From Chitinivorax sp. PXF-14 (GTDB taxonomy: Bacteria; Pseudomonadota; Gammaproteobacteria; Burkholderiales; SCOH01): a stretch of 64,000 bases of DNA. Positions within the stretch are counted from its first letter, which is position 1. Each line of letters opens with the position of its first letter. Position numbers and translations under genes: made by a program. Of the stretch, positions 1-64,000 are shown in pieces. Under the pieces are notes generated by a model. The model saw only the letters and a list, made by a program, of their open reading frames with translations, searched no databases and was not told the DNA's origin. The stretch spans positions 248,001 to 312,000 of the forward strand of contig NZ_JBFNXJ010000002.1 in the NCBI RefSeq assembly GCF_040812015.1, read 5' to 3'.

Positions 1-1531
1 GGTTGTACAGCGCCGAGCGCAGCAGCTTGCCATCGGCGTGGACGTACACCTCGGGTGCGATCACGACTTCCACCTTGCGTTCCGGCTCGTTGGCCTGCAG
101 CTCTTCCACCACCGATTGCGCCAACAGGCTCAGGCTCAGCATTTCCAGGTGCATTTCGCTGCGCGCCAGGCGAGCGAGGTTGAGCAGCGTGTCGATCAAC
201 TCGCCCATGCGCTGGGTGGCACGCCGCATGCGTTGAATGTAGTCGCGCCCCTGCTCATCGAGCTTTTCGCCAAAATCTTCGAGCAACGCCTGGCCAAAGC
301 CATCGACTGTCCGCAACGGCGCGCGCAGGTCGTGCGACACCGAGTAGCTGAAGGCCTGCAGCTCGTTGTTGGCCGATGCCAGCGCTGCCGTGCGTGCCTC
401 GACCAGCTCTTCGAGGTGGTCACGGTAATGGATCAGCTGCTCCTCGACCTTCTTGCGAGCGCTGACGTCGATCAGATACCCCTGCAGGTATTTTTCGCCA
501 CCCTTGCCGGCATACACCGATGCCACCAGCGACACCCAGACGCTGTGCCCATCGGCCGCCAGCAGCCGGCACTCGAACTCGCGCTCGGCCTGATCGGGAT
601 TGGCCTCACCGAAAATCTGGTAGGCCAGGTGCCGGTCGTCGGGATGCAGGTAGCTGGTGAGAAACCCCTCCTGGTACCACATCGACAACGGGTAACCGAG
701 CAGCGCCTCGGCCTGCGGGCCGACATAGCTGAAGCGCCAGGTGCCGGCCTGCGCCTCCCACGGGATGACCTTGGTCGACTCGACCAGACGCCGGTAACGT
801 TCCTCGCTGATGCGCAGCTGGTTCTCGACCTGCTTGCGCACGGCGATATCGGCTTCGAGCGCCTGGTTCTTGGCTTCCAGCTCGGAAAACAGGGTCTGCA
901 GCGACTGGCGCGTGGTTTCGAGGCTACGCCCCAGCGCGCCGAATTCATCGCGGCGCAGCCATTCGAACGGCGTATCGAGCTCGCGCTGTGCAAGCTTTTG
1001 CGAATCGGTCATCAAGCGCCGCAGCGGATGCAGGACTCGGGCCTGCATCAACACCAGGATCAGCGCCAGACTCACCAGCAGCTGGCCGCCGACGGTCAGC
1101 AGGAACTTGTTGCGGTCGTCCCGCAATGCGGCCTCCCACTGACCGCTATCCATCTCCACCGTGACCACGCCGATTTCGCTGCCCTGGTAGACGACGGTCT
1201 TGCGCAGCGTGTACACCTGCCCGCGGCGGCGCTCGGGGCGCTCGGCCTGCAGGAAGGTGCCCAGCGCCGGGTCGGTCACCAGTACACGCACGACGCGATC
1301 GTCATCCATGATCGAATTGAGCAGCGGCATGCCGGCATCGGCACTGAGGTTCCATAGTGGCTCCTGCATGCCGAGCACGAGGATCTCCGTCAGTCTGGCG
1401 TGATCCTTCTTGAGCTGGGCGCTCAGGGCGCTGGCGCGCCCTTCCAGCGTGATATAGCTGATGATGGTTGCCGGAATCAGCAACCCCACAATCACGGCCA
1501 ATACAATCGCACGCCGTACGGTCAAACTCAT
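1..1531 (-). CDS. Sensor histidine kinase, PAS-containing (3' end beyond window)
   Basis: Partial gene: the first about 510 codons are visible and the reading frame runs open off the left edge. The ATG at 1531 begins MSLTVRRAIVLAVIVG, a first membrane anchor (residues 8-28). A periplasmic sensor region follows, then a second membrane segment (about 145-165), a HAMP linker, and a PAS domain (about 245-365) ending in the typical GYLIDVSARKKVEEQL. A dimerisation/phosphoacceptor domain carries the H-box SYSVSHDLRAPLRTVDG, with His400 as the expected phosphorylation site. The ATP-binding domain begins near residue 480 but is cut. It is an inner-membrane two-component kinase of the type with an alkaline-phosphatase-synthesis-like core. 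Its ligand and response regulator cannot be read here. No regulator gene lies on its 5' side; the next gene is phaB, divergent. Confidence 0.9.
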   Translation of the reverse strand, partial: MSLTVRRAIVLAVIVGLLIPATIISYITLEGRASALSAQLKKDHARLTEILVLGMQEPLWNLSADAGMPLLNSIMDDDRVVRVLVTDPALGTFLQAERPERRRGQVYTLRKTVVYQGSEIGVVTVEMDSGQWEAALRDDRNKFLLTVGGQLLVSLALILVLMQARVLHPLRRLMTDSQKLAQRELDTPFEWLRRDEFGALGRSLETTRQSLQTLFSELEAKNQALEADIAVRKQVENQLRISEERYRRLVESTKVIPWEAQAGTWRFSYVGPQAEALLGYPLSMWYQEGFLTSYLHPDDRHLAYQIFGEANPDQAEREFECRLLAADGHSVWVSLVASVYAGKGGEKYLQGYLIDVSARKKVEEQLIHYRDHLEELVEARTAALASANNELQAFSYSVSHDLRAPLRTVDGFGQALLEDFGEKLDEQGRDYIQRMRRATQRMGELIDTLLNLARLARSEMHLEMLSLSLLAQSVVEELQANEPERKVEVVIAPEVYVHADGKLLRSALYN

Positions 1532-1930
1532 TCTTGTCCCCTCTCCCCTGGGAGCGGTGTGTGCAGGAGCGGCCACCCGATAGCAGCCATGCTCAGGCAT
1601 GAAACGGGATTTACCCTCTATTCAAGCGCTACTGACGCAATTATGCAAATTACCCTGGCCGACGGCCTCATCCGCCCATGCCAACGGAAAGCCGAGTCAT
1701 GCCACAGAAATCGTTTCGTCATATTACTCATTCAAACTGCGGCCGCTTGAGCGGGATGAATTGTCTATCCTTAAATAAGAAGTCACAAGCCCATGCTAGG
1801 GAATTTACTCTATAGGGTTAGACCGAATACCTCGTCATAGAGAGGTCCCAGCATAATCGGCAAAAATCGATCACCAGATGCACAGGGTGACGCAATCAAT
1901 TGCATGTTTTGATTACTCCAGGAGACAAAA
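1532..1930. other. Divergent intergenic region, sensor kinase / phaB
   Basis: About 400 bases without a convincing gene. The half nearer phaB (about 1700-1900) is clearly more AT-rich than its surroundings, as expected for a promoter region, but I could not fix a sigma-70 pair with good spacing. CTCTAT at about 1809 and ATAGAG at about 1838 form a loose inverted repeat. A frame at 1400-1750 is open but overlaps the start of the kinase and has no recognisable protein character. Confidence 0.5.
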
Positions 1931-2668
1931 ATGGCTCAGAAAGTCGCACTCGTTACCGGTGGCATGGGTGGCATCGGAACCGCAATCTGCAAGGGGTTGG
2001 CGCAGGCCGGCTTCAAGGTTGCCACCACGTATTCCACGCCCGGCAAACATGAGGGCTGGCTGGAAAAAATGCGTGCAGAGGGTTTCGACATCTTTGCGGT
2101 ACAGTGCGATGTCACCAGTTTCGATTCTTGCGTCGAGGCAGCTGGCAAGATCAAGCAGGCGCTCGGTGCCGTCAGCGTGCTGGTGAACAACGCCGGCATC
2201 ACCAAGGATGGCCGCTTCCAGAAAATGGACAAGACCGCCTGGGATGCCGTGATGTCGACCAACCTCGACTCGGTGTTCAACGTCACGCGCCAAGTCATCG
2301 ACGACATGTGCGAACTCGGCTTCGGCCGCGTCATCAACATCTCGTCGATCAATGGCCAGAAGGGGCAGTTCGGCCAGACCAACTATTCCGCAGCCAAGGC
2401 CGGCATGCATGGTTTCACCATGGCCCTGGCCCAGGAAGTGGCGAAGAAGGGCGTGACCGTCAACACCATCAGCCCGGGCTACATCGCCACCGAAATGGTG
2501 ATGGCGGTGAAGGAAGAAGTGCGTAACCAGATCATCGCCGGCATCCCGGTCGGCCGGCTCGGCCATCCGGAGGAAATCGCGGCGCTGGTGGCCTTCATCG
2601 CCTCCGACGCGGCTGGCTTCATGACGGGCGCCAACGTGGCCATGAATGGCGGCCAGCACACCTGCTGA
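1931..2668 (+). CDS. phaB: Acetoacetyl-CoA reductase PhaB
   Basis: A 245-residue short-chain dehydrogenase that reduces acetoacetyl-CoA to (R)-3-hydroxybutyryl-CoA with NADPH, the second step of polyhydroxybutyrate synthesis in the cytoplasm. The nucleotide-binding motif TGGMGGIG is at residues 9-16. The catalytic triad is Ser139, Tyr152 and Lys156 (NYSAAKAG). The family signature near residue 188 (SPGYIATEMV) and the ending GANVAMNGGQH are both PhaB-like. GGAGAC sits five bases before the ATG, fixing the start. The gene stands alone: no phaA or phaC is adjacent, and a strong hairpin terminator follows directly. Assignment to PhaB rather than FabG rests on the overall sequence pattern. Confidence 0.93.
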   Translation: MAQKVALVTGGMGGIGTAICKGLAQAGFKVATTYSTPGKHEGWLEKMRAEGFDIFAVQCDVTSFDSCVEAAGKIKQALGAVSVLVNNAGITKDGRFQKMDKTAWDAVMSTNLDSVFNVTRQVIDDMCELGFGRVINISSINGQKGQFGQTNYSAAKAGMHGFTMALAQEVAKKGVTVNTISPGYIATEMVMAVKEEVRNQIIAGIPVGRLGHPEEIAALVAFIASDAAGFMTGANVAMNGGQHTC

Positions 2669-2683
2669 GCGGCACGCGGGTAC

Positions 2684-2717
2684 AAAAAAACGCCCTCGAT
2701 ATCGAGGGCGTTTTTTC
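2684..2717. terminator. Bidirectional rho-independent terminator
   Basis: A near-perfect inverted repeat CGCCCTCGAT/ATCGAGGGCG flanked by seven A on the left and six T on the right. It lies between the convergent phaB and SCP2-domain genes, so it can end transcripts from both sides. Confidence 0.92.
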
Positions 2718-2728
2718 GGGCTGCCGAA

Positions 2729-3061
2729 TCAAGCAAGCTTGGTGAACAGCTGCATGAAGGTCATCATTTCCGGCAGATTGGAAATCTTGATCTTGCCCAT
2801 CATGAAGGCCATCTCGGGGCGCAGCTTGCCGAGCTCGATGTCGAGATAGTCGGAAGCAGCGGCGGATACCTTGCACTTGGCTTCGCCATTCAGACCGGTT
2901 TCCACTTTACACGCACCATCAGCGACGGTGACGGTGTACTGGCCGCCGTTGTCCCCGGACAGGTCGAAATGGAACACGCTATTCTTGCCGGCGGCATCTG
3001 CAGCCTTCAGGCGTGCAGGCAGACCATTGAACAGTTCCTGGATGGTGGACGGCAGGGACAT
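2729..3061 (-). CDS. SCP2 sterol-binding domain protein
   Basis: A single-domain SCP2-like protein of 110 residues (MSLPSTIQELFNGLPARLKA...). The family has a hydrophobic pocket that binds lipids or acyl chains; small stand-alone bacterial members are poorly characterised. Glycine-rich strands around NGGQYTVTVADG, then CKVSAAASDYLDIELGKL and the ending MMGKIKISNLPEMMTFM match the SCP2 fold. The start at 3061 is chosen because AAGGAG lies about six bases upstream; an upstream in-frame codon at 3121 has no ribosome site. It is convergent with phaB, which hints at, but does not prove, a role in lipid or PHB metabolism. Confidence 0.82.
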   Translation of the reverse strand: MSLPSTIQELFNGLPARLKAADAAGKNSVFHFDLSGDNGGQYTVTVADGACKVETGLNGEAKCKVSAAASDYLDIELGKLRPEMAFMMGKIKISNLPEMMTFMQLFTKLA

Positions 3062-3173
3062 GTAAATCTCCTTCTTTTGAGACATGGGTGGAAGCCGGTT
3101 TCGGCAAAAAACTTCAAACAAGTGTTTGATTGAATCAAAGCATAGCCGACTTTTCGAATGTCAGACAAGTGGG

Positions 3174-4346
3174 TTACCCAATATTCTTGACTTCATCGAA
3201 TCCGACTGGCTCGTCGCCTTTGGCTTTGAACGGGCGCCGCTCCCGCAGCTCGTCGACATATTCGAGCATACCCGCCCGCTCGCGCAGCAGGAAGCTGGCC
3301 ACGGCATCGGCGAAATCGGGATGCTTGAGCCAATGCCAGGAGTGCGTTTCCACCGGATCGAGCCCCCGCGACAATTTGTGCTCACCCTGGGCGCCGCCCT
3401 CGAAGCGCATCATTCCCTGCTCAATACAGTAGGCAATCGGGCGGTAATAGCACAGCTCGAAGTGCAGGGCCGGCACGAATTCGACCGCTCCCCAATAGCG
3501 TCCGTACAGGGCGCCGCCGCCGGCCAGGCAGAATGACGCAGCAACCGCCCGCCCCGCGCGCCTGGCGAGAAACAGCACGCAGGCCTCGGGCATGCTGCGG
3601 CCAAGCGCCTGAAAGAAGGCCAGGTCCAGATAGGGGCTGGCGCCATGGGCGCGATAGGTCTCGACATAACAGCGGTGGAAGAACCGCCAGTCGGCCTCGC
3701 CGATGTCGCCACCGGCCAGCGCGACGATCTCGACCTCGCGGCTGGCGCGGGCGCGATCCTGGCGGATCTTCTTGCGTTTGTCGTGCGGCATGCGCGACAG
3801 GAAATCGTCGAAGTCCGCATAGCCCTGGTTGTGCCAGTGGAACTGTACGCCGTCGCGGCGCATGCCGCCCTCGTCCGCCAGCGTGGCGATGTCCTGGCCT
3901 GCCGGGAACAACACATGCAGCGACGACACCGCGGGCTCGGCCTGCATCAGCGCCCGTGCGGCGTGCAGCAAATGCGCGCGGTCATCCGCCTCGTGCGCCA
4001 GCAGGCGCGGCCCCGGCACAGGCGTAAACGGCACGGCACACAACAGCTTCGGGTAGTAGTGCAGGCCATGGCGGCGATGGGCATCGGCCCAGGCCCAGTC
4101 GAACACGTATTCGCCATAGCTGTGGGCCTTGAGGTAGAGCGGCATGGCGCCGACCAGGCGATCATCGCGCCACAGCGTGGGGTAGCAAGGCGTCCACCCG
4201 GTATCGGGTGTCGCGGCACCAGTTTCGTGCAGCGCATGCAGAAAGCTGTGCCTAAGGCTGGGCTGTTCACCCGCGAGGGCATCCCATTGCGCCGGGACGA
4301 TGCCTTCCAGCGAGTCGATGATCCGTAGCTCTGTCGCGGCTTGCAT
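3174..4346 (-). CDS. GNAT-like protein of the DUF482/COG3146 family
   Basis: A 390-residue protein matching the family once called peptidoglycan-recognition/biosynthesis-like (DUF482), thought to be FemAB/GNAT-fold acyltransferases. Visible family features include the tract HGLHYYPKLLCAVPFTPVPG near residues 93-112 and HWHNQGYADFDDFLSRMPHD near residue 175, followed by the basic KRKKIRQDRARA. Late motifs are ALYGRYWGAVEFVPALHFE and FEGGAQGEHKLSRGL, the best-conserved signature of the family. No signal peptide, so cytoplasmic. The physiological substrate is unknown. Single gene, divergent from nadE. Confidence 0.85.
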   Translation of the reverse strand: MQAATELRIIDSLEGIVPAQWDALAGEQPSLRHSFLHALHETGAATPDTGWTPCYPTLWRDDRLVGAMPLYLKAHSYGEYVFDWAWADAHRRHGLHYYPKLLCAVPFTPVPGPRLLAHEADDRAHLLHAARALMQAEPAVSSLHVLFPAGQDIATLADEGGMRRDGVQFHWHNQGYADFDDFLSRMPHDKRKKIRQDRARASREVEIVALAGGDIGEADWRFFHRCYVETYRAHGASPYLDLAFFQALGRSMPEACVLFLARRAGRAVAASFCLAGGGALYGRYWGAVEFVPALHFELCYYRPIAYCIEQGMMRFEGGAQGEHKLSRGLDPVETHSWHWLKHPDFADAVASFLLRERAGMLEYVDELRERRPFKAKGDEPVGFDEVKNIG

Positions 4347-4549
4347 GGTTATCCAGAAAGATTTGCGCGTACCGGTGATGGCCGGGCATTAAAGTTGCAG
4401 TAGAGGGATGGGCAACACGGGCGGGCACAGTGTCAAAACCCCGTGCGCGCACCGCGCCAGACGATATAATCGTAACAAAGCTGATTCCGGCCTGTCGTGA
4501 ATGCAGCCAGTCGCCCGTGACTGACCATAAAACATAACAGAAACCGATA

Positions 4550-6154
4550 ATGAAACTCGCCATCGCCCAATTCAATCCCACCGTCGGTGATCTGGCCGGC
4601 AATGCGGCCAAGATTGCCCATTATGTCCACGAGGCGCGCGAACAAGGCGCCGACTTGCTGGTTACCCCCGAGTTCGGGCTGTGCGGCTACCCGCCCGAGG
4701 ATTTACTGCTGCGCCCGGCCTTCTACACCGACTGCGCCTCGCAGCTCGCCAAGCTGGCATTGCAGACCCAGGGCATCGCCCTGCTGGTGAGCTATCCGCT
4801 GCAGGAAAAAGGCAAGCGCTACAACGCCGCGTCGATCATCCGCAACGGCAAGATCATCGCCACCTACCGCAAGATCTCGCTGCCCAACAACGAGGTGTTC
4901 GACGAGAAACGCTATTTCGAGGCCGGTGGCGCGCCATGCGTGGTCGAGATCGCCGGTGTACGTGTCGGTATCAACATCTGCGAGGACATCTGGCAACCCC
5001 AGGCCGCCGCGCTGGCCAAATCGGCGGGTGCCGAGGTCATCGTCGTGCCCAATGCCTCGCCCTTCCACGTCGACAAGCAGAAGGTGCGCTACGAGGTCGT
5101 CAAGTCGCGCATCGAGCAGACCGGTCTGCCCATCGCCTATGCCAACCTCACCGGCGGCCAGGATGAGCTGGTCTTCGACGGCGACTCGTTCCTGATGAAC
5201 CGCAAGGGCGAGCTCGTTGCCCAGCTGCCGATGTTCGACGACGCGCTCGGCGTGTTCGAGCTGCGCGACGGCGACTGGGTGCCGGGTGAAGTGGCGCCGG
5301 CACCGTCGATCGAGGCCCAGGTATACAAGGCGCTGACCATCGGCGTGCGCGACTACATCCTCAAGAACGGCTTCCCTGGCGCGCTGCTCGGCCTGTCCGG
5401 CGGCATCGACTCGGCGCTGACGCTGGCCATTGCCGTCGATGCGCTGGGGCCCGACAAGGTTCATGCCGTCATGATGCCGTCGCAATACACGGCCGACATC
5501 AGCGTCAACGACTCGCGCGAGATGGTGGACATCCTCAAGGTGAAATACAGCGAGATCGCCATCCGCCCGGTGTACGACGGTTTCATGGACGCGCTGGCCG
5601 GCGAGTTCGCCGGGCTGCCGGTCGATACCACCGAAGAGAACCTGCAGGCGCGCGTGCGCGGCACGCTGCTGATGGCGCTGTCAAACAAGACGGGCAAACT
5701 GGTGCTGACCACCGGCAACAAGTCGGAGATGGCGGTCGGCTACGCGACGCTGTACGGCGACATGGCCGGCGGCTTCGCCGTGCTCAAGGACGTGGCCAAG
5801 ACCCTGGTCTACCGCCTGGCCCATTATCGCAACAGTGTCGGCTGCGTGATCCCCGAGCGCATCATCACCCGAGCGCCGTCGGCCGAGCTGCGCGACAACC
5901 AGACCGACCAGGACAGCCTGCCGCCTTATGATGTGCTCGATGCGATCATGAAGGCCTATGTCGAGAACAACCGCAGCCCGCAGGAAATCATTGCCGAGGG
6001 CCACCCGGAAGCCGACGTCAAGCGTGTGATCCGCCTGATCAAGCTGAACGAATACAAGCGCCGCCAGGCCCCGGTGGGGGTGCGCATCACCGCGCGCGGC
6101 TACGGCAAGGACTGGCGTTACCCGATCACCAACCGCTACAGCTCCGGCCTGTGA
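4550..6154 (+). CDS. nadE: Glutamine-dependent NAD+ synthetase
   Basis: A 534-residue two-domain enzyme that amidates nicotinic acid adenine dinucleotide to NAD+ using glutamine and ATP. Residues 1-250 are a nitrilase-type glutaminase domain with the Glu/Lys/Cys triad Glu41 (TPEFGLCGYPPED), Lys108 (YRKISLPNNEVF) and Cys144 (GINICEDIWQP). The synthetase domain follows, with the PP-loop SGGIDS at 283-288 and the later motif TTGNKSEMAVGYATLYGDMAGG. The length and domain order are normal for the glutamine-using class. The ribosome site is weak. It is one base from the next small gene and in the same orientation as glnB, so the three probably form an operon. Confidence 0.96.
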   Translation: MKLAIAQFNPTVGDLAGNAAKIAHYVHEAREQGADLLVTPEFGLCGYPPEDLLLRPAFYTDCASQLAKLALQTQGIALLVSYPLQEKGKRYNAASIIRNGKIIATYRKISLPNNEVFDEKRYFEAGGAPCVVEIAGVRVGINICEDIWQPQAAALAKSAGAEVIVVPNASPFHVDKQKVRYEVVKSRIEQTGLPIAYANLTGGQDELVFDGDSFLMNRKGELVAQLPMFDDALGVFELRDGDWVPGEVAPAPSIEAQVYKALTIGVRDYILKNGFPGALLGLSGGIDSALTLAIAVDALGPDKVHAVMMPSQYTADISVNDSREMVDILKVKYSEIAIRPVYDGFMDALAGEFAGLPVDTTEENLQARVRGTLLMALSNKTGKLVLTTGNKSEMAVGYATLYGDMAGGFAVLKDVAKTLVYRLAHYRNSVGCVIPERIITRAPSAELRDNQTDQDSLPPYDVLDAIMKAYVENNRSPQEIIAEGHPEADVKRVIRLIKLNEYKRRQAPVGVRITARGYGKDWRYPITNRYSSGL

Positions 6155-6155
6155 C

Positions 6156-6374
6156 ATGGACGAGCAGCCGCCTATCGTCAAGCAGGTGGAGGCCCCCGAG
6201 CCACCGCCGATACCCGATAGCTGGCGCTACTACGGTACCTGGTGCGGTTACTGCGAATATTGCAGCGAGTACTTCACGTTGACGCTGACACCACGGGATG
6301 CACATGCGCGCTGCCCCTACTGTTTCACACTGAACGACCGCAACAGATTCTGGCCTCAGCATCTAGGCATCTGA
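6156..6374 (+). CDS. Small CxxC (zinc-ribbon-like) protein
   Basis: A 72-residue acidic, proline-rich protein whose second half holds Cys residues in the pattern CGYCEYC followed by CPYCF about 24 residues later, a spacing consistent with a small zinc ribbon. The ATG lies one base after the nadE stop, so translation is likely coupled to nadE, and glnB starts 27 bases downstream. I do not recognise a named family. Position between nadE and glnB suggests a function tied to that pair, but this is inference only. Confidence 0.7.
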   Translation: MDEQPPIVKQVEAPEPPPIPDSWRYYGTWCGYCEYCSEYFTLTLTPRDAHARCPYCFTLNDRNRFWPQHLGI

Positions 6375-6386
6375 GGCCTCACTTAA

Positions 6387-6740
<354 letters not shown>

Positions 6741-6748
6741 CCAGTACA

Positions 6749-6777
6749 GCCAGGTCGCAGCGCGACTGTAGCCTGGC
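6749..6777 (+). terminator. Possible terminator after glnB
   Basis: Nested inverted repeat GCCAGG...CCTGGC enclosing GTCGC-AGC-GCGAC, nine bases after the glnB stop. It is followed only by CTCTTCCT, so the T-tract is weak. It could be a terminator or a stabilising hairpin. Confidence 0.4.
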
Positions 6778-6992
6778 CTCTTCCTGCCCACGGCGGCTCT
6801 GGCACTCCACTGAGGTGCCCCACCGGCGACGACATGCCAAGGGCCGCCGACGCCGCAGCCCCCCTTCCAGACTTGAATCCCACCAGCTGCACCTTGGCTT
6901 CCGCTCGCGGTCTACCTATAAAACCAATACAGGCAGACAAACCGTAAGTACCTGTAAACAATATATTTTCCAAACCAGGACAGATATCAGGC

Positions 6993-9900
6993 ATGCCGCA
7001 AACCACGGTACTCGCCCCCCCTTCCACCCCCCGTTGGACCGGCCCGCTACGCCGGCTTGCCTTGTTCGTATGGCTCGGCCTGATGCTGCTGACACTCGGC
7101 GTCGGCTACCTGGTTTATGAGCAGGATCAGGCGCTGTTCCGGCAGCATATCGACGCCCAGGCCAGCGAATTGCAGGCCGCGGTTCGAAAGCGCCTGGAAA
7201 TGTATCGGCTTGCACTGACCGGTGTGGCGGGTTTGTACCTCGCTTCCGACGAGGTCACACGCGAGGACTTCTCGATCTACGTGCGCAACCTGCGGCTCGA
7301 TCGCAACTATCCGGGCGTCCGCGGCATCGGCTTTGCCCGGCGCATCGACGGGGCCGGCCTGGCTGGCTACCAGCAGCGTCTGGCCGAGGCGGTGCCGGGC
7401 AGCCGGGTGTTTCCTGCCGGGCACCGCGACAGCTATACGGCGGTCGAATACACCGAGCCAATGGATGACAGCAGCCGCCACATCATCGGCTTCGACATGT
7501 ATACCGAAGCCAAGCGGCAGGCCGCAATGAGGCTGGCCGCCGACAGTGGCGAGCCGGCCGCGACCGGCAAGGTCACGCTGCAGCAGGATGTCGCCACGCC
7601 GACGCCGAGCGGTTTCCTGCTGTATTACCCTATCTACCGTAATCACAGTACGACCGATACCCAGGCCCGACGCCGTGAGGCGCTGCTTGGCTGGGTCTAC
7701 ATGCAGATCCGCATGGACGAGATGCTGGCCGGCATTCTGGGTCAGGCGCCGCCCCTCGATCTGGCTGTCTACGATGGGCGGCAGGCCGTGGCCGGGCAGC
7801 TGATTACCGGCGCCACCGCCACGGACGACGTCATCCACCTCGAACGCGGCATCGACTTCGCGCAGCACCACTGGCTGCTCGTGCTGCAGCCCACCCATTC
7901 CCAGTTGGCGCTGGCCGAGTCCACGCGCTATCGCTGGGTGCTGGCGCTGGGCTCGCTCGTCAGCCTGCTGGCCGCGGCGTCGGTAGCCACCCTGGCCGCT
8001 GCACGCGGCCGCGAACAGCACATGGCCGCCGTGGCCACGCATGAAATCCGCCAGCGCGAGCAGCGCTTCAGCGGCCTGATGGAAAGCATGCCGAACGCCA
8101 TCTTCGCACTCGATAGTGACGGCCACGTCACCATGGTCAACGGTACGGCCGAACGCTGGTTCGGCCAGGCGCGCGAGATGCTGATCGGCCTGCCGTTCGC
8201 GGCCCTGCTCGTGCCCAGCACGCGTGACACCTTCCACGAGCGCTACCAGCCCTTCTTTTCCGGCAGCGTGCCGGCGCCGCCGGCGCCAACACTGGAGTGG
8301 ATGGCCTTGCGTGCCGATGGCAGCGAGTTTCCGATCGAGCCGACCTTTTCCGCCATCGATACCGGCGATGGCCGGCTGATACTGGCCAGCATGAGCGACA
8401 TCTCGTCGAGAAAGCGCTCGGAAGCGCGTTTCCGGCTGGTGGTCGAAGCCGCGCCGAATGCCGTGGTGGTGACCGACAGCCGCGGCGTGATCGAGCTGGT
8501 GAATTCACAGACCGAAGTCTGGTTTGGCTATTCGCGTCAGGAGCTGCTCGGCCAATCGGTAGAGATACTGATCCCGGAACGCTTCCGCAAGGCGCACCCG
8601 GCCTATCGCTCGGCCTTCGTCGGCACGCCGCAGGTGCGCCCGATGGGGGCTGGGCGCGACCTGTATGGCCGCCGCAAGAACGGCAGCGAATTTCCCATCG
8701 AGATCGGTCTCAATCCGATCCAGACCGACGATGGCTTGCTCATCATGAGCTCGATCATCGACATCTCGGAGCGCAAGGCCGCCGAGCGGCGCTTTCGTGA
8801 ACAATCGGAGCAGATCGCCCAGGCCAGCCGCTACAAGTCCGAATTTCTCGCCAACATGTCGCACGAGTTGCGCACGCCGCTGAACAGCATCCTGATTCTC
8901 GCCGAGCAGCTGGGCGACAACCGCCAGGGCAACCTGACCGCCAAGCAGGTGGAGCACGCGCACATCATTCATCGCTCAGGCAACGAGCTGCTGACGCTGA
9001 TCAACGATATCCTCGACCTGTCGAAAATCGAGGCGGGCCGCATGACGGTGCAGGTCGAACAGCTCATCCTCGCGGACTTTGCCGCTCATCTGCGGCAGAG
9101 CTTCGCGCCGCTCGCCGAGGCACGCAAGCTGTCGCTCTGCATCGAGATCGACACGAACGCGCCGCGCGCGGTGCTCACCGATGGCAATCGCCTGTTCCAG
9201 ATCGTCAAGAACCTGATCTCGAATGCCATCAAGTTCACCGAACAGGGCGGCGTGCACGTCCGTGTCGCCCGCCCGGCGCCCCCCTTGCCGGCGGGCCTGA
9301 GGCTGGAGGCCAAGGACACCCTGGCCATTCAGGTAGTAGACACCGGCCGCGGCATCCCGGCGGACAAGCAGGAGCAGATCTTTCTCGCCTTTCATCAGCT
9401 CGATGGCTCGACCAGCCGGCAGTATGGCGGCACCGGGCTGGGGCTGACCATCTCCAAGCAGCTGGCGCAGCTGCTGGGTGGCAGCATCACGGTGGACAGC
9501 AAGGAAGGCGTTGGCAGCACCTTCACCCTCTATCTGCCTGCGCGCAGCCAGGCATTGCCGGAGCGCGAAGCGCCGGCCATCCGCCCGGCTGCATTGGCGC
9601 AACACGCAAGCGGCGACCCGCTGGTGCTGATCGTCGAGGACGACGTCAATTTCGCCGAGATCGTCGCGGCCGGTGTGCGCAGCCGTGGCCTCACCCCGGT
9701 GCTGAGCCGGAGCGGCGGCGAGGCCGTGCAACTGGCGCGACAACTGCCGGTCAAAGCGATCATCCTCGACATCCTGCTGCCGGACGGCAACGGCTGGCAT
9801 TTCCTGACGCAGTTGCGCGAGCTGCCGTCGACCCACACGGTGCCGGTGCAGGTTGTCTCCTGCCTGGATCAACCCTCACCGGCGCGGCCCGACATCGTCG

Positions 9901-10403
9901 GCTACCTCGAGAAGCCCGTCGACGTAGCGCAGCTCGGGCACATGCTCGACGAGCTGGTCGAGCACATCGGCGCCCAGGGACACCCGGCGCCGCAGCCGGC
10001 GGATACGCAAGCCCACGGCGGCACGCTGCTGCTGGTGGATGACGACATCCGCAACATCTATGCGATGACCAGCCTGCTCGAGGACCGAGGTTATGAAGTC
10101 ATCACGGCCGGCAACGGGGTCGAGGCCCTGGCCCGTATCGAGGAACGCGAAGACATCGACCTGATCCTGATGGATATCGCGATGCCCTTAATGGATGGGT
10201 TCGAGACCACGCACCGGCTGCGGGCAGACAAGCGTTTTACGCGCCCGATTGTGGCGCTGACCGCCTATGCTATGAAGGGGGACAGGGAAAAATGCCTCGA
10301 CGCCGGCGCGGACGACTACCTTGCCAAGCCGGTCAGCAAGAGCCAGCTCTACCAGACGCTGGACCATTGGCTCGGCCGAGCACTCGAAACGGCCATTTCG
10401 TAA
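6993..10403 (+). CDS. CHASE-PAS-PAS hybrid histidine kinase with two receiver domains
   Basis: A 1136-residue inner-membrane hybrid sensor kinase. A first membrane segment (about 23-42) and a second (about 311-336) bracket a periplasmic CHASE domain, recognised by GVAGLYLASDEVTREDF and the YPGVRGIGFARRI tract. Two PAS domains follow (about 355-475 and 480-600), then the phosphoacceptor helix with His624 (NMSHELRTPLNSIL) and a HATPase domain with the GTGLGLTISKQL box. Receiver domain 1 (about 875-985) has Asp926 and receiver 2 (about 1010-1125) Asp1061 as phosphorylation sites. CHASE ligands are generally small molecules; this one is unknown. Ten bases after its stop starts a REC-GGDEF-EAL gene, its probable output partner. 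Confidence 0.94.
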   Translation: MPQTTVLAPPSTPRWTGPLRRLALFVWLGLMLLTLGVGYLVYEQDQALFRQHIDAQASELQAAVRKRLEMYRLALTGVAGLYLASDEVTREDFSIYVRNLRLDRNYPGVRGIGFARRIDGAGLAGYQQRLAEAVPGSRVFPAGHRDSYTAVEYTEPMDDSSRHIIGFDMYTEAKRQAAMRLAADSGEPAATGKVTLQQDVATPTPSGFLLYYPIYRNHSTTDTQARRREALLGWVYMQIRMDEMLAGILGQAPPLDLAVYDGRQAVAGQLITGATATDDVIHLERGIDFAQHHWLLVLQPTHSQLALAESTRYRWVLALGSLVSLLAAASVATLAAARGREQHMAAVATHEIRQREQRFSGLMESMPNAIFALDSDGHVTMVNGTAERWFGQAREMLIGLPFAALLVPSTRDTFHERYQPFFSGSVPAPPAPTLEWMALRADGSEFPIEPTFSAIDTGDGRLILASMSDISSRKRSEARFRLVVEAAPNAVVVTDSRGVIELVNSQTEVWFGYSRQELLGQSVEILIPERFRKAHPAYRSAFVGTPQVRPMGAGRDLYGRRKNGSEFPIEIGLNPIQTDDGLLIMSSIIDISERKAAERRFREQSEQIAQASRYKSEFLANMSHELRTPLNSILILAEQLGDNRQGNLTAKQVEHAHIIHRSGNELLTLINDILDLSKIEAGRMTVQVEQLILADFAAHLRQSFAPLAEARKLSLCIEIDTNAPRAVLTDGNRLFQIVKNLISNAIKFTEQGGVHVRVARPAPPLPAGLRLEAKDTLAIQVVDTGRGIPADKQEQIFLAFHQLDGSTSRQYGGTGLGLTISKQLAQLLGGSITVDSKEGVGSTFTLYLPARSQALPEREAPAIRPAALAQHASGDPLVLIVEDDVNFAEIVAAGVRSRGLTPVLSRSGGEAVQLARQLPVKAIILDILLPDGNGWHFLTQLRELPSTHTVPVQVVSCLDQPSPARPDIVGYLEKPVDVAQLGHMLDELVEHIGAQGHPAPQPADTQAHGGTLLLVDDDIRNIYAMTSLLEDRGYEVITAGNGVEALARIEEREDIDLILMDIAMPLMDGFETTHRLRADKRFTRPIVALTAYAMKGDREKCLDAGADDYLAKPVSKSQLYQTLDHWLGRALETAIS

Positions 10404-10413
10404 CGAGATACCG

Positions 10414-12552
10414 ATGAACATCGACGCAAACCAACGTTTTCCGGCCGAGCAGCTTGAGCAGGTAGTACTGGTCGTGGACGATACCCCGGAAAACCTGGTG
10501 GCCATGGATGCCATTCTGGGGGACCTCAGCGTGCAGCTGATGATGGTCAGCTCGGGCAAGGCTGCCTTGCAGAAGATGCTTGAGCACGATGTGTCGCTGG
10601 TTCTGCTCGACGTGCAGATGCCCGACATGGATGGCTACGAGATGGCCCAGCTGATGCGCGGCTCGCGGCGCACCCGGCACATCCCGATCATCTTCATCAC
10701 CGCCATCATGCGCGACGAGGCCGCCATGCTGCGCGGCTACGAGAGCGGTGCCATCGACTACATCACCAAGCCGATCAAGCGTGATGTGCTGCGCAGCAAG
10801 GTCAAGCTGCTGCTCGAACTCGACGCGAGCAAACGGCAGCTGCTGGCGGCCTATCGCCGTCTCGACGGCCAACGCAGCTATTACGAGTCGATACTGAACG
10901 CGGCAGGCGAAGGCGTCGTGGGCTTCGATCCGAACGGCACGGTCAATTTCGCCAACCCCGCCGCGCGCCGACTGCTCAACCTGCCCGAAGATCGCCTGAT
11001 CGGCCAGGGCCACCAGGCCTTCTACCCGGCCGACGCCGGCCAGCCATCCAACTGGCAGAGCACGCCGTTCTGGGCGGCCATCGAGCGTGGCCAGGAGATC
11101 CGTATCGACGATGCCCAGTTCCGCACCCTCGGGCGCGGCGATTTCCCGGTCAGCCTGTGCTGCTCGCCGCTGTCCGGGCATTACAACGGCGTGGTGGTGG
11201 TGTTCCAGGACATCACTGTGCGCAAGGCGCTGGAATTGCAACTGCGCCTGCAGGCGATGACCGACCACCTGACCGGCCTCAACAACCGCAGCGGCTTCAA
11301 GACGGCGCTCGGCCACGCGCTGGCGCGGGCGGGCCGCACCTACAAGTATGTGGCGCTGCTCTACATCGACCTCGACCACTTCAAGCCGATCAACGACTCG
11401 CTCGGCCACGATGCCGGCGACCAGTTGCTGCAGCAGGTTGCAGAGCGGCTCAAGCAGTCGATGCGCGTCAGCGACACGATCTCACGCCTGGGTGGCGACG
11501 AATTCACCGTAATACTCGAAGACCTCGACGATGCCGAGGATGCGGCCTTCAGCGCGCGCAAGGTGCTGTCTGCACTGCGCCCGAGCTTCCAGCTCAACGG
11601 CACGGAGGTGACCGTCGGGGCGAGCATCGGCATCGCCACCTATCCCGACTGCGGCAGCGATCTGGTGAGCCTGATGCAGGCTGCCGACGTGGCGATGTAC
11701 CGCGCCAAAAACGAGGGACGCAACGTCTACCAGTTCTATACTCCGGACATGAACGCCCGCGCCAAGGCCCGCCTGATGCTCGAACAGAGCGCGCGCCACG
11801 CGTTGCAGCACGATGAGCTGGTGCTGTACTACCAGCCGCAGATCGACCTCGCGCGCCGCCGCATCGTGGGCCTGGAGGCGCTGATACGCTGGAACCACCC
11901 GACCGCGGGCCTGGTGTCGCCGGCTACCTTCATCCCGCTGATGGAGGAGACCGGGCTCATCATCCAGGTCGGCGCGTGGATCATCGAGAGCGTGTGCAAG
12001 CAGCGCCAGCAATGGCATACGCAGGGGGTACTCGATGCCGATTGCACGATCGCGCTGAATATCTCGCCGCGCCAGTTCAGCGACGACAACCTGAGCCGCA
12101 TCCTGCAGCAGCAGCTGTCGCTGTGGCAGCTCGCACCGGAGATGATCGAGCTGGAATTGACCGAAGGCATGCTGATGCAGGATACCGAGCAGACCTACCA
12201 GCTGCTCGACCAGCTCAAGCAGATCGGCGTGCGGCTGGCCATCGACGACTTCGGCACCGGCTATTCGTCGCTGGGTTATCTCAAGCGCTTCAAGCTCGAT
12301 GTGCTGAAGATCGACAAATCGTTCATCAACCACCTGACCCACAACGGCAAGGATGCCGCGATCGCCTCGTCGATCATCAGCCTGGCCCACAACCTCGGGC
12401 TCAACACCGTAGCCGAGGGCGTGGAGACCGAGGCGCAGCTGGACCGGCTCAAGGCGCTGAAGTGCGACGTGGTACAAGGCTACTACTTCGCCAAGCCCAT
12501 GCCGGCAGAACAGGTCGAAGCCTTCGTACGGGGCTTCGCCACAGCCCCCTGA
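10414..12552 (+). CDS. Response regulator with PAS, GGDEF and EAL domains
   Basis: A 712-residue cytoplasmic protein: receiver domain (about 15-130, phosphoacceptor Asp66 in LVLLDVQMPDMDGYE), PAS (about 150-270), GGDEF domain with intact GGDEF at 360-364, and EAL domain with intact EAL at 488-490. An RVSD sequence five residues before GGDEF matches the RxxD inhibitory site. Both cyclase and phosphodiesterase motifs appear complete (NISPRQF, DDFGTGYSS, KIDKSF), so either activity or both are possible. The ATG at 10414 is chosen over an upstream in-frame codon that would lie inside the kinase gene. It is in tandem with the hybrid kinase, implying phosphorelay control of c-di-GMP turnover. Confidence 0.94.
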   Translation: MNIDANQRFPAEQLEQVVLVVDDTPENLVAMDAILGDLSVQLMMVSSGKAALQKMLEHDVSLVLLDVQMPDMDGYEMAQLMRGSRRTRHIPIIFITAIMRDEAAMLRGYESGAIDYITKPIKRDVLRSKVKLLLELDASKRQLLAAYRRLDGQRSYYESILNAAGEGVVGFDPNGTVNFANPAARRLLNLPEDRLIGQGHQAFYPADAGQPSNWQSTPFWAAIERGQEIRIDDAQFRTLGRGDFPVSLCCSPLSGHYNGVVVVFQDITVRKALELQLRLQAMTDHLTGLNNRSGFKTALGHALARAGRTYKYVALLYIDLDHFKPINDSLGHDAGDQLLQQVAERLKQSMRVSDTISRLGGDEFTVILEDLDDAEDAAFSARKVLSALRPSFQLNGTEVTVGASIGIATYPDCGSDLVSLMQAADVAMYRAKNEGRNVYQFYTPDMNARAKARLMLEQSARHALQHDELVLYYQPQIDLARRRIVGLEALIRWNHPTAGLVSPATFIPLMEETGLIIQVGAWIIESVCKQRQQWHTQGVLDADCTIALNISPRQFSDDNLSRILQQQLSLWQLAPEMIELELTEGMLMQDTEQTYQLLDQLKQIGVRLAIDDFGTGYSSLGYLKRFKLDVLKIDKSFINHLTHNGKDAAIASSIISLAHNLGLNTVAEGVETEAQLDRLKALKCDVVQGYYFAKPMPAEQVEAFVRGFATAP

Positions 12553-12558
12553 TGCGCG

Positions 12559-14169
12559 TCAGGCCAGCGCGGGCGCCGGCTTGCCGGTCAGCGTTTCGGC
12601 CAGCTTGCTCGCATTGCGCGCCGCCAGGCCGTAGATCGACAACTGCGGATTGGCGCCGATGCTGGTCGGGAAGGCCGAGCCGTCGATCACGTGCAGGTTG
12701 ACGAGCTGATGATGGCGGCCATGGCTGTCGACCACCGATTCCTCCGGCTTGCTGCCCATGCGGCAGCCGCCCATGACGTGCGCGCTGAATACGCGGAAAC
12801 GCAGCACCTCGGCGGGCAGCGCGGCAATCGCCTGTTTGGCCTGCGCCCAGCTGGTGTAGGGCACCGCGCCCTCATGCACCGGCAGCACACGCGTCGCGCC
12901 GGCGGCAAACTGCAGCTCCGCCATCACCAGCAGCGAGCGCTTCAGGCCCTCCCAGACGTAATCGGTCAGCGGGTAATCGAGCATCGGCGTGCCATCGCTG
13001 CGCAGTTCGACTTGGCCACCGAGGCTATCGGGATGGAAGCCGTCGCGCATCAATGCCAGCTGCACATGCATATGGTTGAAGCGCGACATCCACTCCGCGT
13101 GCGACTTGCCGATGCCGGTCAGCGTGGTGGCGCCGAGCATCGGATGGATAGGCGGTACCTCAAGCTTGAAGCCGATCGGGCCGTCGATCGGGCCATTGTG
13201 CAGGAAATGGTCCGAATACACGGTCTGCGGCGCACCAGCCGAGGCAACCACGGGCTCGGGCATGTCCGAGATCGAGATGCTGACCGGGTGCAGGAAGGTG
13301 CGCTTGCCGAGCAGCTTGAACGGATCGGGCGCGCCGGAGCGCAACAGTACCGCCGGGCTGCCGATGGCGCCGGCGGACAGCACGACGTGGCGCGCCTTGA
13401 CGCTGAGCTTGCGGCCCGTTGGCAGCAGGCCGGTGCTGTCGAGGCCATGGCATTCGACCGTACCGACCTGGTCGCCGACGACGCCGAGTGTCTCGACACG
13501 CACCCGGTATACCAGCGTGGCGCCCTGCCCCAGCGCCGCTGGGATGGTGGTGATCAGCATCGACTGCTTGGCGTTGACGGCACAGCCCATGCCGCAATAG
13601 CCCAGGTTCCAGCAACCGTTGACATTACGGTTGATGCGCCCCCAGCTGATGCCGAGCTTCTCGGCACCGACGCGCAGCAGATCGTTGTTGCGATTGGGCT
13701 CGCCGGGCCAGTTGTGGATGTTGAGGCGCTTCTCGGCCATGGCGAACCACGGCGCCAGCGCATCGACGGTCAGATCGGGTAGGCCATACTGCTTGTTCCA
13801 CACTTCGAGCGTGGATGGCGGCGTGCGGAAGCTCGACGTCCAGTTCACCGTGGTCGAGCCGCCAACCGAGCGCCCCTGCAGGATGGAGATCGCCTTGTCC
13901 TTGGTCTGCCGCTCGCCCGATTCCTGGTACAGCTGCGGGTAGGCATCGGACTCGCGCAGCTTGAAATCGCGCGAGGACTTGAGCGGCCCCTCTTCGAGCA
14001 GCACCACCTTGAGTCCGGCCTTGCTCAGGATTTCAGCGGTGATGCCACCGCCGGCGCCTGTGCCGACGATGACGACATCGGCTTCAAGCGTCTTGTCGGC
14101 GGACAGCGTGGACGCGTCGATGACCTGCCAGCCTTGTTCCAGGCCGGTGGCGATGGGATCGGGAACCAT
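12559..14169 (-). CDS. GMC-family FAD-dependent oxidoreductase
   Basis: A 536-residue flavoprotein of the glucose-methanol-choline family, expected to oxidise an alcohol. The FAD-binding motif VVIVGTGAGGGITAEILSKA lies near residues 32-51, the second GMC signature around GRSVGGSTTVNW, and the catalytic-region HVMGGCRMG and final SIGANPQLSIYGLAARNA tracts near the end. I see no signal peptide of its own. It is third in an operon after an aldehyde dehydrogenase and a Tat-signal small subunit, so it may be exported with that subunit, as in gluconate-dehydrogenase-like complexes. The substrate is unknown; the aldehyde dehydrogenase neighbour suggests an alcohol-to-aldehyde-to-acid route. Confidence 0.9.
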   Translation of the reverse strand: MVPDPIATGLEQGWQVIDASTLSADKTLEADVVIVGTGAGGGITAEILSKAGLKVVLLEEGPLKSSRDFKLRESDAYPQLYQESGERQTKDKAISILQGRSVGGSTTVNWTSSFRTPPSTLEVWNKQYGLPDLTVDALAPWFAMAEKRLNIHNWPGEPNRNNDLLRVGAEKLGISWGRINRNVNGCWNLGYCGMGCAVNAKQSMLITTIPAALGQGATLVYRVRVETLGVVGDQVGTVECHGLDSTGLLPTGRKLSVKARHVVLSAGAIGSPAVLLRSGAPDPFKLLGKRTFLHPVSISISDMPEPVVASAGAPQTVYSDHFLHNGPIDGPIGFKLEVPPIHPMLGATTLTGIGKSHAEWMSRFNHMHVQLALMRDGFHPDSLGGQVELRSDGTPMLDYPLTDYVWEGLKRSLLVMAELQFAAGATRVLPVHEGAVPYTSWAQAKQAIAALPAEVLRFRVFSAHVMGGCRMGSKPEESVVDSHGRHHQLVNLHVIDGSAFPTSIGANPQLSIYGLAARNASKLAETLTGKPAPALA

Positions 14170-14229
14170 GTTTACCTCGTGGGGGACAGACGGTGGGGCG
14201 ATGCACGCCCCGCAAAAGCCGGCCTGGGA

Positions 14230-14775
14230 TCAGGCCGCGAATACCTGCGCCGGCGGGCCGTCGTAGCCGATGGCCGCCCAGGCGCTGGGGCTGCCATACC
14301 ACGACGCCAGCACGATCTTGTGCAGGCCCTGGTAGCCGGAACGCAACAAGGCGATGCGGCTGTCGCGCCAGCGCGCCAGGAATGACTCGATGCTGGCGCG
14401 ATCGGCCTTGAGCCAGGGCAGCGATACCCCGGCCACGGTGCGGCGCGTGACCGGAAAATCGAGCAGGCCGAACAATTGATCGAGCTCGGCGCGCACCGCG
14501 GGCGACAGGCCGGAGATGGCGATGTCCACATTGCGCACCGTTTCGGCAATCGCCGCCTGGTGCGCGGCCGGCTCGGCCGGCAGCGCACCATCGAGCATCA
14601 CGTCGGCCAGCGCTGCGAACAGCCCGCAGCTTGCCTCGTCGAGCACGGCGAAGCGTGTGCCATTGGGTGAGACCCAACGCGGCTGCGCCTCGAACGGGCC
14701 GTAGAGCGCGCGTGCCGCGACCAGCGACACACCCCCGAGCAAACCGGCCTTGATGAACTGGCGGCGAGTCAACAT
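14230..14775 (-). CDS. Tat-signal small subunit next to a GMC dehydrogenase
   Basis: A 181-residue protein starting MLTRRQFIKAGLLGG, a clear twin-arginine export signal. The rest is helical and resembles the small subunit (subunit 3) of gluconate 2-dehydrogenase-like complexes. The ATG at 14775 overlaps the TGA of the aldehyde dehydrogenase gene by one base (TGATG), indicating translational coupling; an in-frame TTG one codon upstream is less likely. The GMC gene begins 60 bases downstream. Its probable role is to chaperone or co-export the large FAD subunit to the periplasm. Confidence 0.8.
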   Translation of the reverse strand: MLTRRQFIKAGLLGGVSLVAARALYGPFEAQPRWVSPNGTRFAVLDEASCGLFAALADVMLDGALPAEPAAHQAAIAETVRNVDIAISGLSPAVRAELDQLFGLLDFPVTRRTVAGVSLPWLKADRASIESFLARWRDSRIALLRSGYQGLHKIVLASWYGSPSAWAAIGYDGPPAQVFAA

Positions 14776-16214
14776 CAATTACGTCCTGTCATCAGTTTGT
14801 AGATGGTCTTGAACATGCGGCCATAGGGCGGGTGCATCAGCCACAGCGTGTCAAAGCGGCTCTGGCTGATGATGCCCTTGAGCTTGCTCATGGTGTCGAA
14901 ACCGTACTTGCCGTGGTAGTAGCCCATGCCCGATGCGCCGACACCGCCGGTAGGCAGGTCGTCCTGCGGGAAATGGATGATCGTGTCGTTCAACGTCACG
15001 CCACCGGAAATCGTCTCGCGCATCACGCGGTCGATACGGCGGCTGTCGTGGTCGAAGTAATACAGCGCCAGCGGGCGCGGACGAGCGTTCACATACTTGA
15101 TCGCCTCACCCAGATCGCGGTACGGCAGGATCGGCAGCAAGGGGCCGAAGATCTCTTCCTGCATGATCTTCATGTCGTCGTTGACGTTGAGCACCAGCGT
15201 CGGTGCGATCTTGCCGGTGGCAGACAGGTTCTCGCCCGCCGGGTTGAGCTCGATCAGCGTGGCGCCCTTGGCGCGCGCGTCGTCGAGATAGCCCTGCAGC
15301 CGCTGGCGATGACGCGGGTTGACCACGGCCGAGAAATCGTTGTTGGTGGCCATCTTGGGGAAGAACTTGGCGACCTGCTGGCGGGCCAGATCGATGAAGG
15401 CCTGCTCCTTGCCCGCCGGCACCAGCAGGTAATCGGGCGCCACGCAGGTCTGGCCGGCGTTGAAGCACTTGCCGAACATGATGCGCTTGACCGCGGTCTC
15501 CATCGGGAAATCGGGGCTCAGGATCGTCGGTGACTTGCCGCCGAGTTCGAGCGTGACCGGCGTCAGGTGATCCGCCGCGGCGCGCATCACATGCTTGCCC
15601 ACGGCCGTCGAGCCGGTGAACAGCAGGTGGTCGAAGGGCTTGGACGAGAACGCCTGCGCCACGTCGGGGCCGCCGTTGATCACGCACACCAGGCTTTCGT
15701 CGAACTGGCTGCGCAGCAGGTTGCCGAGCAGCTCGCCAGTGTGCGGTGTGGCTTCCGACATCTTGATCATGGCGCGGTTGCCGGCGGCCAGCGCCGAGGT
15801 CAGCGGGCCGATCGCGAGATAGGCCGGGTAGTTCCACGGCACGATGATGCCCACCACGCCGAGCGGCTGCGGCATCACCTTGCCGGTGGCCGGGGCGAAC
15901 CACATCGATACGCCGGCACGGCGCGACTTCATCCAGCCCTTGAGGTGGCTCTTCGCATGGCGGATGCCCTCGATGCTGGCGAACAGCTCGATGCGCGTTT
16001 CATTGGGCGAGCGGCTGCCGAAATCGGCGCTGATGGCTTGCGCAATGGCGTCGATATTGTCGAGCAGCACCTTTTCGAGCTTGCCCAGGTTGGTGCGGCG
16101 GACTTCCGCGTCGGGATAGCGGTTGGCGTCATAGCTCGCCTGCTGTGCCTCGAACAGCCTGTTGAGCCGTTCCAGTTGCACCGGGGATGCATGCGGTTCG
16201 TAAATCGGTTCCAT
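14775..16214 (-). CDS. Aldehyde dehydrogenase, coniferyl-aldehyde-dehydrogenase-like
   Basis: A 479-residue NAD(P)-dependent aldehyde dehydrogenase of the class-3/coniferyl aldehyde type. Catalytic residues are visible: Asn128 in IIVPWNYPAYL, Glu223 in TLELGGKSP and Cys257 in FNAGQTCVAPDY. The late signature EEIFGPLLPILPY is present and the C-terminus is hydrophobic (LMHPPYGRMFKTIYKLMTG), as in class-3-like members that associate with membranes. The start at 16214 is set by AGGAGAACAAGGC just upstream; a further 50 codons are open upstream but lack a ribosome site. It is first in the operon with the Tat small subunit and the GMC oxidoreductase. Confidence 0.9.
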   Translation of the reverse strand: MEPIYEPHASPVQLERLNRLFEAQQASYDANRYPDAEVRRTNLGKLEKVLLDNIDAIAQAISADFGSRSPNETRIELFASIEGIRHAKSHLKGWMKSRRAGVSMWFAPATGKVMPQPLGVVGIIVPWNYPAYLAIGPLTSALAAGNRAMIKMSEATPHTGELLGNLLRSQFDESLVCVINGGPDVAQAFSSKPFDHLLFTGSTAVGKHVMRAAADHLTPVTLELGGKSPTILSPDFPMETAVKRIMFGKCFNAGQTCVAPDYLLVPAGKEQAFIDLARQQVAKFFPKMATNNDFSAVVNPRHRQRLQGYLDDARAKGATLIELNPAGENLSATGKIAPTLVLNVNDDMKIMQEEIFGPLLPILPYRDLGEAIKYVNARPRPLALYYFDHDSRRIDRVMRETISGGVTLNDTIIHFPQDDLPTGGVGASGMGYYHGKYGFDTMSKLKGIISQSRFDTLWLMHPPYGRMFKTIYKLMTGRN

Positions 16215-16452
16215 GCCTTGTTCTCCTGAAATGCCCAAATCCACGTTTTTGAAAAGTCGAACTGCTGATTCCAAGCGATGGCCATGTTGGGAAGAGGCAG
16301 CCGTCGGCCTCGCCGCGCTGGCGCCGGGCCGGCAGCCGCGCTCCGGGCGCGCCAGCCAAGCCATAGAGTCAATACTCTAGCCTGTCCGCATTATCCCATC
16401 CCGGGCGTTCAACTCAAACAAAAAATGCGGGTTTTCAGCAACATTGTCCAAC

Positions 16453-16472
16453 AATCTATCAATCGATAGATT
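16453..16472. promoter_or_regulatory. Inverted repeat, possible operator
   Basis: AATCTATC-AATC-GATAGATT: eight-base arms with a four-base spacer, in the divergent intergenic region. No U-tract follows, so an operator is likelier than a terminator. Confidence 0.5.
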
Positions 16473-16521
16473 CGCTGTCAATCGCTTTGCCGAATGTGTT
16501 TCCCACCATTTCGCCCAAAAA

Positions 16522-16566
16522 TGACCATGAGTCACTAACCTTGCAACACAATATGACCATCGGTCA
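16522..16566. promoter_or_regulatory. Pair of TGACCATNNGTCA inverted repeats
   Basis: Two 13-base sites, TGACCATGAGTCA (16522-16534) and TGACCATCGGTCA (16554-16566), share 11 of 13 bases. Each is an inverted repeat (TGAC...GTCA; the second is TGACC-ATC-GGTCA). Their starts are exactly 32 bases apart, about three helical turns, which places both on the same face of DNA. This fits a dimeric regulator binding twice. The regulator gene is not adjacent. Confidence 0.6.
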
Positions 16567-16661
16567 ACTATTTCAGTTCACACAGAAGGTCAAGCGCTTG
16601 CTTAACCGTTTCGCCGATCGCGCGTAAACTGGTGTTTTGCCCGCTACCCTGCTCCCGCCTC

Positions 16662-17843
16662 ATGCTTATCGACTTCTTCTACGAGCTCAAAGACGCCAAG
16701 ATTCCCGTCAGCATCAAGGAATTCCTGACCCTGCTCGAGGCGCTCGACAAGCGCGTGGTGTCGGGCTCGCTCGACGACTTCTATTACCTGGCGCGCACCG
16801 TGCTGGTGAAGGACGAGAAGCACTTCGACAAATTCGACAAGGTGTTCGGCAGTTATTTCAAGGGTATCGAATCGCTGGCCGAGGCGCTCGGCGGCGAGAT
16901 ACCCGAAGACTGGCTGCGCCGCGAGTTCGAGCGTTTCCTGTCCGACGAGGACCGCGCCAAGCTCGAAGCGATGGGCTGGGACAAGCTGATGGAAACCTTC
17001 AAGGAGCGGCTGAAGGAGCAGAAGGAACGCCACGCCGGCGGCAACAAGTGGATCGGCACCGGCGGCACCAGCCCCTTCGGCGCCTACGGCTACAACCCCG
17101 AGGGCATCCGCATCGGCCAGAACGAGTCGCGCCACCGCAAGGCGGTGAAGGTATGGGATGAGCGCGAGTTCAGGAATTTCGACGACAACCTGGAGCTCGG
17201 CACGCGCAATATCAAGGTCGCACTGCGCAAGCTGCGCCGCTTTGCGCGCGAAGGCGCCGAGGAAGTGCTGGACCTGCCCGACACCATCCGCGCCACGGCC
17301 AACAATGCCGGCCACCTCGACCTGAAAATGGTGCCGCAGCTCCACAACAAGGTGAAGGTGCTGCTGTTCCTCGATGTCGGCGGCTCGATGGACGACCACA
17401 TCCGCATCTGCGAGGAGCTGTTCTCGGCCTGCAAGACCGAGTTCAAGCATCTCGAATACTTCTATTTCCACAACTGCGTGTACGAGAGCGTGTGGAAGGA
17501 CAACCGCCGCCGCCACGCCGAGCGCATCAGCACCTACGATGTGATGCACACCTACGGGCCCGACTACAAGCTGATCTTCGTCGGCGACGCGACCATGAGC
17601 CCGTACGAGATCCTCTACCCCGGCGGCAGCGTCGAGCACAACAATCCCGAGGCCGGCCACCTGTGGGTGTCGCGCCTGCTCGATCACTATGGCAGCGCCA
17701 TCTGGCTCAACCCGGTGACCGAGCAATACTGGGACTACACGCAATCGCTGCAGATGCTCAAGCAGCAGATGGGCGAGCGCATGTACCCGCTCACCATCGA
17801 GGGCCTCGAGCGCGGCATGCGGCGGCTCAATCAGGGCGGCTGA
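16662..17843 (+). CDS. CoxE-like von Willebrand factor A domain protein
   Basis: A 393-residue cytoplasmic protein of the CoxE/COG3552 VWA group. It starts MLIDFFYELKDAKIPVSIKE; the alternative upstream in-frame start (16632) has no ribosome site either. The C-terminal half holds the VWA domain: the metal-binding motif reads LFLDVGGSMDDHI, so the usual DxSxS has Gly in place of the first Ser. A basic tract RNIKVALRKLRRFAREGAEE precedes it. CoxE-type proteins normally work with a MoxR/CoxD AAA ATPase in cofactor or complex maturation; none is beside it here. The next gene starts three bases after its stop. Confidence 0.85.
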   Translation: MLIDFFYELKDAKIPVSIKEFLTLLEALDKRVVSGSLDDFYYLARTVLVKDEKHFDKFDKVFGSYFKGIESLAEALGGEIPEDWLRREFERFLSDEDRAKLEAMGWDKLMETFKERLKEQKERHAGGNKWIGTGGTSPFGAYGYNPEGIRIGQNESRHRKAVKVWDEREFRNFDDNLELGTRNIKVALRKLRRFAREGAEEVLDLPDTIRATANNAGHLDLKMVPQLHNKVKVLLFLDVGGSMDDHIRICEELFSACKTEFKHLEYFYFHNCVYESVWKDNRRRHAERISTYDVMHTYGPDYKLIFVGDATMSPYEILYPGGSVEHNNPEAGHLWVSRLLDHYGSAIWLNPVTEQYWDYTQSLQMLKQQMGERMYPLTIEGLERGMRRLNQGG

Positions 17844-17846
17844 CAG

Positions 17847-18446
17847 GTGTCCGACGGCCTGCCCGCGGCGGCTTTGCTCGCCGACACCTACCTGCCGGGC
17901 CAGCTGTTCGCCATGGTGCGCGCCGACACGAGGCTGATGGCCTGCCTGCGCGCCGCGCGCTCGCTCGAACTGCCGGACTGGTATCTGGCAGCGGGCTGCA
18001 TCCGCAACCTGGTGTGGGACAGGCTGCATGGCTACGCCGAGCCGAGCGGCGCGCAGGACATCGACCTGGTGTATTTCGACCCGGCCAGCCCACCCGAGCA
18101 CGACCTCGATCTCGAACAGCAACTCAACCGCGCCTACCCGGCCGGCTGGGAGGTGGTCAACCAGGCGCACGTGCATCGCTGGTACCGCGGGCCGCTGGGC
18201 GACCCGACCACCCAGCTGAAAAGCACGCTGGACGGCCTTTCCCGCTGGCCGGAACAGGCCACCTGCATTGGCCTGCGGCTCGATGCCAAGGATGTGCTCA
18301 AGCTCGCTGCGCCATGTGGCCTCGAAGACCTGTTCACGCTGCGCTGGCGGCGCAACCCACGCGTTGCCGACAACGCCACGGTGCTGCGCCGCGCCGAGGA
18401 AAAGCGTGTGGCCGCACGCTGGCCGCGTGTGCTGATCGGCGACTGA
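17847..18446 (+). CDS. Nucleotidyltransferase-family protein (DUF925-like)
   Basis: A 199-residue protein beginning at a GTG, three bases after the VWA gene stop, so co-transcribed. It resembles the YjhX-unrelated DUF925 nucleotidyltransferase-like group: LPDWYLAAGCIRNLVWDRLHG, then the acidic AQDIDLVYFDPASP (Asp residues where the metal-binding acidic pair would be), then VNQAHVHRWYRG and GLEDLFTLRWRRNP. The substrate is unknown. The pairing with the VWA gene may be incidental. Confidence 0.75.
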   Translation: MSDGLPAAALLADTYLPGQLFAMVRADTRLMACLRAARSLELPDWYLAAGCIRNLVWDRLHGYAEPSGAQDIDLVYFDPASPPEHDLDLEQQLNRAYPAGWEVVNQAHVHRWYRGPLGDPTTQLKSTLDGLSRWPEQATCIGLRLDAKDVLKLAAPCGLEDLFTLRWRRNPRVADNATVLRRAEEKRVAARWPRVLIGD

Positions 18447-18455
18447 CAGCCGCGC

Positions 18456-18551
18456 ATGAGCCGGACCTTCCACGCCACCTTTGGTGTGGCGCCGTCGCAA
18501 CTCACACGCATGGAAATCGTGGTCGACCACACCGCCGATCCGACCCAGTAA
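18456..18551 (+). pseudogene. AraC-family C-terminal remnant
   Basis: A short open stretch of 31 codons with no visible start region of its own. Its residues SRTFHATFGVAPSQL closely match the last helix of AraC/XylS DNA-binding domains (typically SRxFkxxfGxsPsqyR). The N-terminal ligand domain and first helix-turn-helix are absent, so this looks like the tail of a lost regulator left after a deletion. It is short, so the match may be chance. Confidence 0.45.
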
Positions 18552-18593
18552 TTGCGTTCAAGCGCAAATAGGCTGAACGCTCTAGACTGCGGG

Positions 18594-18650
18594 GACGTCG
18601 ATGAACCGGCTCACGCGCCAGCTACAAGGCCGTGAGCAGGCTCCGACGTC
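18594..18650 (+). promoter_or_regulatory. Strong nested stem-loop in the leader of the DUF962 pair
   Basis: GACGTCG (18594-18600) pairs with CGACGTC (18644-18650). Inside, GCTCACG (18609-18615) pairs with CGTGAGC (18631-18637), extended by GCC/GGC around an eight-base loop. The structure ends about 10 bases before the ribosome site AAGGAG. There is no U-tract. It could be an RNA leader controlling translation, or a DNA operator. Confidence 0.5.
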
Positions 18651-18671
18651 TTATAACAAGGAGATAACACC

Positions 18672-19154
18672 ATGCGCACTCTCAAACAGTGGCTGACCCT
18701 CTATGGGGAAAGCCACCAGAACCCGGCCAATATCGCCATCCACAAGATTTGCGTGCCGACCATCGTCTTCACCGCCTTCGGCCTGTTGTGGACCATTCCT
18801 GTCCCCGATGGCATCCGCAATCTGCTCGGCATCAATGGCGTGGGCCTCGTCAACGCCGCCACGCTCGCCTTCCTGCTCGGCATGGCGTTCTACCTGCGGC
18901 TGTCGGGCATCATGGCGCTCGGCATGGGCATCATGTGTGCAGGCTTTCTGGCGCTGCTCGTGTGGCTGCAGGCCACGGGCGCGCACATCCTGCAATTGAG
19001 CGTGGTGATCTTCGTGGTGGCGTGGATCGGCCAGTTCATCGGCCACAAGATCGAGGGTAAGAAGCCGTCGTTCTTCGAAGACCTGCAATTCCTGCTGATC
19101 GGCCCGGCATGGACGCTCGCGGCGCTCTACCGCGGCCTCGGCATCCGCTACTGA
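18672..19154 (+). CDS. DUF962 / Mpo1-like membrane protein
   Basis: A 160-residue integral membrane protein starting MRTLKQWLTLYGESHQNPANIAIHKICVP. The motif YxxSHQNPxNxxIHxIcVP is the hallmark of the DUF962/Mpo1 (YGL010w) family; the yeast member is an alpha-oxidation dioxygenase acting on 2-hydroxy fatty acids. His residues at HQNP, NIAIHKI and the late GHKIEGKKPSFFEDLQFLLIGP are the family's conserved positions. Four hydrophobic segments are visible. AAGGAG sits eight bases upstream of the ATG. A second, shorter member of the same family follows eight bases later. Function in bacteria is unproven. Confidence 0.85.
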   Translation: MRTLKQWLTLYGESHQNPANIAIHKICVPTIVFTAFGLLWTIPVPDGIRNLLGINGVGLVNAATLAFLLGMAFYLRLSGIMALGMGIMCAGFLALLVWLQATGAHILQLSVVIFVVAWIGQFIGHKIEGKKPSFFEDLQFLLIGPAWTLAALYRGLGIRY

Positions 19155-19162
19155 GGTGCGCC

Positions 19163-19468
19163 ATGGAACAGCGCTACACGAGCTTCGCCAGCTTCTATCC
19201 GTATTACCTGAGCGAGCACAGCAACCGCACCTGCCGCCGGCTGCATTTCGTCGGCAGCAGCCTGGTGCTGGGGCTGCTGCTCGCCGCCCTGCTCACCGCC
19301 CACCCGGCCCTGCTGTGGTGGATGCCGCTGGCGGGCTACGGCTTTGCCTGGGCCGGCCATTTCTTCTTCGAGCACAACCGCCCGGCGACCTTTCGTTACC
19401 CGGTCTATAGCCTGATCGGCGACTGGGTCATGTACTGGCAGATGATGACGGGCAAAATCCGCTTCTGA
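19163..19468 (+). CDS. Second DUF962 / Mpo1-like protein
   Basis: A 101-residue membrane protein (MEQRYTSFASFYPYYLSEHS...) with the DUF962-type features YLSEHSNRTCRRLHFVGS and GYGFAWAGHFFFEHNRPATF, followed by YSLIGDWVMYWQMMTGKI. It is shorter than the upstream paralogue and its histidine pattern (SEHSN, RLHFVG, GHFFFEHN) is that of the short bacterial DUF962 subgroup. GAGGT lies upstream of the ATG. The eight-base gap to the previous stop points to co-transcription. Confidence 0.82.
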   Translation: MEQRYTSFASFYPYYLSEHSNRTCRRLHFVGSSLVLGLLLAALLTAHPALLWWMPLAGYGFAWAGHFFFEHNRPATFRYPVYSLIGDWVMYWQMMTGKIRF

Positions 19469-19665
19469 CCGCCACCCGGCATGGGCCCACCGGCCCATGC
19501 CCTCCTCCCGCGCCGCCATCATGCCTGCGGCATAGCGCCACAAACCGCCGGACAGGCCGTCGCTGCTGACTTATCGCCCGATATTGGGCAAGCAAACGAC
19601 GTTTAATTTCCTATACTCATTGCAAGGTCCGCCGTAGATTTCAACGCTTGTGCGGGAGGGAGCGC

Positions 19666-20133
19666 ATGCGCCATGCGCATTGCTGGGTCGCCATCTGCCT
19701 CATGCTCGGCATGCTGTTGCCGGGCTGCAGCAGCACGCCCAAGCCGGTCAACGTGCGCGCGGTGGTCGAGGCGCAGAAGAACGTCAACCCGGACAGCAAA
19801 GGCCGCGCCTCGCCCGTGATCGTGCGCGTGTACGAGCTGAAGTCGCTCGCGACCTTCAACGACCTGGATTTCTTCTCGCTCTACGAGCGCGACAAGGAGA
19901 CGCTGGGCGCCGAGATGCTCGCGCGTGAGGAACTGCAGCTCAAACCCGGCGAATCACGGCTGATCGAGCGGCCATTGCAGCTCGATACGCGCTATGTCGG
20001 CGTGGTGGCAGCCTTCCGCGATCTGGCGCGGGCGCAGTGGCGCGCCTCGGTGGCCATCCCGGCGGAACGCAAGAAGCTGCCGCTGGCGATCGGCGTGGAC
20101 AAGACCAAAATATCCATCACCATCCCCGAATAG
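19666..20133 (+). CDS. tssJ: Type VI secretion lipoprotein TssJ
   Basis: A 155-residue outer-membrane lipoprotein. The signal peptide ends in the lipobox LLPGC with Cys21 as lipidation site. The mature part has the transthyretin-like TssJ pattern: NVNPDSKGRASPVIVRVYEL, FNDLDFFSLYERDKETLGAEM, and ending GVDKTKISITIPE. TssJ anchors the TssM periplasmic domain to the outer membrane. GGGAGGG upstream favours the ATG at 19666. First gene of the tssJ-tssK-tssL-tssM-tagF run. Confidence 0.92.
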   Translation: MRHAHCWVAICLMLGMLLPGCSSTPKPVNVRAVVEAQKNVNPDSKGRASPVIVRVYELKSLATFNDLDFFSLYERDKETLGAEMLAREELQLKPGESRLIERPLQLDTRYVGVVAAFRDLARAQWRASVAIPAERKKLPLAIGVDKTKISITIPE

Positions 20134-20136
20134 ACG

Positions 20137-21465
20137 ATGTCCTGGAACAGCAAAGTCATCTGGTCCGAGGGGATGTTCCTCGAACCACAACACTTCCAGC
20201 AGCACGACCGCCACGTCGAACGCATGATCGAGGGGCGCGTCGCGCCGATCGCGCCGTTCGGCTGGGGATTCAGCAGGCTGGAACTCGACGCGGCCGCCCT
20301 TACGCTGGGCAAGGTGCAGTTGCGCGAGGCGAAAGGGGTGCTGCCGGACGGCACCCCTTTTGATTTTCCGGCGCAGGATGCGCCGCCCGATGCCCTCGAC
20401 ATCCCGCCCGACACACGCAGCGCCAAAATCTACCTGGCGCTGCCGGTGCGCCGCGTGGGCCTGCCTGAGGCGACCAGCGACGGCGATGCGCTGGCGCGCT
20501 ACCTGGTGGAAACACGCGAGGTCGTCGATACCCATTCAAGCGCCGACCACAGCGCGCCGATCGACACCGGCCGCCTGGCGCTGCGGCTGTTGCGCGAGCA
20601 GGATGCGACCGACGCCTATGCGCTGCTCGGCTGCGTGCGCGTGGTGGAGCGCCGCGCCGACAACCAGCTGACGCTCGACCGCGGCTACATCCCGCCGATG
20701 CTGTCGGTCGCGGCCGATACCACGCTGTCGAGCTACGCCAACGAGCTGCACGGCCTGTTGCACCAGCGCGCCGAGACGCTGGCCGCCAGGCTCGGCCAGC
20801 CGGGGCGCGGCGGAGTGGCCGAGATCGCGGATTTCCTGTTCCTGCAGACGCTGAACCGCTGCGAGCCCCTGTTCGCCCACCTGGCGGGCCATCCGCTGCT
20901 GCACCCGGAGCGGCTGTTCGCCGTGAGCCTGATGCTCGCGGGCGAGCTGTCGACCTTCAGCCAGAGCACCCGCCGGCCCTCGGCGATGCCGGGCTATCAC
21001 CACGATGCGCTGGAGACCTGCTTTCCGCCGCTGATGGACGAGATACGCCGTACGCTGACCATGGTGATGGAGCAGACGGCGATCCCGATCGAGCTGCAGG
21101 ACCGCAAATACGGCATCCGCGTAGCGGTGATCCCGGACCCGGAGCTGACGCGCCATGCCAACTTCGTCCTAGCGGTGAATGCGCAGATGCCGTCGGAGGC
21201 CGTGCGCACGCGTTTTCCGGCCCAGCTCAAGATCGGCCCGGTGGACAAGATCCGCGACCTGGTGAACCTGCAACTGCCCGGCATCGGGCTGCGCTCACTC
21301 GCCGTGGCGCCACGCGAGCTGCCTTACCACGCGGGCTTTCACTATTTCGAGCTCGACCGCAACGGCGAACTGTGGAAACAGCTTGAGCGCACGGGCGGGC
21401 TGGCGATGCATGTGTCGGGCGAATTCCCCGGCCTGGAGATGGAGTTCTGGGCCATCCGCGAGTGA
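20137..21465 (+). CDS. tssK: Type VI secretion baseplate protein TssK
   Basis: A 442-residue cytoplasmic protein with the diagnostic TssK beginning VIWSEGMFLEPQHFQQHDR. TssK is the trimeric adaptor that links the baseplate to the TssJLM membrane complex. Other family stretches include the central LNRCEPLFAHLAGHPLLHPE and the C-terminal ELPYHAGFHYFELDRNGELW. The length is standard. It starts three bases after the tssJ stop. A 99-base gap without evident signals separates it from tssL. Confidence 0.95.
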   Translation: MSWNSKVIWSEGMFLEPQHFQQHDRHVERMIEGRVAPIAPFGWGFSRLELDAAALTLGKVQLREAKGVLPDGTPFDFPAQDAPPDALDIPPDTRSAKIYLALPVRRVGLPEATSDGDALARYLVETREVVDTHSSADHSAPIDTGRLALRLLREQDATDAYALLGCVRVVERRADNQLTLDRGYIPPMLSVAADTTLSSYANELHGLLHQRAETLAARLGQPGRGGVAEIADFLFLQTLNRCEPLFAHLAGHPLLHPERLFAVSLMLAGELSTFSQSTRRPSAMPGYHHDALETCFPPLMDEIRRTLTMVMEQTAIPIELQDRKYGIRVAVIPDPELTRHANFVLAVNAQMPSEAVRTRFPAQLKIGPVDKIRDLVNLQLPGIGLRSLAVAPRELPYHAGFHYFELDRNGELWKQLERTGGLAMHVSGEFPGLEMEFWAIRE

Positions 21466-21564
21466 GCGGCCCGCACTGATTCGGCCCGGCTTGCCGCCTG
21501 GCCATGGCTTCGGCCAGGCGCAGGCACGCGCCGGGCCACGAGAACCCTTGCTTGAGGCGATCCC

Positions 21565-22869
21565 ATGTCGCAGGACGATCCGTTTGCCACGCCGAGCGGC
21601 GACCGCACCATCATCATGCCCTCGCCACGCGGCCGCGCCGCGCAGACGCCGCCGCCCGCGCCGCAGCCGGCGGGCCCGGCGGCCTTGCCAGACGACGGCC
21701 CAGCGGCGCTGGCCGGCCTGAACCCATTGCTGGCGATCGCCAACCCCCTGCTCGACATCGTGCCGCAGCTGCGCGCAACGCCGGTTCACAACGACCCGGC
21801 CGGCCTGCGCGACTTTCTGGCGCAGGGTATCCGTGAATTCGAGTCGCGCGGGCGCGCGCTCAATCTGCCGCAAGAGGTGATGATCGGCGCGCGCTACTGC
21901 CTGTGCACGCTGCTCGACGAGACCGCTGCCTCCACGCCGTGGGGCGGCTCGGGGGTGTGGGCCGGGCACAGCCTGCTGTCGATGTTCCACAACGAGACCT
22001 GGGGCGGCGAAAAGTTCTTCCTGCTGCTCGCCAAGCTGGCGGAAAACCCAAGGGCCAATCGCGACCTGCTGGAGCTGATGTACGCCTGCCTGGCGCTCGG
22101 CTTCGAAGGCCGCTACCGCGTGCTCGACAACGGCGCGTCGCAGCTCGATGCGCTGCGCCACCGGCTGGCCGACATCCTGCGCAAGGAGCGCGGCGAATAC
22201 GAGCGGGACCTGTCGGCGCAGTGGCTGCCGGCGCAGATGAAGCGCTCGCGCGTGCTGATGCACCTGCCGCTATGGGTGGCCGCCGTGGTGGCCGTTGCCG
22301 TGCTGTTTCTGGCCTATCTTGGGCTCAGCATCCGGCTCAATCACGCCTCCGACCCGCTGTTCGCGCAGATCCAGTCCATCCGCGCCAAGGCGCCGCCGCC
22401 CGTCGTCGTCGCCCCGCCGCCGGCGCCCAGCCCGCGTTTGGCGACCTTCCTCGCGGAAGAAGTACGGCAGGGCCTGGTTTCGGTGCGTGAGGATGCCAAC
22501 GCCAGCGTAGTGACGATACGCGGCGACGGCCTGTTCGCCCCCGGCAATGCGACGATCGAAGCCAATTACCTGCCCCTGCTCGGCCGCATCGCCGCAGCGC
22601 TCAACGGCGTGGCGGGCCGCGTGCAGGTCACCGGCCACACCGACAACCGGCCGATCCGCTCGGCGCGCTTCCCGTCCAACTGGCACCTGTCGCAGGAGCG
22701 CGCGCGCAACGTCATGCAGATCCTGCAGGATGGCCTGAAGACGCCGAGCCGCATCAGCGCCGAGGGCCGCGCCGACGCCGAGCCGATCGCCGCCAACGAC
22801 ACGCCCGATGGCCGCTCGCGTAACCGCCGCGTGGAAATCACCCTGTATGCGACCAAGGTGGCACCATGA
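21565..22869 (+). CDS. tssL: Type VI secretion TssL with C-terminal OmpA/MotB domain
   Basis: A 434-residue evolved TssL (DotU/IcmH-like). The N-terminus carries the T6SS motif DRTIIMPSPRGR. The cytoplasmic DotU domain (about 55-235) includes ARYCLCTLLDETAASTPWG and the FHNETWGGEKFFLLL signature. One membrane segment (about 233-255) follows, then a periplasmic OmpA-like peptidoglycan-binding domain (about 310-430) with VQVTGHTDNRPIRSARF and the late DARSRNRRVEI-type motif. It anchors the secretion complex to the inner membrane and cell wall. Its last four bases overlap the tssM start (ATGA). Confidence 0.95.
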   Translation: MSQDDPFATPSGDRTIIMPSPRGRAAQTPPPAPQPAGPAALPDDGPAALAGLNPLLAIANPLLDIVPQLRATPVHNDPAGLRDFLAQGIREFESRGRALNLPQEVMIGARYCLCTLLDETAASTPWGGSGVWAGHSLLSMFHNETWGGEKFFLLLAKLAENPRANRDLLELMYACLALGFEGRYRVLDNGASQLDALRHRLADILRKERGEYERDLSAQWLPAQMKRSRVLMHLPLWVAAVVAVAVLFLAYLGLSIRLNHASDPLFAQIQSIRAKAPPPVVVAPPPAPSPRLATFLAEEVRQGLVSVREDANASVVTIRGDGLFAPGNATIEANYLPLLGRIAAALNGVAGRVQVTGHTDNRPIRSARFPSNWHLSQERARNVMQILQDGLKTPSRISAEGRADAEPIAANDTPDGRSRNRRVEITLYATKVAP

Positions 22870-25800
22870 AGAAGTTGCTCGGAGCGATTTTCAACCGCCA
22901 CGTGCTGACGCTGCTTGGCCTGATCCTGCTGGCGCTGCTGATCTGGCTCGTCGGTCCGTTGATCGCGATCGCCGAATTCCGCCCGCTCGACCCGCGCTGG
23001 GTGCGCATCACGCTGATCGCCGCCGCCTTTGCCATCTACCTCGGCAGGCTGCTGTGGCGCTGGCTGCAGAACCGCAAGAAGAACGCCCAGTTGATGGATG
23101 GCCTGCTGGCCGCCCACGCGCCGGCCGGGCCCGATACCCAGGGCCCGGGCGCTGAAGAAGTCGCGCTGCTGCGGCAACGCTTCGAAGAGGCCGTGGGCGT
23201 GCTCAAGCAGTCGCGCCTCGGTGGCCAGAAGCGGCAATCGCCGCTGTCGGCGCTGTTTGGCAGCCTGACGCAGCGCTATGTCTACGAGCTGCCTTGGTAT
23301 GTGTTCATCGGCGCGCCCGGCTCGGGCAAGACGACCGCGCTGGTGAACGCCGGGCTCAAGTTTCCGCTCGCCGACAAGTTCGGTCAGAACGCGATCCGCG
23401 GCATCGGCGGCACGCGCAATTGCGACTGGTGGTTCACCGACGAAGCCGTGCTGCTCGACACCGCCGGCCGCTACACCACGCAGGAGAGCAACCAGTCGGC
23501 CGACGCGGCGGCGTGGCAGGGTTTCCTCGCACTGCTCAAGAAATTCCGCCCGCGCCGCCCGATCAACGGCGTGATGCTGACGGTCAGCGTGACCGACCTG
23601 CTGCAGCAGAACGCGATGCAGCGCGAGCAGCACGCCGCGGTGCTGCGCACGCGCATTCAGGAGCTCTACGGCGAGCTCGGCGTGCGCTTCCCGATCTATG
23701 TGCTGGTGACCAAGGCCGACCTGCTCGCGGGCTTCATGCAGTTTTTCGGCGAGCTCGGCGCCGAGGAGCGCGCGCAGGTCTGGGGGGTGACCTTCCCCTA
23801 CCACGAAGAGCCGGCGGCCGACCCGACCGCTGCGCTCGGCAATGATCTCACCGCGCTGGAGCGGCGCCTGAACGACCGCCTGATCGACCGCCTGGAGCAG
23901 GAGCGCGACCCGCAACGGCGCGCGCAGCTTTACCTGTTCCCGCAGCAGTTCGCGATGATCCGCCACCTGCTGACGGACTTCCTGCAGTCGGTGTTCGCAC
24001 CGTCGAGCTACGAGATCCCGCCCTTGCCGCGCGGCGTGTATTTCACCAGCGGCACGCAGGAAGGCAGCCCGATCGACCGGGTGATGGGCGCGCTGGGCCG
24101 CAGCTTCAAGCTCGAAAGCCGCCTGCTGCCGGCGCAGCGGCCAAGCGGCAAGAGCTTCTTCCTGAGCCGGCTGATCCGCGACGTGCTGTTTGCCGAAAGC
24201 CAGCTCGCCGGCACCAATCTGCGCTGGGAGCGCCGCCGGGCGATGCTGGCGCTGGCCGGCTTCGCCGCCGCCGGCCTGATCACGGCCGGCATGCTGAGCG
24301 CCTGGGGCATCTCGTATTCGCGCAACAGCAGCTATCTGGCCGATGTCGCGGCCCGGCTGCCGGCGGTCAGACAGCGCGTGCAGGCCATCGCCGTGCCCGG
24401 CACGCCGGACGTGCTGCCACTGATGCCGCCGCTGACCGAGCTGCGCCATGTCGCCGACACACCCGAGTTCATGGCGGCCAAGCCACCGCTGTCCTTCGGC
24501 TGGGGCCTCTACCAGGGCGACAAGCTCGATACGGCGGCCGACATCGCCTATCGCCACCTGCTGCGCGACGCGATGCTGCCGAAACTCGGGCTGCGGCTGG
24601 AAACCCTGCTGCGCAGCAGCGGCGAATCGCATGCCGACCTGCTGTACGAGGCGCTCAAGGCCTACCTGATGCTGACCGATGCCGAGCACTTCGATGGCGC
24701 CGATTTCAAGGCCTTTGTCGAGGCGGACTGGGACGAAAACCTGCCGCACGACGTCAGCAGCGACGACCGCGACCAGCTCAGGGCACATTTGGCCGCCCTG
24801 CTCGAAAACGGCCAGCCGCAATACCCGCTGCCGCTCGACAAGGCACTGGTCGCGAGCACGCGCAGCTCGATCGCCCAGACACCGATCTCACGCCGCATCT
24901 ACAATCGTATCCGCCGCGCCGGACTCGGCACCGATCTGCCCGAATTCACCATCGCCCAGGCCGCTGGCCCAGCCGCCGCGCTGGCCTTCTCACGCCAGAG
25001 CGGCCAGCCGCTGACGCGCGGCGTGCCGGGCCTGTTCAGCGTGGAAGGCTACAAGCGCTTCAAGAAAGCCTCGGAAGAAGTCACCGCACAACTGGCCACC
25101 GAGGAAGGCTGGGTGCTGGGCAGCCCGGGTAAGGCCGACAAGGTGCGCGATGCCAAGGAGGAAGCCGCCCTGCTCGGCGAGGTGCGCCGCCTCTACCTGG
25201 AGGACTATGGCAACACCTGGGATGCCTTCGTCAAGGACATCCACGTCGTCAGCGGCGGCGGGCGCAAGCAGAGCCTGCAGACGGTGAGCCTGCTGTCGGC
25301 GCCCGATTCGCCGCTGCCCAAGCTGTTGCGCGCGATCGTCGAACAGGTGACGCTGGTGAAGAAGCAGGACGAGCAGAAAACCCTGGTCGAAAAAGGCGAG
25401 GATCGCTTCAAGGAAACCACCAAGACGCTGCGCAAGCTGGTGGGCGAGGACAAGCCCGCCGCCACGCTCGACACCGCGAGCAGCGCGCAGACGCTGGTCG
25501 ACGACCGCTTCGACGGCCTGCGCCGACTGGTGACGCCGTCGGCACCGGGCCAGCCCGCCCCGATCGACGCCACCACGGCGCTCTTGAAGGAGCTCTATGC
25601 GCAGATGACGGCGGCCGATGCCGCGATCCAGGGAGGCAATGCGCCACCGCCGAGCGACGTGGCGAACAAGGCCAAGGTCGAGGCGGGGCTCGCGCCCGAG
25701 CCGGTGCGCGGCATGCTGCTGGTGCTCTCCGACGCGGCGGCAAGCCAGGCGCTGTCCGGCGTCAAGGAGAACATCAGCCAGCTGATGGGGGCGAATATCG

Positions 25801-26471
25801 GCGACTTCTGCAGCAAGGCCATCGCCGGCCGCTACCCCTTCGTCAAGGGCAGCGCGCGCGATGTGACGCAGGATGACTTCGCCCACCTGTTCGCACAGGG
25901 CGGCCTGCTTGACGACTTCTTCCAGAAGAACCTGCTGACGCTGGTCGATACCTCGACCAGGCCCTGGAGTTACCGCCAGCTATCCGACCGCAAGATGAGC
26001 GACAGCACCGGCGCGTTAGCCCAGTTCCAGCGGGCGCAGGCGATCCGCGATGTATTCTTCCGCGGCGGCGGGCGCGGGGCGGCGATGCGGCTCGATTTCA
26101 AGCCGATCGAGATGGATGCGAGCATCACGCAGTTCATCCTCGATGTCGACGGGCAGCTGGTGAAATACAGCCACGGCCCGCAGGTGATCATGCCGGTGCA
26201 ATGGCCCGGGCCGCGCGGCAGCACGCAGGTACGCCTGCAGCTGTCGCCGCCGCTCGCCAACGGCAGCTCGGGCCAGGTGTACGAAGGGCCGTGGGCGCTG
26301 TTCCGCATGTTCGACAAGGTGCAGATCGAGCCCTCGGGGCAGCCCGAGAAATTCATCGCGGTATTCAATGTCGATGGCCGCAAGGCGCGCTTCGAGGTCG
26401 CGACGGGCAGTGTGCAGAACCCGTTCCGCCTGCGCGAGCTCGACCAGTTCCAATGCCCGGAGCGCCTGTGA
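22866..26471 (+). CDS. tssM: Type VI secretion membrane protein TssM
   Basis: A 1201-residue inner-membrane ATP/GTP-binding protein of the IcmF class. Two N-terminal membrane segments (about 13-33 and 43-62) are followed by a nucleotide-binding domain with Walker A GAPGSGKT at 149-156 and the DTAGRY motif. A third membrane segment lies near 455-478. The large periplasmic region ends with a beta domain rich in GPRGSTQVRLQLSPP-type strands that contacts TssJ. The length is normal and the frame intact. The start overlaps tssL by four bases; the stop overlaps tagF by one base. Confidence 0.95.
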   Translation: MKKLLGAIFNRHVLTLLGLILLALLIWLVGPLIAIAEFRPLDPRWVRITLIAAAFAIYLGRLLWRWLQNRKKNAQLMDGLLAAHAPAGPDTQGPGAEEVALLRQRFEEAVGVLKQSRLGGQKRQSPLSALFGSLTQRYVYELPWYVFIGAPGSGKTTALVNAGLKFPLADKFGQNAIRGIGGTRNCDWWFTDEAVLLDTAGRYTTQESNQSADAAAWQGFLALLKKFRPRRPINGVMLTVSVTDLLQQNAMQREQHAAVLRTRIQELYGELGVRFPIYVLVTKADLLAGFMQFFGELGAEERAQVWGVTFPYHEEPAADPTAALGNDLTALERRLNDRLIDRLEQERDPQRRAQLYLFPQQFAMIRHLLTDFLQSVFAPSSYEIPPLPRGVYFTSGTQEGSPIDRVMGALGRSFKLESRLLPAQRPSGKSFFLSRLIRDVLFAESQLAGTNLRWERRRAMLALAGFAAAGLITAGMLSAWGISYSRNSSYLADVAARLPAVRQRVQAIAVPGTPDVLPLMPPLTELRHVADTPEFMAAKPPLSFGWGLYQGDKLDTAADIAYRHLLRDAMLPKLGLRLETLLRSSGESHADLLYEALKAYLMLTDAEHFDGADFKAFVEADWDENLPHDVSSDDRDQLRAHLAALLENGQPQYPLPLDKALVASTRSSIAQTPISRRIYNRIRRAGLGTDLPEFTIAQAAGPAAALAFSRQSGQPLTRGVPGLFSVEGYKRFKKASEEVTAQLATEEGWVLGSPGKADKVRDAKEEAALLGEVRRLYLEDYGNTWDAFVKDIHVVSGGGRKQSLQTVSLLSAPDSPLPKLLRAIVEQVTLVKKQDEQKTLVEKGEDRFKETTKTLRKLVGEDKPAATLDTASSAQTLVDDRFDGLRRLVTPSAPGQPAPIDATTALLKELYAQMTAADAAIQGGNAPPPSDVANKAKVEAGLAPEPVRGMLLVLSDAAASQALSGVKENISQLMGANIGDFCSKAIAGRYPFVKGSARDVTQDDFAHLFAQGGLLDDFFQKNLLTLVDTSTRPWSYRQLSDRKMSDSTGALAQFQRAQAIRDVFFRGGGRGAAMRLDFKPIEMDASITQFILDVDGQLVKYSHGPQVIMPVQWPGPRGSTQVRLQLSPPLANGSSGQVYEGPWALFRMFDKVQIEPSGQPEKFIAVFNVDGRKARFEVATGSVQNPFRLRELDQFQCPERL

Positions 26472-27160
26472 TGGAGGCGCCCGGCTGGTTCGGCAAACTG
26501 CCGGCGTTAGGCGATTTCGCCTCGCGGCGCCTGCCCACGAGTTTCATCGAGACCTGGGATGCCTGGCTGCAGAGCGGTATTGCCGCCTGCCGCCAGCGTG
26601 CGCCCGAGGCCTGGCTCGAACATTATCTGAACGCGCCGATCTGGCGCTTCCTGCTGCTGCCGGGCACCTGCGGCCCGTCGCTGTGGGCCGGCGCGCTGAT
26701 GCCCAGCGTGGACAAGGTGGGGCGCCACTTTCCGCTGACCGTCGCACAGGAGCTCCCGGCCAATACGGCGGCGTTCGACCATGTGCTCGGCGCGCACGAC
26801 TGGTTCGCCAGGCTGGAGGACGCCATGCTCGCCACGCTCGACCTGCAGGCGACGGTAGAGGCGTTCGAACAGACGCTGGCCGATGCACCCTACCCCGCCG
26901 CCCGCGCCCAGCCACAGCTCGCGGCCCAGGCGCTGGCACAGGCCTGGCAGAGCGTGGCGCCGGACAGCGAACTCACCCTGCCGACGCTGGCTGACCTGCG
27001 GCCCACCTGTGCCCAGGCCGGGCTCGACTACCTGTTAACCTATGGCAACCGTTGCACCCTGTGGTGGACGGCGCCGGAAAGCGGCCGGCAGGCGACGCTG
27101 CTGGTGTTTCGCGGCCTACCGACAGAAAGGAACTTCAGCCGTCTGCTCAAGCGCTGCTGA
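26471..27160 (+). CDS. tagF: Type VI secretion-associated protein TagF
   Basis: A 229-residue cytoplasmic protein of the TagF/ImpM family, starting MEAPGWFGKLPALGDFASRRLP, the diagnostic beginning. The tract LPGTCGPSLWAGALMPSVDKVGR-like region around residue 70 is also typical. TagF is a post-translational repressor of T6SS in systems with a threonine phosphorylation pathway, and a Ser/Thr kinase gene lies 4 kb downstream. The ATG shares its A with the tssM stop (TGATG), so the two are translationally coupled. The PppA-like phosphatase often fused or adjacent is absent. Confidence 0.9.
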   Translation: MEAPGWFGKLPALGDFASRRLPTSFIETWDAWLQSGIAACRQRAPEAWLEHYLNAPIWRFLLLPGTCGPSLWAGALMPSVDKVGRHFPLTVAQELPANTAAFDHVLGAHDWFARLEDAMLATLDLQATVEAFEQTLADAPYPAARAQPQLAAQALAQAWQSVAPDSELTLPTLADLRPTCAQAGLDYLLTYGNRCTLWWTAPESGRQATLLVFRGLPTERNFSRLLKRC

Positions 27161-27230
27161 CCGTCCGCGCTGGCAAGCGGCGGCCAAGCCTGTGCTTGAA
27201 GTTATGCAGAGGCGGGGTTAAAACACAGAC

Positions 27231-28079
27231 ATGGACTCAAAAACAGTTCACCTCCCTTTCACGCCCCGGCTCGCGGCCCTGGCGGTGACCTTGCTGTTTG
27301 CCGCCTGCGCGGTGCCGCCGCAGCAGGCCGAGCAGCCCGCGCCGGCACCGGCCGCCACCGCACCTGCGCGCAGCGTGCCGCCGGTGCCCAATCTGCCGCC
27401 GCACGAGGCACGCGCGCTGGCTCAGAAGCAGGCCCTGGAAGCCCGCGACCAGCTACAGAATGGCGAGGAGGACGCCGCCCGAACCCTGCTCGAACAGGCC
27501 GTGCAGCTCGACAGCAGCAACGAGATGGCGCGCAAGCTGCTCGATCAGATCAAGGCCGATGCGCAGCAGGAGCTCGGTGGTACGCATTTCAGCTACACCG
27601 TCCAGTCCGGCGACACCATGGCGAAGCTGGCCGAACGCTTTCTGAACGACCGCCTGCGCTTTTACATCCTGTCGAAATATAACGGCATCAGTAATCCGAA
27701 CCGCCTCGGCGTCGGCCAGGTCATCAAGATCCCCGGCCAGGCGCCCAAGCAACAGCCGGCACCCAAGCCAGCCCCCAGGCCGGCGGAAGCGGCCAAGCAG
27801 GCCGAGACGCCCAAGCCGCAGGAAGCAGTAAAGCCAGTCGAGGCCCCCGAGCCCCCCAAGGTGAAGGCGCCGCCAGCGCAGGACCCAGCCCAGAAGCAGG
27901 CACTGGTGCAGCGCTACACGCGCGAGGCGCTCGCGGCCTACCACCGCCAGGACCTGGACGGCGCCATCAAGAAATGGGATCAGGTGCTGCAGATCGACCC
28001 CTACAACGAGACGGCAAAGTACAACCGCGCCAAGGCGCTCGACCTGAAGCAGCGCATCCAGAAATTCCCGGCCAAGTAG
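27231..28079 (+). CDS. LysM and TPR-containing lipoprotein
   Basis: A 282-residue lipoprotein: signal peptide with lipobox FAAC (Cys26), a TPR-like helical segment (about 60-110), a LysM domain (about 118-170; FSYTVQSGDTMAKLAERFLN ... GQVIKIPG), a Pro/Ala/Lys-rich linker built on PKP repeats (about 172-220), and a final TPR-like helical pair (about 222-275; YHRQDLDGAIKKWDQVLQID). LysM binds peptidoglycan, so it likely sits at the outer membrane facing the wall. It follows tagF by 70 bases in the same direction and may be part of the secretion operon. Confidence 0.82.
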   Translation: MDSKTVHLPFTPRLAALAVTLLFAACAVPPQQAEQPAPAPAATAPARSVPPVPNLPPHEARALAQKQALEARDQLQNGEEDAARTLLEQAVQLDSSNEMARKLLDQIKADAQQELGGTHFSYTVQSGDTMAKLAERFLNDRLRFYILSKYNGISNPNRLGVGQVIKIPGQAPKQQPAPKPAPRPAEAAKQAETPKPQEAVKPVEAPEPPKVKAPPAQDPAQKQALVQRYTREALAAYHRQDLDGAIKKWDQVLQIDPYNETAKYNRAKALDLKQRIQKFPAK

Positions 28080-28104
28080 CGGCGCAGGTGCCGCCCGCCC
28101 ACGG

Positions 28105-28974
28105 CTAGGCGGCGACGGCGTCGTCGTGCTTGTGGATGACGAAGGCGCCCTTCTCCAGTTCGAGGAATTCGGAGCTCAGATGGCCGAATTCCTTCTCCCA
28201 TAGTGCGACGATCTTCTTTTCGTCGGCCCGGCGGCCATCATCCAGAATCACCGTCGATTGCCGGTTCAGGTGGCGGTAGAGCACCGGCAGCGCCGGGTAG
28301 CGGGCCAGCCGCTGGACACTCGCCGGCGGGCCATCCACCACCAGCAGGTCGATCGGCTGCTCGATCGTCAGGCCCGCAGTGTCGTACCACAGCCAGGTCT
28401 GGTCCCGGTTCTCGAACGCCGTCAGCGGCGCGTGCAGCACCGTCGCGATATCCTCCAGCCCGTGCAGCCGGATCAGCTGGCGGCTGATCTCGGCGTATTT
28501 GGCGTCATGCTCGAGCGACACCACCTTGCCCGCACCCAGCTGCTTGAGGCAGTAGGCGATGACGAGCGTGGATACCCCGCTGCTCGCCTCCATCACCAGC
28601 GCAGGCTTTTCCGACAGCACCGTTTCGGCAATCTTCTTGAGCAGATCGGGCGAGGCGGCCCAATCACGGGTATTGGGCAGCGGCAGGCTCGGCTTCAGGG
28701 TGAAGAACAACGACAGCAGCGATTCGATCTGCCGATAGTCCTGGTCTTGCTGGGCCGCCTGTTTCTGCTGGCCTTCATGCAGCTCGTGGCTCAGGCGGCG
28801 ATAGGCCTCGAATATCACCGCCAGCAGCAGCATCGTGCACAGCACCGGCACCACGACAGCGGCAACCTCGCCGGACAGTTGCCTGCCCGCCAGCGCCACG
28901 ACCAGCAACAGCGCCGACGCGGCCAGGATCAATACACCGTCTTTCTTCGTCATCCGCAGCAGCATCGCGGCCAT
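28105..28974 (-). CDS. Membrane-anchored SAM-dependent methyltransferase-like protein
   Basis: A 289-residue protein with two N-terminal membrane segments (about 12-30 and 36-56), then a coiled, Gln-rich linker (HELHEGQQKQAAQQDQDYRQ) and a Rossmann-type class I methyltransferase domain. The glycine-rich SAM loop reads VMEASSGVSTLVIAYCL, with the second acidic position in VVSLEHDAKYAEIS and the DLLVVDGPPA strand following. Target unknown. It is last in the minus-strand run from the Ser/Thr kinase gene, after a 97-base gap, and is convergent with the LysM lipoprotein gene. Confidence 0.75.
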   Translation of the reverse strand: MAAMLLRMTKKDGVLILAASALLLVVALAGRQLSGEVAAVVVPVLCTMLLLAVIFEAYRRLSHELHEGQQKQAAQQDQDYRQIESLLSLFFTLKPSLPLPNTRDWAASPDLLKKIAETVLSEKPALVMEASSGVSTLVIAYCLKQLGAGKVVSLEHDAKYAEISRQLIRLHGLEDIATVLHAPLTAFENRDQTWLWYDTAGLTIEQPIDLLVVDGPPASVQRLARYPALPVLYRHLNRQSTVILDDGRRADEKKIVALWEKEFGHLSSEFLELEKGAFVIHKHDDAVAA

Positions 28975-29070
28975 TCCTTTCCAATTGAAAATCGATTGCT
29001 GGACACCGCCGATTCGACGGCTCGGCTCATCATGCCGACCTCCGCTTGCAGTTCCCCCCGTGCTGCCCGC

Positions 29071-30039
29071 TCACCGCCTGGGTGGGGACCGGTCGAGCTG
29101 GCGCAGCTTGTCCTGCAGGCGCCGGGCCTCCTGCAGCTTCAAGGCAGCCCCGGTATGCGCGGGCTCGTAGCGCAGGCTCGCTTCGAGATAGCGGATGGCC
29201 GTCGCCAGGTCGCTGCCATAGATGCGCAGCGCTTTCTCGTAATAATCGGTGGCCAGCGCCCGGCGTATCGTCTGCGCCTTCGTCGCCCACACGGCCGGCG
29301 GGTCACCACGCAATGCGATGGCCTGTTCGTAGAGCGGCAGCGCCCGCTCCTGCGCACCCTGTTCGTCGAGTTGTCTGGCGCGCAGATACACCGCCTCGGA
29401 CAAGCGCTGCCGCCCCGTCGTGTCGCGCGGGTTGGCGTCGACATAGCGGCGCATGTCGCGCAGGCCGCCCACCGTGTCGCCGGCATTGAACAGCTCCAGG
29501 CTCTGCTCCAGCTCGTAGCCGCTGACGCCCTCGCCGGCCTTCTCCGCCGGCCTGGCGACGCGGGCGGCCGGCGTGCCGGTATCGAGCCGATAGCGCGGCG
29601 CGCGCTCCGCCTGGATTTTGACGATGCGCTGGCGCTCGATCTCGCGCAGCACGCGCGCCGCATCCTGGTTTTCCGGGGTCAGTGCCAGCACCTTGAGCAT
29701 GGCGACGGTCGCGCCGTCCATGTCACCCTTGCGCTGCGCCGCGTAGCCTTGCTGCAGGTGTTCCGCCGCGGCCCTGGCAATGGCGGTCCGGCTGGCGGCC
29801 AGCCGTTTGCGGTAGCGTTCCTCGTCGGGCATCAGCAGCGTCAGCACCTGCCACTGCGCGGCGGCCTGCGCCAGGTCGCCGCTGGTCTCGGCCTGCTGAG
29901 CCAGTTGCTCGCGCCGTGCGGCGGCGTCCTGCACCGTGCTGTCGAGCACCACATTGGAGATGGGGAGCACCGGCGACTGCGAGACACAGGCCCCCAGCAG
30001 CAGCGCACAAGGCAGCAGCGTCGATGAATACCGTCTCAC
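29071..30039 (-). CDS. TPR-repeat lipoprotein
   Basis: A 322-residue lipoprotein with signal peptide and lipobox LLGAC (Cys18). The mature part is a helical repeat protein of the tetratricopeptide type, with units near 46-80 (GDLAQAAAQWQVLTLLMPD), 97-130 (QRKGDMDGATVAMLKVLALT), 180-215 and 225-305 (ALPLYEQAIAL, ATAIRYLEASLRYEP). Such proteins act as outer-membrane scaffolds. Its start overlaps the stop of the upstream deacetylase by four bases (ATGA), so the two are coupled. No closer family recognised. Confidence 0.78.
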   Translation of the reverse strand: MRRYSSTLLPCALLLGACVSQSPVLPISNVVLDSTVQDAAARREQLAQQAETSGDLAQAAAQWQVLTLLMPDEERYRKRLAASRTAIARAAAEHLQQGYAAQRKGDMDGATVAMLKVLALTPENQDAARVLREIERQRIVKIQAERAPRYRLDTGTPAARVARPAEKAGEGVSGYELEQSLELFNAGDTVGGLRDMRRYVDANPRDTTGRQRLSEAVYLRARQLDEQGAQERALPLYEQAIALRGDPPAVWATKAQTIRRALATDYYEKALRIYGSDLATAIRYLEASLRYEPAHTGAALKLQEARRLQDKLRQLDRSPPRR

Positions 30040-31085
30040 TCCGCCCCTCGCCGGCCGTTGTATGGCGTGAAGATGGCCAGCTTGGCCTTGAAGTCGTTGA
30101 TGTCATCCTCGCCGAACACCATGGTCCGGCGCAGCATGAAGCGATAGCCGAAGAAGCCGTTGCCGCCGGGGGTGACGGTGAAACCCAGGCGGATGTTCTG
30201 CCGGCTCAGCAGGTCGGACACCAGCTCGTTGGTATCGCCATAAGGGAAGGCGTAGGTCTGCGGGCTCACCGCCAGCCGGTTGCGGATCACCGTGATCGGC
30301 GTGTCGACCTCGGTGCGCAGGCGCTCCTTGTACTGGCTGTCGCTCTCCCTCGGCTGGCGGGTCGCCAGATTGCCGTGCGTCTTCGAGTGCGGCTCGATGT
30401 CGATCACGCCGGAGGCCTGCATCTCCTGCATCTGCGACCAGCTCAGCGCATCGGCGGCGCCGACGAAGTCGCTGTAGAGATACACCGTGGCGGGAAAGCC
30501 GTATTTCTTCAGGATCGGGTAGGCGATCTCGTAGGTGGAGCGGTAGCCGTCGTCGATGGTCAGCACCACGGCCTTGCGCGGCACGCCCTCGCTGCCCTGC
30601 AGGAAGCCCTGCAGCTGCGCCATGGTGATGACCTGATAGCCATTGCGGGCCAAGAACGCCATCTGCCCCTCGAACGCCGCCGGGCTGACCACGAGCTTGC
30701 CGCGAGTGTTGCCGAAACGGTGGTAGCACAGCACCGGCACGGTCTGGTAGCCGTCGGCATACACGCCGATCGCGTTGCGCGGCCGCAGTGGGATGGCGAT
30801 CACCTGGCCGGGCTGCAGCCTGCTGAGCTGATTGAACTCGGCGATCTGCCAGCCACGCCGGGCATCGCCGTAGTAGCGCTCGGCCAGTGCGCCGAGCTCA
30901 TCCCCTTGCTGCGCCTGCATCAGCACGAAATCGCGGTCCTGCGCCAGCACCGGGCCGACCTGCTTGACGGCGGGCTTGGCCGGCTGCGGCGCGGGCGAGC
31001 CGCAAGCGCCGAGCAGCAGTGCCAGCAGCACGCCCGCCCAGCGGCGATCAGGCTTCGGCGGGCTCGGGCGCTGGGGGCGGCTCAT
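30036..31085 (-). CDS. LysM polysaccharide deacetylase lipoprotein
   Basis: A 349-residue predicted lipoprotein (lipobox LLGAC, Cys28) with a LysM-like segment (about 50-95; AQQGDELGALAERYYGDARRG) and a NodB-type carbohydrate esterase 4 domain (about 110-330). The metal and catalytic motifs are present: TIDDGY (motif 1), HSKTHGNL (motif 2, the two His ligands) and AFPYGD (motif 3). It should remove acetyl groups from a cell-wall or surface polysaccharide. The ATG at 31085 lies inside the 3' end of the kinase gene, a 38-base overlap; no better start giving a full signal peptide exists further down. Confidence 0.87.
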   Translation of the reverse strand: MSRPQRPSPPKPDRRWAGVLLALLLGACGSPAPQPAKPAVKQVGPVLAQDRDFVLMQAQQGDELGALAERYYGDARRGWQIAEFNQLSRLQPGQVIAIPLRPRNAIGVYADGYQTVPVLCYHRFGNTRGKLVVSPAAFEGQMAFLARNGYQVITMAQLQGFLQGSEGVPRKAVVLTIDDGYRSTYEIAYPILKKYGFPATVYLYSDFVGAADALSWSQMQEMQASGVIDIEPHSKTHGNLATRQPRESDSQYKERLRTEVDTPITVIRNRLAVSPQTYAFPYGDTNELVSDLLSRQNIRLGFTVTPGGNGFFGYRFMLRRTMVFGEDDINDFKAKLAIFTPYNGRRGAE

Positions 31086-32694
31086 GGCGTTCCTGCAGGG
31101 CGACTGCGGTATCGTCGAAGGCCTGGTACAGCTCGCCGAACTCATCACTGCGCGACTCGGCGATGCGGTAGTCGTAGCGGCCCTTGGCCAGCTCGCCGAG
31201 CGAATTCCGCAGCACGCGCATGGGCTCGGCCAGACGTTGGGCGAGAAAGTAGCTGCCCGCCGCCACGGCGATGCTGGTCACCAGGATCAACATGCCGAGC
31301 AGCGCCAGCGTAAGGTTGGCGACATGCGTGAGCGGCGACTGGAACAGGCCGAGATGCACGCTGCCGATCGAGCGGCCCTGGAACAGCACCGGCGTCTCGA
31401 AATCGAGCACCTCGCGCAAGTCGCTCGGCTGAGCGAAGCTCTGCACCTTGATGCCGGGATCGCGCGAGACGACGGGGATGCCGTTCGGCGGCGCATAAGG
31501 CCGGCCCACCTGGCCGGGCAGGCTGCTGCCGCGGATGGTCTTCTGGTAATCGACGACCTGCAGATAGGCGAATTCCTGCCGGCTCACCGTGTCCTGGATG
31601 AACACGTCGATCTGCGCCCATTCCTCAGACAGCATCGGCACCGCCGTCTGCGTCGCCATGAACTTGGCCAGCGAGCCGCCGTAATCCATCGCCTGGTCGA
31701 GCATGGCTTCGCTCTGCCGCTTGTGGATGTAGGCGCCAGCCAGGGTCATGGTGACTGCCACGATGGCCGCCATGATCAGCGCCCAGCGCACGCGCATCGG
31801 AATCTTGCGGCCATGCTCGCGGGTGTGGCCGGCCTCGGCCATCTCGCGCGCGACGGCGATCAGCGCCTGCGCCATCTCCTCGCCGGACTGGAAGCGCTTG
31901 TCGGGCTGCTTCTTGAGCGCCCGGTCTACCACGCGCCGCAGGCTCAGCGGCAGGTCCGGCCGCAGCTTGTCGAGCGGCACCGGCTCGTTCTTGACGATCT
32001 TGAGCGCGACGCTGACCAGCGTATCGCCGTCGAACGGCAGCACGCCTGTCAGCAGCTCGTACAGCACCACCCCGGCGGAGAACAGGTCGGAACGCGCATC
32101 GACGGGCTGTGCCGTGACCTGCTCCGGCGACATGTAGTTGGGCGTGCCGATCACGTCACCGACGCGCGTAGCCTGCGTGGCGTCGCCGCCCTCGATGCGG
32201 CAGATGCCGAAGTCGGCCACCTTGATCAGCGTCGAATCCTTGACCTGCATGATGTTGGCCGGCTTCACGTCGCGGTGGACGATGCCCTTCTTGTGCGCAT
32301 AATCGAGCGCCTTGGCAAGCTGGATGCCGATCTCGACCACCGTCCTGACCGGGATCGGCTCCTTCTTTTTGAGCAGGTCGGCGAGCGTCGGCCCCTCGAT
32401 CAGCTCCATCGCGATATAGGGCTGGTTGTCGGCCTCGCCGACGTCGAACACGGTGACGATGTTGTTGTGCGACAGGATGCCCGCGCCTCGCGCCTCGCGC
32501 AGGAAGCGCACGCGGTAATCCTCGCTGCGCGACAGCTCGGGCAGCAGCAGCTTGATCGCGAGCGTGCGGTCGATCTCCGGGTCGTAGGCCTTGTATACCT
32601 TGGCCATGGCGCCCGCACCGATCAACTCGCGCACCTCATAGCGCCCGACCTTGTCCATGGCCGGGGGCGCCCCCACGACGGTCTGATCCAGCAT
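31048..32694 (-). CDS. Membrane Ser/Thr protein kinase with periplasmic sensor and HAMP
   Basis: A 548-residue protein. Residues 19-280 are a Hanks-type kinase: glycine loop GAGAMAKVY, Lys48, HRDVKPAN with Asp142, DFG at 161-163, and the GTPNYMSPEQV activation segment. A membrane segment (about 300-322) leads to a periplasmic sensor domain (about 323-450), a second membrane segment (about 452-475) and a HAMP domain (about 476-530); the protein then ends with no further output domain. This order, kinase first and HAMP last, is unusual. GGAG five bases before the ATG fixes the start at 32694. It may serve the threonine phosphorylation pathway of T6SS (PpkA role), by neighbourhood only. Confidence 0.9.
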   Translation of the reverse strand: MLDQTVVGAPPAMDKVGRYEVRELIGAGAMAKVYKAYDPEIDRTLAIKLLLPELSRSEDYRVRFLREARGAGILSHNNIVTVFDVGEADNQPYIAMELIEGPTLADLLKKKEPIPVRTVVEIGIQLAKALDYAHKKGIVHRDVKPANIMQVKDSTLIKVADFGICRIEGGDATQATRVGDVIGTPNYMSPEQVTAQPVDARSDLFSAGVVLYELLTGVLPFDGDTLVSVALKIVKNEPVPLDKLRPDLPLSLRRVVDRALKKQPDKRFQSGEEMAQALIAVAREMAEAGHTREHGRKIPMRVRWALIMAAIVAVTMTLAGAYIHKRQSEAMLDQAMDYGGSLAKFMATQTAVPMLSEEWAQIDVFIQDTVSRQEFAYLQVVDYQKTIRGSSLPGQVGRPYAPPNGIPVVSRDPGIKVQSFAQPSDLREVLDFETPVLFQGRSIGSVHLGLFQSPLTHVANLTLALLGMLILVTSIAVAAGSYFLAQRLAEPMRVLRNSLGELAKGRYDYRIAESRSDEFGELYQAFDDTAVALQERHEPPPAPEPAEA

Positions 32695-32990
32695 TGCCAC
32701 TCCGGTTTCTGCGCCAGCCGCTCGGGCCGGGTCGGCGCGAAAATGGGAAAGTGCCGCGGAAGACCGAAATGGAGAACCCGCTTGCCGGCTGCGGCTACGC
32801 TACCAGCATAGTACAGCGCCGGCTTTTCCACCGCCGATGGCCGCACGGGCGGGGCGCGAAAGGTGTTTCACGCGTGCGAGCCCGCATCCGGCCCGGCGCC
32901 GGCCCGGAGCGAGCCATACAACCGTGATCATGAACCGTGCAGCCTGACGGCGCACGGCTTGCCACGGGGGTTCCCGGCCACCACGCCAGC

Positions 32991-33869
32991 TCAGGCACGC
33001 TGGCCGCGATGCACCAGCCAGTCCAGCGTCTCGTCCCACAGCGGGCGGCAGGCGGCGCGAAAATAGCCCATGTGCCCGATCGGCTCGCCCGCTGGCGGCG
33101 GCGCGATATCGCGCACGCTCAGTTGCGCGTTGCGGTAGCCGCTGGCAAAGGCATCGCGCGAACGCGGTGGTGCCCAGGGGTCGTCCAGCGCCGTTACCGA
33201 CAACAGCGGCAGCCGCACCTCGGCGTATTGGCGGCGCATATCAGCCATCTCCGGGTCGTCGAAGAAATAGTGCGGGTAGCGGCACCATCTTTTCCAGTCG
33301 CGGTAGACGCTGAGCGGCAAGTCCTCGCCCATGCCGAGCAGACGCCACGGCATATAACCTTTCCAGGCCACCAGCGGCGGCAGGATCAGGTTCCACAGCA
33401 GGCGCACCTTGATGCCATCGAGCCAGGGCATCCAGCCCGCCCAGCCGGCGCCGCTGCCAAAGCTGCAGCAGGCGCTGATCAGCCGGTGATTCGGCAAGAG
33501 GCCTAGGGCATGCCCGCCAAACGAGTGGCCGACCAGGTACAGCGGCACGCGATCGCTTTGGTGCGCCTCGACCGCGGCCGCCAGATCGAGCCGCCCCCAG
33601 TCGAGGTAGGACATCTCGAAGCCGCGCAACGACGCCGGCCGAGACAGGCCGACACCGCGGTAATCCAGCGTCAGTACGCAGAAGCCGCGCTGGCTGGCAT
33701 ATTCGGCAAAGCGCCGGTAAAACCCCTGCGGCACGCCGGTGGCGCCCGCCAGCAGCAGGTGGGCACGGGCCTCGCCACCGGCCGCCGGATAGCGCGTGGC
33801 GGCGAGCCGGTAACCGTCGGCGGCGACCAGCGTGAGCGCCTCGCCCATGATCTTGCTCGCGTCTTCCAT
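32991..33869 (-). CDS. Alpha/beta hydrolase
   Basis: A 292-residue serine hydrolase of the COG4757 type. The nucleophile elbow is VGHSFGGHALG; the acid is likely the Asp of TALDDPWAPPR and the His that of IGHMGYFR. The oxyanion region is LLLAGATGVPQGFYRRFA. The start at 33869 is chosen because GAGG lies six bases upstream and the gene then sits nine bases behind the enoyl-CoA hydratase stop, in the same operon. The natural substrate is not evident; the coupling suggests a fatty-acid or ester substrate. Confidence 0.83.
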   Translation of the reverse strand: MEDASKIMGEALTLVAADGYRLAATRYPAAGGEARAHLLLAGATGVPQGFYRRFAEYASQRGFCVLTLDYRGVGLSRPASLRGFEMSYLDWGRLDLAAAVEAHQSDRVPLYLVGHSFGGHALGLLPNHRLISACCSFGSGAGWAGWMPWLDGIKVRLLWNLILPPLVAWKGYMPWRLLGMGEDLPLSVYRDWKRWCRYPHYFFDDPEMADMRRQYAEVRLPLLSVTALDDPWAPPRSRDAFASGYRNAQLSVRDIAPPPAGEPIGHMGYFRAACRPLWDETLDWLVHRGQRA

Positions 33870-33877
33870 CTGTGGCC

Positions 33878-34675
33878 TCAACATCCCTTGAACACCGGCT
33901 CGCGCTTTTGCAGCATGGCCATGACACCCTCGCCGACGTCCTCGCTGCGGATCAGCGCAAGCAAGGTCGGCGTCAGCGTGGCCAGGGCCGCATCGTCGCC
34001 GGCATCGCGCGCGAGGAAAGCCGACTGCAGCGTGGCCTTGATCGCCAGCGGCGCAGCCCGCGCCACGCGCTGGGCCAGCTCGATGGCGCGCGGCAGCACC
34101 TGCTCCGGCGCCGCCACCTCGTTCACCAGCCGCATGCGCAAAGCTTCTGCCGCGCCGAACTCGTCGCCGGTCAGCAGATAGCGCATCGCGTCGATCCAGC
34201 CGGCAGCCTGCGGAAAACGCACCGTCGAGCCGCCCGAGGCCGGAATGCCGCGCAGTACTTCCAGGTGCGCAAAGCGGGCGTTGTCGGCGGCGATCGCGAT
34301 ATCGGCGTTCAGCATCAGCTCGATGCCGGCGGTCCAGCACATGCCCTGCACCGCCACCACCACAGGCTTGCTGCGGCGCGGCTTGTTGACGCCCCACGGG
34401 TCGATGCTGCCGGGCTCATACTGCAGCCCGCCGCCAGCCAGTTTGGGCGTCAGTTCCAGCAGATCGAGGCCAGCCGTGAAATGTTCGCCGTGTGCGAACA
34501 GTACCGCGCAGCGCAACTCGTCGCGCGTCTCGTATTCGCCGAGCGCCTGCGCCAGGTCGGCGATCATCGCACTGTCGAAGACGTTGCGCTTGCCGGCCCG
34601 ATCGAGCCCCAGCAGCAACAGATTGCCACGCTGTTCGCGGCTGACACGGCCCGGGCCGCTGTTTGCCTGATTCAT
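33878..34675 (-). CDS. Enoyl-CoA hydratase/isomerase family (crotonase) protein
   Basis: A 265-residue crotonase-fold protein. The oxyanion-hole segments are visible: AHGEHFTAGLDL, where the backbone amide positions sit, and GMCWTAGIELMLNADIAIAA. The catalytic Glu position near LEVLRGIPASGGST appears to carry the acid typical of the dienoyl-CoA isomerase-like subgroup, but I cannot fix the reaction. AGGAGATCAGGG precedes the ATG. It is divergent from a TetR regulator gene with a palindromic operator between, and is followed by a hydrolase gene in the same operon. Cytoplasmic; probably fatty or aromatic acid breakdown. Confidence 0.87.
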   Translation of the reverse strand: MNQANSGPGRVSREQRGNLLLLGLDRAGKRNVFDSAMIADLAQALGEYETRDELRCAVLFAHGEHFTAGLDLLELTPKLAGGGLQYEPGSIDPWGVNKPRRSKPVVVAVQGMCWTAGIELMLNADIAIAADNARFAHLEVLRGIPASGGSTVRFPQAAGWIDAMRYLLTGDEFGAAEALRMRLVNEVAAPEQVLPRAIELAQRVARAAPLAIKATLQSAFLARDAGDDAALATLTPTLLALIRSEDVGEGVMAMLQKREPVFKGC

Positions 34676-34797
34676 CCCTGATCTCCTGTACGTTGAAAAC
34701 GCTCACGATCCGTCGCGGGACTGCGGCGCTGGCGTAAACCGCATCACCGCCCTGCCCCACAGCCCGCTCATGAGGCATGTCTTGGTCGACACAGTTT

Positions 34798-34842
34798 CTT
34801 ACCAAACGTTTGGTAAGTCAAATAAAACGAACGTTTGGTAGG
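34798..34842. promoter_or_regulatory. TetR-type operator: 20-bp perfect palindrome plus second site
   Basis: CTTACCAAACGTTTGGTAAG (34798-34817) is a perfect 20-base palindrome. A second, partial copy with the same core (GAACGTTTGGTAG, centred 25 bases later at about 34832) follows. They lie between the divergent enoyl-CoA hydratase and TetR genes. The core CAAACGTTTG recalls PsrA-like fatty-acid regulators, but that is a resemblance only. Confidence 0.8.
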
Positions 34843-34909
34843 TTTGAAATTGAGGCCGCTAAACGATTGATCTAGAATGGGCTATCCAAACCAGCACCGG
34901 ATACCCGAC

Positions 34910-35464
34910 ATGCGCCCGCAGAAAATCTCCCGCGACGAGCTGCTGCAACGTTGCGCCGCCACGTTCAAGCGCTACGGCTATCACGGCACCTCGATGGACA
35001 TGCTGGCCAGCGCCTGCGAGCTGACCAAGGCCTCGTTCTACCACCACTACCCGAACAAGGAAGCGCTGGCGCGCGACGTGCTGCAGCGCACCCACGCGGT
35101 CGTCAACGAGGCGCTGTTCGCGATCGCCTACGACGACGGTGCCACGCCGCAGGATCGGCTGCAGCGGATGAACCACAAGGCGAAAAAGCTGTTCATGGGT
35201 GACGCCGTCGGCTGCCTGATGGGCGTGATCGCCATCGACGCCACCTATGCCGTGCCGGAACTGATGCCCCCCATCCGCCACTTCATCGACGACTGGGCCG
35301 CCGCGCTGGCACACCTGTTTGCCACCCGCTGGCCCGAGGCCGAGGCGCGGCAGCTGGCGCGGCAGACGGTCGCCGACTTCGAAGGCGCGATCCTGCTGTC
35401 GCGCATCGATGGTACGGGCGACTATTTCGACCGGGTGTGCGAGCGCGTGGCGGGCTATCTCTAG
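34910..35464 (+). CDS. TetR-family transcriptional regulator
   Basis: A 184-residue repressor. The N-terminal helix-turn-helix is typical: LLQRCAATFKRYGYHGTSMD, LASACELTKASFYHHYPNKE, followed by a ligand domain (about 60-180). I take the ATG at 34910 since it gives the usual ten-residue lead; an in-frame ATG at 34877 is also possible. The perfect palindrome 100 bases upstream is the expected autoregulatory site and probably controls the divergent crotonase/hydrolase operon. Ligand unknown; an acyl-CoA is plausible. Confidence 0.9.
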   Translation: MRPQKISRDELLQRCAATFKRYGYHGTSMDMLASACELTKASFYHHYPNKEALARDVLQRTHAVVNEALFAIAYDDGATPQDRLQRMNHKAKKLFMGDAVGCLMGVIAIDATYAVPELMPPIRHFIDDWAAALAHLFATRWPEAEARQLARQTVADFEGAILLSRIDGTGDYFDRVCERVAGYL

Positions 35465-35479
35465 CCGCCGCGCAGGCAC

Positions 35480-35505
35480 AAAAAAAGCCCGGCGCGAGGC
35501 CGGGC
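35480..35505 (-). terminator. Rho-independent terminator of the efflux operon
   Basis: GCCCGGC (35487-35493) and GCCGGGC (35499-35505) with a five-base loop, and a run of seven A on the plus strand just before, which is a U-tract for transcripts on the minus strand. It lies 34 bases beyond the outer-membrane factor stop and 15 beyond the TetR stop. Confidence 0.88.
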
Positions 35506-35538
35506 AGGACGGGATGCCTGGACGATGCCAGACAGGAA

Positions 35539-36954
35539 CTACTGTTTCGCCTGAGTCGGCTCAGCGCTGCTCCAGCCACCGCCAAGGGCGCGGAACACGT
35601 CGACACTCGAAGTCAGCTGCGATACCTGCGCATCTAGCTGGTCCTGCGTGGTCGAGTACAGGTTGCGCTGCGCGTCGAGCAGTTCGAGATAGCCCGACTG
35701 GCCAGCCTTGTAGCGCAGCTCGCTGAGCTTGAGCGACTGTTCGAGCGCATCGATGCGGCGTTGCTGCGCATTGGCGCTGTCGCGGGCGGCGCTCATGCTG
35801 TTCAGGGCATCGAGCGTTTCCTTGAAGGCCTGCTGCACCGCCTTCGCATAGGCCGCCTCGGCCTGACGCGAGCGTGCCTCGGCAGCGCCGACCTGGGCAT
35901 CGATGCGCTTCAGCCCGACCAGCGGCTGGGCCAGCGATGCGGCCGCATTCCACATCAATGCCGGGCCGGAGAACAAGTCGCCGAGCGCTTCGCTCGCCGA
36001 GCCCCAGGCGCCGGTCAGGCTGATCGACGGGTAGTACTGCGCCCGGGCCACGCCGATCTGGGCACTGGCCGCCTGCAGGTTGGCCTCAGCCTCGCGCAGG
36101 TCGGGGCGCTGTTCGAGCAGGTTGGCAGGCAGGCCGGTCGGCACCGCCGGCGGATTGGGCAAGGCCACGCTCGATGCCGGGCGGGCAATCCTGGCCGCCG
36201 CCACGTCACGCGGCGAACGCCCGACGAGCACCGCCAGCGCGCGCTCCGCCTGGCTCTGCGCGGCCTTCAGGGCCGGCAGCGCAGCGGCGATCGCCTCGCG
36301 CTCGCTCTTCGACTGGGCCAGATCGAGCGACGAGATCACGCCGGCCTTAAAGCGGCGTTCTTGCAGCTTGACCGACTCGTCGCGGGTAGCCAGCGTCTTG
36401 TTCGCCACATCGACCTTGTGGTCGAGGCCGCGCAGCTGGAAATAGGTCTGCGCGACCTGCGCCGCAATCGCCGACTGCGCGGCATGGCGGGCCTCGCGGC
36501 TGGCCGCGAGCTGGGCCGCGGCAGCCTCGTTGGCGCGGCGCACCTTGCCCCACAGGTCGAGCTCGTACGACACATTGAGCGTGGCCTGATGCTGAGTGAT
36601 GCGATCTGGCGTGCCGGGCACGTAGCTCGCCGTCTTGTGGCTGGGCCGCGTGCGGCTCGACGACGCGCCGATGCCGACATCGGGCAGGTAATCGACCCGC
36701 GCCGAGTCGAGCAAGGCGCGCGCCTCGTCGACCCGGGCACCGGCGGCACGCAGGTCCTGGTTGTTGGCCAGCGCGGTGTCGACCAGCGCATTGAGCGTCG
36801 GGTCGTTGTAGTCCTGCCACCAGCGCGACAGGTCCTGCCGGCTGTCGGCCGTGCTGGCCACCGGCAGCTCCAGCGCGGGACGCTTGTAGTCCGGGCCGCT
36901 GGCGCAGCCGGCGAGCAGCGCGCCCGCCACTGCGATTGCAATCAGATTACGCAT
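35539..36954 (-). CDS. RND efflux outer-membrane factor (OprM/NodT family)
   Basis: A 471-residue TolC-like lipoprotein, lipobox LLAGC (Cys17), starting MRNLIAIAVAGALLAGCASG. The internal duplication typical of the family is visible, with coiled-coil segments around NNQDLRAAGARVDEARALLD and QLAASREARHAAQSAIAAQV, and the equivalents in the second half. The family motif NLLEQRPDLREAEANLQAAS lies near residue 280. It forms the exit duct of the tripartite pump. Its start overlaps the pump gene stop by eight bases. Confidence 0.93.
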   Translation of the reverse strand: MRNLIAIAVAGALLAGCASGPDYKRPALELPVASTADSRQDLSRWWQDYNDPTLNALVDTALANNQDLRAAGARVDEARALLDSARVDYLPDVGIGASSSRTRPSHKTASYVPGTPDRITQHQATLNVSYELDLWGKVRRANEAAAAQLAASREARHAAQSAIAAQVAQTYFQLRGLDHKVDVANKTLATRDESVKLQERRFKAGVISSLDLAQSKSEREAIAAALPALKAAQSQAERALAVLVGRSPRDVAAARIARPASSVALPNPPAVPTGLPANLLEQRPDLREAEANLQAASAQIGVARAQYYPSISLTGAWGSASEALGDLFSGPALMWNAAASLAQPLVGLKRIDAQVGAAEARSRQAEAAYAKAVQQAFKETLDALNSMSAARDSANAQQRRIDALEQSLKLSELRYKAGQSGYLELLDAQRNLYSTTQDQLDAQVSQLTSSVDVFRALGGGWSSAEPTQAKQ

Positions 36955-39900
36955 TGGGTTCCTCCGTGGTCGTGCGTTCGACCGGAATCACGTCTTCTTC
37001 CTTGCCCTTGCCCATACGCAGATTGGTGATGAGCTTGAAGAACAGCGGGACGAAGAAAACAGCCAGGAAAGTCGCTGCGATCATGCCGCCGACCACGCCC
37101 GTGCCGACCGATTGCCGCGAGGCAGCGCCGGCGCCGGTCGAGATGGCCAGCGGCAGCACGCCGAGGATGAAGGCGAGCGAGGTCATCAGGATCGGGCGGA
37201 AACGCAGCCGTGCCGCTTCCAGCGCCGCATCGACGGTCGACAGCCCTTCGTTCTTCTTGAGCACGGCGAACTCGATGATCAGGATCGCGTTCTTCGCGGC
37301 CAAGCCCAGCAGCGTGACCAGGCCGATCTGGAAGTAGACGTCGTTGTTGAAGCCGCGCAGCCATACCGCCACCAGTGCGCCAAAGGTGCCGAACGGCAGC
37401 GCCAGCATCACCGAGAACGGCAGCGACCACTTCTCGTATTGCGCCGCGAGGATCAGGAACACCATCACCGCCGCCATGCCGATCGCCAGCCCCGAGGTGC
37501 CGCTCGAACGCTTCTCCTGGAAGGATGCACCACCCCAGTCGTAGCTGAAGTCAGGCGGCAGCACTTCCTTGGCGATCTGCTCGACGCGGGCGATGGCCTG
37601 CCCCGAGCTCACGCCCGGTGCGCCCTGCCCCATCAACTTGACCGATGGCAGGTTGTTGAAGCGATCCAGCGTTTCCGGGCCGGACGAGTACTGCACCTTG
37701 GTGAAGGCCGACAGCGGGATCATCTTGCCGGTGCTCGATTTCACATACATCGCGCCGATGTCCTCGGGCTTCATGCGATAGCGGCTATCGGCAGCCATGA
37801 TCACCTGCCAGGTGCGGCCGAACTTGTTGAAGTCGTTGACGTAGTAGTTGCCGAGTGTCGCCGACAGGGTGTTGAACACCTCGTCCACCGGCACGCCGAG
37901 CGATGCGGCCTTCTCGCGGTCCACGTCCACATAGAGCTGCGGGGTCGAGGCGCGCCACAGCGTATTCACGCCGGCCAGCATCGGGTCCTTGTTGGCACGC
38001 TCCATGAACTGCTGCGTGACTTCGTTCAGGCGCTTGGCACCGCCATCACCGCGGTTCTGGATGTAGAACTCGAAGCCACCCGCGTTGCCGAGGCCGAAGA
38101 TCGCCGGCGGGTTGAAGGCCAGCACCAGCGCCTCCTTGATGCCCGCGGTCTTCATGAACAGCTCGCCCACCAGCTCGCTGGCCTTGACCTTGCGCTGGTC
38201 CCACGGCTTCTGCGTGACGAAGAGCGTCGCCGCCGAGTTGCGGAAGCCACCGCCGAGGAAGTCCATGCCCGCAAACGAGATCACGTGGGCATTGGCTTCG
38301 TTCGACTGGATCGCGCCGATCACCTGCTGTACCACCTTGTCGGTACGCTGCAGCGTCGCGCCATCGGGCAGGTAGACCGCACCGATGTAGTAGCCCTGGT
38401 CTTCTTCCGGCACCAGCGAGCCCGGGGTGTGCTTCCACAGCCCGGCAGTGATCGCCACCATGCCTGCGAACAGCAGCACGCCGAGCACCGAGCGCTTGAG
38501 CATGAAATGCACGCCATTCACATAGCGGCCGGTGACGCGGTGGAACCAGTCGTTGAACCAGGTGAAGAAGCGGCCCGGCTGCTTGTGCTCGCGCTTGAGG
38601 ATCAGCACGCACAGCGACGGCGTCAGGGTCAGCGCCACCACGCCCGAGATGCACACGGCGATCGAGATGGTGATTGCGAACTGGCGGTACAGCTCGCCGG
38701 TCAGGCCGCCCAGGAAGGCGATCGGCACGAACACAGCGGTCAGCGTCAGCACGATGGCGATCACCGGCCCGGTCACCTCGCGCATCGCCTTGACGGCGGC
38801 GGCGTGGGCCGAGACGTGCTCCTCGTGCATGATGCGCTCGACGTTTTCGAGCACGACGATCGCGTCATCGACCACGATACCGATCGCCAGCACCATGCCG
38901 AACAGCGTCAGCGTGTTGATCGAGTAGCCGAGCAGCAACATGCCGGCAAAGGTGCCGATCAGCGATACCGGCACGGCGATGGTCGGGATCAGCGTGGCGC
39001 GCCAGTTCTGCAGGAACAGGTAGACCACGAGGAATACCAGCACCATGGCCTCGCCCAGCGTCTTCAGCACCTCGTGGATCGAGACCTCGACAAAGCGCGT
39101 GGTGTCGTACGGTGTCGCATAGGTCATGCCCTGCGGGAAACGCTCCGCGATCTGCGTCATGGTACGGTTCACTTCGTCCGCCACGTCGAGCGCGTTGGCG
39201 CCCGGCTGCAGGAAAATCCCCAGCAGCGTTGCCGGCTTACCGTTGTAGCGACCGATGAAGTCGTTATCCTTCGAGCCGAGCTCGACCCGCGCCACATCCT
39301 TGAGCTTGACCATCGAACCGCCGTTGTTGGCGCGCACGATGATGTTCTCGAACTCCTTCACATCGGCAAGGCGCCCCTTGGCGGTGATCGTGTAGACCAG
39401 CTCCTGATCCTTGTCGTTGGGCGACTGGCCGATCTTGCCTGGCGCGAACTGGGCGTTCTGCTGGTTGATCGCGTTGATCACCTCGCCCGTCGTCATCTTG
39501 AGCTGGGTCAGGCGGTCCGGCTTGAGCCAGATGCGCATCGCGTAGTCCTTGGCACCGAAGATCTGCACATTGGTGGTGCCGGGGATACGCTTGACCTGGT
39601 CGAGCACGTTCTGCGTGACATAGTTCGAGATGTACAGGTCGCTGTAGCGCGCGTCGGGGCTATAGAACGCCAGTACCTGCAGGAAGGCCGAACTGCCCTT
39701 CTCCACCGATACGCCCTGGCGCCGCACTTCCTGCGGCAGGCGGGCTTCGGCCTGCTTCACCCGGTTGTTGACGTTGAGTGCCGCCTGGTCGACGTTGGTG
39801 CCGATCTCGAAGGTGACCTGGATTTCGACCACACCATTGCTGGCCGAAGTCGAGCTCATGTACTGCATGTGCTCGACACCGTTGATCTGGTTCTCCAGCG

Positions 39901-40093
39901 GTGCGGCGACAGTCTGCTCCAGCACCTCGGCAGAGGCGCCCGGATAGACGGCGCGCACGGTCACCACCGGCGGTGCGATCTCGGGATATTGCGCGATCGG
40001 CAGCACACGCATCGCGGCCAGGCCAGCAAGCATGATGAAGATCGAGATGACCGCCGCGAAGATCGGGCGGTCGATGAAAAAGCGGGAAAACAT
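36947..40093 (-). CDS. RND multidrug efflux pump, AcrB/MexB type
   Basis: A 1048-residue HAE1-family inner-membrane transporter with twelve membrane helices and two large periplasmic loops, exporting drugs by proton antiport. It begins MFSRFFIDRPIFAAVISIF, the standard HAE1 start. The proton-relay aspartates are in GIVVDDAIVVLENVERI, and PVSLIGTFAGMLLLGYSINTL and the late KNAILIIEFA are family signatures. Length equals AcrB. It lies 20 bases after the adaptor gene and overlaps the outer-membrane factor gene. Regulation by the divergent AcrR-like repressor is likely. The substrates cannot be read from sequence. Confidence 0.95.
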   Translation of the reverse strand: MFSRFFIDRPIFAAVISIFIMLAGLAAMRVLPIAQYPEIAPPVVTVRAVYPGASAEVLEQTVAAPLENQINGVEHMQYMSSTSASNGVVEIQVTFEIGTNVDQAALNVNNRVKQAEARLPQEVRRQGVSVEKGSSAFLQVLAFYSPDARYSDLYISNYVTQNVLDQVKRIPGTTNVQIFGAKDYAMRIWLKPDRLTQLKMTTGEVINAINQQNAQFAPGKIGQSPNDKDQELVYTITAKGRLADVKEFENIIVRANNGGSMVKLKDVARVELGSKDNDFIGRYNGKPATLLGIFLQPGANALDVADEVNRTMTQIAERFPQGMTYATPYDTTRFVEVSIHEVLKTLGEAMVLVFLVVYLFLQNWRATLIPTIAVPVSLIGTFAGMLLLGYSINTLTLFGMVLAIGIVVDDAIVVLENVERIMHEEHVSAHAAAVKAMREVTGPVIAIVLTLTAVFVPIAFLGGLTGELYRQFAITISIAVCISGVVALTLTPSLCVLILKREHKQPGRFFTWFNDWFHRVTGRYVNGVHFMLKRSVLGVLLFAGMVAITAGLWKHTPGSLVPEEDQGYYIGAVYLPDGATLQRTDKVVQQVIGAIQSNEANAHVISFAGMDFLGGGFRNSAATLFVTQKPWDQRKVKASELVGELFMKTAGIKEALVLAFNPPAIFGLGNAGGFEFYIQNRGDGGAKRLNEVTQQFMERANKDPMLAGVNTLWRASTPQLYVDVDREKAASLGVPVDEVFNTLSATLGNYYVNDFNKFGRTWQVIMAADSRYRMKPEDIGAMYVKSSTGKMIPLSAFTKVQYSSGPETLDRFNNLPSVKLMGQGAPGVSSGQAIARVEQIAKEVLPPDFSYDWGGASFQEKRSSGTSGLAIGMAAVMVFLILAAQYEKWSLPFSVMLALPFGTFGALVAVWLRGFNNDVYFQIGLVTLLGLAAKNAILIIEFAVLKKNEGLSTVDAALEAARLRFRPILMTSLAFILGVLPLAISTGAGAASRQSVGTGVVGGMIAATFLAVFFVPLFFKLITNLRMGKGKEEDVIPVERTTTEEPNA

Positions 40094-40113
40094 GGATTAG
40101 CCTCGCTCTCTCA

Positions 40114-41313
40114 TCAAGCCTTGGGTTGTGCGGCAGGCGCGGCAGCCGGGGCGGCACCGAGCGGCACCGGCTTCACCGGCGCACCGGGGCGCAGCTTGGG
40201 CAGGCCGTCGACGATCACTTCCTCGCCGCCCTTCAGGCCGCTGCGGATGATCCAGCCGCGATCCTTGCCCATGTCCACCCACTCGCCGACTTCGACCGGC
40301 TGCGGCTGCGCGATCGGCGCACCGTCCTTGCCCTTGCCGACCAGGAACACGAGCTTGCCCTGGCCGCTCTCGATCACCGCGCGCTGCGGTACGGCCAGCG
40401 CGTTGGGGCGCTCGCCGCCGGACAGCAGTACGCGCACGAACTGGCCCGCTGCGAGTTTGCCATTCGCGTTCGGCAGCTCGGCGCGCGCATCATAGGTGCC
40501 GGTCGAGGTATTGACGTGGGCATCGCGGAAATTGAGCCTGCCTGCCTGCGCGGCCATCGAGCCGTCGGCCAGGCGCACATTGACCTTGAACTTGCCACCA
40601 TCGGGTAGTTTGACCTTGCCGTCGGCCGCATCGTGGTCGAGCCTGAGCTGGTCGTCTTCCGAGATGCTGAAGTTGACGTAGATCGGATCAACCTGGACCA
40701 GTGTGGTCAGCAGGCTGTCGCCGCCGGCCTGCACCAGGCTGCCTTCGGACTTCTGCGCCTTGCTGGTGATCCCCGCTACCGGCGCGTTGACGTGTGTGTA
40801 ACCGAGGTTCAAGCGGGCTTCCGTCAACCTGGCCTGCGCCGACTTGAGCGCGGCAGCCGACAACTGTTCGGTCGATACCGCATCGTCGTATTCCTTCTGG
40901 CTGACCGCCTTCTGCTCGATCAGCGGCTTGAGCCGCGTGGCTTCGCGCCGCGCCTGGGCGAGCTTGGCCTCGGCGCTAGCGACATCGGCCTCGGCGGCAG
41001 CGGCCTGCGCTTCGAACGGCTTCGGGTCGATCAGGAACAGCGGCTGGCCAGCCTTGACGGCAGCACCCTCTTCATACAGGCGCTTTTCCAGAATGCCGGT
41101 GACACGACCGCGCACCTCGACTTCCTTCGAGCCGGCGGTCTGGCCGACATATTCGAAGACAACGGGCAGGTTTTGCGGGGTGACTTTCACCACCGCCACT
41201 TCGGGCGGGGGCATGCCGCCCATGTGGCCACCCGGCTGTTCTTTGGAACAACCGGCCAGCACCACCAGGGCCAGCGATACGCTTGTGGCGATTTTTGTCG
41301 TTGAAACGCGCAT
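40114..41313 (-). CDS. RND efflux periplasmic adaptor (AcrA/MexA type)
   Basis: A 399-residue membrane fusion lipoprotein, lipobox VLAGC (Cys22). It has the usual order: lipoyl half-domain (EVAVVKVTPQNLPVVFEYVG), alpha-hairpin (about 100-155), second lipoyl half (LNLGYTHVNAPVAGITS), beta-barrel (NFSISEDDQLRLD) and membrane-proximal part. Residues GRVTGILEKRLYEEGAAVKA match AcrA. It bridges pump and outer-membrane factor. First gene of the efflux operon; GGAGAGC lies immediately upstream of the ATG. Confidence 0.94.
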   Translation of the reverse strand: MRVSTTKIATSVSLALVVLAGCSKEQPGGHMGGMPPPEVAVVKVTPQNLPVVFEYVGQTAGSKEVEVRGRVTGILEKRLYEEGAAVKAGQPLFLIDPKPFEAQAAAAEADVASAEAKLAQARREATRLKPLIEQKAVSQKEYDDAVSTEQLSAAALKSAQARLTEARLNLGYTHVNAPVAGITSKAQKSEGSLVQAGGDSLLTTLVQVDPIYVNFSISEDDQLRLDHDAADGKVKLPDGGKFKVNVRLADGSMAAQAGRLNFRDAHVNTSTGTYDARAELPNANGKLAAGQFVRVLLSGGERPNALAVPQRAVIESGQGKLVFLVGKGKDGAPIAQPQPVEVGEWVDMGKDRGWIIRSGLKGGEEVIVDGLPKLRPGAPVKPVPLGAAPAAAPAAQPKA

Positions 41314-41382
41314 TCATGCTCTCCAGTTTGCTACGTGTTATTGGGCTGAAGTGGGGAACTAATTTCGTTTGCAATTATCGTA

Positions 41383-41408
41383 ACATACATACAAGAATGT
41401 TTGTAAGT
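41383..41408. promoter_or_regulatory. AcrR/TtgR-like operator
   Basis: ACATACATACAAGAATGTTTGTAAGT has arms that agree at about ten of twelve positions around its centre. The pattern (TACATACA...TGTTTGTA) resembles the published E. coli AcrR and Pseudomonas TtgR operators. It lies in the AT-rich space between the adaptor gene and the regulator gene, 70 bases from the adaptor ATG. Confidence 0.75.
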
Positions 41409-41504
41409 GGAATTTTTGCTAAACTTAGAACATATATTTTGGGGATGCCATTTTTCGATCGCCGTGGGCATCCCGTGATCTTGTTATTTTGGAGTACCGC
41501 CGTC

Positions 41505-42188
41505 GTGGCCAGACGCACCAAGGAAGAAGCCCAGGAAACCCGCTGCCAGCTGCTCGATGCGGCCGAACAGGTTTTCAGCGAAAAGGGCGTGGCTCATACC
41601 TCGCTTGCCGATGTGGCAGCCGCCGCCGGCCTGACACGCGGCGCCATCTACTGGCATTTCAAGAACAAAGCCGACCTGCTCGATGCAATGTGCGACCGGG
41701 CAACGATGCCGATGGAAGAACTGCTCGAGGCCTACACCGAATCGACCAGCAGCCCGCTGCAGCGCATCCGCCTGCGTGCGGCCGAAGCGCTGCGGCAGAC
41801 GGCGCACGACGCGCGCTTTCGCTCGATGCTGATTATCGTCTTCCACAAATGTGAGTATGTAGACGAACTCTCTGCAGTCAAGGAACGTCATCTGCAAAGC
41901 CGCAACGAGTGCGTCGAGCAGGTCACGCAGGAGTTCACCGATTCGGTTGCCGCAGGCGAGCTGCCAGCCGATCTCGACCCCCGCCGCGCCGCCATCGGCC
42001 TGTTCGCCTTCTTCGACGGCCTGGTCTACAACTGGCTGCTCGACCCCACCTATTTCGACATCGATACCAACGCCCAGTACTGGGTGGACCAGTACCTGGG
42101 CGGGGTGCGCCAGCCGCTGCCCGACCCGGGGCCGGAACAGGAAACCAAGCCGGCGGCAGCCAGCCGCGGCAAACGCTGCTGCCGCTGA
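41505..42188 (+). CDS. AcrR/TtgR-type TetR-family repressor of the efflux operon
   Basis: A 227-residue repressor starting (M)ARRTKEEAQETRCQLLDAAE, the typical AcrR/MtrR/TtgR beginning. The helix-turn-helix is LADVAAAAGLTRGAIYWHF; the C-terminal domain (AFFDGLVYNWLLDP) is the drug-binding region of the family. The start is a GTG at 41505 with GGAG ten bases upstream; about 74 codons remain open further upstream but cross the operator. Divergent from the efflux operon, which it should repress until a substrate binds. Confidence 0.92.
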   Translation: MARRTKEEAQETRCQLLDAAEQVFSEKGVAHTSLADVAAAAGLTRGAIYWHFKNKADLLDAMCDRATMPMEELLEAYTESTSSPLQRIRLRAAEALRQTAHDARFRSMLIIVFHKCEYVDELSAVKERHLQSRNECVEQVTQEFTDSVAAGELPADLDPRRAAIGLFAFFDGLVYNWLLDPTYFDIDTNAQYWVDQYLGGVRQPLPDPGPEQETKPAAASRGKRCCR

Positions 42189-42222
42189 GCACTGGCGCAG
42201 TCTGCCCGCTCACGTCCCGGCG

Positions 42223-42873
42223 TCAGCCGCCCAGCGCGGCGATGGCCTGTGCCAGGTTGAGCATGGCCTGCCGGCCGAGCCGCGCCTCGAAATAGTCGGT
42301 GCCGTAGACCCGCGGCCTGGCGAGGAAGGATGCCAGCACCTCGCGCCGCTTGCGGCGGTAGATCAGCCCTGGCACCCAGCGATATTCCTGCCGGACCTGC
42401 CGCTCGAACTCGGCGAACACATCAGCGTCGCTGCCGAGTATGGCCAGGTCGATATCGATCAGCAGTACCGCCAGAGGGTCGACCGGGGTATCGACATGGC
42501 GGGTCAGCATGATCCAGTCTGCCACTTGGGCGACCTCGCCTGCCGCCACGCCCGCCTTGTTAGCCAGCTTCTGCCACCAGCGCGCACTGCGCGCCTCGTT
42601 GTCGCTGCGATGCGGGTCGTAGATTGCATCGTGGAACCAGATCGCCAGCTCCAGCAGGTCGTTTCGCGCCGCGGCCCCTGCCTCGACCGCTGCGTCGTAC
42701 CAGCGCAGGCAGGCGGCGATATGGGCAAAGGTATGGTAGGCGCGGTGCGGTTCGTCGTAGGCGCGGCGCAGCGTGAAATAGTCGGCGCTGCCGTCGTAGC
42801 CAGACGCCATCCTGCGCCAGAGCGCCTGCCAGCGCTCGGCGGCCCAGTCGGTGGCGGGCAAGACCTCAGGCAT
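42223..42873 (-). CDS. HD-superfamily metal-dependent phosphohydrolase-like (COG4339)
   Basis: A 216-residue protein with HD-domain ligands: the family stretch YDEPHRAYHTFAHIAACLRW and LAIWFHDAIYDPHRSDNE (His-Asp), with a further LLIDIDLAILGS Asp. It matches the COG4339 group of predicted metal-dependent phosphohydrolases, with no known substrate. The start at 42873 overlaps the acyltransferase stop by eight bases; a further 26 codons upstream are open inside the acyltransferase gene. Third gene of the dnaE operon. Confidence 0.85.
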   Translation of the reverse strand: MPEVLPATDWAAERWQALWRRMASGYDGSADYFTLRRAYDEPHRAYHTFAHIAACLRWYDAAVEAGAAARNDLLELAIWFHDAIYDPHRSDNEARSARWWQKLANKAGVAAGEVAQVADWIMLTRHVDTPVDPLAVLLIDIDLAILGSDADVFAEFERQVRQEYRWVPGLIYRRKRREVLASFLARPRVYGTDYFEARLGRQAMLNLAQAIAALGG

Positions 42874-44161
42874 CGCGCACCCGCGCCGGCAGCCAGGCCG
42901 CGCACCAGGCATCGAGCCGGTGAGCGGCAAAGGGCTGGAAGCGGCGTTCAAGCCAGTAGGAGAACACCAGCGTCAGCAGCAGCGCCACGGCCAGCCAGGG
43001 GGCGATCCCCGTCGGCGTATGCACCGGCGCCAGCGAATTGGCGAAATGCAGGATGGGGTAATGCACCAGGTACAGCGCGTAGGAAATCATGCCAACCGGC
43101 ACCGTGAGCCGGATGCCGATCTGGGTCAGCCGGCCCAGCAGGGGATGGTAGTTGCGCACCACCAGCAACGCCCCGGCCAAGGCAAACACGGCCATCTGCA
43201 CGATACCGGCAGCCGACTTGGGCCCCCACAGCTGCAGCAGGGTAGCGCTCAACGCCACCAGCGTCGGCAGGATGGCGGCCAGCGCGGCAAGGCCGCGCAG
43301 CCCCACCGGCCAGTTGGCCGGGCGGCTCAGCGGCAACAGCAGGATCAGGGCGAACATGATGCCCCAGCCGAGATCGGTAGCGATGGCGAAGCGCGTGCTG
43401 CCGATCGCGGGCACCAGCACCAGCAGGCCGGAGATGGCGATCCACAACAGCTGGCGCGGTATCGCCACGCGCGCATCGCGCCGCCGCATGTCGGCCACCC
43501 AGGCCCCGAGGCACCACAGGAAATACAGCGACAACACATTCCACACGTGATCGCAGGCAATCGGCCCCATCGCCAGCGCCAGCACGCTGAGCGCCGCGCC
43601 TGCACCCACGGCGGCCTGTGTCGAATAGCGCTGGGCAACACGCCAGAACAGCGGATAGAGCGCGTAGTACGCCAGCTCGTAGGAGAGTGACCAGGCCGTG
43701 CCGAAATTGGGCAGCACCGCCGCCCAGCGCCCGCACTGGTAGTTGAGATCGGCCACCAGCAACACATTCAGCAGCAATTGCGATGGATGGATGCTCGCCA
43801 GCATATCCGCATAGCCCGGGAGGCCGAGCCACACGCCGATTGCCAGCAGGGACAGGGCGAGCGCGAAGCCGATCAGCAGGATCGGGTACAGCCGCCGCAG
43901 CCGCAGGTAGAAATAATGGCGCACCCCGGCCCAGTCGCCGAGCGGCCGCGTGGCGCTGGCATAGTGGATGCTGAAGCCCGACAGCAGGAAGAAGAACAGC
44001 ACCGCATTGTGCGCATAGCCGCCAAACAGCACCGCCAGCACGGGCGTACCCGGTTTGCCGGCATGGTAGCCGAGCACCTGCAGCACATGCGACAGCACCA
44101 CATAGGCAGCCGCCACTCCGCGTGCCGCCTCGACGCTGGCGATGCGCCTTGCCTCAGCCAT
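42866..44161 (-). CDS. Acyltransferase-3 family membrane protein
   Basis: A 431-residue membrane protein with about ten hydrophobic segments. The N-terminal SVEAARGVAAAYVVLSHVLQ carries the His of the family's first helix, and FFFLLSGFSIHYAS the conserved second motif. It belongs to the acyltransferase-3 (OafA/NodX-like) family that O-acetylates surface glycans or lipids in the inner membrane. The start overlaps the dnaE stop by eight bases, so it is probably co-translated with dnaE. The acceptor is not known. Confidence 0.88.
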   Translation of the reverse strand: MAEARRIASVEAARGVAAAYVVLSHVLQVLGYHAGKPGTPVLAVLFGGYAHNAVLFFFLLSGFSIHYASATRPLGDWAGVRHYFYLRLRRLYPILLIGFALALSLLAIGVWLGLPGYADMLASIHPSQLLLNVLLVADLNYQCGRWAAVLPNFGTAWSLSYELAYYALYPLFWRVAQRYSTQAAVGAGAALSVLALAMGPIACDHVWNVLSLYFLWCLGAWVADMRRRDARVAIPRQLLWIAISGLLVLVPAIGSTRFAIATDLGWGIMFALILLLPLSRPANWPVGLRGLAALAAILPTLVALSATLLQLWGPKSAAGIVQMAVFALAGALLVVRNYHPLLGRLTQIGIRLTVPVGMISYALYLVHYPILHFANSLAPVHTPTGIAPWLAVALLLTLVFSYWLERRFQPFAAHRLDAWCAAWLPARVRDA

Positions 44162-47100
44162 AGCGGATGGCGACGTTCGGTTCGCCGAGCCAACCCTTCA
44201 GGCCAGCCAGCAGGTCATCGTGCAGGGTGATGCGCCAGGCCTCGCCCAGCAGCAGCTCGCAGCGCGCCTCGCCGTTGTGGTAATCGACCGCCACCGGGCA
44301 GGCGCCATTCTTGTACGGCTCAAGCAGCGAGCGCAGCTTGGCCGAGTCGGATAGCCCGTTCATGCGCAGCGCCAGGCGCCGCGCGAACTGGCTGCGCGAT
44401 TCGGCCAGGTCATACAGCGCATCGGCGACGACACGCACGCCGCCGGTATAGTCGTCGTGGCGCACGCTGGCCTTGACGACCACCAGCGCGTCTTCCTTGA
44501 TCTTGCCACGGCACTGGTCGAACAGTTCGCCGAATACCGAGGCCTCGACCTGGCCGGTGCCGTCATCGAGCTTCACGAAGGCCATGCGGCCGCGCTGCGT
44601 CTGCTTGACGCGCACCTCGAGCACCACGCCGGCCAGCGTCTGCAGCTCCTTCGACGGCGCCAGCGAGCTGAGCTTCTGCTTGACGAAGGTCCTCACCTCG
44701 GGCGCATAGCCGTCGAACGGGTGGCCGGACAGGTAGTAGCCAATCGCCAGCTTTTCTTCCTGCAGCCGCTTGATCGTGTCCCAGCGTGCGCAATCGACCA
44801 TCTCGACGCCCGGCGCATCGTCTTCGAGCATGTCGAACAGCCCGCCCTGGTTGGCGTTGCTGTTGATCTGCTCGGCCTGGTCCATCGCCAGCTGCACATT
44901 GGCCATGAGCTTGGCGCGGTGGTCGTCGACGCTGTCGAAGGCACCACCACGGATCAGCGCCTCGATCACGCGCTTGTTGACGAGCCGCTTGTCGGTGCGC
45001 TTGCAGAAATCGAACAGGTCCTCGAACGGGCCGCCCGCCTCGCGCACCGCGACGATATGGTCGACCGCCTGCTCGCCGGTGCCCTTGATCGCCCCCAGCG
45101 CATAGCGGATCTCGCGGCGCGACACGGGCACGAAGCGGTAGAAGCTCTCGTTGACATCGGGCGCCAGGATGACGAGATTGTTCTTTCTGTCACGGCAGTC
45201 TTCGTAGAACACGCGCAACTGGTCGGTGTTGTCCAGTTCGGACGACATCGTCGCGGCCATGAAGGCAGCCGTGTGGTGCGCCTTGAGCCAGGCTGTCTGG
45301 TAGGCCACCACCGCGTAGGCCGCCGTGTGCGACTTGTTGAAGCCGTACTCGGCAAACTTGGTCATCAGGTCGAACAGCTGTTCGGCCAGCGCCGGATCGT
45401 AGCCCTTCTCCTTCGCGCCGTCGGCAATCGTGGCGCGGTGCTTGGCCATCTCCTCGGGCTTCTTCTTGCCCATCGCCCGTCGCAGCATGTCGGCGCCACC
45501 GAGCGTGTAGCCGCCGATGATCTGCGAGATCTGCATCACCTGTTCCTGGTATACGATCACGCCGTAGGTCGGCTCCAGGCACTTGGTCAGGTCCGGGTGG
45601 AAATAGTCGATCGCCTGCTTGCCGGCCTTGCGCAGGATGAAGTCGTCCACCATGCCCGAGCCGAGCGGGCCGGGGCGATACAGCGCCAGCACCGCGATGA
45701 TGTCTTCGAAGCGGTCGGGCTTGAGCTTTTCCAGCAGCTTCTTCATGCCCTGCGATTCAAGCTGGAACACGGCGGTGGTGTTCGCATCCTTGAGCACCTT
45801 GTAGGCGGCCGGGTCGTCGAAGCTCAGCAGGTTCAGGTCGGTGGTGAAGCTCGGGTCGAGCTTCTTGATGTAGCGCACCGCGAGGTCGATGATCGTCAGG
45901 TTGCGCAGGCCCAGGAAGTCGAATTTCACCAGCCCGACCTGCTCCACGTCGTCCTTGTCGAACTGCGACACCGGGCTCGCATCGTCACCGTAGGCCTGGT
46001 ACAGCGGACAGAAGTCGGTGAGCTTGCCCGGCGCGATCAGCACGCCGCCGGCGTGCATGCCGACGTTGCGCGTCATGCCTTCGAGCTTCTTGGCGAGCTC
46101 CCACAACTCCTGGATTTCTTCTTCGTTTTCGAGCCGCTCCTTCAGCTGCGGCTCCATCTCCACCGCATCGTCGAGCGAGTACTGCTTGCCCGGCGCGGCC
46201 GGGATCAGCTTCGAGATGCCGTCGACAAAGCCGTAGGACAGGTCCAGCACGCGGCCGACGTCACGCACCACCGCCTTCGCCGCCATGGTGCCGAAGGTGG
46301 CGATCTGCGACACCGCATCGACGCCGTAGTGCTCGCGCACGTACTCGATGACACGCCAGCGGTTGTCCTGGCAGAAGTCGATGTCGAAGTCGGGCATCGA
46401 TACCCGCTCCGGGTTCAAAAAGCGTTCGAACAGCAGTGCGTAGGCCAGCGGGTCGATGTCGGTGATGCCGAGCGAGTACGCCACCAGCGAGCCGGCGCCC
46501 GAGCCCCGGCCTGGGCCGACCGGGCAGCCGTTGTGCTTGGCCCAGTTGATGAAGTCCGCAACGATCAGGAAGTAGCCCGGGAAGCCCATCTGGACAATGG
46601 TATCGGTCTCGAACTTGAGGCGATCGACGTAGATCGGCATCTTCTCGGCGCGCAATGCCTCGTCCGGGTACAGCTCCTGCATGCGGAGCTCGAGGCCCTC
46701 CTTGGCGCGCTGCACGAGGTAGTCGTCGAGCGACATGCCATCCGGCGTCGGGAACAGCGGCAGGAAGTTCTTGCCGAGCTGCACCGTCAGGTTGCAGCGC
46801 TTGGCGATCTCGACGGTATTTTCGAGCGCCTCGGGAATGTCGGCGAACAGCGCGACCATCTCCTCGCGCGACTTGAAATACTGCTCGTCGCTATACAGCT
46901 TGGGCCGGCGCTTGTCGGCCAGCACATAGCCTTCGGCGATGCACACGCGCGCCTCGTGCGCCTTGAAGTCGTCGCGCTCCATGAACTGGATCGGATGCGT
47001 CGCCACCACCGGCAGGTCGAGCTCGGTGGCGAGATGCAGGCTGCCCTGCACGCATTGCTCGACGCCGGGCAGGTTGATGCGCTGCAACTCGAGGTAATAG

Positions 47101-47597
47101 GCATCGGGGAACTGCGCCGCCCACCACTGCGCATGCGCGCGTGCCTGGGCCTCATTGCCGGCCAGCAGCGACTGGCCCACATCGCCGAGATGCGCGCCGG
47201 ACAAGGCGATCACGTCCGAGTTGTCGCCAGCCGCGAGCCATTCGCGCTTGATCTCGGCGCGCTCGCGATACTGATTGGTACGGAACGCCAGCGTCAGCAG
47301 CTCGCACAGACGGCCGTAGCCAGCGCGGTTCTTGCAGATCAGCAGCACGCGGCTCGGCTTGTCGCGGTCGACCTCGTTCTCGATCCACACATCGACCCCT
47401 GCCACGGGCTTGATGCCCGCGCCGCGGCAAGCCTTGTAGAACTTGACCATGCCGAACATATTGGACAGGTCCGAAATGCCGAGTGCCGGCATCTGGTCAG
47501 CCTTGGCGCGATCGACGGCTTCGTCGATGCGGACAATGCCGTCGGTGATCGAGTATTCGGAATGGACGCGGAGGTGGATGAAGTCAGGGGCAGTCAT
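44154..47597 (-). CDS. dnaE: DNA polymerase III alpha subunit
   Basis: A 1147-residue replicative polymerase. It begins MTAPDFIHLRVHSEYSITDG, with an N-terminal PHP domain. The palm motif PDFDIDFCQDNRW holds the catalytic aspartates Asp403 and Asp405, matching positions 401 and 403 of E. coli DnaE, and the upstream GRGSGAGSLVAYSLGITDI is the family signature. The C-terminal OB-fold includes MAFVKLDDGTGQVEASVFGE. The ATG at 47597 is chosen over an upstream codon that would add 19 non-conserved residues. Two further genes overlap its 3' end in series. Confidence 0.97.
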   Translation of the reverse strand: MTAPDFIHLRVHSEYSITDGIVRIDEAVDRAKADQMPALGISDLSNMFGMVKFYKACRGAGIKPVAGVDVWIENEVDRDKPSRVLLICKNRAGYGRLCELLTLAFRTNQYRERAEIKREWLAAGDNSDVIALSGAHLGDVGQSLLAGNEAQARAHAQWWAAQFPDAYYLELQRINLPGVEQCVQGSLHLATELDLPVVATHPIQFMERDDFKAHEARVCIAEGYVLADKRRPKLYSDEQYFKSREEMVALFADIPEALENTVEIAKRCNLTVQLGKNFLPLFPTPDGMSLDDYLVQRAKEGLELRMQELYPDEALRAEKMPIYVDRLKFETDTIVQMGFPGYFLIVADFINWAKHNGCPVGPGRGSGAGSLVAYSLGITDIDPLAYALLFERFLNPERVSMPDFDIDFCQDNRWRVIEYVREHYGVDAVSQIATFGTMAAKAVVRDVGRVLDLSYGFVDGISKLIPAAPGKQYSLDDAVEMEPQLKERLENEEEIQELWELAKKLEGMTRNVGMHAGGVLIAPGKLTDFCPLYQAYGDDASPVSQFDKDDVEQVGLVKFDFLGLRNLTIIDLAVRYIKKLDPSFTTDLNLLSFDDPAAYKVLKDANTTAVFQLESQGMKKLLEKLKPDRFEDIIAVLALYRPGPLGSGMVDDFILRKAGKQAIDYFHPDLTKCLEPTYGVIVYQEQVMQISQIIGGYTLGGADMLRRAMGKKKPEEMAKHRATIADGAKEKGYDPALAEQLFDLMTKFAEYGFNKSHTAAYAVVAYQTAWLKAHHTAAFMAATMSSELDNTDQLRVFYEDCRDRKNNLVILAPDVNESFYRFVPVSRREIRYALGAIKGTGEQAVDHIVAVREAGGPFEDLFDFCKRTDKRLVNKRVIEALIRGGAFDSVDDHRAKLMANVQLAMDQAEQINSNANQGGLFDMLEDDAPGVEMVDCARWDTIKRLQEEKLAIGYYLSGHPFDGYAPEVRTFVKQKLSSLAPSKELQTLAGVVLEVRVKQTQRGRMAFVKLDDGTGQVEASVFGELFDQCRGKIKEDALVVVKASVRHDDYTGGVRVVADALYDLAESRSQFARRLALRMNGLSDSAKLRSLLEPYKNGACPVAVDYHNGEARCELLLGEAWRITLHDDLLAGLKGWLGEPNVAIRYG

Positions 47598-47708
47598 CCG
47601 CGCATTGTACCGCAGCCGGCCTTGCTCCCGAGAGGCCAAAACGTCGCCCGGCAACGGCTGGCTACCGGGCGCTTATACTGGAAATACTCTCATTCAAATA
47701 AATGCAGC

Positions 47709-48527
47709 ATGACCCCGCTCGCGCAGCGTCTATCCCGTCGCCTACACAACCTGCTACAAGCGCTGCTGTGCCTGATGCTTTTGCTAGGCGCCCAGCCGGC
47801 CCCGGCGCAGCCGCTCAGGCTCTGCGCGCCCGACTGGGAAGCATGGCCCGTGGCATATAACGGGATGCGCAACGGCGCCGCCGTCGAACTACTCAGGCGG
47901 GCCGCGAGCCTGGCTGGATCGGACATCGACATGCAGGCACTGCCCACCAAGCGCTGCCAGCAAATGGTGCAGCAAGGCAGATTATCAGGCTTGCTGGTTG
48001 CCGACACGCCCATCGCCCAACGGCTGTTTGCCCTACCGCTCGCGCCCAACGGCAGGCCCGATCCGCAAGCGCAAGTCGCCACGCTGGCGGTGTTTGCGTT
48101 TCGCGTGCGCACGACAAATTTCGGCTGGGACGGACGTCGTTTCACCGGCTCGCCGCACATCGGCATCAACCGTTCAAGCCTGATCCTGAAAGGGCTGCTG
48201 GATGCCCAGCACCTCGACTACGACGAGAATAGCGATACGCCGTCACAACTGCTGCTGAAGCTGCTGGCAGGTCGCCTGGACCTGATACTGGCCCCGCGGG
48301 AAGTGATCGACACCTCCCTCACCGTCACATTCCCCGGCAACAAGGCTATCGAGCAGCTGCCTCTCCCCGTTGTGCAGATCAACTTCCACCTGGGCTTCTC
48401 TCCCGCCTACTACCAGGCACACCGTCAGCAGGCCAATGCCATGTGGCGGGCACTGATCGTGCTGAACCGGCTGAATACCTTCAGCAAGCTGCTGGAATCG
48501 GAAAAGCAGCATCAAACCAATCAATGA
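47709..48527 (+). CDS. Periplasmic substrate-binding protein, SBP_bac_3-like
   Basis: A 272-residue secreted protein: signal peptide (about 1-33, LLCLMLLLGAQPAPAQ) and a mature domain like amino-acid-type periplasmic binding proteins (PLRLCAPDWEAWPVAYNG, then GAAVELLRRAA). No transporter genes are adjacent, so it may serve as a sensor or orphan ligand-binding protein. It has two cysteines (LRLCAP, TKRCQQ) that could form a disulfide. It is divergent from dnaE. Confidence 0.75.
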   Translation: MTPLAQRLSRRLHNLLQALLCLMLLLGAQPAPAQPLRLCAPDWEAWPVAYNGMRNGAAVELLRRAASLAGSDIDMQALPTKRCQQMVQQGRLSGLLVADTPIAQRLFALPLAPNGRPDPQAQVATLAVFAFRVRTTNFGWDGRRFTGSPHIGINRSSLILKGLLDAQHLDYDENSDTPSQLLLKLLAGRLDLILAPREVIDTSLTVTFPGNKAIEQLPLPVVQINFHLGFSPAYYQAHRQQANAMWRALIVLNRLNTFSKLLESEKQHQTNQ

Positions 48528-48626
48528 ATTTCATTTGATTACAAAAAACAATCAAATACGATAGTGCAAATATTCTAACATTCGTAATAATATATTATCT
48601 GAACGTAACCCTCAGAGGGTGGCATC

Positions 48627-49751
48627 ATGAACCATGCACTGCGCCGTTTGCGACAGGACCAGATCGATGTCGGCACCCCGCTGGAGTTCGATGTATACGA
48701 CGAGCAGCGCAATCTGCTGTTGCGCAAGGGGCAGGTGATCTGCAGCGAGAAGCAGCGCGATACCCTGCTCGAACGCGGCGTGTTCGCCGACCCGCAACAT
48801 CTCGACGACAAGCCCGCCGCCGCCGGCCCGATCAACCCGTTCTGGCTGTGGAACAACCTCGAGCGGCAGCTCGCCAGGCTGTTGAAGGAAATCGCCGTAC
48901 AAACGGAAGGCGTCGACTACAGCGACGCCCTGCTCGGCATTGTCAGCCTGCTGCAGACGCTGTGCGACAAGGACCCCGATGCCGGTCTCGCCTGCCTGAC
49001 CATCCAGGATGCTCAGGAATACCCGATACGGCACTCGCTGGAAAGCGCCATCCTCGTCGAAATGCTCGGCCGCCGCCTCAATTGGGATGCCGCCGAGCGC
49101 CGCACCGCCACTGTCGCCGCGCTGACGATGAACGTCAGCATCCTCGAACTGCAGGCCCGCTTGTGCGTGCAGAAGTCACCGCTGACGGAAGAACAGCGCC
49201 GGGACATTCACAGTCATCCGGCACGCTCGGTCGCGCTACTGCAGGCGGCCGGCGTCAACAACCGCGCCTGGCTCGATGCCGTGCTCGCCCACCATGAAAC
49301 GCCGGACGGCCGTGGCTACCCAGGCGCGCTGACCGATGTCGCGCCGGCCGCGCTGTTGATCCACACCGCCGACGTGTTCTCCGCCAAGCTCTCGGAACGC
49401 GCCACGCGGCGCGCACTGGCGCCCAACAAGGCATTGAAGATGATGCTCGAATCGGCCCAGCCGTTCGAGCGCGAGCTGATCAGCGTACTGATCAAGGAAG
49501 TCGGCATCTTTCCACCCGGCACGCTGGTCAAACTCGGCTCGGGCGAGCTCGGCATCGTGCTCAAGCGCGGCAAGCTGGCCAATACGCCGACGGTGGCGGC
49601 CCTCGTCAACCCGCAGGGCATCCCCTACGCACAGCCGCTACGGCGCGAGACCAGCAAGCAGGAGCACCAGATCGTCTCGCAGGTGCCGCAGGAAAAAGTC
49701 CTGGTGCGGCTCAATCCGAGCCTCTTGTGGGGTTATCAGGACGCGGCCTGA
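48627..49751 (+). CDS. HD-GYP-type protein with degenerate HD motif
   Basis: A 374-residue protein. An N-terminal module (about 10-55; GTPLEFDVYDEQRNLLLRKG) is followed by an HD-GYP domain. His136, HSHP (195-198), HHETPDGRGYP (222-232) and Asp249 are kept, but the central His-Asp pair is replaced by Met168-Asn169 in AALTMNVSILE, where active enzymes have HDIGK. HD-GYP proteins normally hydrolyse cyclic di-GMP with metals held by that pair, so this one probably cannot. It may act as a c-di-GMP binder or a protein scaffold. The 3' ends of this gene and the AI-2E transporter gene overlap by 16 bases. Confidence 0.85.
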   Translation: MNHALRRLRQDQIDVGTPLEFDVYDEQRNLLLRKGQVICSEKQRDTLLERGVFADPQHLDDKPAAAGPINPFWLWNNLERQLARLLKEIAVQTEGVDYSDALLGIVSLLQTLCDKDPDAGLACLTIQDAQEYPIRHSLESAILVEMLGRRLNWDAAERRTATVAALTMNVSILELQARLCVQKSPLTEEQRRDIHSHPARSVALLQAAGVNNRAWLDAVLAHHETPDGRGYPGALTDVAPAALLIHTADVFSAKLSERATRRALAPNKALKMMLESAQPFERELISVLIKEVGIFPPGTLVKLGSGELGIVLKRGKLANTPTVAALVNPQGIPYAQPLRRETSKQEHQIVSQVPQEKVLVRLNPSLLWGYQDAA

Positions 49752-50770
49752 GCCGGCTGGTCCCAGCGTTTCCACTCGTCCTTGAACCAGGCATAGAACA
49801 CCGGCGCCGCGACGACGCCGACAGGCCCGAACACGCGCTCCATCAGCAGCATCACCAGCAGGATTTCCCACGCCTTGGCCTTGATCTCGCCGCCAACGAT
49901 GCGCGCGTTGAGGAAGTACTCGAACTTGTGGATCACGATCAGGTAGCCCAGCGCCCCGATGGCCGCGCCGAACGAATGGTGCAGGCTGAGCAGGAAAATC
50001 ACCGCGTTCGAGATCAGGTTGCCGATCACCGGCAGCAGGCCGCAGATGAAGGTCACCACGATCATGGTCTTGACGAAGGGCAGGTGCACGTCGAGCAGCG
50101 GCAGCGCCACCGCCAGGTAGATGCTGGTGAACACGGTGTTGATCGCCGAAATCTTCACCTGGGCCGCCACCACGCGCGCAAACGCCATGCGCAAGGCGCT
50201 CACCTGCACCATCAGACGGTTGGTGATCGGCCCGAGTGAGGTCATCTCGAGCATGTCGGCGAACGCGATCATGGCACCGAGCAGCATGCCCACCAGGGCA
50301 TAACCGAAGGTCTTCAACGCCCCCAGGCCTATCGTGCCGACCGTTGCCGCGTGGGTGCGCAGCCATTTGCCCGCCTCGGTCAGCAACTCGCTGCGCGGCG
50401 GCAGATATTCGAGCAGCCCGGCCGGCAACCAGGTACGCGTCGATTCGACCGCATCCGCCATCTGCGACATGATGGCCTCGAGCGCGCCATGCGGCTTGAG
50501 GAAGAACACCACGCCCATGACCGCCCCGGTCAGCAGCGCCACGACCAGGATGGCGATGACCGCGACCGCCAGCCACTTGGCACGGCCAAATGTCCCCACA
50601 TGGCGCAACAGCCGCTGCGACAGCGACAGCACCAGCCAGAACGTGAGCAGGCCGGTGAACAGCGGGACGATCAGGCCGCCATGGACCGTCAGCAGGTAGC
50701 ACAGCGCCGCGATCACGAATGTGGCAAAGCGGTGGTTTGTTTCGGAGACGCTGAGCAGGCGATCGAGCAT
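49736..50770 (-). CDS. AI-2E family transporter
   Basis: A 344-residue multi-pass inner-membrane protein of the AI-2E/TqsA-PerM family, with about eight hydrophobic segments. The C-terminal half has the family pattern VVTFICGLLPVIGNLISNAV and IGALGYLIVIHKFEYFLNARIVG-type motifs. Family members export small molecules or ions; the substrate is not predictable. The ATG at 50770 is the first with a normal codon; an in-frame TTG at 50785 is possible. It is convergent with and overlaps the HD-GYP gene. Confidence 0.86.
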   Translation of the reverse strand: MLDRLLSVSETNHRFATFVIAALCYLLTVHGGLIVPLFTGLLTFWLVLSLSQRLLRHVGTFGRAKWLAVAVIAILVVALLTGAVMGVVFFLKPHGALEAIMSQMADAVESTRTWLPAGLLEYLPPRSELLTEAGKWLRTHAATVGTIGLGALKTFGYALVGMLLGAMIAFADMLEMTSLGPITNRLMVQVSALRMAFARVVAAQVKISAINTVFTSIYLAVALPLLDVHLPFVKTMIVVTFICGLLPVIGNLISNAVIFLLSLHHSFGAAIGALGYLIVIHKFEYFLNARIVGGEIKAKAWEILLVMLLMERVFGPVGVVAAPVFYAWFKDEWKRWDQPAQAAS

Positions 50771-50875
50771 GGCATCGGTAAGCAAGGAAGACGCCGCATC
50801 TTACCCTAAAACACCGCCCCGGCAGCGCCTGCTCATTGCCTTCGAACGCATGCTCGGCGATAATCCGCGCAGTCA

Positions 50876-51092
50876 TGCAGGAGAGCGCGGGAGGCCGGCA
50901 ACAGGCCCACGCCCGCCGCCGAAGGCGCAATTTCACCCGGAATCGCTCAGGCAACAGGACTGCATGCCGTCAGGGCCGCCTACGTATATACGGCGTCCCG
51001 TCTACTCTGGAGAGCGGCGCCTGGCGCGCCCACCGAAGGGGCTAACGGCCAAATCCGGCCGGAAAATCTCAGGTTGCAGGACAGAGGGGTGA
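50876..51092 (+). promoter_or_regulatory. Tandem glycine riboswitch (two aptamers)
   Basis: Two successive aptamers of the glycine riboswitch type. The first (about 50876-50970) has GGAGAGCGCGGGAGG..., CGCCGCCGAAGGCGCAA and AATCGCTCAGGCAACAGGACTGC; the second (about 51003-51092) has CTCTGGAGAGCGGC, CGCCCACCGAAGGGGCTAA and AATCTCAGGTTGCAGGACAGAG. CCGAAGG and CTCAGG...AGGACAG are the hallmark conserved cores. It precedes gcvT by about 50 bases and should turn the glycine cleavage operon on when glycine is plentiful. Confidence 0.94.
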
Positions 51093-51104
51093 GTCTACAT
51101 TTAA

Positions 51105-51117
51105 GGGGTATTGCCCC
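51105..51117 (+). promoter_or_regulatory. Candidate expression-platform hairpin
   Basis: GGGG-TATTG-CCCC (51105-51117), 13 bases after the second aptamer and about 10 before the gcvT ribosome site AAAGGA. It has no U-tract, so translational control of gcvT is likelier than termination. Confidence 0.45.
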
Positions 51118-51141
51118 CGGCACGTCAAAGGACTCATCCGC

Positions 51142-52230
51142 ATGAGCAACGCTCCGCAACGCACCCCGCTATTCCAAAGCCACGTCGACTGTGGCGCCAA
51201 GATGGTCGATTTCGCAGGCTGGGAGATGCCGATTCATTACGGCTCCCAACTCAAGGAACACGACATCGTCCGCACCGATGCCGGCATGTTCGACGTCTCG
51301 CACATGACCGTGGTCGACGTCACCGGCGCGGGCGCCCAGGCCTATCTGCAGCGCTTGATCGCCAATGATGTCGCCAAGCTCGGCTACCTCGGCAAGGCAC
51401 TGTACTCCGGCATGCTCAACGAGCAAGGCGGCGTGATCGACGACCTGATCGTCTACCTCACCGACTGGGGCTACCGCGTCGTCGTCAACGCCGCCACACG
51501 CGACAAGGACCTGGCCTGGATGGAAAAGCAGACCGCCGGTTTCGACGTCAAGCTGACCGAGCGCGCCGAGCTCGCCATGGTCGCCGTGCAAGGCCCCAAC
51601 GCGATCGCCAAGTCCTGCCAGGCATTTGCCGACAAGGCCGAGCTGATCCGCTCGCTCAAGGTATTCCAGGGCCTGCCGTCCGGCAGCTGGTTCATCGCCC
51701 GCACCGGCTACACCGGTGAAGACGGCCTCGAGATCATGGTGCCGGCCACCGAGGTAGCGACATTCTGGCAGGCGCTGCTCGCCGCTGGCGTCGCCCCGGC
51801 GGGCCTGGGCGCGCGCGACACGCTGCGCCTCGAAGCCGGCATGAATCTCTACGGCCATGAGATGGACGAATCGATCTCCCCGCTCGAAGCCGGCATGGGC
51901 TGGACCCTCGTCTGGGAGCCGGCAAGCCGCGACTTCACCGGCCGCAAGGCGCTGGAGGCGCAGAAGGCCGCCGGCGTGAAGATGAAGCAGGTCGGCCTGG
52001 TGCTCGAAGGCCGTGGCGTGATGCGCGACGGCATGAAGGTCGTGGCCGGCGGCGGTGAAGGCATCACCACCAGCGGCACCTACTCCCCATCGCTGAAAAC
52101 CTCGATCGCCATCGCGCGCGTCCCGGCGGCGACCGGCGCGACGGCACAGGTCGAGATCCGCGGCACGCTGACCGAGGTGCGCGTGGTCAAGATGCCGTTC
52201 GTGCGCAACGGCAAGAAAGTATTCGAATAA
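51142..52230 (+). CDS. gcvT: Glycine cleavage system T protein (aminomethyltransferase)
   Basis: A 362-residue tetrahydrofolate-dependent aminomethyltransferase, releasing ammonia from the H-protein-bound aminomethyl group. Signatures are [32 protein letters not shown] and [15 protein letters not shown], followed by [20 protein letters not shown]. The length and these motifs are standard. It is preceded by the tandem glycine riboswitch and followed by gcvH at 55 bases. The ATG has AAAGGA upstream. Confidence 0.97.
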
Positions 52231-52285
52231 CCCATCATGCCGGGCCTCTCTGCCCGCCCCTACTACTGGATATAAGGAACCCACA

Positions 52286-52672
52286 ATGAGCAACATCCCC
52301 GCTGAGCTGAAATACGTCGACACCCACGAATGGCTGCGCCTGGAGGCAGACGGCACCGTTACCGTCGGCATTACCGACCACGCCCAGGAGCTGCTGGGCG
52401 ACGTGGTCTTCGTCGAGCTGCCGGCCGTGGGCAAGGTGCTGGACAAGAATGCCGAAGCCGGCGTGGTCGAATCGGTCAAGGCGGCATCGGATGTCTACTG
52501 CCCGATCGCCGGCGAAATCGTGGCTGTCAACAGCGCGCTGGAAGGCAGCCCCGAGCTCGCCAACAGCGACCCGTACGGCGAGGCCTGGTTCTTCCGCATG
52601 AAGCCGACAAATGCCGCCGACCTCGACGGCTGCCTCGACGCCGCCGGCTATGCCGCACTGATCGGCGCGTAA
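52286..52672 (+). CDS. gcvH: Glycine cleavage system H protein
   Basis: A 128-residue lipoyl carrier protein that shuttles the aminomethyl group between P, T and L proteins. The lipoylated Lys is Lys65 in [11 protein letters not shown]. It begins [20 protein letters not shown] and carries the [19 protein letters not shown] signature. AAGGAAC precedes the ATG. A strong hairpin lies between it and gcvP. Confidence 0.97.
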
Positions 52673-52688
52673 TACCTCGTATCAAAAA

Positions 52689-52719
52689 GGCATCAGCCCC
52701 AGCACGCGGGGCTGATGCC
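52689..52719 (+). terminator. Hairpin between gcvH and gcvP
   Basis: GGCATCAGCCCC (52689-52700) pairs perfectly with GGGGCTGATGCC (52708-52719) over a seven-base loop. It is followed only by ATTTCT, a short T-rich stretch. It could be a partial terminator that lowers gcvP expression relative to gcvTH, or an RNA-stabilising element. Confidence 0.7.
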
Positions 52720-52766
52720 ATTTCTGCTCGTGGCCATGCTGCCGGCCAAGCGATTTAGGATTCCCC

Positions 52767-55634
<2,868 letters not shown>

Positions 55635-55635
55635 A

Positions 55636-55669
55636 ACGAAACGGGGCCGAGCGGCCCCGTTTTGTTTCG
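55636..55669 (+). terminator. Rho-independent terminator after gcvP
   Basis: ACGGGGCC/GGCCCCGT with a four-base loop, A-rich before and TTTTGTTT after, two bases beyond the gcvP stop. Confidence 0.9.
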
Positions 55670-55785
55670 TGCACAATAGTCCATGACAACGGCGAGCCAA
55701 CCGTGCCACTCGCCCGACGCCGGCGCCACTGCGGCCAGTCCGCACGGCCCACCCGGCTCTGCATACCGTTCACTGGAGAAACATC

Positions 55786-56310
55786 ATGTCCGTCTTTCTC
55801 GTGCTGACCGTCATCGGCGATGACAAGCCCGGCCTGGTCGAGCAGCTGTCCACGACGATCAGCCGCCATCAGGGCAACTGGCTCGAATCGTCGATGTCGC
55901 ACCTGGCCGGCAAATTCGCCGGTATCCTCAAGGTCAGCGTGCCCTCGGCACAGGCCGATGCGCTCAAGGCCGCGCTCGGCAACCTGTCGCAACTCAAGGT
56001 GATCGCCGAGACCTCGATCGACACGCCGCCACGCCGCTACAACCGCCGCCTCACGCTGAATCTCGTCGGCCACGACCGCATCGGCATCGTGCGCGAGGTG
56101 TCGCAGGTGCTCGCCAAGCATTCGGTCAACGTCGAGAAGCTGTCGACCTTCACCTCGAGCGCACCGATGTCGGCCGAGCCGCTGTTCCATGCCCAGGCCG
56201 AGCTGCAGGCAACACCCGATCTCGACGCCGCAGCGCTGAAGTCGGATCTCGAACAGCTGTCGAACGACCTGATCGTCGACATCGCCCTGGACGAGATCGT
56301 CGCCGTTTGA
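55786..56310 (+). CDS. GcvR-like double ACT-domain protein
   Basis: A 174-residue protein with two ACT-type domains (about 1-75 and 88-170), starting MSVFLVLTVIGDDKPGLVEQLS. The second has the same pattern, NLVGHDRIGIVREVSQVLA. This is the architecture of GcvR, the glycine cleavage repressor partner, which binds glycine and the GcvA activator in enterobacteria. Its place behind gcvP fits, but no gcvA is seen. GGAGAAAC precedes the ATG. An alpha/beta hydrolase gene overlaps its stop by one base. Confidence 0.85.
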   Translation: MSVFLVLTVIGDDKPGLVEQLSTTISRHQGNWLESSMSHLAGKFAGILKVSVPSAQADALKAALGNLSQLKVIAETSIDTPPRRYNRRLTLNLVGHDRIGIVREVSQVLAKHSVNVEKLSTFTSSAPMSAEPLFHAQAELQATPDLDAAALKSDLEQLSNDLIVDIALDEIVAV

Positions 56311-57185
56311 TGTACGCGCCGCTACGCCACGCCCGCGGCGAATCGATCGAGCTTCGTCGGCGGCGTTACCAGGTCTGGCATTGGGGGGACGCCAGCGCCC
56401 CGCTGCTCGTGCTGCTGCATGGCTGGATGGACTGCGGCATGTCGTTCCAGTTCATGGTCGACCAGCTGCGGCAAGACTGGCATGTCATCGCCCCCGACTG
56501 GCGCGGCTTTGGCCAGAGCCAATGGAATGGCGACAGCTACTGGTTTCCCGATTACCTGGCCGACCTCGACGCACTGCTTGCGCACTACAGCCCGGTCGCA
56601 CCCGCCAACCTGCTCGGCCACAGCATGGGTGGCATCGTCGCCTGCCTGTATGCAGGCATCTGCCCGGAGCGGGTACGCCGCCTCGTCAGTGTGGAAGGTT
56701 TCGGCCTGCCCGCGACCGAGCCCGGGCAAGCCGTGGGGCGCCTGCGCAAGTGGCTGGGTGAGCTGCGCGAGCAACCCGGCTTCGGTGAGCACGCCGGCTT
56801 CGAGGTGATTGCCACGCGCCTGATGCGCAACAACAAGCGCCTGAGCCAGGGCAAGGCCGATTTCCTGGCCTGCTACATGGCGGCCGAGGCCAGTCCCGGG
56901 CTGGTGCGCTACACGGCCGACCCACTGCACAAGATGGTGAACCCGGTGCTCTACCGGTTGGAAGAAGCCAAGGCAATCTGGCGAGAAGTGACGGCCCCCA
57001 CGCTGTGGATACAGGGTGACGACGACTGGCTGGCAAGCTGGCTCAAGGAAGATGGCGGCGCGATGGCAGAGCGCACCGCCTGTTTCCGTGATTTCCGCCT
57101 GGAGACGATCACGGACGCAGGCCACATGCTGCATCACGACCAGCCGCTTGCCCTGGCCAGCCTGATCGAACCCTTTCTGGTTTAG
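56310..57185 (+). CDS. Alpha/beta hydrolase
   Basis: A 291-residue serine hydrolase. Key positions are the oxyanion HGWMDCGMSFQF, nucleophile LLGHSMGGIVACLYAG, acid in WIQGDDDWLAS and His in AGHMLHHDQPLA. The ATG at 56310 shares its A with the preceding stop (TGATG), coupling it to the ACT protein gene. The substrate is unknown. Confidence 0.85.
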   Translation: MYAPLRHARGESIELRRRRYQVWHWGDASAPLLVLLHGWMDCGMSFQFMVDQLRQDWHVIAPDWRGFGQSQWNGDSYWFPDYLADLDALLAHYSPVAPANLLGHSMGGIVACLYAGICPERVRRLVSVEGFGLPATEPGQAVGRLRKWLGELREQPGFGEHAGFEVIATRLMRNNKRLSQGKADFLACYMAAEASPGLVRYTADPLHKMVNPVLYRLEEAKAIWREVTAPTLWIQGDDDWLASWLKEDGGAMAERTACFRDFRLETITDAGHMLHHDQPLALASLIEPFLV

Positions 57186-57255
57186 CGCGGCACGGCACGT
57201 GGGCCTTCGATGCCGGCCGGCGCCCGATCCAGGCGCGTTCACCGCAGGCTGCCGC

Positions 57256-57957
57256 TCAGAACACCAGCTGGCGGTTGCCGTCCATATCGCCGGGCACGGC
57301 GCCAGCCACCTGGGCTGCCGGGTCCTGAATCCAGAAATAATAGAATTCACGCGCGAGCGACACGAACACCTGCTGCCCTTCGGGGGTGGTGAACAGCGGC
57401 AGCAGCGCATCCACGGCCGCGCGGTAGACCTTGGGCGAGGCCCCGTGTTGGCGCGAGACATACATCAGCAGCGTCAACAGACGCTCGCGCACGTCGATTG
57501 CAGCCTGTGCCAGCCCGCCGGCGTAAAGCTGGGCCAGGTAACGCTCGATCGACGGCGCATCGGCACATTGCCACTCGCGGTCGGCATCCATCTGGCCGAG
57601 CAGATCGGTCAGGTTGCCGTTGATCTTGATGTAGATAGGCTCGGGATCGAACAGATTGGCCGAGTTGAGCTTGGCCAGCGACTTCACGTCACCGATCCAG
57701 AAATTGTAGAACTCGCGCGCAGCCGTTTTGAACGTCTGCTGCGACAAGTCGTCATCGGGAAACTTGCGCGCAACCTTGTCGACCACCTCGCGGTAGACAT
57801 CGCCGTCCAGCGGCTTACCCTGCAGCACCGATACCAGGTGACGCAGGAAATGCTTACGCAGGTTCACTTCCTTGGTCGGCGCGCCCTTGGACTTGAGCAG
57901 TGCGACATATGCGTCGAGTGGGTTTTGCGGGGAATCCGGTGGGGTATCGGCAGGCAT
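57256..57957 (-). CDS. Unknown protein with an internal repeat
   Basis: A 233-residue soluble protein that I cannot place in a family. It has a duplicated module: residues about 35-90 end AAREFYNFWIGD and residues about 158-212 end LAREFYYFWIQD, each preceded by a VYR..VD..-type stretch (DVYREVVDKVARKF and KVYRAAVDALLPLF). No signal peptide or membrane segment. The start at 57957 is the first ATG with plausible sequence after it; 42 upstream codons are open but hydrophobic and unlike the rest. It follows recN on the same strand after an AT-rich gap of about 136 bases. Confidence 0.75.
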   Translation of the reverse strand: MPADTPPDSPQNPLDAYVALLKSKGAPTKEVNLRKHFLRHLVSVLQGKPLDGDVYREVVDKVARKFPDDDLSQQTFKTAAREFYNFWIGDVKSLAKLNSANLFDPEPIYIKINGNLTDLLGQMDADREWQCADAPSIERYLAQLYAGGLAQAAIDVRERLLTLLMYVSRQHGASPKVYRAAVDALLPLFTTPEGQQVFVSLAREFYYFWIQDPAAQVAGAVPGDMDGNRQLVF

Positions 57958-58093
57958 GGCGTTCGGCAGCGGCAGCGAAATAGACGAGCAACAGAATAGA
58001 AGCAAATTATGAAGATAGAATAATCGCTCTAACCAAAATGTCAATCGTATAAAATATATTTTTACCTGGCACGCTGCCCCCACCAGCCGACGG

Positions 58094-59749
58094 CTAACCC
58101 GTCAACATCTCCGCCGCATGGCGCAGCGTGGTTTCCGTGATATCGACGCCGCCAAGCATGCGCGCTATCTCTGAGACACGCTGCTGGGCATCGAGTTCGG
58201 CAATCGTGGAAACCGTCAGCCCATTCTCGGTTCGCTTGGCTACCTGCCATTGCTGGTCGCCGCGAGCCGCCACCTGCGGCAGGTGCGTGATGCACAACAC
58301 CTGGTAGCGCTCGCCGAGCCGCTTCAGCAGCTTGCCGACGATTTCCGCCACGCGGCCACCGATGCCGACATCGACCTCGTCGAACACCAGTACCGGCACC
58401 GATGCCACGCGCGATGCCACCACCTGCAAGGCCAGGCTGATACGCGACAACTCGCCGCCTGACGCCACCTTGGCCAAGGGGCGCGGCGCCATGCCGGCAT
58501 TGGCGCCGACGAGGAACTCGACCTGCTCCATGCCGTAGGCGGCGCCCTCGGCCAGCGGCGTGAGCGCGATCTCGAAACGGCCACCCGACATGGCCAGCAG
58601 CTGCATCTCCTGCGTGACCTTGTCGCCAAGGTCACGCGCCGACGCCCGGCGTGCCTCGCTCAGGCGTTGCGCCAGCGCTTCATAGGCCAGACGGGTCTCG
58701 GCCTCGCGCTGGGCGAGCCCAGCCTCGCCGCCTTCGCCGCCAAGCTCGGACAGGCGCTGGCTCCTGCTGGCGAGCAGCTCGGGCAAACGCTCGGGCGTGA
58801 CACGGTACTTGCGTGCCATGCCATGGACGGCATCGAGCCGCGCTTCGATCTCGGCCAGGCGCTGCGGGTCGAGGTCCGCTCGTTGTGCATAGTGGCGCAG
58901 GCCGTAGGCGGCCTCGCGCAATTGCACCTCGGCCGATTCGAGCAGATCGACGGTTTCCTTGAGCGTGGCGTCGTATTCGAGCAGCCCTTGCAGGCGGGAC
59001 AACACGCCCCCGACGATGCCGATACAGCTCGGCTCGCGCTCGGAGATCAGTTCGAGGCCATATTCAGCGCCTTCCAGCAGGCTCACCGCATTGGCGAGCC
59101 GCGAGTGCTCTGTCTGCAGCTCGCGCCAGGCGGCCTCCGTGAACTCGAGCGCGGCGAGCTCCTTCACCTGCCATTGCAGCTGCTCGCGCTCGGCCGCGAA
59201 TGCGGCGGCATGCTGTTCCGCCTCTATGCGGGCCCGGCGTGCGCCTTGCCAGTCAAGGTAGGCCGCGCGCACGCTGGTGGCCAGCTCCAGCTTGCCGGCA
59301 TAGGCATCGAGCAGCGCCCGCTGCGCATCGGCCTTGAGCAAGGATTGGTGGGCGTGCTGGCCATGGATGTCGATCAGCCACTCACCGAGTTCCTTCAACT
59401 GCTGCAAGGTGGCAGAACGCCCGTTGATGAAGCCGCGCGAACGGCCGTTGACGTCGATCGCCCGGCGCACCAGCAGCAAGCCGTCGTCACCATCGAGCTC
59501 CTGCGCCTGCAGCCAGGCACCGGCCTGCGGCAGCCCGGCCAGGTCAAACTCGGCCTCGATCTCGGCGCGCTCGGCCCCGGCCCGCACGACGCCCGCCTCG
59601 GCACGCTCGCCCAACACCAGGCTCAACGCATCGATCAGGATGGATTTGCCGGCACCAGTCTCGCCGCTCAACACGGTAAAGCCTGGTTTGAAGTCGAGTT
59701 CGAGGCGGTCGACGATGACGAAATCACGGATGCGTAGGGTAAGCAGCAT
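58094..59749 (-). CDS. recN: DNA repair protein RecN
   Basis: A 551-residue SMC-like ATPase that acts in recombination and double-strand break repair. The start MLLTLRIRDFVIVDRLELDF and Walker A GETGAGKS (32-39) are typical, the middle is coiled-coil rich, and the C-terminal ASGGELSRISLALQVVASR and PVLVFDEVDVGIGGRVAE (signature and Walker B) complete the ATPase. It starts 12 bases after the nadK stop. The nadK-recN order is common in betaproteobacteria and gammaproteobacteria. Confidence 0.96.
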   Translation of the reverse strand: MLLTLRIRDFVIVDRLELDFKPGFTVLSGETGAGKSILIDALSLVLGERAEAGVVRAGAERAEIEAEFDLAGLPQAGAWLQAQELDGDDGLLLVRRAIDVNGRSRGFINGRSATLQQLKELGEWLIDIHGQHAHQSLLKADAQRALLDAYAGKLELATSVRAAYLDWQGARRARIEAEQHAAAFAAEREQLQWQVKELAALEFTEAAWRELQTEHSRLANAVSLLEGAEYGLELISEREPSCIGIVGGVLSRLQGLLEYDATLKETVDLLESAEVQLREAAYGLRHYAQRADLDPQRLAEIEARLDAVHGMARKYRVTPERLPELLASRSQRLSELGGEGGEAGLAQREAETRLAYEALAQRLSEARRASARDLGDKVTQEMQLLAMSGGRFEIALTPLAEGAAYGMEQVEFLVGANAGMAPRPLAKVASGGELSRISLALQVVASRVASVPVLVFDEVDVGIGGRVAEIVGKLLKRLGERYQVLCITHLPQVAARGDQQWQVAKRTENGLTVSTIAELDAQQRVSEIARMLGGVDITETTLRHAAEMLTG

Positions 59750-59761
59750 GGGTTGGTCGGG

Positions 59762-60637
59762 TCAGATGAGTTTCTCGCCCCAGTGCAGCTTGTGCCGGAG
59801 CATGTCGTAGTAGCTGTAGCCCACGGGATGCAGGATACGCAGCGAATTGCGGTAGCGCCGGATGATGACGCGGTCGAGCTCGTGCAGTTCGAGATGGCTC
59901 TGGTTGTCGAAATGCAGCCGGGTGTCCTGGCCCCGCGTCAGCATGAACTCGACGACGCAGCTGTCGTTGACGGCAATCGGTCGATTGGACAGCGATTGCG
60001 GGCAGATCGGCACCAGCGCGATGGCTGGCAGGGTCGGATGCAGAATCGGCCCGCCCGAGGACAGCGAATAGGCGGTCGAGCCGGTCGGCGTGCTGACGAT
60101 CAGGCCATCCGAGCGCTGGCTGTAGACGAACTGGTCGTCGATGAAGATTTCGAACTCGATCATGCTGCCAGTTGCGCCGCGGCTGAACACCACGTCGTTG
60201 AACGCGAGCGACTTGCACAGCTCCTTGTCGCCACGGATCACCTGCGCCTCCAGCAGGATGCGCTCTTCCGGCACGAATTCGCCCTGCAGGATGCTGCCGA
60301 TCGATTGCTCCATCTCGTGCAGCGGGATGTCCGTCATGAAACCGAGCCGCCCCTGGTTCACGCCCACCAGCGGAATACGGTAAGGCGCCACCAGCCTGGC
60401 GACCGACAACAGGGTGCCGTCGCCGCCGAGCACGATCACCAGGTCGGCCAGGCGGCCGATCTTGTCGCGCTCGATGCGCTGGTATTGGCCTGCCTGCGCC
60501 TCGCTCAAGCTCTGATCGTCGATCAGCACCGTCAGGCCGTTGCTATCGAGAAAACCGGCAAGGTGCAGCAAGGACGTTACGATCTCGCTCTTGCCATGGC
60601 GTGCGACGAGCGCAACCTTCTTGAACAGCGATGTCAT
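59762..60637 (-). CDS. nadK: NAD kinase
   Basis: A 291-residue enzyme that phosphorylates NAD+ to NADP+. The GGDGT motif with the catalytic Asp is at 71-75 (VIVLGGDGTLLS), and the later VNQGRLGFMTDIP and GSTAYSLSSGGPILHPTLPA signatures are present. It lies between the SDR gene and recN on the same strand, with short gaps of 17 and 12 bases. Note nadE at 4.5 kb is far off and not co-transcribed. Confidence 0.96.
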   Translation of the reverse strand: MTSLFKKVALVARHGKSEIVTSLLHLAGFLDSNGLTVLIDDQSLSEAQAGQYQRIERDKIGRLADLVIVLGGDGTLLSVARLVAPYRIPLVGVNQGRLGFMTDIPLHEMEQSIGSILQGEFVPEERILLEAQVIRGDKELCKSLAFNDVVFSRGATGSMIEFEIFIDDQFVYSQRSDGLIVSTPTGSTAYSLSSGGPILHPTLPAIALVPICPQSLSNRPIAVNDSCVVEFMLTRGQDTRLHFDNQSHLELHELDRVIIRRYRNSLRILHPVGYSYYDMLRHKLHWGEKLI

Positions 60638-60654
60638 TCACCGGCCCTCGGGCA

Positions 60655-61419
60655 TTAGGGTTTGGCCAACCACTCGGCGCAATCGAACACCTGGCCACTG
60701 ACGCCCTTGCTGTCCGGCCCCAGCAGATAGAGATAGACCGGCAGCAGATCCGCCGGCTCGGGCAGCAGATCCGCCGCTTCGCCGGGGTGGGTCTTGGTGC
60801 GCTGCGGGCTGTGAATCGGCCCGGGGATCACGGTGTTGATGCGCAGCTGCGGGCTCTGATCCCACTCGTTGGCGGCGATCTGCGCATAGAACATGGCTGC
60901 GGCGCGCGATACCGAGAAGCTCCCCCAATAGGGGCTCGGCTTGGCGCCATGGGTCTCGCCCACCATCACGATGGAGGAATCCGCACTGGCGCGCAGCAAC
61001 GGCAGGCAAGCGCGGTTGATCGCTGCGGGCGCCGCCGCATTGGCGCGAAAATGCGAAATCCAGTATTCGAATGGCTCCTGCTCCAGCGGGAACAGGCCGA
61101 TGAAGCTCGACGCATTGTGCAGGATGCCGTCCAGGCGCCCGAGCTGCTTCTCGATCTGCACCGCCACGTTGACGAAATCAGCCTCCACCGCGCGCTCCAG
61201 GTCGATCGGCACAGCCGCCGGCTGGGGGTAGCCCGCAGCCTCGATCTCGTCGTAAACCGCCTCGAGCTTCTTCACGCCACGGCCGAGCAACACCACCGTC
61301 GCCCCGTGGCGGGCAAATGCCAGCGCGGCTTCGCGGCCGATGCCCTGGCCGGCGCCGGTGACCAGAATCACGCGGTCCTTGAGCAGATCGGGTGCAGCTT
61401 GATAAGTACGAAAATCCAT
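60655..61419 (-). CDS. YciK-like short-chain dehydrogenase with lost catalytic residues
   Basis: A 254-residue SDR. The cofactor motif VTGAGQGIGREAALAFARHG (about 20-39) and Asn127 are intact, and the sequence follows E. coli YciK throughout (GRLDGILHNASSF, PADLLPVYLYLLGPDS). At the active site, however, the usual YxxxK is Phe168-Ser-Val-Ser-Arg172, and the catalytic Ser position (13 before the Tyr) is Glu155. All three catalytic residues are therefore replaced, while the binding fold is kept. It may be a pseudo-enzyme or nucleotide-binding sensor. It is between a degenerate synthase-like gene and nadK. Confidence 0.87.
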   Translation of the reverse strand: MDFRTYQAAPDLLKDRVILVTGAGQGIGREAALAFARHGATVVLLGRGVKKLEAVYDEIEAAGYPQPAAVPIDLERAVEADFVNVAVQIEKQLGRLDGILHNASSFIGLFPLEQEPFEYWISHFRANAAAPAAINRACLPLLRASADSSIVMVGETHGAKPSPYWGSFSVSRAAAMFYAQIAANEWDQSPQLRINTVIPGPIHSPQRTKTHPGEAADLLPEPADLLPVYLYLLGPDSKGVSGQVFDCAEWLAKP

Positions 61420-61468
61420 AGTCGTTTGCCGGCGGCGCTGTGCCGCCCCTTTCCTGAGAACGAGTTTA

Positions 61469-62296
61469 TCAGCGGGCCGTCATCGCGATCCAGAGCTTGC
61501 GCAATGGCGTGAGCGATAGCCGCTGATTCAATACCGAAGCCGCACCGGCGCGCGCGATCTCGTTCAGCGTTGCCAACGTGATGCGGGCCACGATCAGATG
61601 AACGCGCTGGCGCCGGCGCTGCTCGGGCGACAGCCCCTTCATCCACTCATGCAGCGCTTGCTGCGCCCGCCCCAGCTGGTGCCGAATCAGCGCCGCGAGT
61701 TCCGGCGTATCACGCAGGCCACTCACCACAGCGGCCGGCACGTTGAACTGCTGCAACTCGGACACGGGCCAGTAGATCACCCCCTTGCGCACATGCGCCC
61801 CCGCCTCGGTGACCGTGCCAGCCAGCGTCAGCGCTACGCCAAGCGCCTCGGCCTGCTTCAGGGCCGGCTCGCTGGTTTCACCGAGCACGCGTGCGCGCAG
61901 CCTGGCCAGCGTTCCGCCGGTGCGCTCGGCATAGAGCCGCAAGCCCGCCAGATCATTGTAGCGGGCATGCACCACATTCATCTCCGCGCCACCGACTAAT
62001 TCGAGCAACTCCTCGCGCGGCAGGCGATAGGCCTGCGTAGCTGGCAGCAGCGCCTGCAGCACCGGATGCTGCGGCGCGCCCTGATACAGGCGCTCGATCT
62101 CCGCGCGCCACCAAGCGAGCTTGGCCTTGGCAACAGTGGGTTCGGAGCATTCATCCACCCCGGCCTCCAGCTCCACCGCCAGCGCCTGCAGTGCCGTCAG
62201 CGCGTCCCGCTGGGCCGGCGCCACGCGGCGCAATGCGTAATACCAGGTGGAGCCAGGTGGGGCCACCTTCTCTTCACAGTACAGTCGATAATCCAA
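61469..62296 (-). CDS. Squalene/phytoene synthase-like protein, degenerate
   Basis: A 275-residue all-alpha protein homologous to squalene/phytoene synthases (ALQALAVELEAGVDEC, AKLAWWRAEIERLY, LAGLRLYAERTGGT, then RKGVIYWPVSELQQFNV). The first Asp-rich motif is reduced to one Asp pair position, and the second (normally RDVGEDARRG-like) reads TEAGAHVRKG, where the metal-binding aspartates are Glu and His. Catalysis of prenyl condensation therefore looks unlikely. It resembles NDUFAF6-type inactive homologues. Translation starts at a TTG (62296); no ATG in frame upstream. It is first in the run with the SDR, nadK and recN. Confidence 0.8.
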   Translation of the reverse strand: MDYRLYCEEKVAPPGSTWYYALRRVAPAQRDALTALQALAVELEAGVDECSEPTVAKAKLAWWRAEIERLYQGAPQHPVLQALLPATQAYRLPREELLELVGGAEMNVVHARYNDLAGLRLYAERTGGTLARLRARVLGETSEPALKQAEALGVALTLAGTVTEAGAHVRKGVIYWPVSELQQFNVPAAVVSGLRDTPELAALIRHQLGRAQQALHEWMKGLSPEQRRRQRVHLIVARITLATLNEIARAGAASVLNQRLSLTPLRKLWIAMTAR

Positions 62297-62404
62297 AATG
62301 ATTTTCCGGGGCGGCGCCCCTCGTCAGACAAATTCGCCACACATTATATCAGGCCCCTTTCTCACCCCTGCCGCAGTTGAATTCAAAAATTTTTGACTTA
62401 CCCC

Positions 62405-62433
62405 TTTACAAACCAGGAATGGGTCTCTAGAAT
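62405..62433 (+). promoter_or_regulatory. tRNA promoter, sigma-70 type
   Basis: TTTACA (62405-62410), a 17-base spacer, then TAGAAT (62428-62433), followed by a GC-rich discriminator (GCGCAGCC) of the type seen in stable RNA promoters under stringent control. The tRNA-Ala starts 15 bases later. Confidence 0.7.
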
Positions 62434-62447
62434 GCGCAGCCTGTCTC

Positions 62448-62523
<76 letters not shown>

Positions 62524-62587
62524 GACTTCAAGTTCAGTTATGTGTTTAGCCAACACAAAAAATAACTGGATTTAGCAATTTGCCTCA

Positions 62588-62663
62588 GTCCCCATCGTCT
62601 AGAGGCCTAGGACACCGCCCTTTCACGGCGATAACCGGGGTTCGAATCCCCGTGGGGACGCCA
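62588..62663 (+). tRNA. tRNA-Glu (anticodon UUC)
   Basis: 76 bases with encoded CCA. Acceptor GTCCCCA pairs with the TGGGGAC side, the anticodon stem CCGCC/GGCG holds loop CTTTCAC with anticodon TTC, and the T-arm reads CGGGGTTCGAATCCCCG. It is probably co-transcribed with tRNA-Ala, 64 bases upstream. Confidence 0.96.
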
Positions 62664-63193
62664 CGCTTACATCGTTTTATGTGTGGCTCATCGGAAGTTT
62701 CTTCCGCCATCCAGTAGCTGGAAAATTTCAGCGAAATCATACCGTAACAGTCTCCTCCTTCCGTTTTTGCGCCACCAGTGTTGCGCTGAGTCGCCTCAGC
62801 CGCAGACAGCCAAGCGCTTTCCTGCCCTGCAGGGTGCCTTACATAACAGCTTATTCAATTGATCGGATCGCCAGGAATACCGCGCTGGACTCCGCTCTGG
62901 TGCATCTTCTTCGCCTCATCCAGGCAATATCCCCTCGATAACGCTCACGCACCAGGATTTCCCGCACGTCGTTGAGTGGCCAGGCTTGCGGCCCTTGCGT
63001 GCCGACGGCGCACGGTGCACCACAAAATGGCGATCGTTGGACGCCACAGGCCAGCCGGGCGGCGTCAAGCAACCTCAGACAGAGCCCATACAGGCGTTAC
63101 ACCCCGGCAGGAATCGAATCGTGTTACGTTTGCTTCCCGGCCGTCTCCGCATGCGGATGTCGCCTCATCGCGTAAACGCCCTCAGGATTCGGC
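62664..63193. other. Gene-free stretch after the tRNAs
   Basis: About 530 bases without an intact gene. The first 190 bases hold nothing recognisable. The rest contains the serine-recombinase-like remnant on the minus strand (62851-63072), then a further 120 bases without signals up to the DUF1345 gene. An open frame at 62681-62941 on the plus strand reads as random sequence. Confidence 0.5.
62851..63072 (-). pseudogene. Serine-recombinase (Recombinase domain) remnant
   Basis: An open frame of about 73 residues that lacks any start region. Its middle, WPLNDVREILVRERYRGDI, closely follows the Recombinase-domain core of large serine site-specific recombinases, which typically reads WxxxxVRxxLxRexYRGxIxW; the following AWMRRRRCTR is also like those proteins. 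The catalytic N-terminal domain is missing, so this is a fragment. It lies 190 bases beyond tRNA-Glu. The match is by eye and could be tested by profile search. Confidence 0.5.
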
Positions 63194-63886
63194 ATGACGA
63201 CAAATAACAACACACCACATGCGTCCTACCCCTACCTGCTCCGGCAGCTCGCCGCGAGGCCGCGCCTGTTCTTGTCCGCCGCATGTGGCGCGCTCGTGGC
63301 ATTCGGCTTGCCGCATTGGCTCGCCATGCATTCGATCACCCGCCTGATCATTGCATGGAATGCAGGCGCAACCCTGTATCTGATACTTGCCGCTCACATG
63401 ATGTTCTGGTCGAGCCACGAGAAGATGCGACATCGAGCGCTGATGCAGGACGAGGGGCGAATCATGGTGCTCATGCTCGTGGTATTGGCGGCCATCATGT
63501 CACTCGGCGCCATCATTGCTGAGCTGGCGGTGGCGAAGGACATGCATGGTCCGCTGCGCTATGCGCACATTGGGCTGGCTGCATTGACGATCGTATCGTC
63601 ATGGGCCTTCACCCACGTCATGTTTGCCCTGCACTATGCCCACGATTTCTATGCTGCGCGGTCTCGTGGCAAGTCCGGCGGCTTGGCGTTCCCTGGCGAC
63701 ACGGAGCCTGATTATGGCGACTTCCTGTACTTTGCTTGTGTCATAGGAACATCCGGTCAAACCGCGGATGTGAGCTTCGAATCGACAGCCATGCGACGAA
63801 CAGGGCTCGTGCACTGCGTCCTTGCGTTCTTTTTCAATACGACCGTGCTGGCACTGACCATCAATATAGCGTCGGGACTATTTTAA
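63194..63886 (+). CDS. DUF1345 membrane protein
   Basis: A 230-residue inner-membrane protein with about five hydrophobic segments. It carries the DUF1345 signatures [39 protein letters not shown] and [20 protein letters not shown]. The function is unknown. It stands alone on its strand, downstream of the recombinase remnant. No ribosome site of strength is seen; the ATG follows GGATTCGGC. Confidence 0.87.
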
Positions 63887-63893
63887 ATCGCCA

Positions 63894-63909
63894 CGCCGAC
63901 CGGTCGGCG
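63894..63909. other. 16-base perfect palindrome after DUF1345 gene
   Basis: CGCCGACCGGTCGGCG, eight bases past the DUF1345 stop. No T-tract follows, so it is not a standard terminator. It may be chance in GC-rich DNA or a protein site. Confidence 0.4.
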
Positions 63910-64000
63910 GCAAGCATGACAAAGACAGGCGACCCGATGGCCGCGGCGTTCAGCCTGTCTCGGCTGGGCCCACGCAAGCAACAATTTGCACGCAAAACCA

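Follow-up and report, generated by a model that had tools for sequence, protein, structure and literature searches.

A YciK-branch SDR without its classical catalytic triad and its candidate partnership with a broken HpnD relative in beta-proteobacteria

Introduction

A protein that keeps the fold of an SDR together with the cofactor site, but not the catalytic residues, raises the question of what it is kept for. We addressed this question for a YciK-branch SDR of 254 amino acids that was encoded by a single ATG-started open frame at positions 60655..61419 on the minus strand of the window (the whole stretch of DNA that was analysed, 64,000 nucleotides from Chitinivorax sp. PXF-14). An earlier note on the same DNA had drawn attention to this gene. 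Here we describe the protein, its relatives and its genomic neighbourhoods, and then weigh the possible reasons for its survival.

Results

The product of the gene was recognized as adh_short by Pfam (E 4e-29). Its top-scoring curated NCBIfam model was PRK08703, "SDR family oxidoreductase", with 294.7 bits against a curated cut-off of 324, and PRK08945, "YciK family oxidoreductase", scored 249.5 bits, likewise below its cut-off of 269. The nearest solved structures by sequence were of the YciK type, 3i1j from Pseudomonas syringae being at the top. An AlphaFold2 model calculated from 36 family members (pLDDT 94.9, pTM 0.93) predicted an intact Rossmann-type SDR fold. When this model was submitted to Foldseek, YciK structures ranked first (TM 0.90-0.93, rmsd mostly 1.1-1.4; best 3i1j, TM 0.91), and the NADP(H)-bound entries 3f1k, 3gy0 and 3gz4 were among these matches.

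The active-site positions were assigned by alignment with the solved YciK proteins and 176 other YciK-branch sequences. The dinucleotide-binding motif TGAGQGIG (codons 21-28, 61336..61359, minus strand) agreed with the TGxxxGxG pattern, and the active-site Asn127 (61039..61041, minus) was kept, as it was in 123 of 125 beta-proteobacterial sequences. The active classical SDRs carry Ser, Tyr and Lys, the latter two as YxxxK. Instead, the window protein had Glu155 (60955..60957), Phe168 (60916..60918) and Arg172 (60904..60906), all on the minus strand, at the positions of the catalytic Ser, Tyr and Lys, respectively. The Ser region read VGETHG versus TSSSVG and the Tyr/Lys region YWGSFSVSR versus NWGAYAASK. 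Thus, the alignment to solved YciK agreed with the original description of the protein, in which the fold, the cofactor motif and Asn127 were intact and the three catalytic residues were replaced.

Relatives were gathered from the window's family, its order and a wider genome collection. The clade was labelled beta-proteobacterial after its named members (Sulfuricella, Nitrosomonas and Methylobacillus), and the family and order labels were the groups given by the tool. The Ser-Tyr-Lys triad was present in none of the 154 beta-proteobacterial YciK-branch sequences with data at the triad positions; among the outgroup (gamma) sequences it was found in 46 of 52. The most frequent beta combinations were E-F-K (61), E-Y-K (24), D-F-K (10), E-F-Q (9) and E-F-R (9), followed by many rarer ones. 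In 125 beta sequences, position 155 was near-fixed as an acid (108 sequences; E 95, D 13), with Ser in 10 and S, T, N, G or A as the non-acidic residues of some lineages. Position 168 was F in 90, Y in 25, H in 5 and A, L or I in 5 (Y in all 52 outgroup sequences), and position 172 was K in 101, R in 10 and Q, S, M, H or N in 14.

The earlier note had proposed that relatives keeping Ser-Tyr-Lys, with the window gene as a lone exception, would point to a sequence error. Two genomes of one related genus (L089 and L090, with SDRs 73% identical to that of the window) had the same E/F/R residues, and this, together with the complete lack of Ser-Tyr-Lys among the 154 beta sequences, ruled out both a sequencing error and a lone exception. 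As to whether E/F/R was fixed in a clade, the answer was mixed: it was shared with L089 and L090, but the third related genus of the window's family (L091 and L092) had E/F/K, and across the whole clade the triad positions were varied. Arg172 was recurrent, appearing in at least three lineages, and E/F/R had separate origins in the window's family, in family f22 (L147, L169, L173 and L187) and in L011.

With the active-site columns removed before tree building, the beta sequences formed one clade with support 100 beside the gamma YciK proteins, and the window protein was inside it. The gamma group nearest to this clade had mixed triads (D-Y-K, S-Y-N, T-Y-K, A-Y-K and S-Y-K), so the erosion of the triad appeared to have started near that point. 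Six gamma YciK proteins nearest to the beta clade (L052, L041, L065, L066, L069 and L084) each lacked one triad residue (K->N, S->D, S->T or S->A). Additionally, the yciK of L044, from a record titled Salinisphaera sp. G21_0, fell within Endozoicomonas on the tree and may be mislabelled or contaminated.

Two further ideas about the triad were set aside. Lys was absent in 23 of 100 sequences without the Tyr and in 1 of 25 with it; since only 4 independent pairs lay on supported branches, we do not claim that Lys was lost only after Tyr. A relocated catalytic Tyr164, eight residues before Arg172, was rejected as a clade-wide mechanism because it was present in gamma YciK alongside the true Tyr and was Phe in 36 of the 125 beta sequences.

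Outside the triad the protein was strongly conserved. T21, G22, G26, G28, R47, N127, R193, P199, G200, R207 and P212 were 97-100% conserved in the 125 beta sequences, Arg207 and Pro212 being invariant, and three residues were typical of the beta branch: His157 (91%, 114/125), Pro205 (94%) and His211 (97%, 121/125). For a pair of genomes from the window's family (G003 and G004), pN was 0.066 and pS 0.73, quoted as raw proportions because pS was near saturation. Conserved cofactor residues, a variable triad and pN far below pS indicated that selection acts on the SDR protein and its cofactor site and not on the classical triad. The earlier suggestion of selection for the fold with loss of the classical chemistry was borne out by these values and by the open frame.

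Downstream, the gene was followed after 17 nt by nadK (NAD kinase; 59762..60637, minus; above the cut-off of NF002561) and, 12 nt further, by an open frame in the same direction (58094..59749, minus) that we take to be recN from the earlier note and the look of its sequence. The run with nadK and recN was therefore as first described. We found no terminator-like site between the SDR gene and nadK, and the two probably share one transcript. Among the 125 beta loci, nadK adjoined the SDR gene in no family but that of the window, which was represented by five genomes.

On the other side, 49 nt upstream of the SDR start, there was a TTG-started gene (61469..62296, minus) for an HpnD-like protein of the squalene/phytoene synthase family. 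It had a full-length squalene/phytoene synthase domain (PF00494 in Pfam, E 4.3e-51) and scored 230.8 bits with TIGR03465 (HpnD), below the cut-off of 278.6; its AlphaFold2 model (pLDDT 90.8) resembled dehydrosqualene synthases and HpnC. However, both Asp-rich metal-binding motifs of HpnD were broken. The first (codons 41-49, 62150..62176, minus) read VELEAGVDE versus REVDDxxDE in HpnD, and the second (codons 159-168, 61793..61822, minus) read AGTVTEAGAH versus TNIIRDVGED. The HpnD-like gene also evolved faster than the SDR gene: pN was 0.145 and pS 0.72 in the G003/G004 pair, and identity was 51% against 73% for the SDR in the same species pair.

Profile searches of the window's genome recovered one PF00494 protein only, and HpnE did not exceed the cut-off in any of the five genomes of its family; searches of this genome and family gave no hpnC, hpnE or hopene cyclase. 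With a lone PF00494 protein, no HpnE and no hopene cyclase, the window's genome presumably has no HpnCDE squalene route.

HpnC, HpnD and HpnE convert farnesyl diphosphate to squalene, and HpnE is reported to reduce hydroxysqualene (PMC5462960). The beta SDR gene was usually the last one of an hpnC-hpnD-hpnE-SDR run. Neighbourhoods were scored by searches with the known neighbours; antisense ORFs in GC-rich loci spoiled automatic ORF clustering. Upstream sequence of 2.6 kb or more was available for 86 beta loci: hpnC, hpnD and hpnE were all present in 51, hpnD and hpnE in 7, an hpnD relative only in 2 and none of them in 26. Thus hpnE lay upstream in 58 of the 86, and in 24 loci the SDR start overlapped the hpnE stop exactly (ATGA). 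Among the outgroup, hpnCDE adjoined the SDR gene in just two gamma loci, L041 and L065, both with eroded triads. Since the beta group is one clade, the association with hpn genes represents few independent events, and no p-value was attached to it.

The hpn-free SDR loci had unrelated housekeeping neighbours, such as groEL-tig-clpP (f16) or radA-dnaB (f42), and no common functional theme was found among them. In the Nitrosomonas-type family f16 (L014, L151 and L160) the SDR gene was located between groEL and tig-clpP-clpX-like genes, and these SDRs had Ser, Asp, Thr, Asn or Gly at 155 and always Phe at 168. In the order as a whole, at least 201 of 399 sampled genomes had a YciK-branch SDR and 295 of 399 had HpnE; about 100 had HpnE with no YciK-branch match at E 1e-30, at most 6 candidates per genome being scored in both SDR counts.

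The arrangement in the window was found again elsewhere. HpnD proteins with broken motifs, in the absence of HpnE and beside or near the SDR gene, were identified in f1 (L001, L089, L090 and L091), f48 (L095 and L097), f27 (L157) and f36 (L201 in genome G039), so the pattern recurs in at least three families. In L201, two spermidine-synthesis-like genes stood between the broken HpnD and the SDR. The broken HpnDs clustered in the HpnD tree (support 90, long branches) and the SDR tree separated their families; the case for independent losses therefore leans mostly on the SDR tree and on the families to which they belong.

Some of these genomes outside the window's family encoded a hopene cyclase or a further PF00494 protein that looked intact, so their squalene may come from another enzyme. 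In L202, L211, L212 and L214 (genomes G039, G076, G094 and G051, respectively), the Asp motifs of an additional PF00494 protein looked intact (RIADTxED...TNILKDxWED), and in G039, G076 and G094 a hopene cyclase match was on the same contig. This protein may have taken over from HpnCDE as an alternative squalene synthase. Genome G133 (L094 and L199) had HpnC, HpnD and HpnE and no match to the hopene cyclase model, so that its squalene genes came with no evident pathway to hopanoids.

Discussion

We tentatively favour the explanation that the window SDR is an NADP-binding and probably non-catalytic partner of HpnD, kept together with it as a module of two pseudoenzymes after squalene synthesis was lost; we hold this as a plausible account rather than an established one. 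In this scheme, the catalytic Ser would have been replaced by Glu or Asp near the base of the beta branch, after which Tyr would have been lost in most beta lineages and Lys in some, including that of the window; the residue patterns were observed directly and the order of the losses was read from the tree. The SDR would bind NADP(H) but turn over no substrate. Holding its cofactor, it would act as a partner to the squalene enzymes; HpnD is the likeliest one, and the SDR may stabilise or regulate it. In the window's family the squalene route appears to be gone, yet the SDR and the presumably dead HpnD are both kept under purifying selection, from which we infer a second, squalene-independent function of the pair. 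Several observations speak against the partner reading. In 26 of the 86 beta loci both hpnD and hpnE are missing upstream, so the job of the SDR cannot strictly depend on linkage to HpnD. The strong conservation of the acid at 155, of His157 and of His211 leaves room for catalysis of another kind, and the faster evolution of the HpnD-like protein could reflect slow decay.

The main competing explanation, which is possible but which we consider rather doubtful, is that the SDR was re-tooled as an enzyme, with Glu155, His157, Arg207 and His211 arranged as a new active site within the old pocket. The reaction would be another NADPH-dependent step or one that is not redox at all, and its substrate could be an intermediate of squalene synthesis, for example hydroxysqualene. 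These four residues presumably sit in the loops that line the SDR substrate pocket, and the acid at 155, His157 and His211 are conserved strongly enough to make a new active site possible; the invariance of Arg207 and Pro212 and the genetic linkage to hpnE agree with it as well. On the other hand, the residues of hydride transfer vary freely (F/Y/H/A/L/I for Tyr and K/R/Q/H/M/N/S for Lys), the acid at 155 is missing in some lineages, and the gene is retained where HpnE and HpnC are absent. It is improbable, in our view, that the SDR acts as an electron donor to HpnE, with its bound NADPH reducing the FAD of that enzyme, a role that would need the cofactor site and not the triad. The adjoining hpnE with its ATGA overlap, the reported reduction of hydroxysqualene by HpnE and the intact cofactor site would fit this role. 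However, the SDR is kept in genomes without HpnE (the window's family, f48-g50 and f27), the roughly 100 genomes of the order noted above have HpnE and no YciK-branch match, and hydride transfer from protein to protein would require unusually close contact.

The remaining two explanations seem very unlikely. A partner of NadK that senses NAD(P) or acts as a scaffold would suit the short distance to nadK and the probable cotranscription, but this neighbour is confined to the window's family and the triad loss is older and clade-wide. The nucleotide-sensing role that the earlier note had drawn from nadK was thus not supported, the clade-wide neighbours being hpnC-hpnD-hpnE; its alternative, a scaffolding role, survives in the sense that a partner role is possible, with the HpnD relative being a likelier partner than NadK. 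A functionless relic decaying under relaxed selection could account for the scattered Lys losses and the fast-evolving HpnD-like neighbour. Such decay is hard to reconcile with a pN so much lower than pS, with the intact frame and the residues invariant across the clade, and with an SDR that stays 73% identical between genera and persists in about half of the order's sampled genomes.

Returning to the partnership of the SDR with HpnD, the earlier observation was right but understated, since it missed both the clade-wide loss and the adjoining broken HpnD. At least 201 of the 399 genomes of the order carry an "oxidoreductase" that is unable to use the classical SDR mechanism, and "SDR family oxidoreductase" is a misleading name for the beta branch. 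The position in the squalene cassette and the survival beside a dead HpnD suggest that HpnD and its neighbour have a function not described so far, a second, unrecognised job that the triad-less SDR and the dead squalene-synthase relative would share. It is conceivable, though we would not expect it, that an ancient and widespread SDR pseudoenzyme forms with HpnD a module with a non-squalene function that has lasted in several lineages with both of its enzymes dead. These would be the lineages where the squalene pathway was lost or its enzymes were replaced, in what might be, by analogy, a bacterial parallel to the recruitment of NDUFAF6.

Comparison with known systems placed the window SDR closest to YciK, the classical SDR of gamma-proteobacteria (3f1k/3f1l, 3iah, 3i1j; PRK08945), with which it shared the fold, a full-length alignment, the cofactor motif and the Asn. 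In contrast to YciK, it had Ser, Tyr and Lys all replaced, and His157, His211 and Pro205 were typical of the beta branch. The neighbours of the beta SDR were hpnCDE or nadK, unlike E. coli yciK, an uncharacterised gene that shares its operon with btuR (PMC11841063). PRK08703 was the best curated model for the window SDR, yet the score was below its cut-off; the model is named an oxidoreductase, and its probable beta members sampled here were all devoid of the Ser-Tyr-Lys triad. We found no literature that mentioned PRK08703.

The squalene cassette has been described as hpnC-hpnD-hpnE, often followed by shc (PMC5462960). An SDR as its fourth gene was not found in the literature examined, and no paper there connected an SDR with hpnD; a joint mention in Akkermansia proved unrelated. 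In beta-proteobacteria the SDR gene usually came next after hpnE, and the window resembled the cassette in that the gene upstream of the SDR was an HpnD relative; it differed in having neither hpnC nor hpnE and a presumably dead HpnD. NDUFAF6 and NDU1 are mitochondrial complex I assembly factors of the squalene/phytoene synthase family that have no DxxxD motifs and play a non-catalytic role (PMC8007014). They differ from the window's HpnD-like protein in being mitochondrial and in having no described SDR partner, and they resemble it in the loss of the Asp motifs, the shared feature on which the analogy between them is built.
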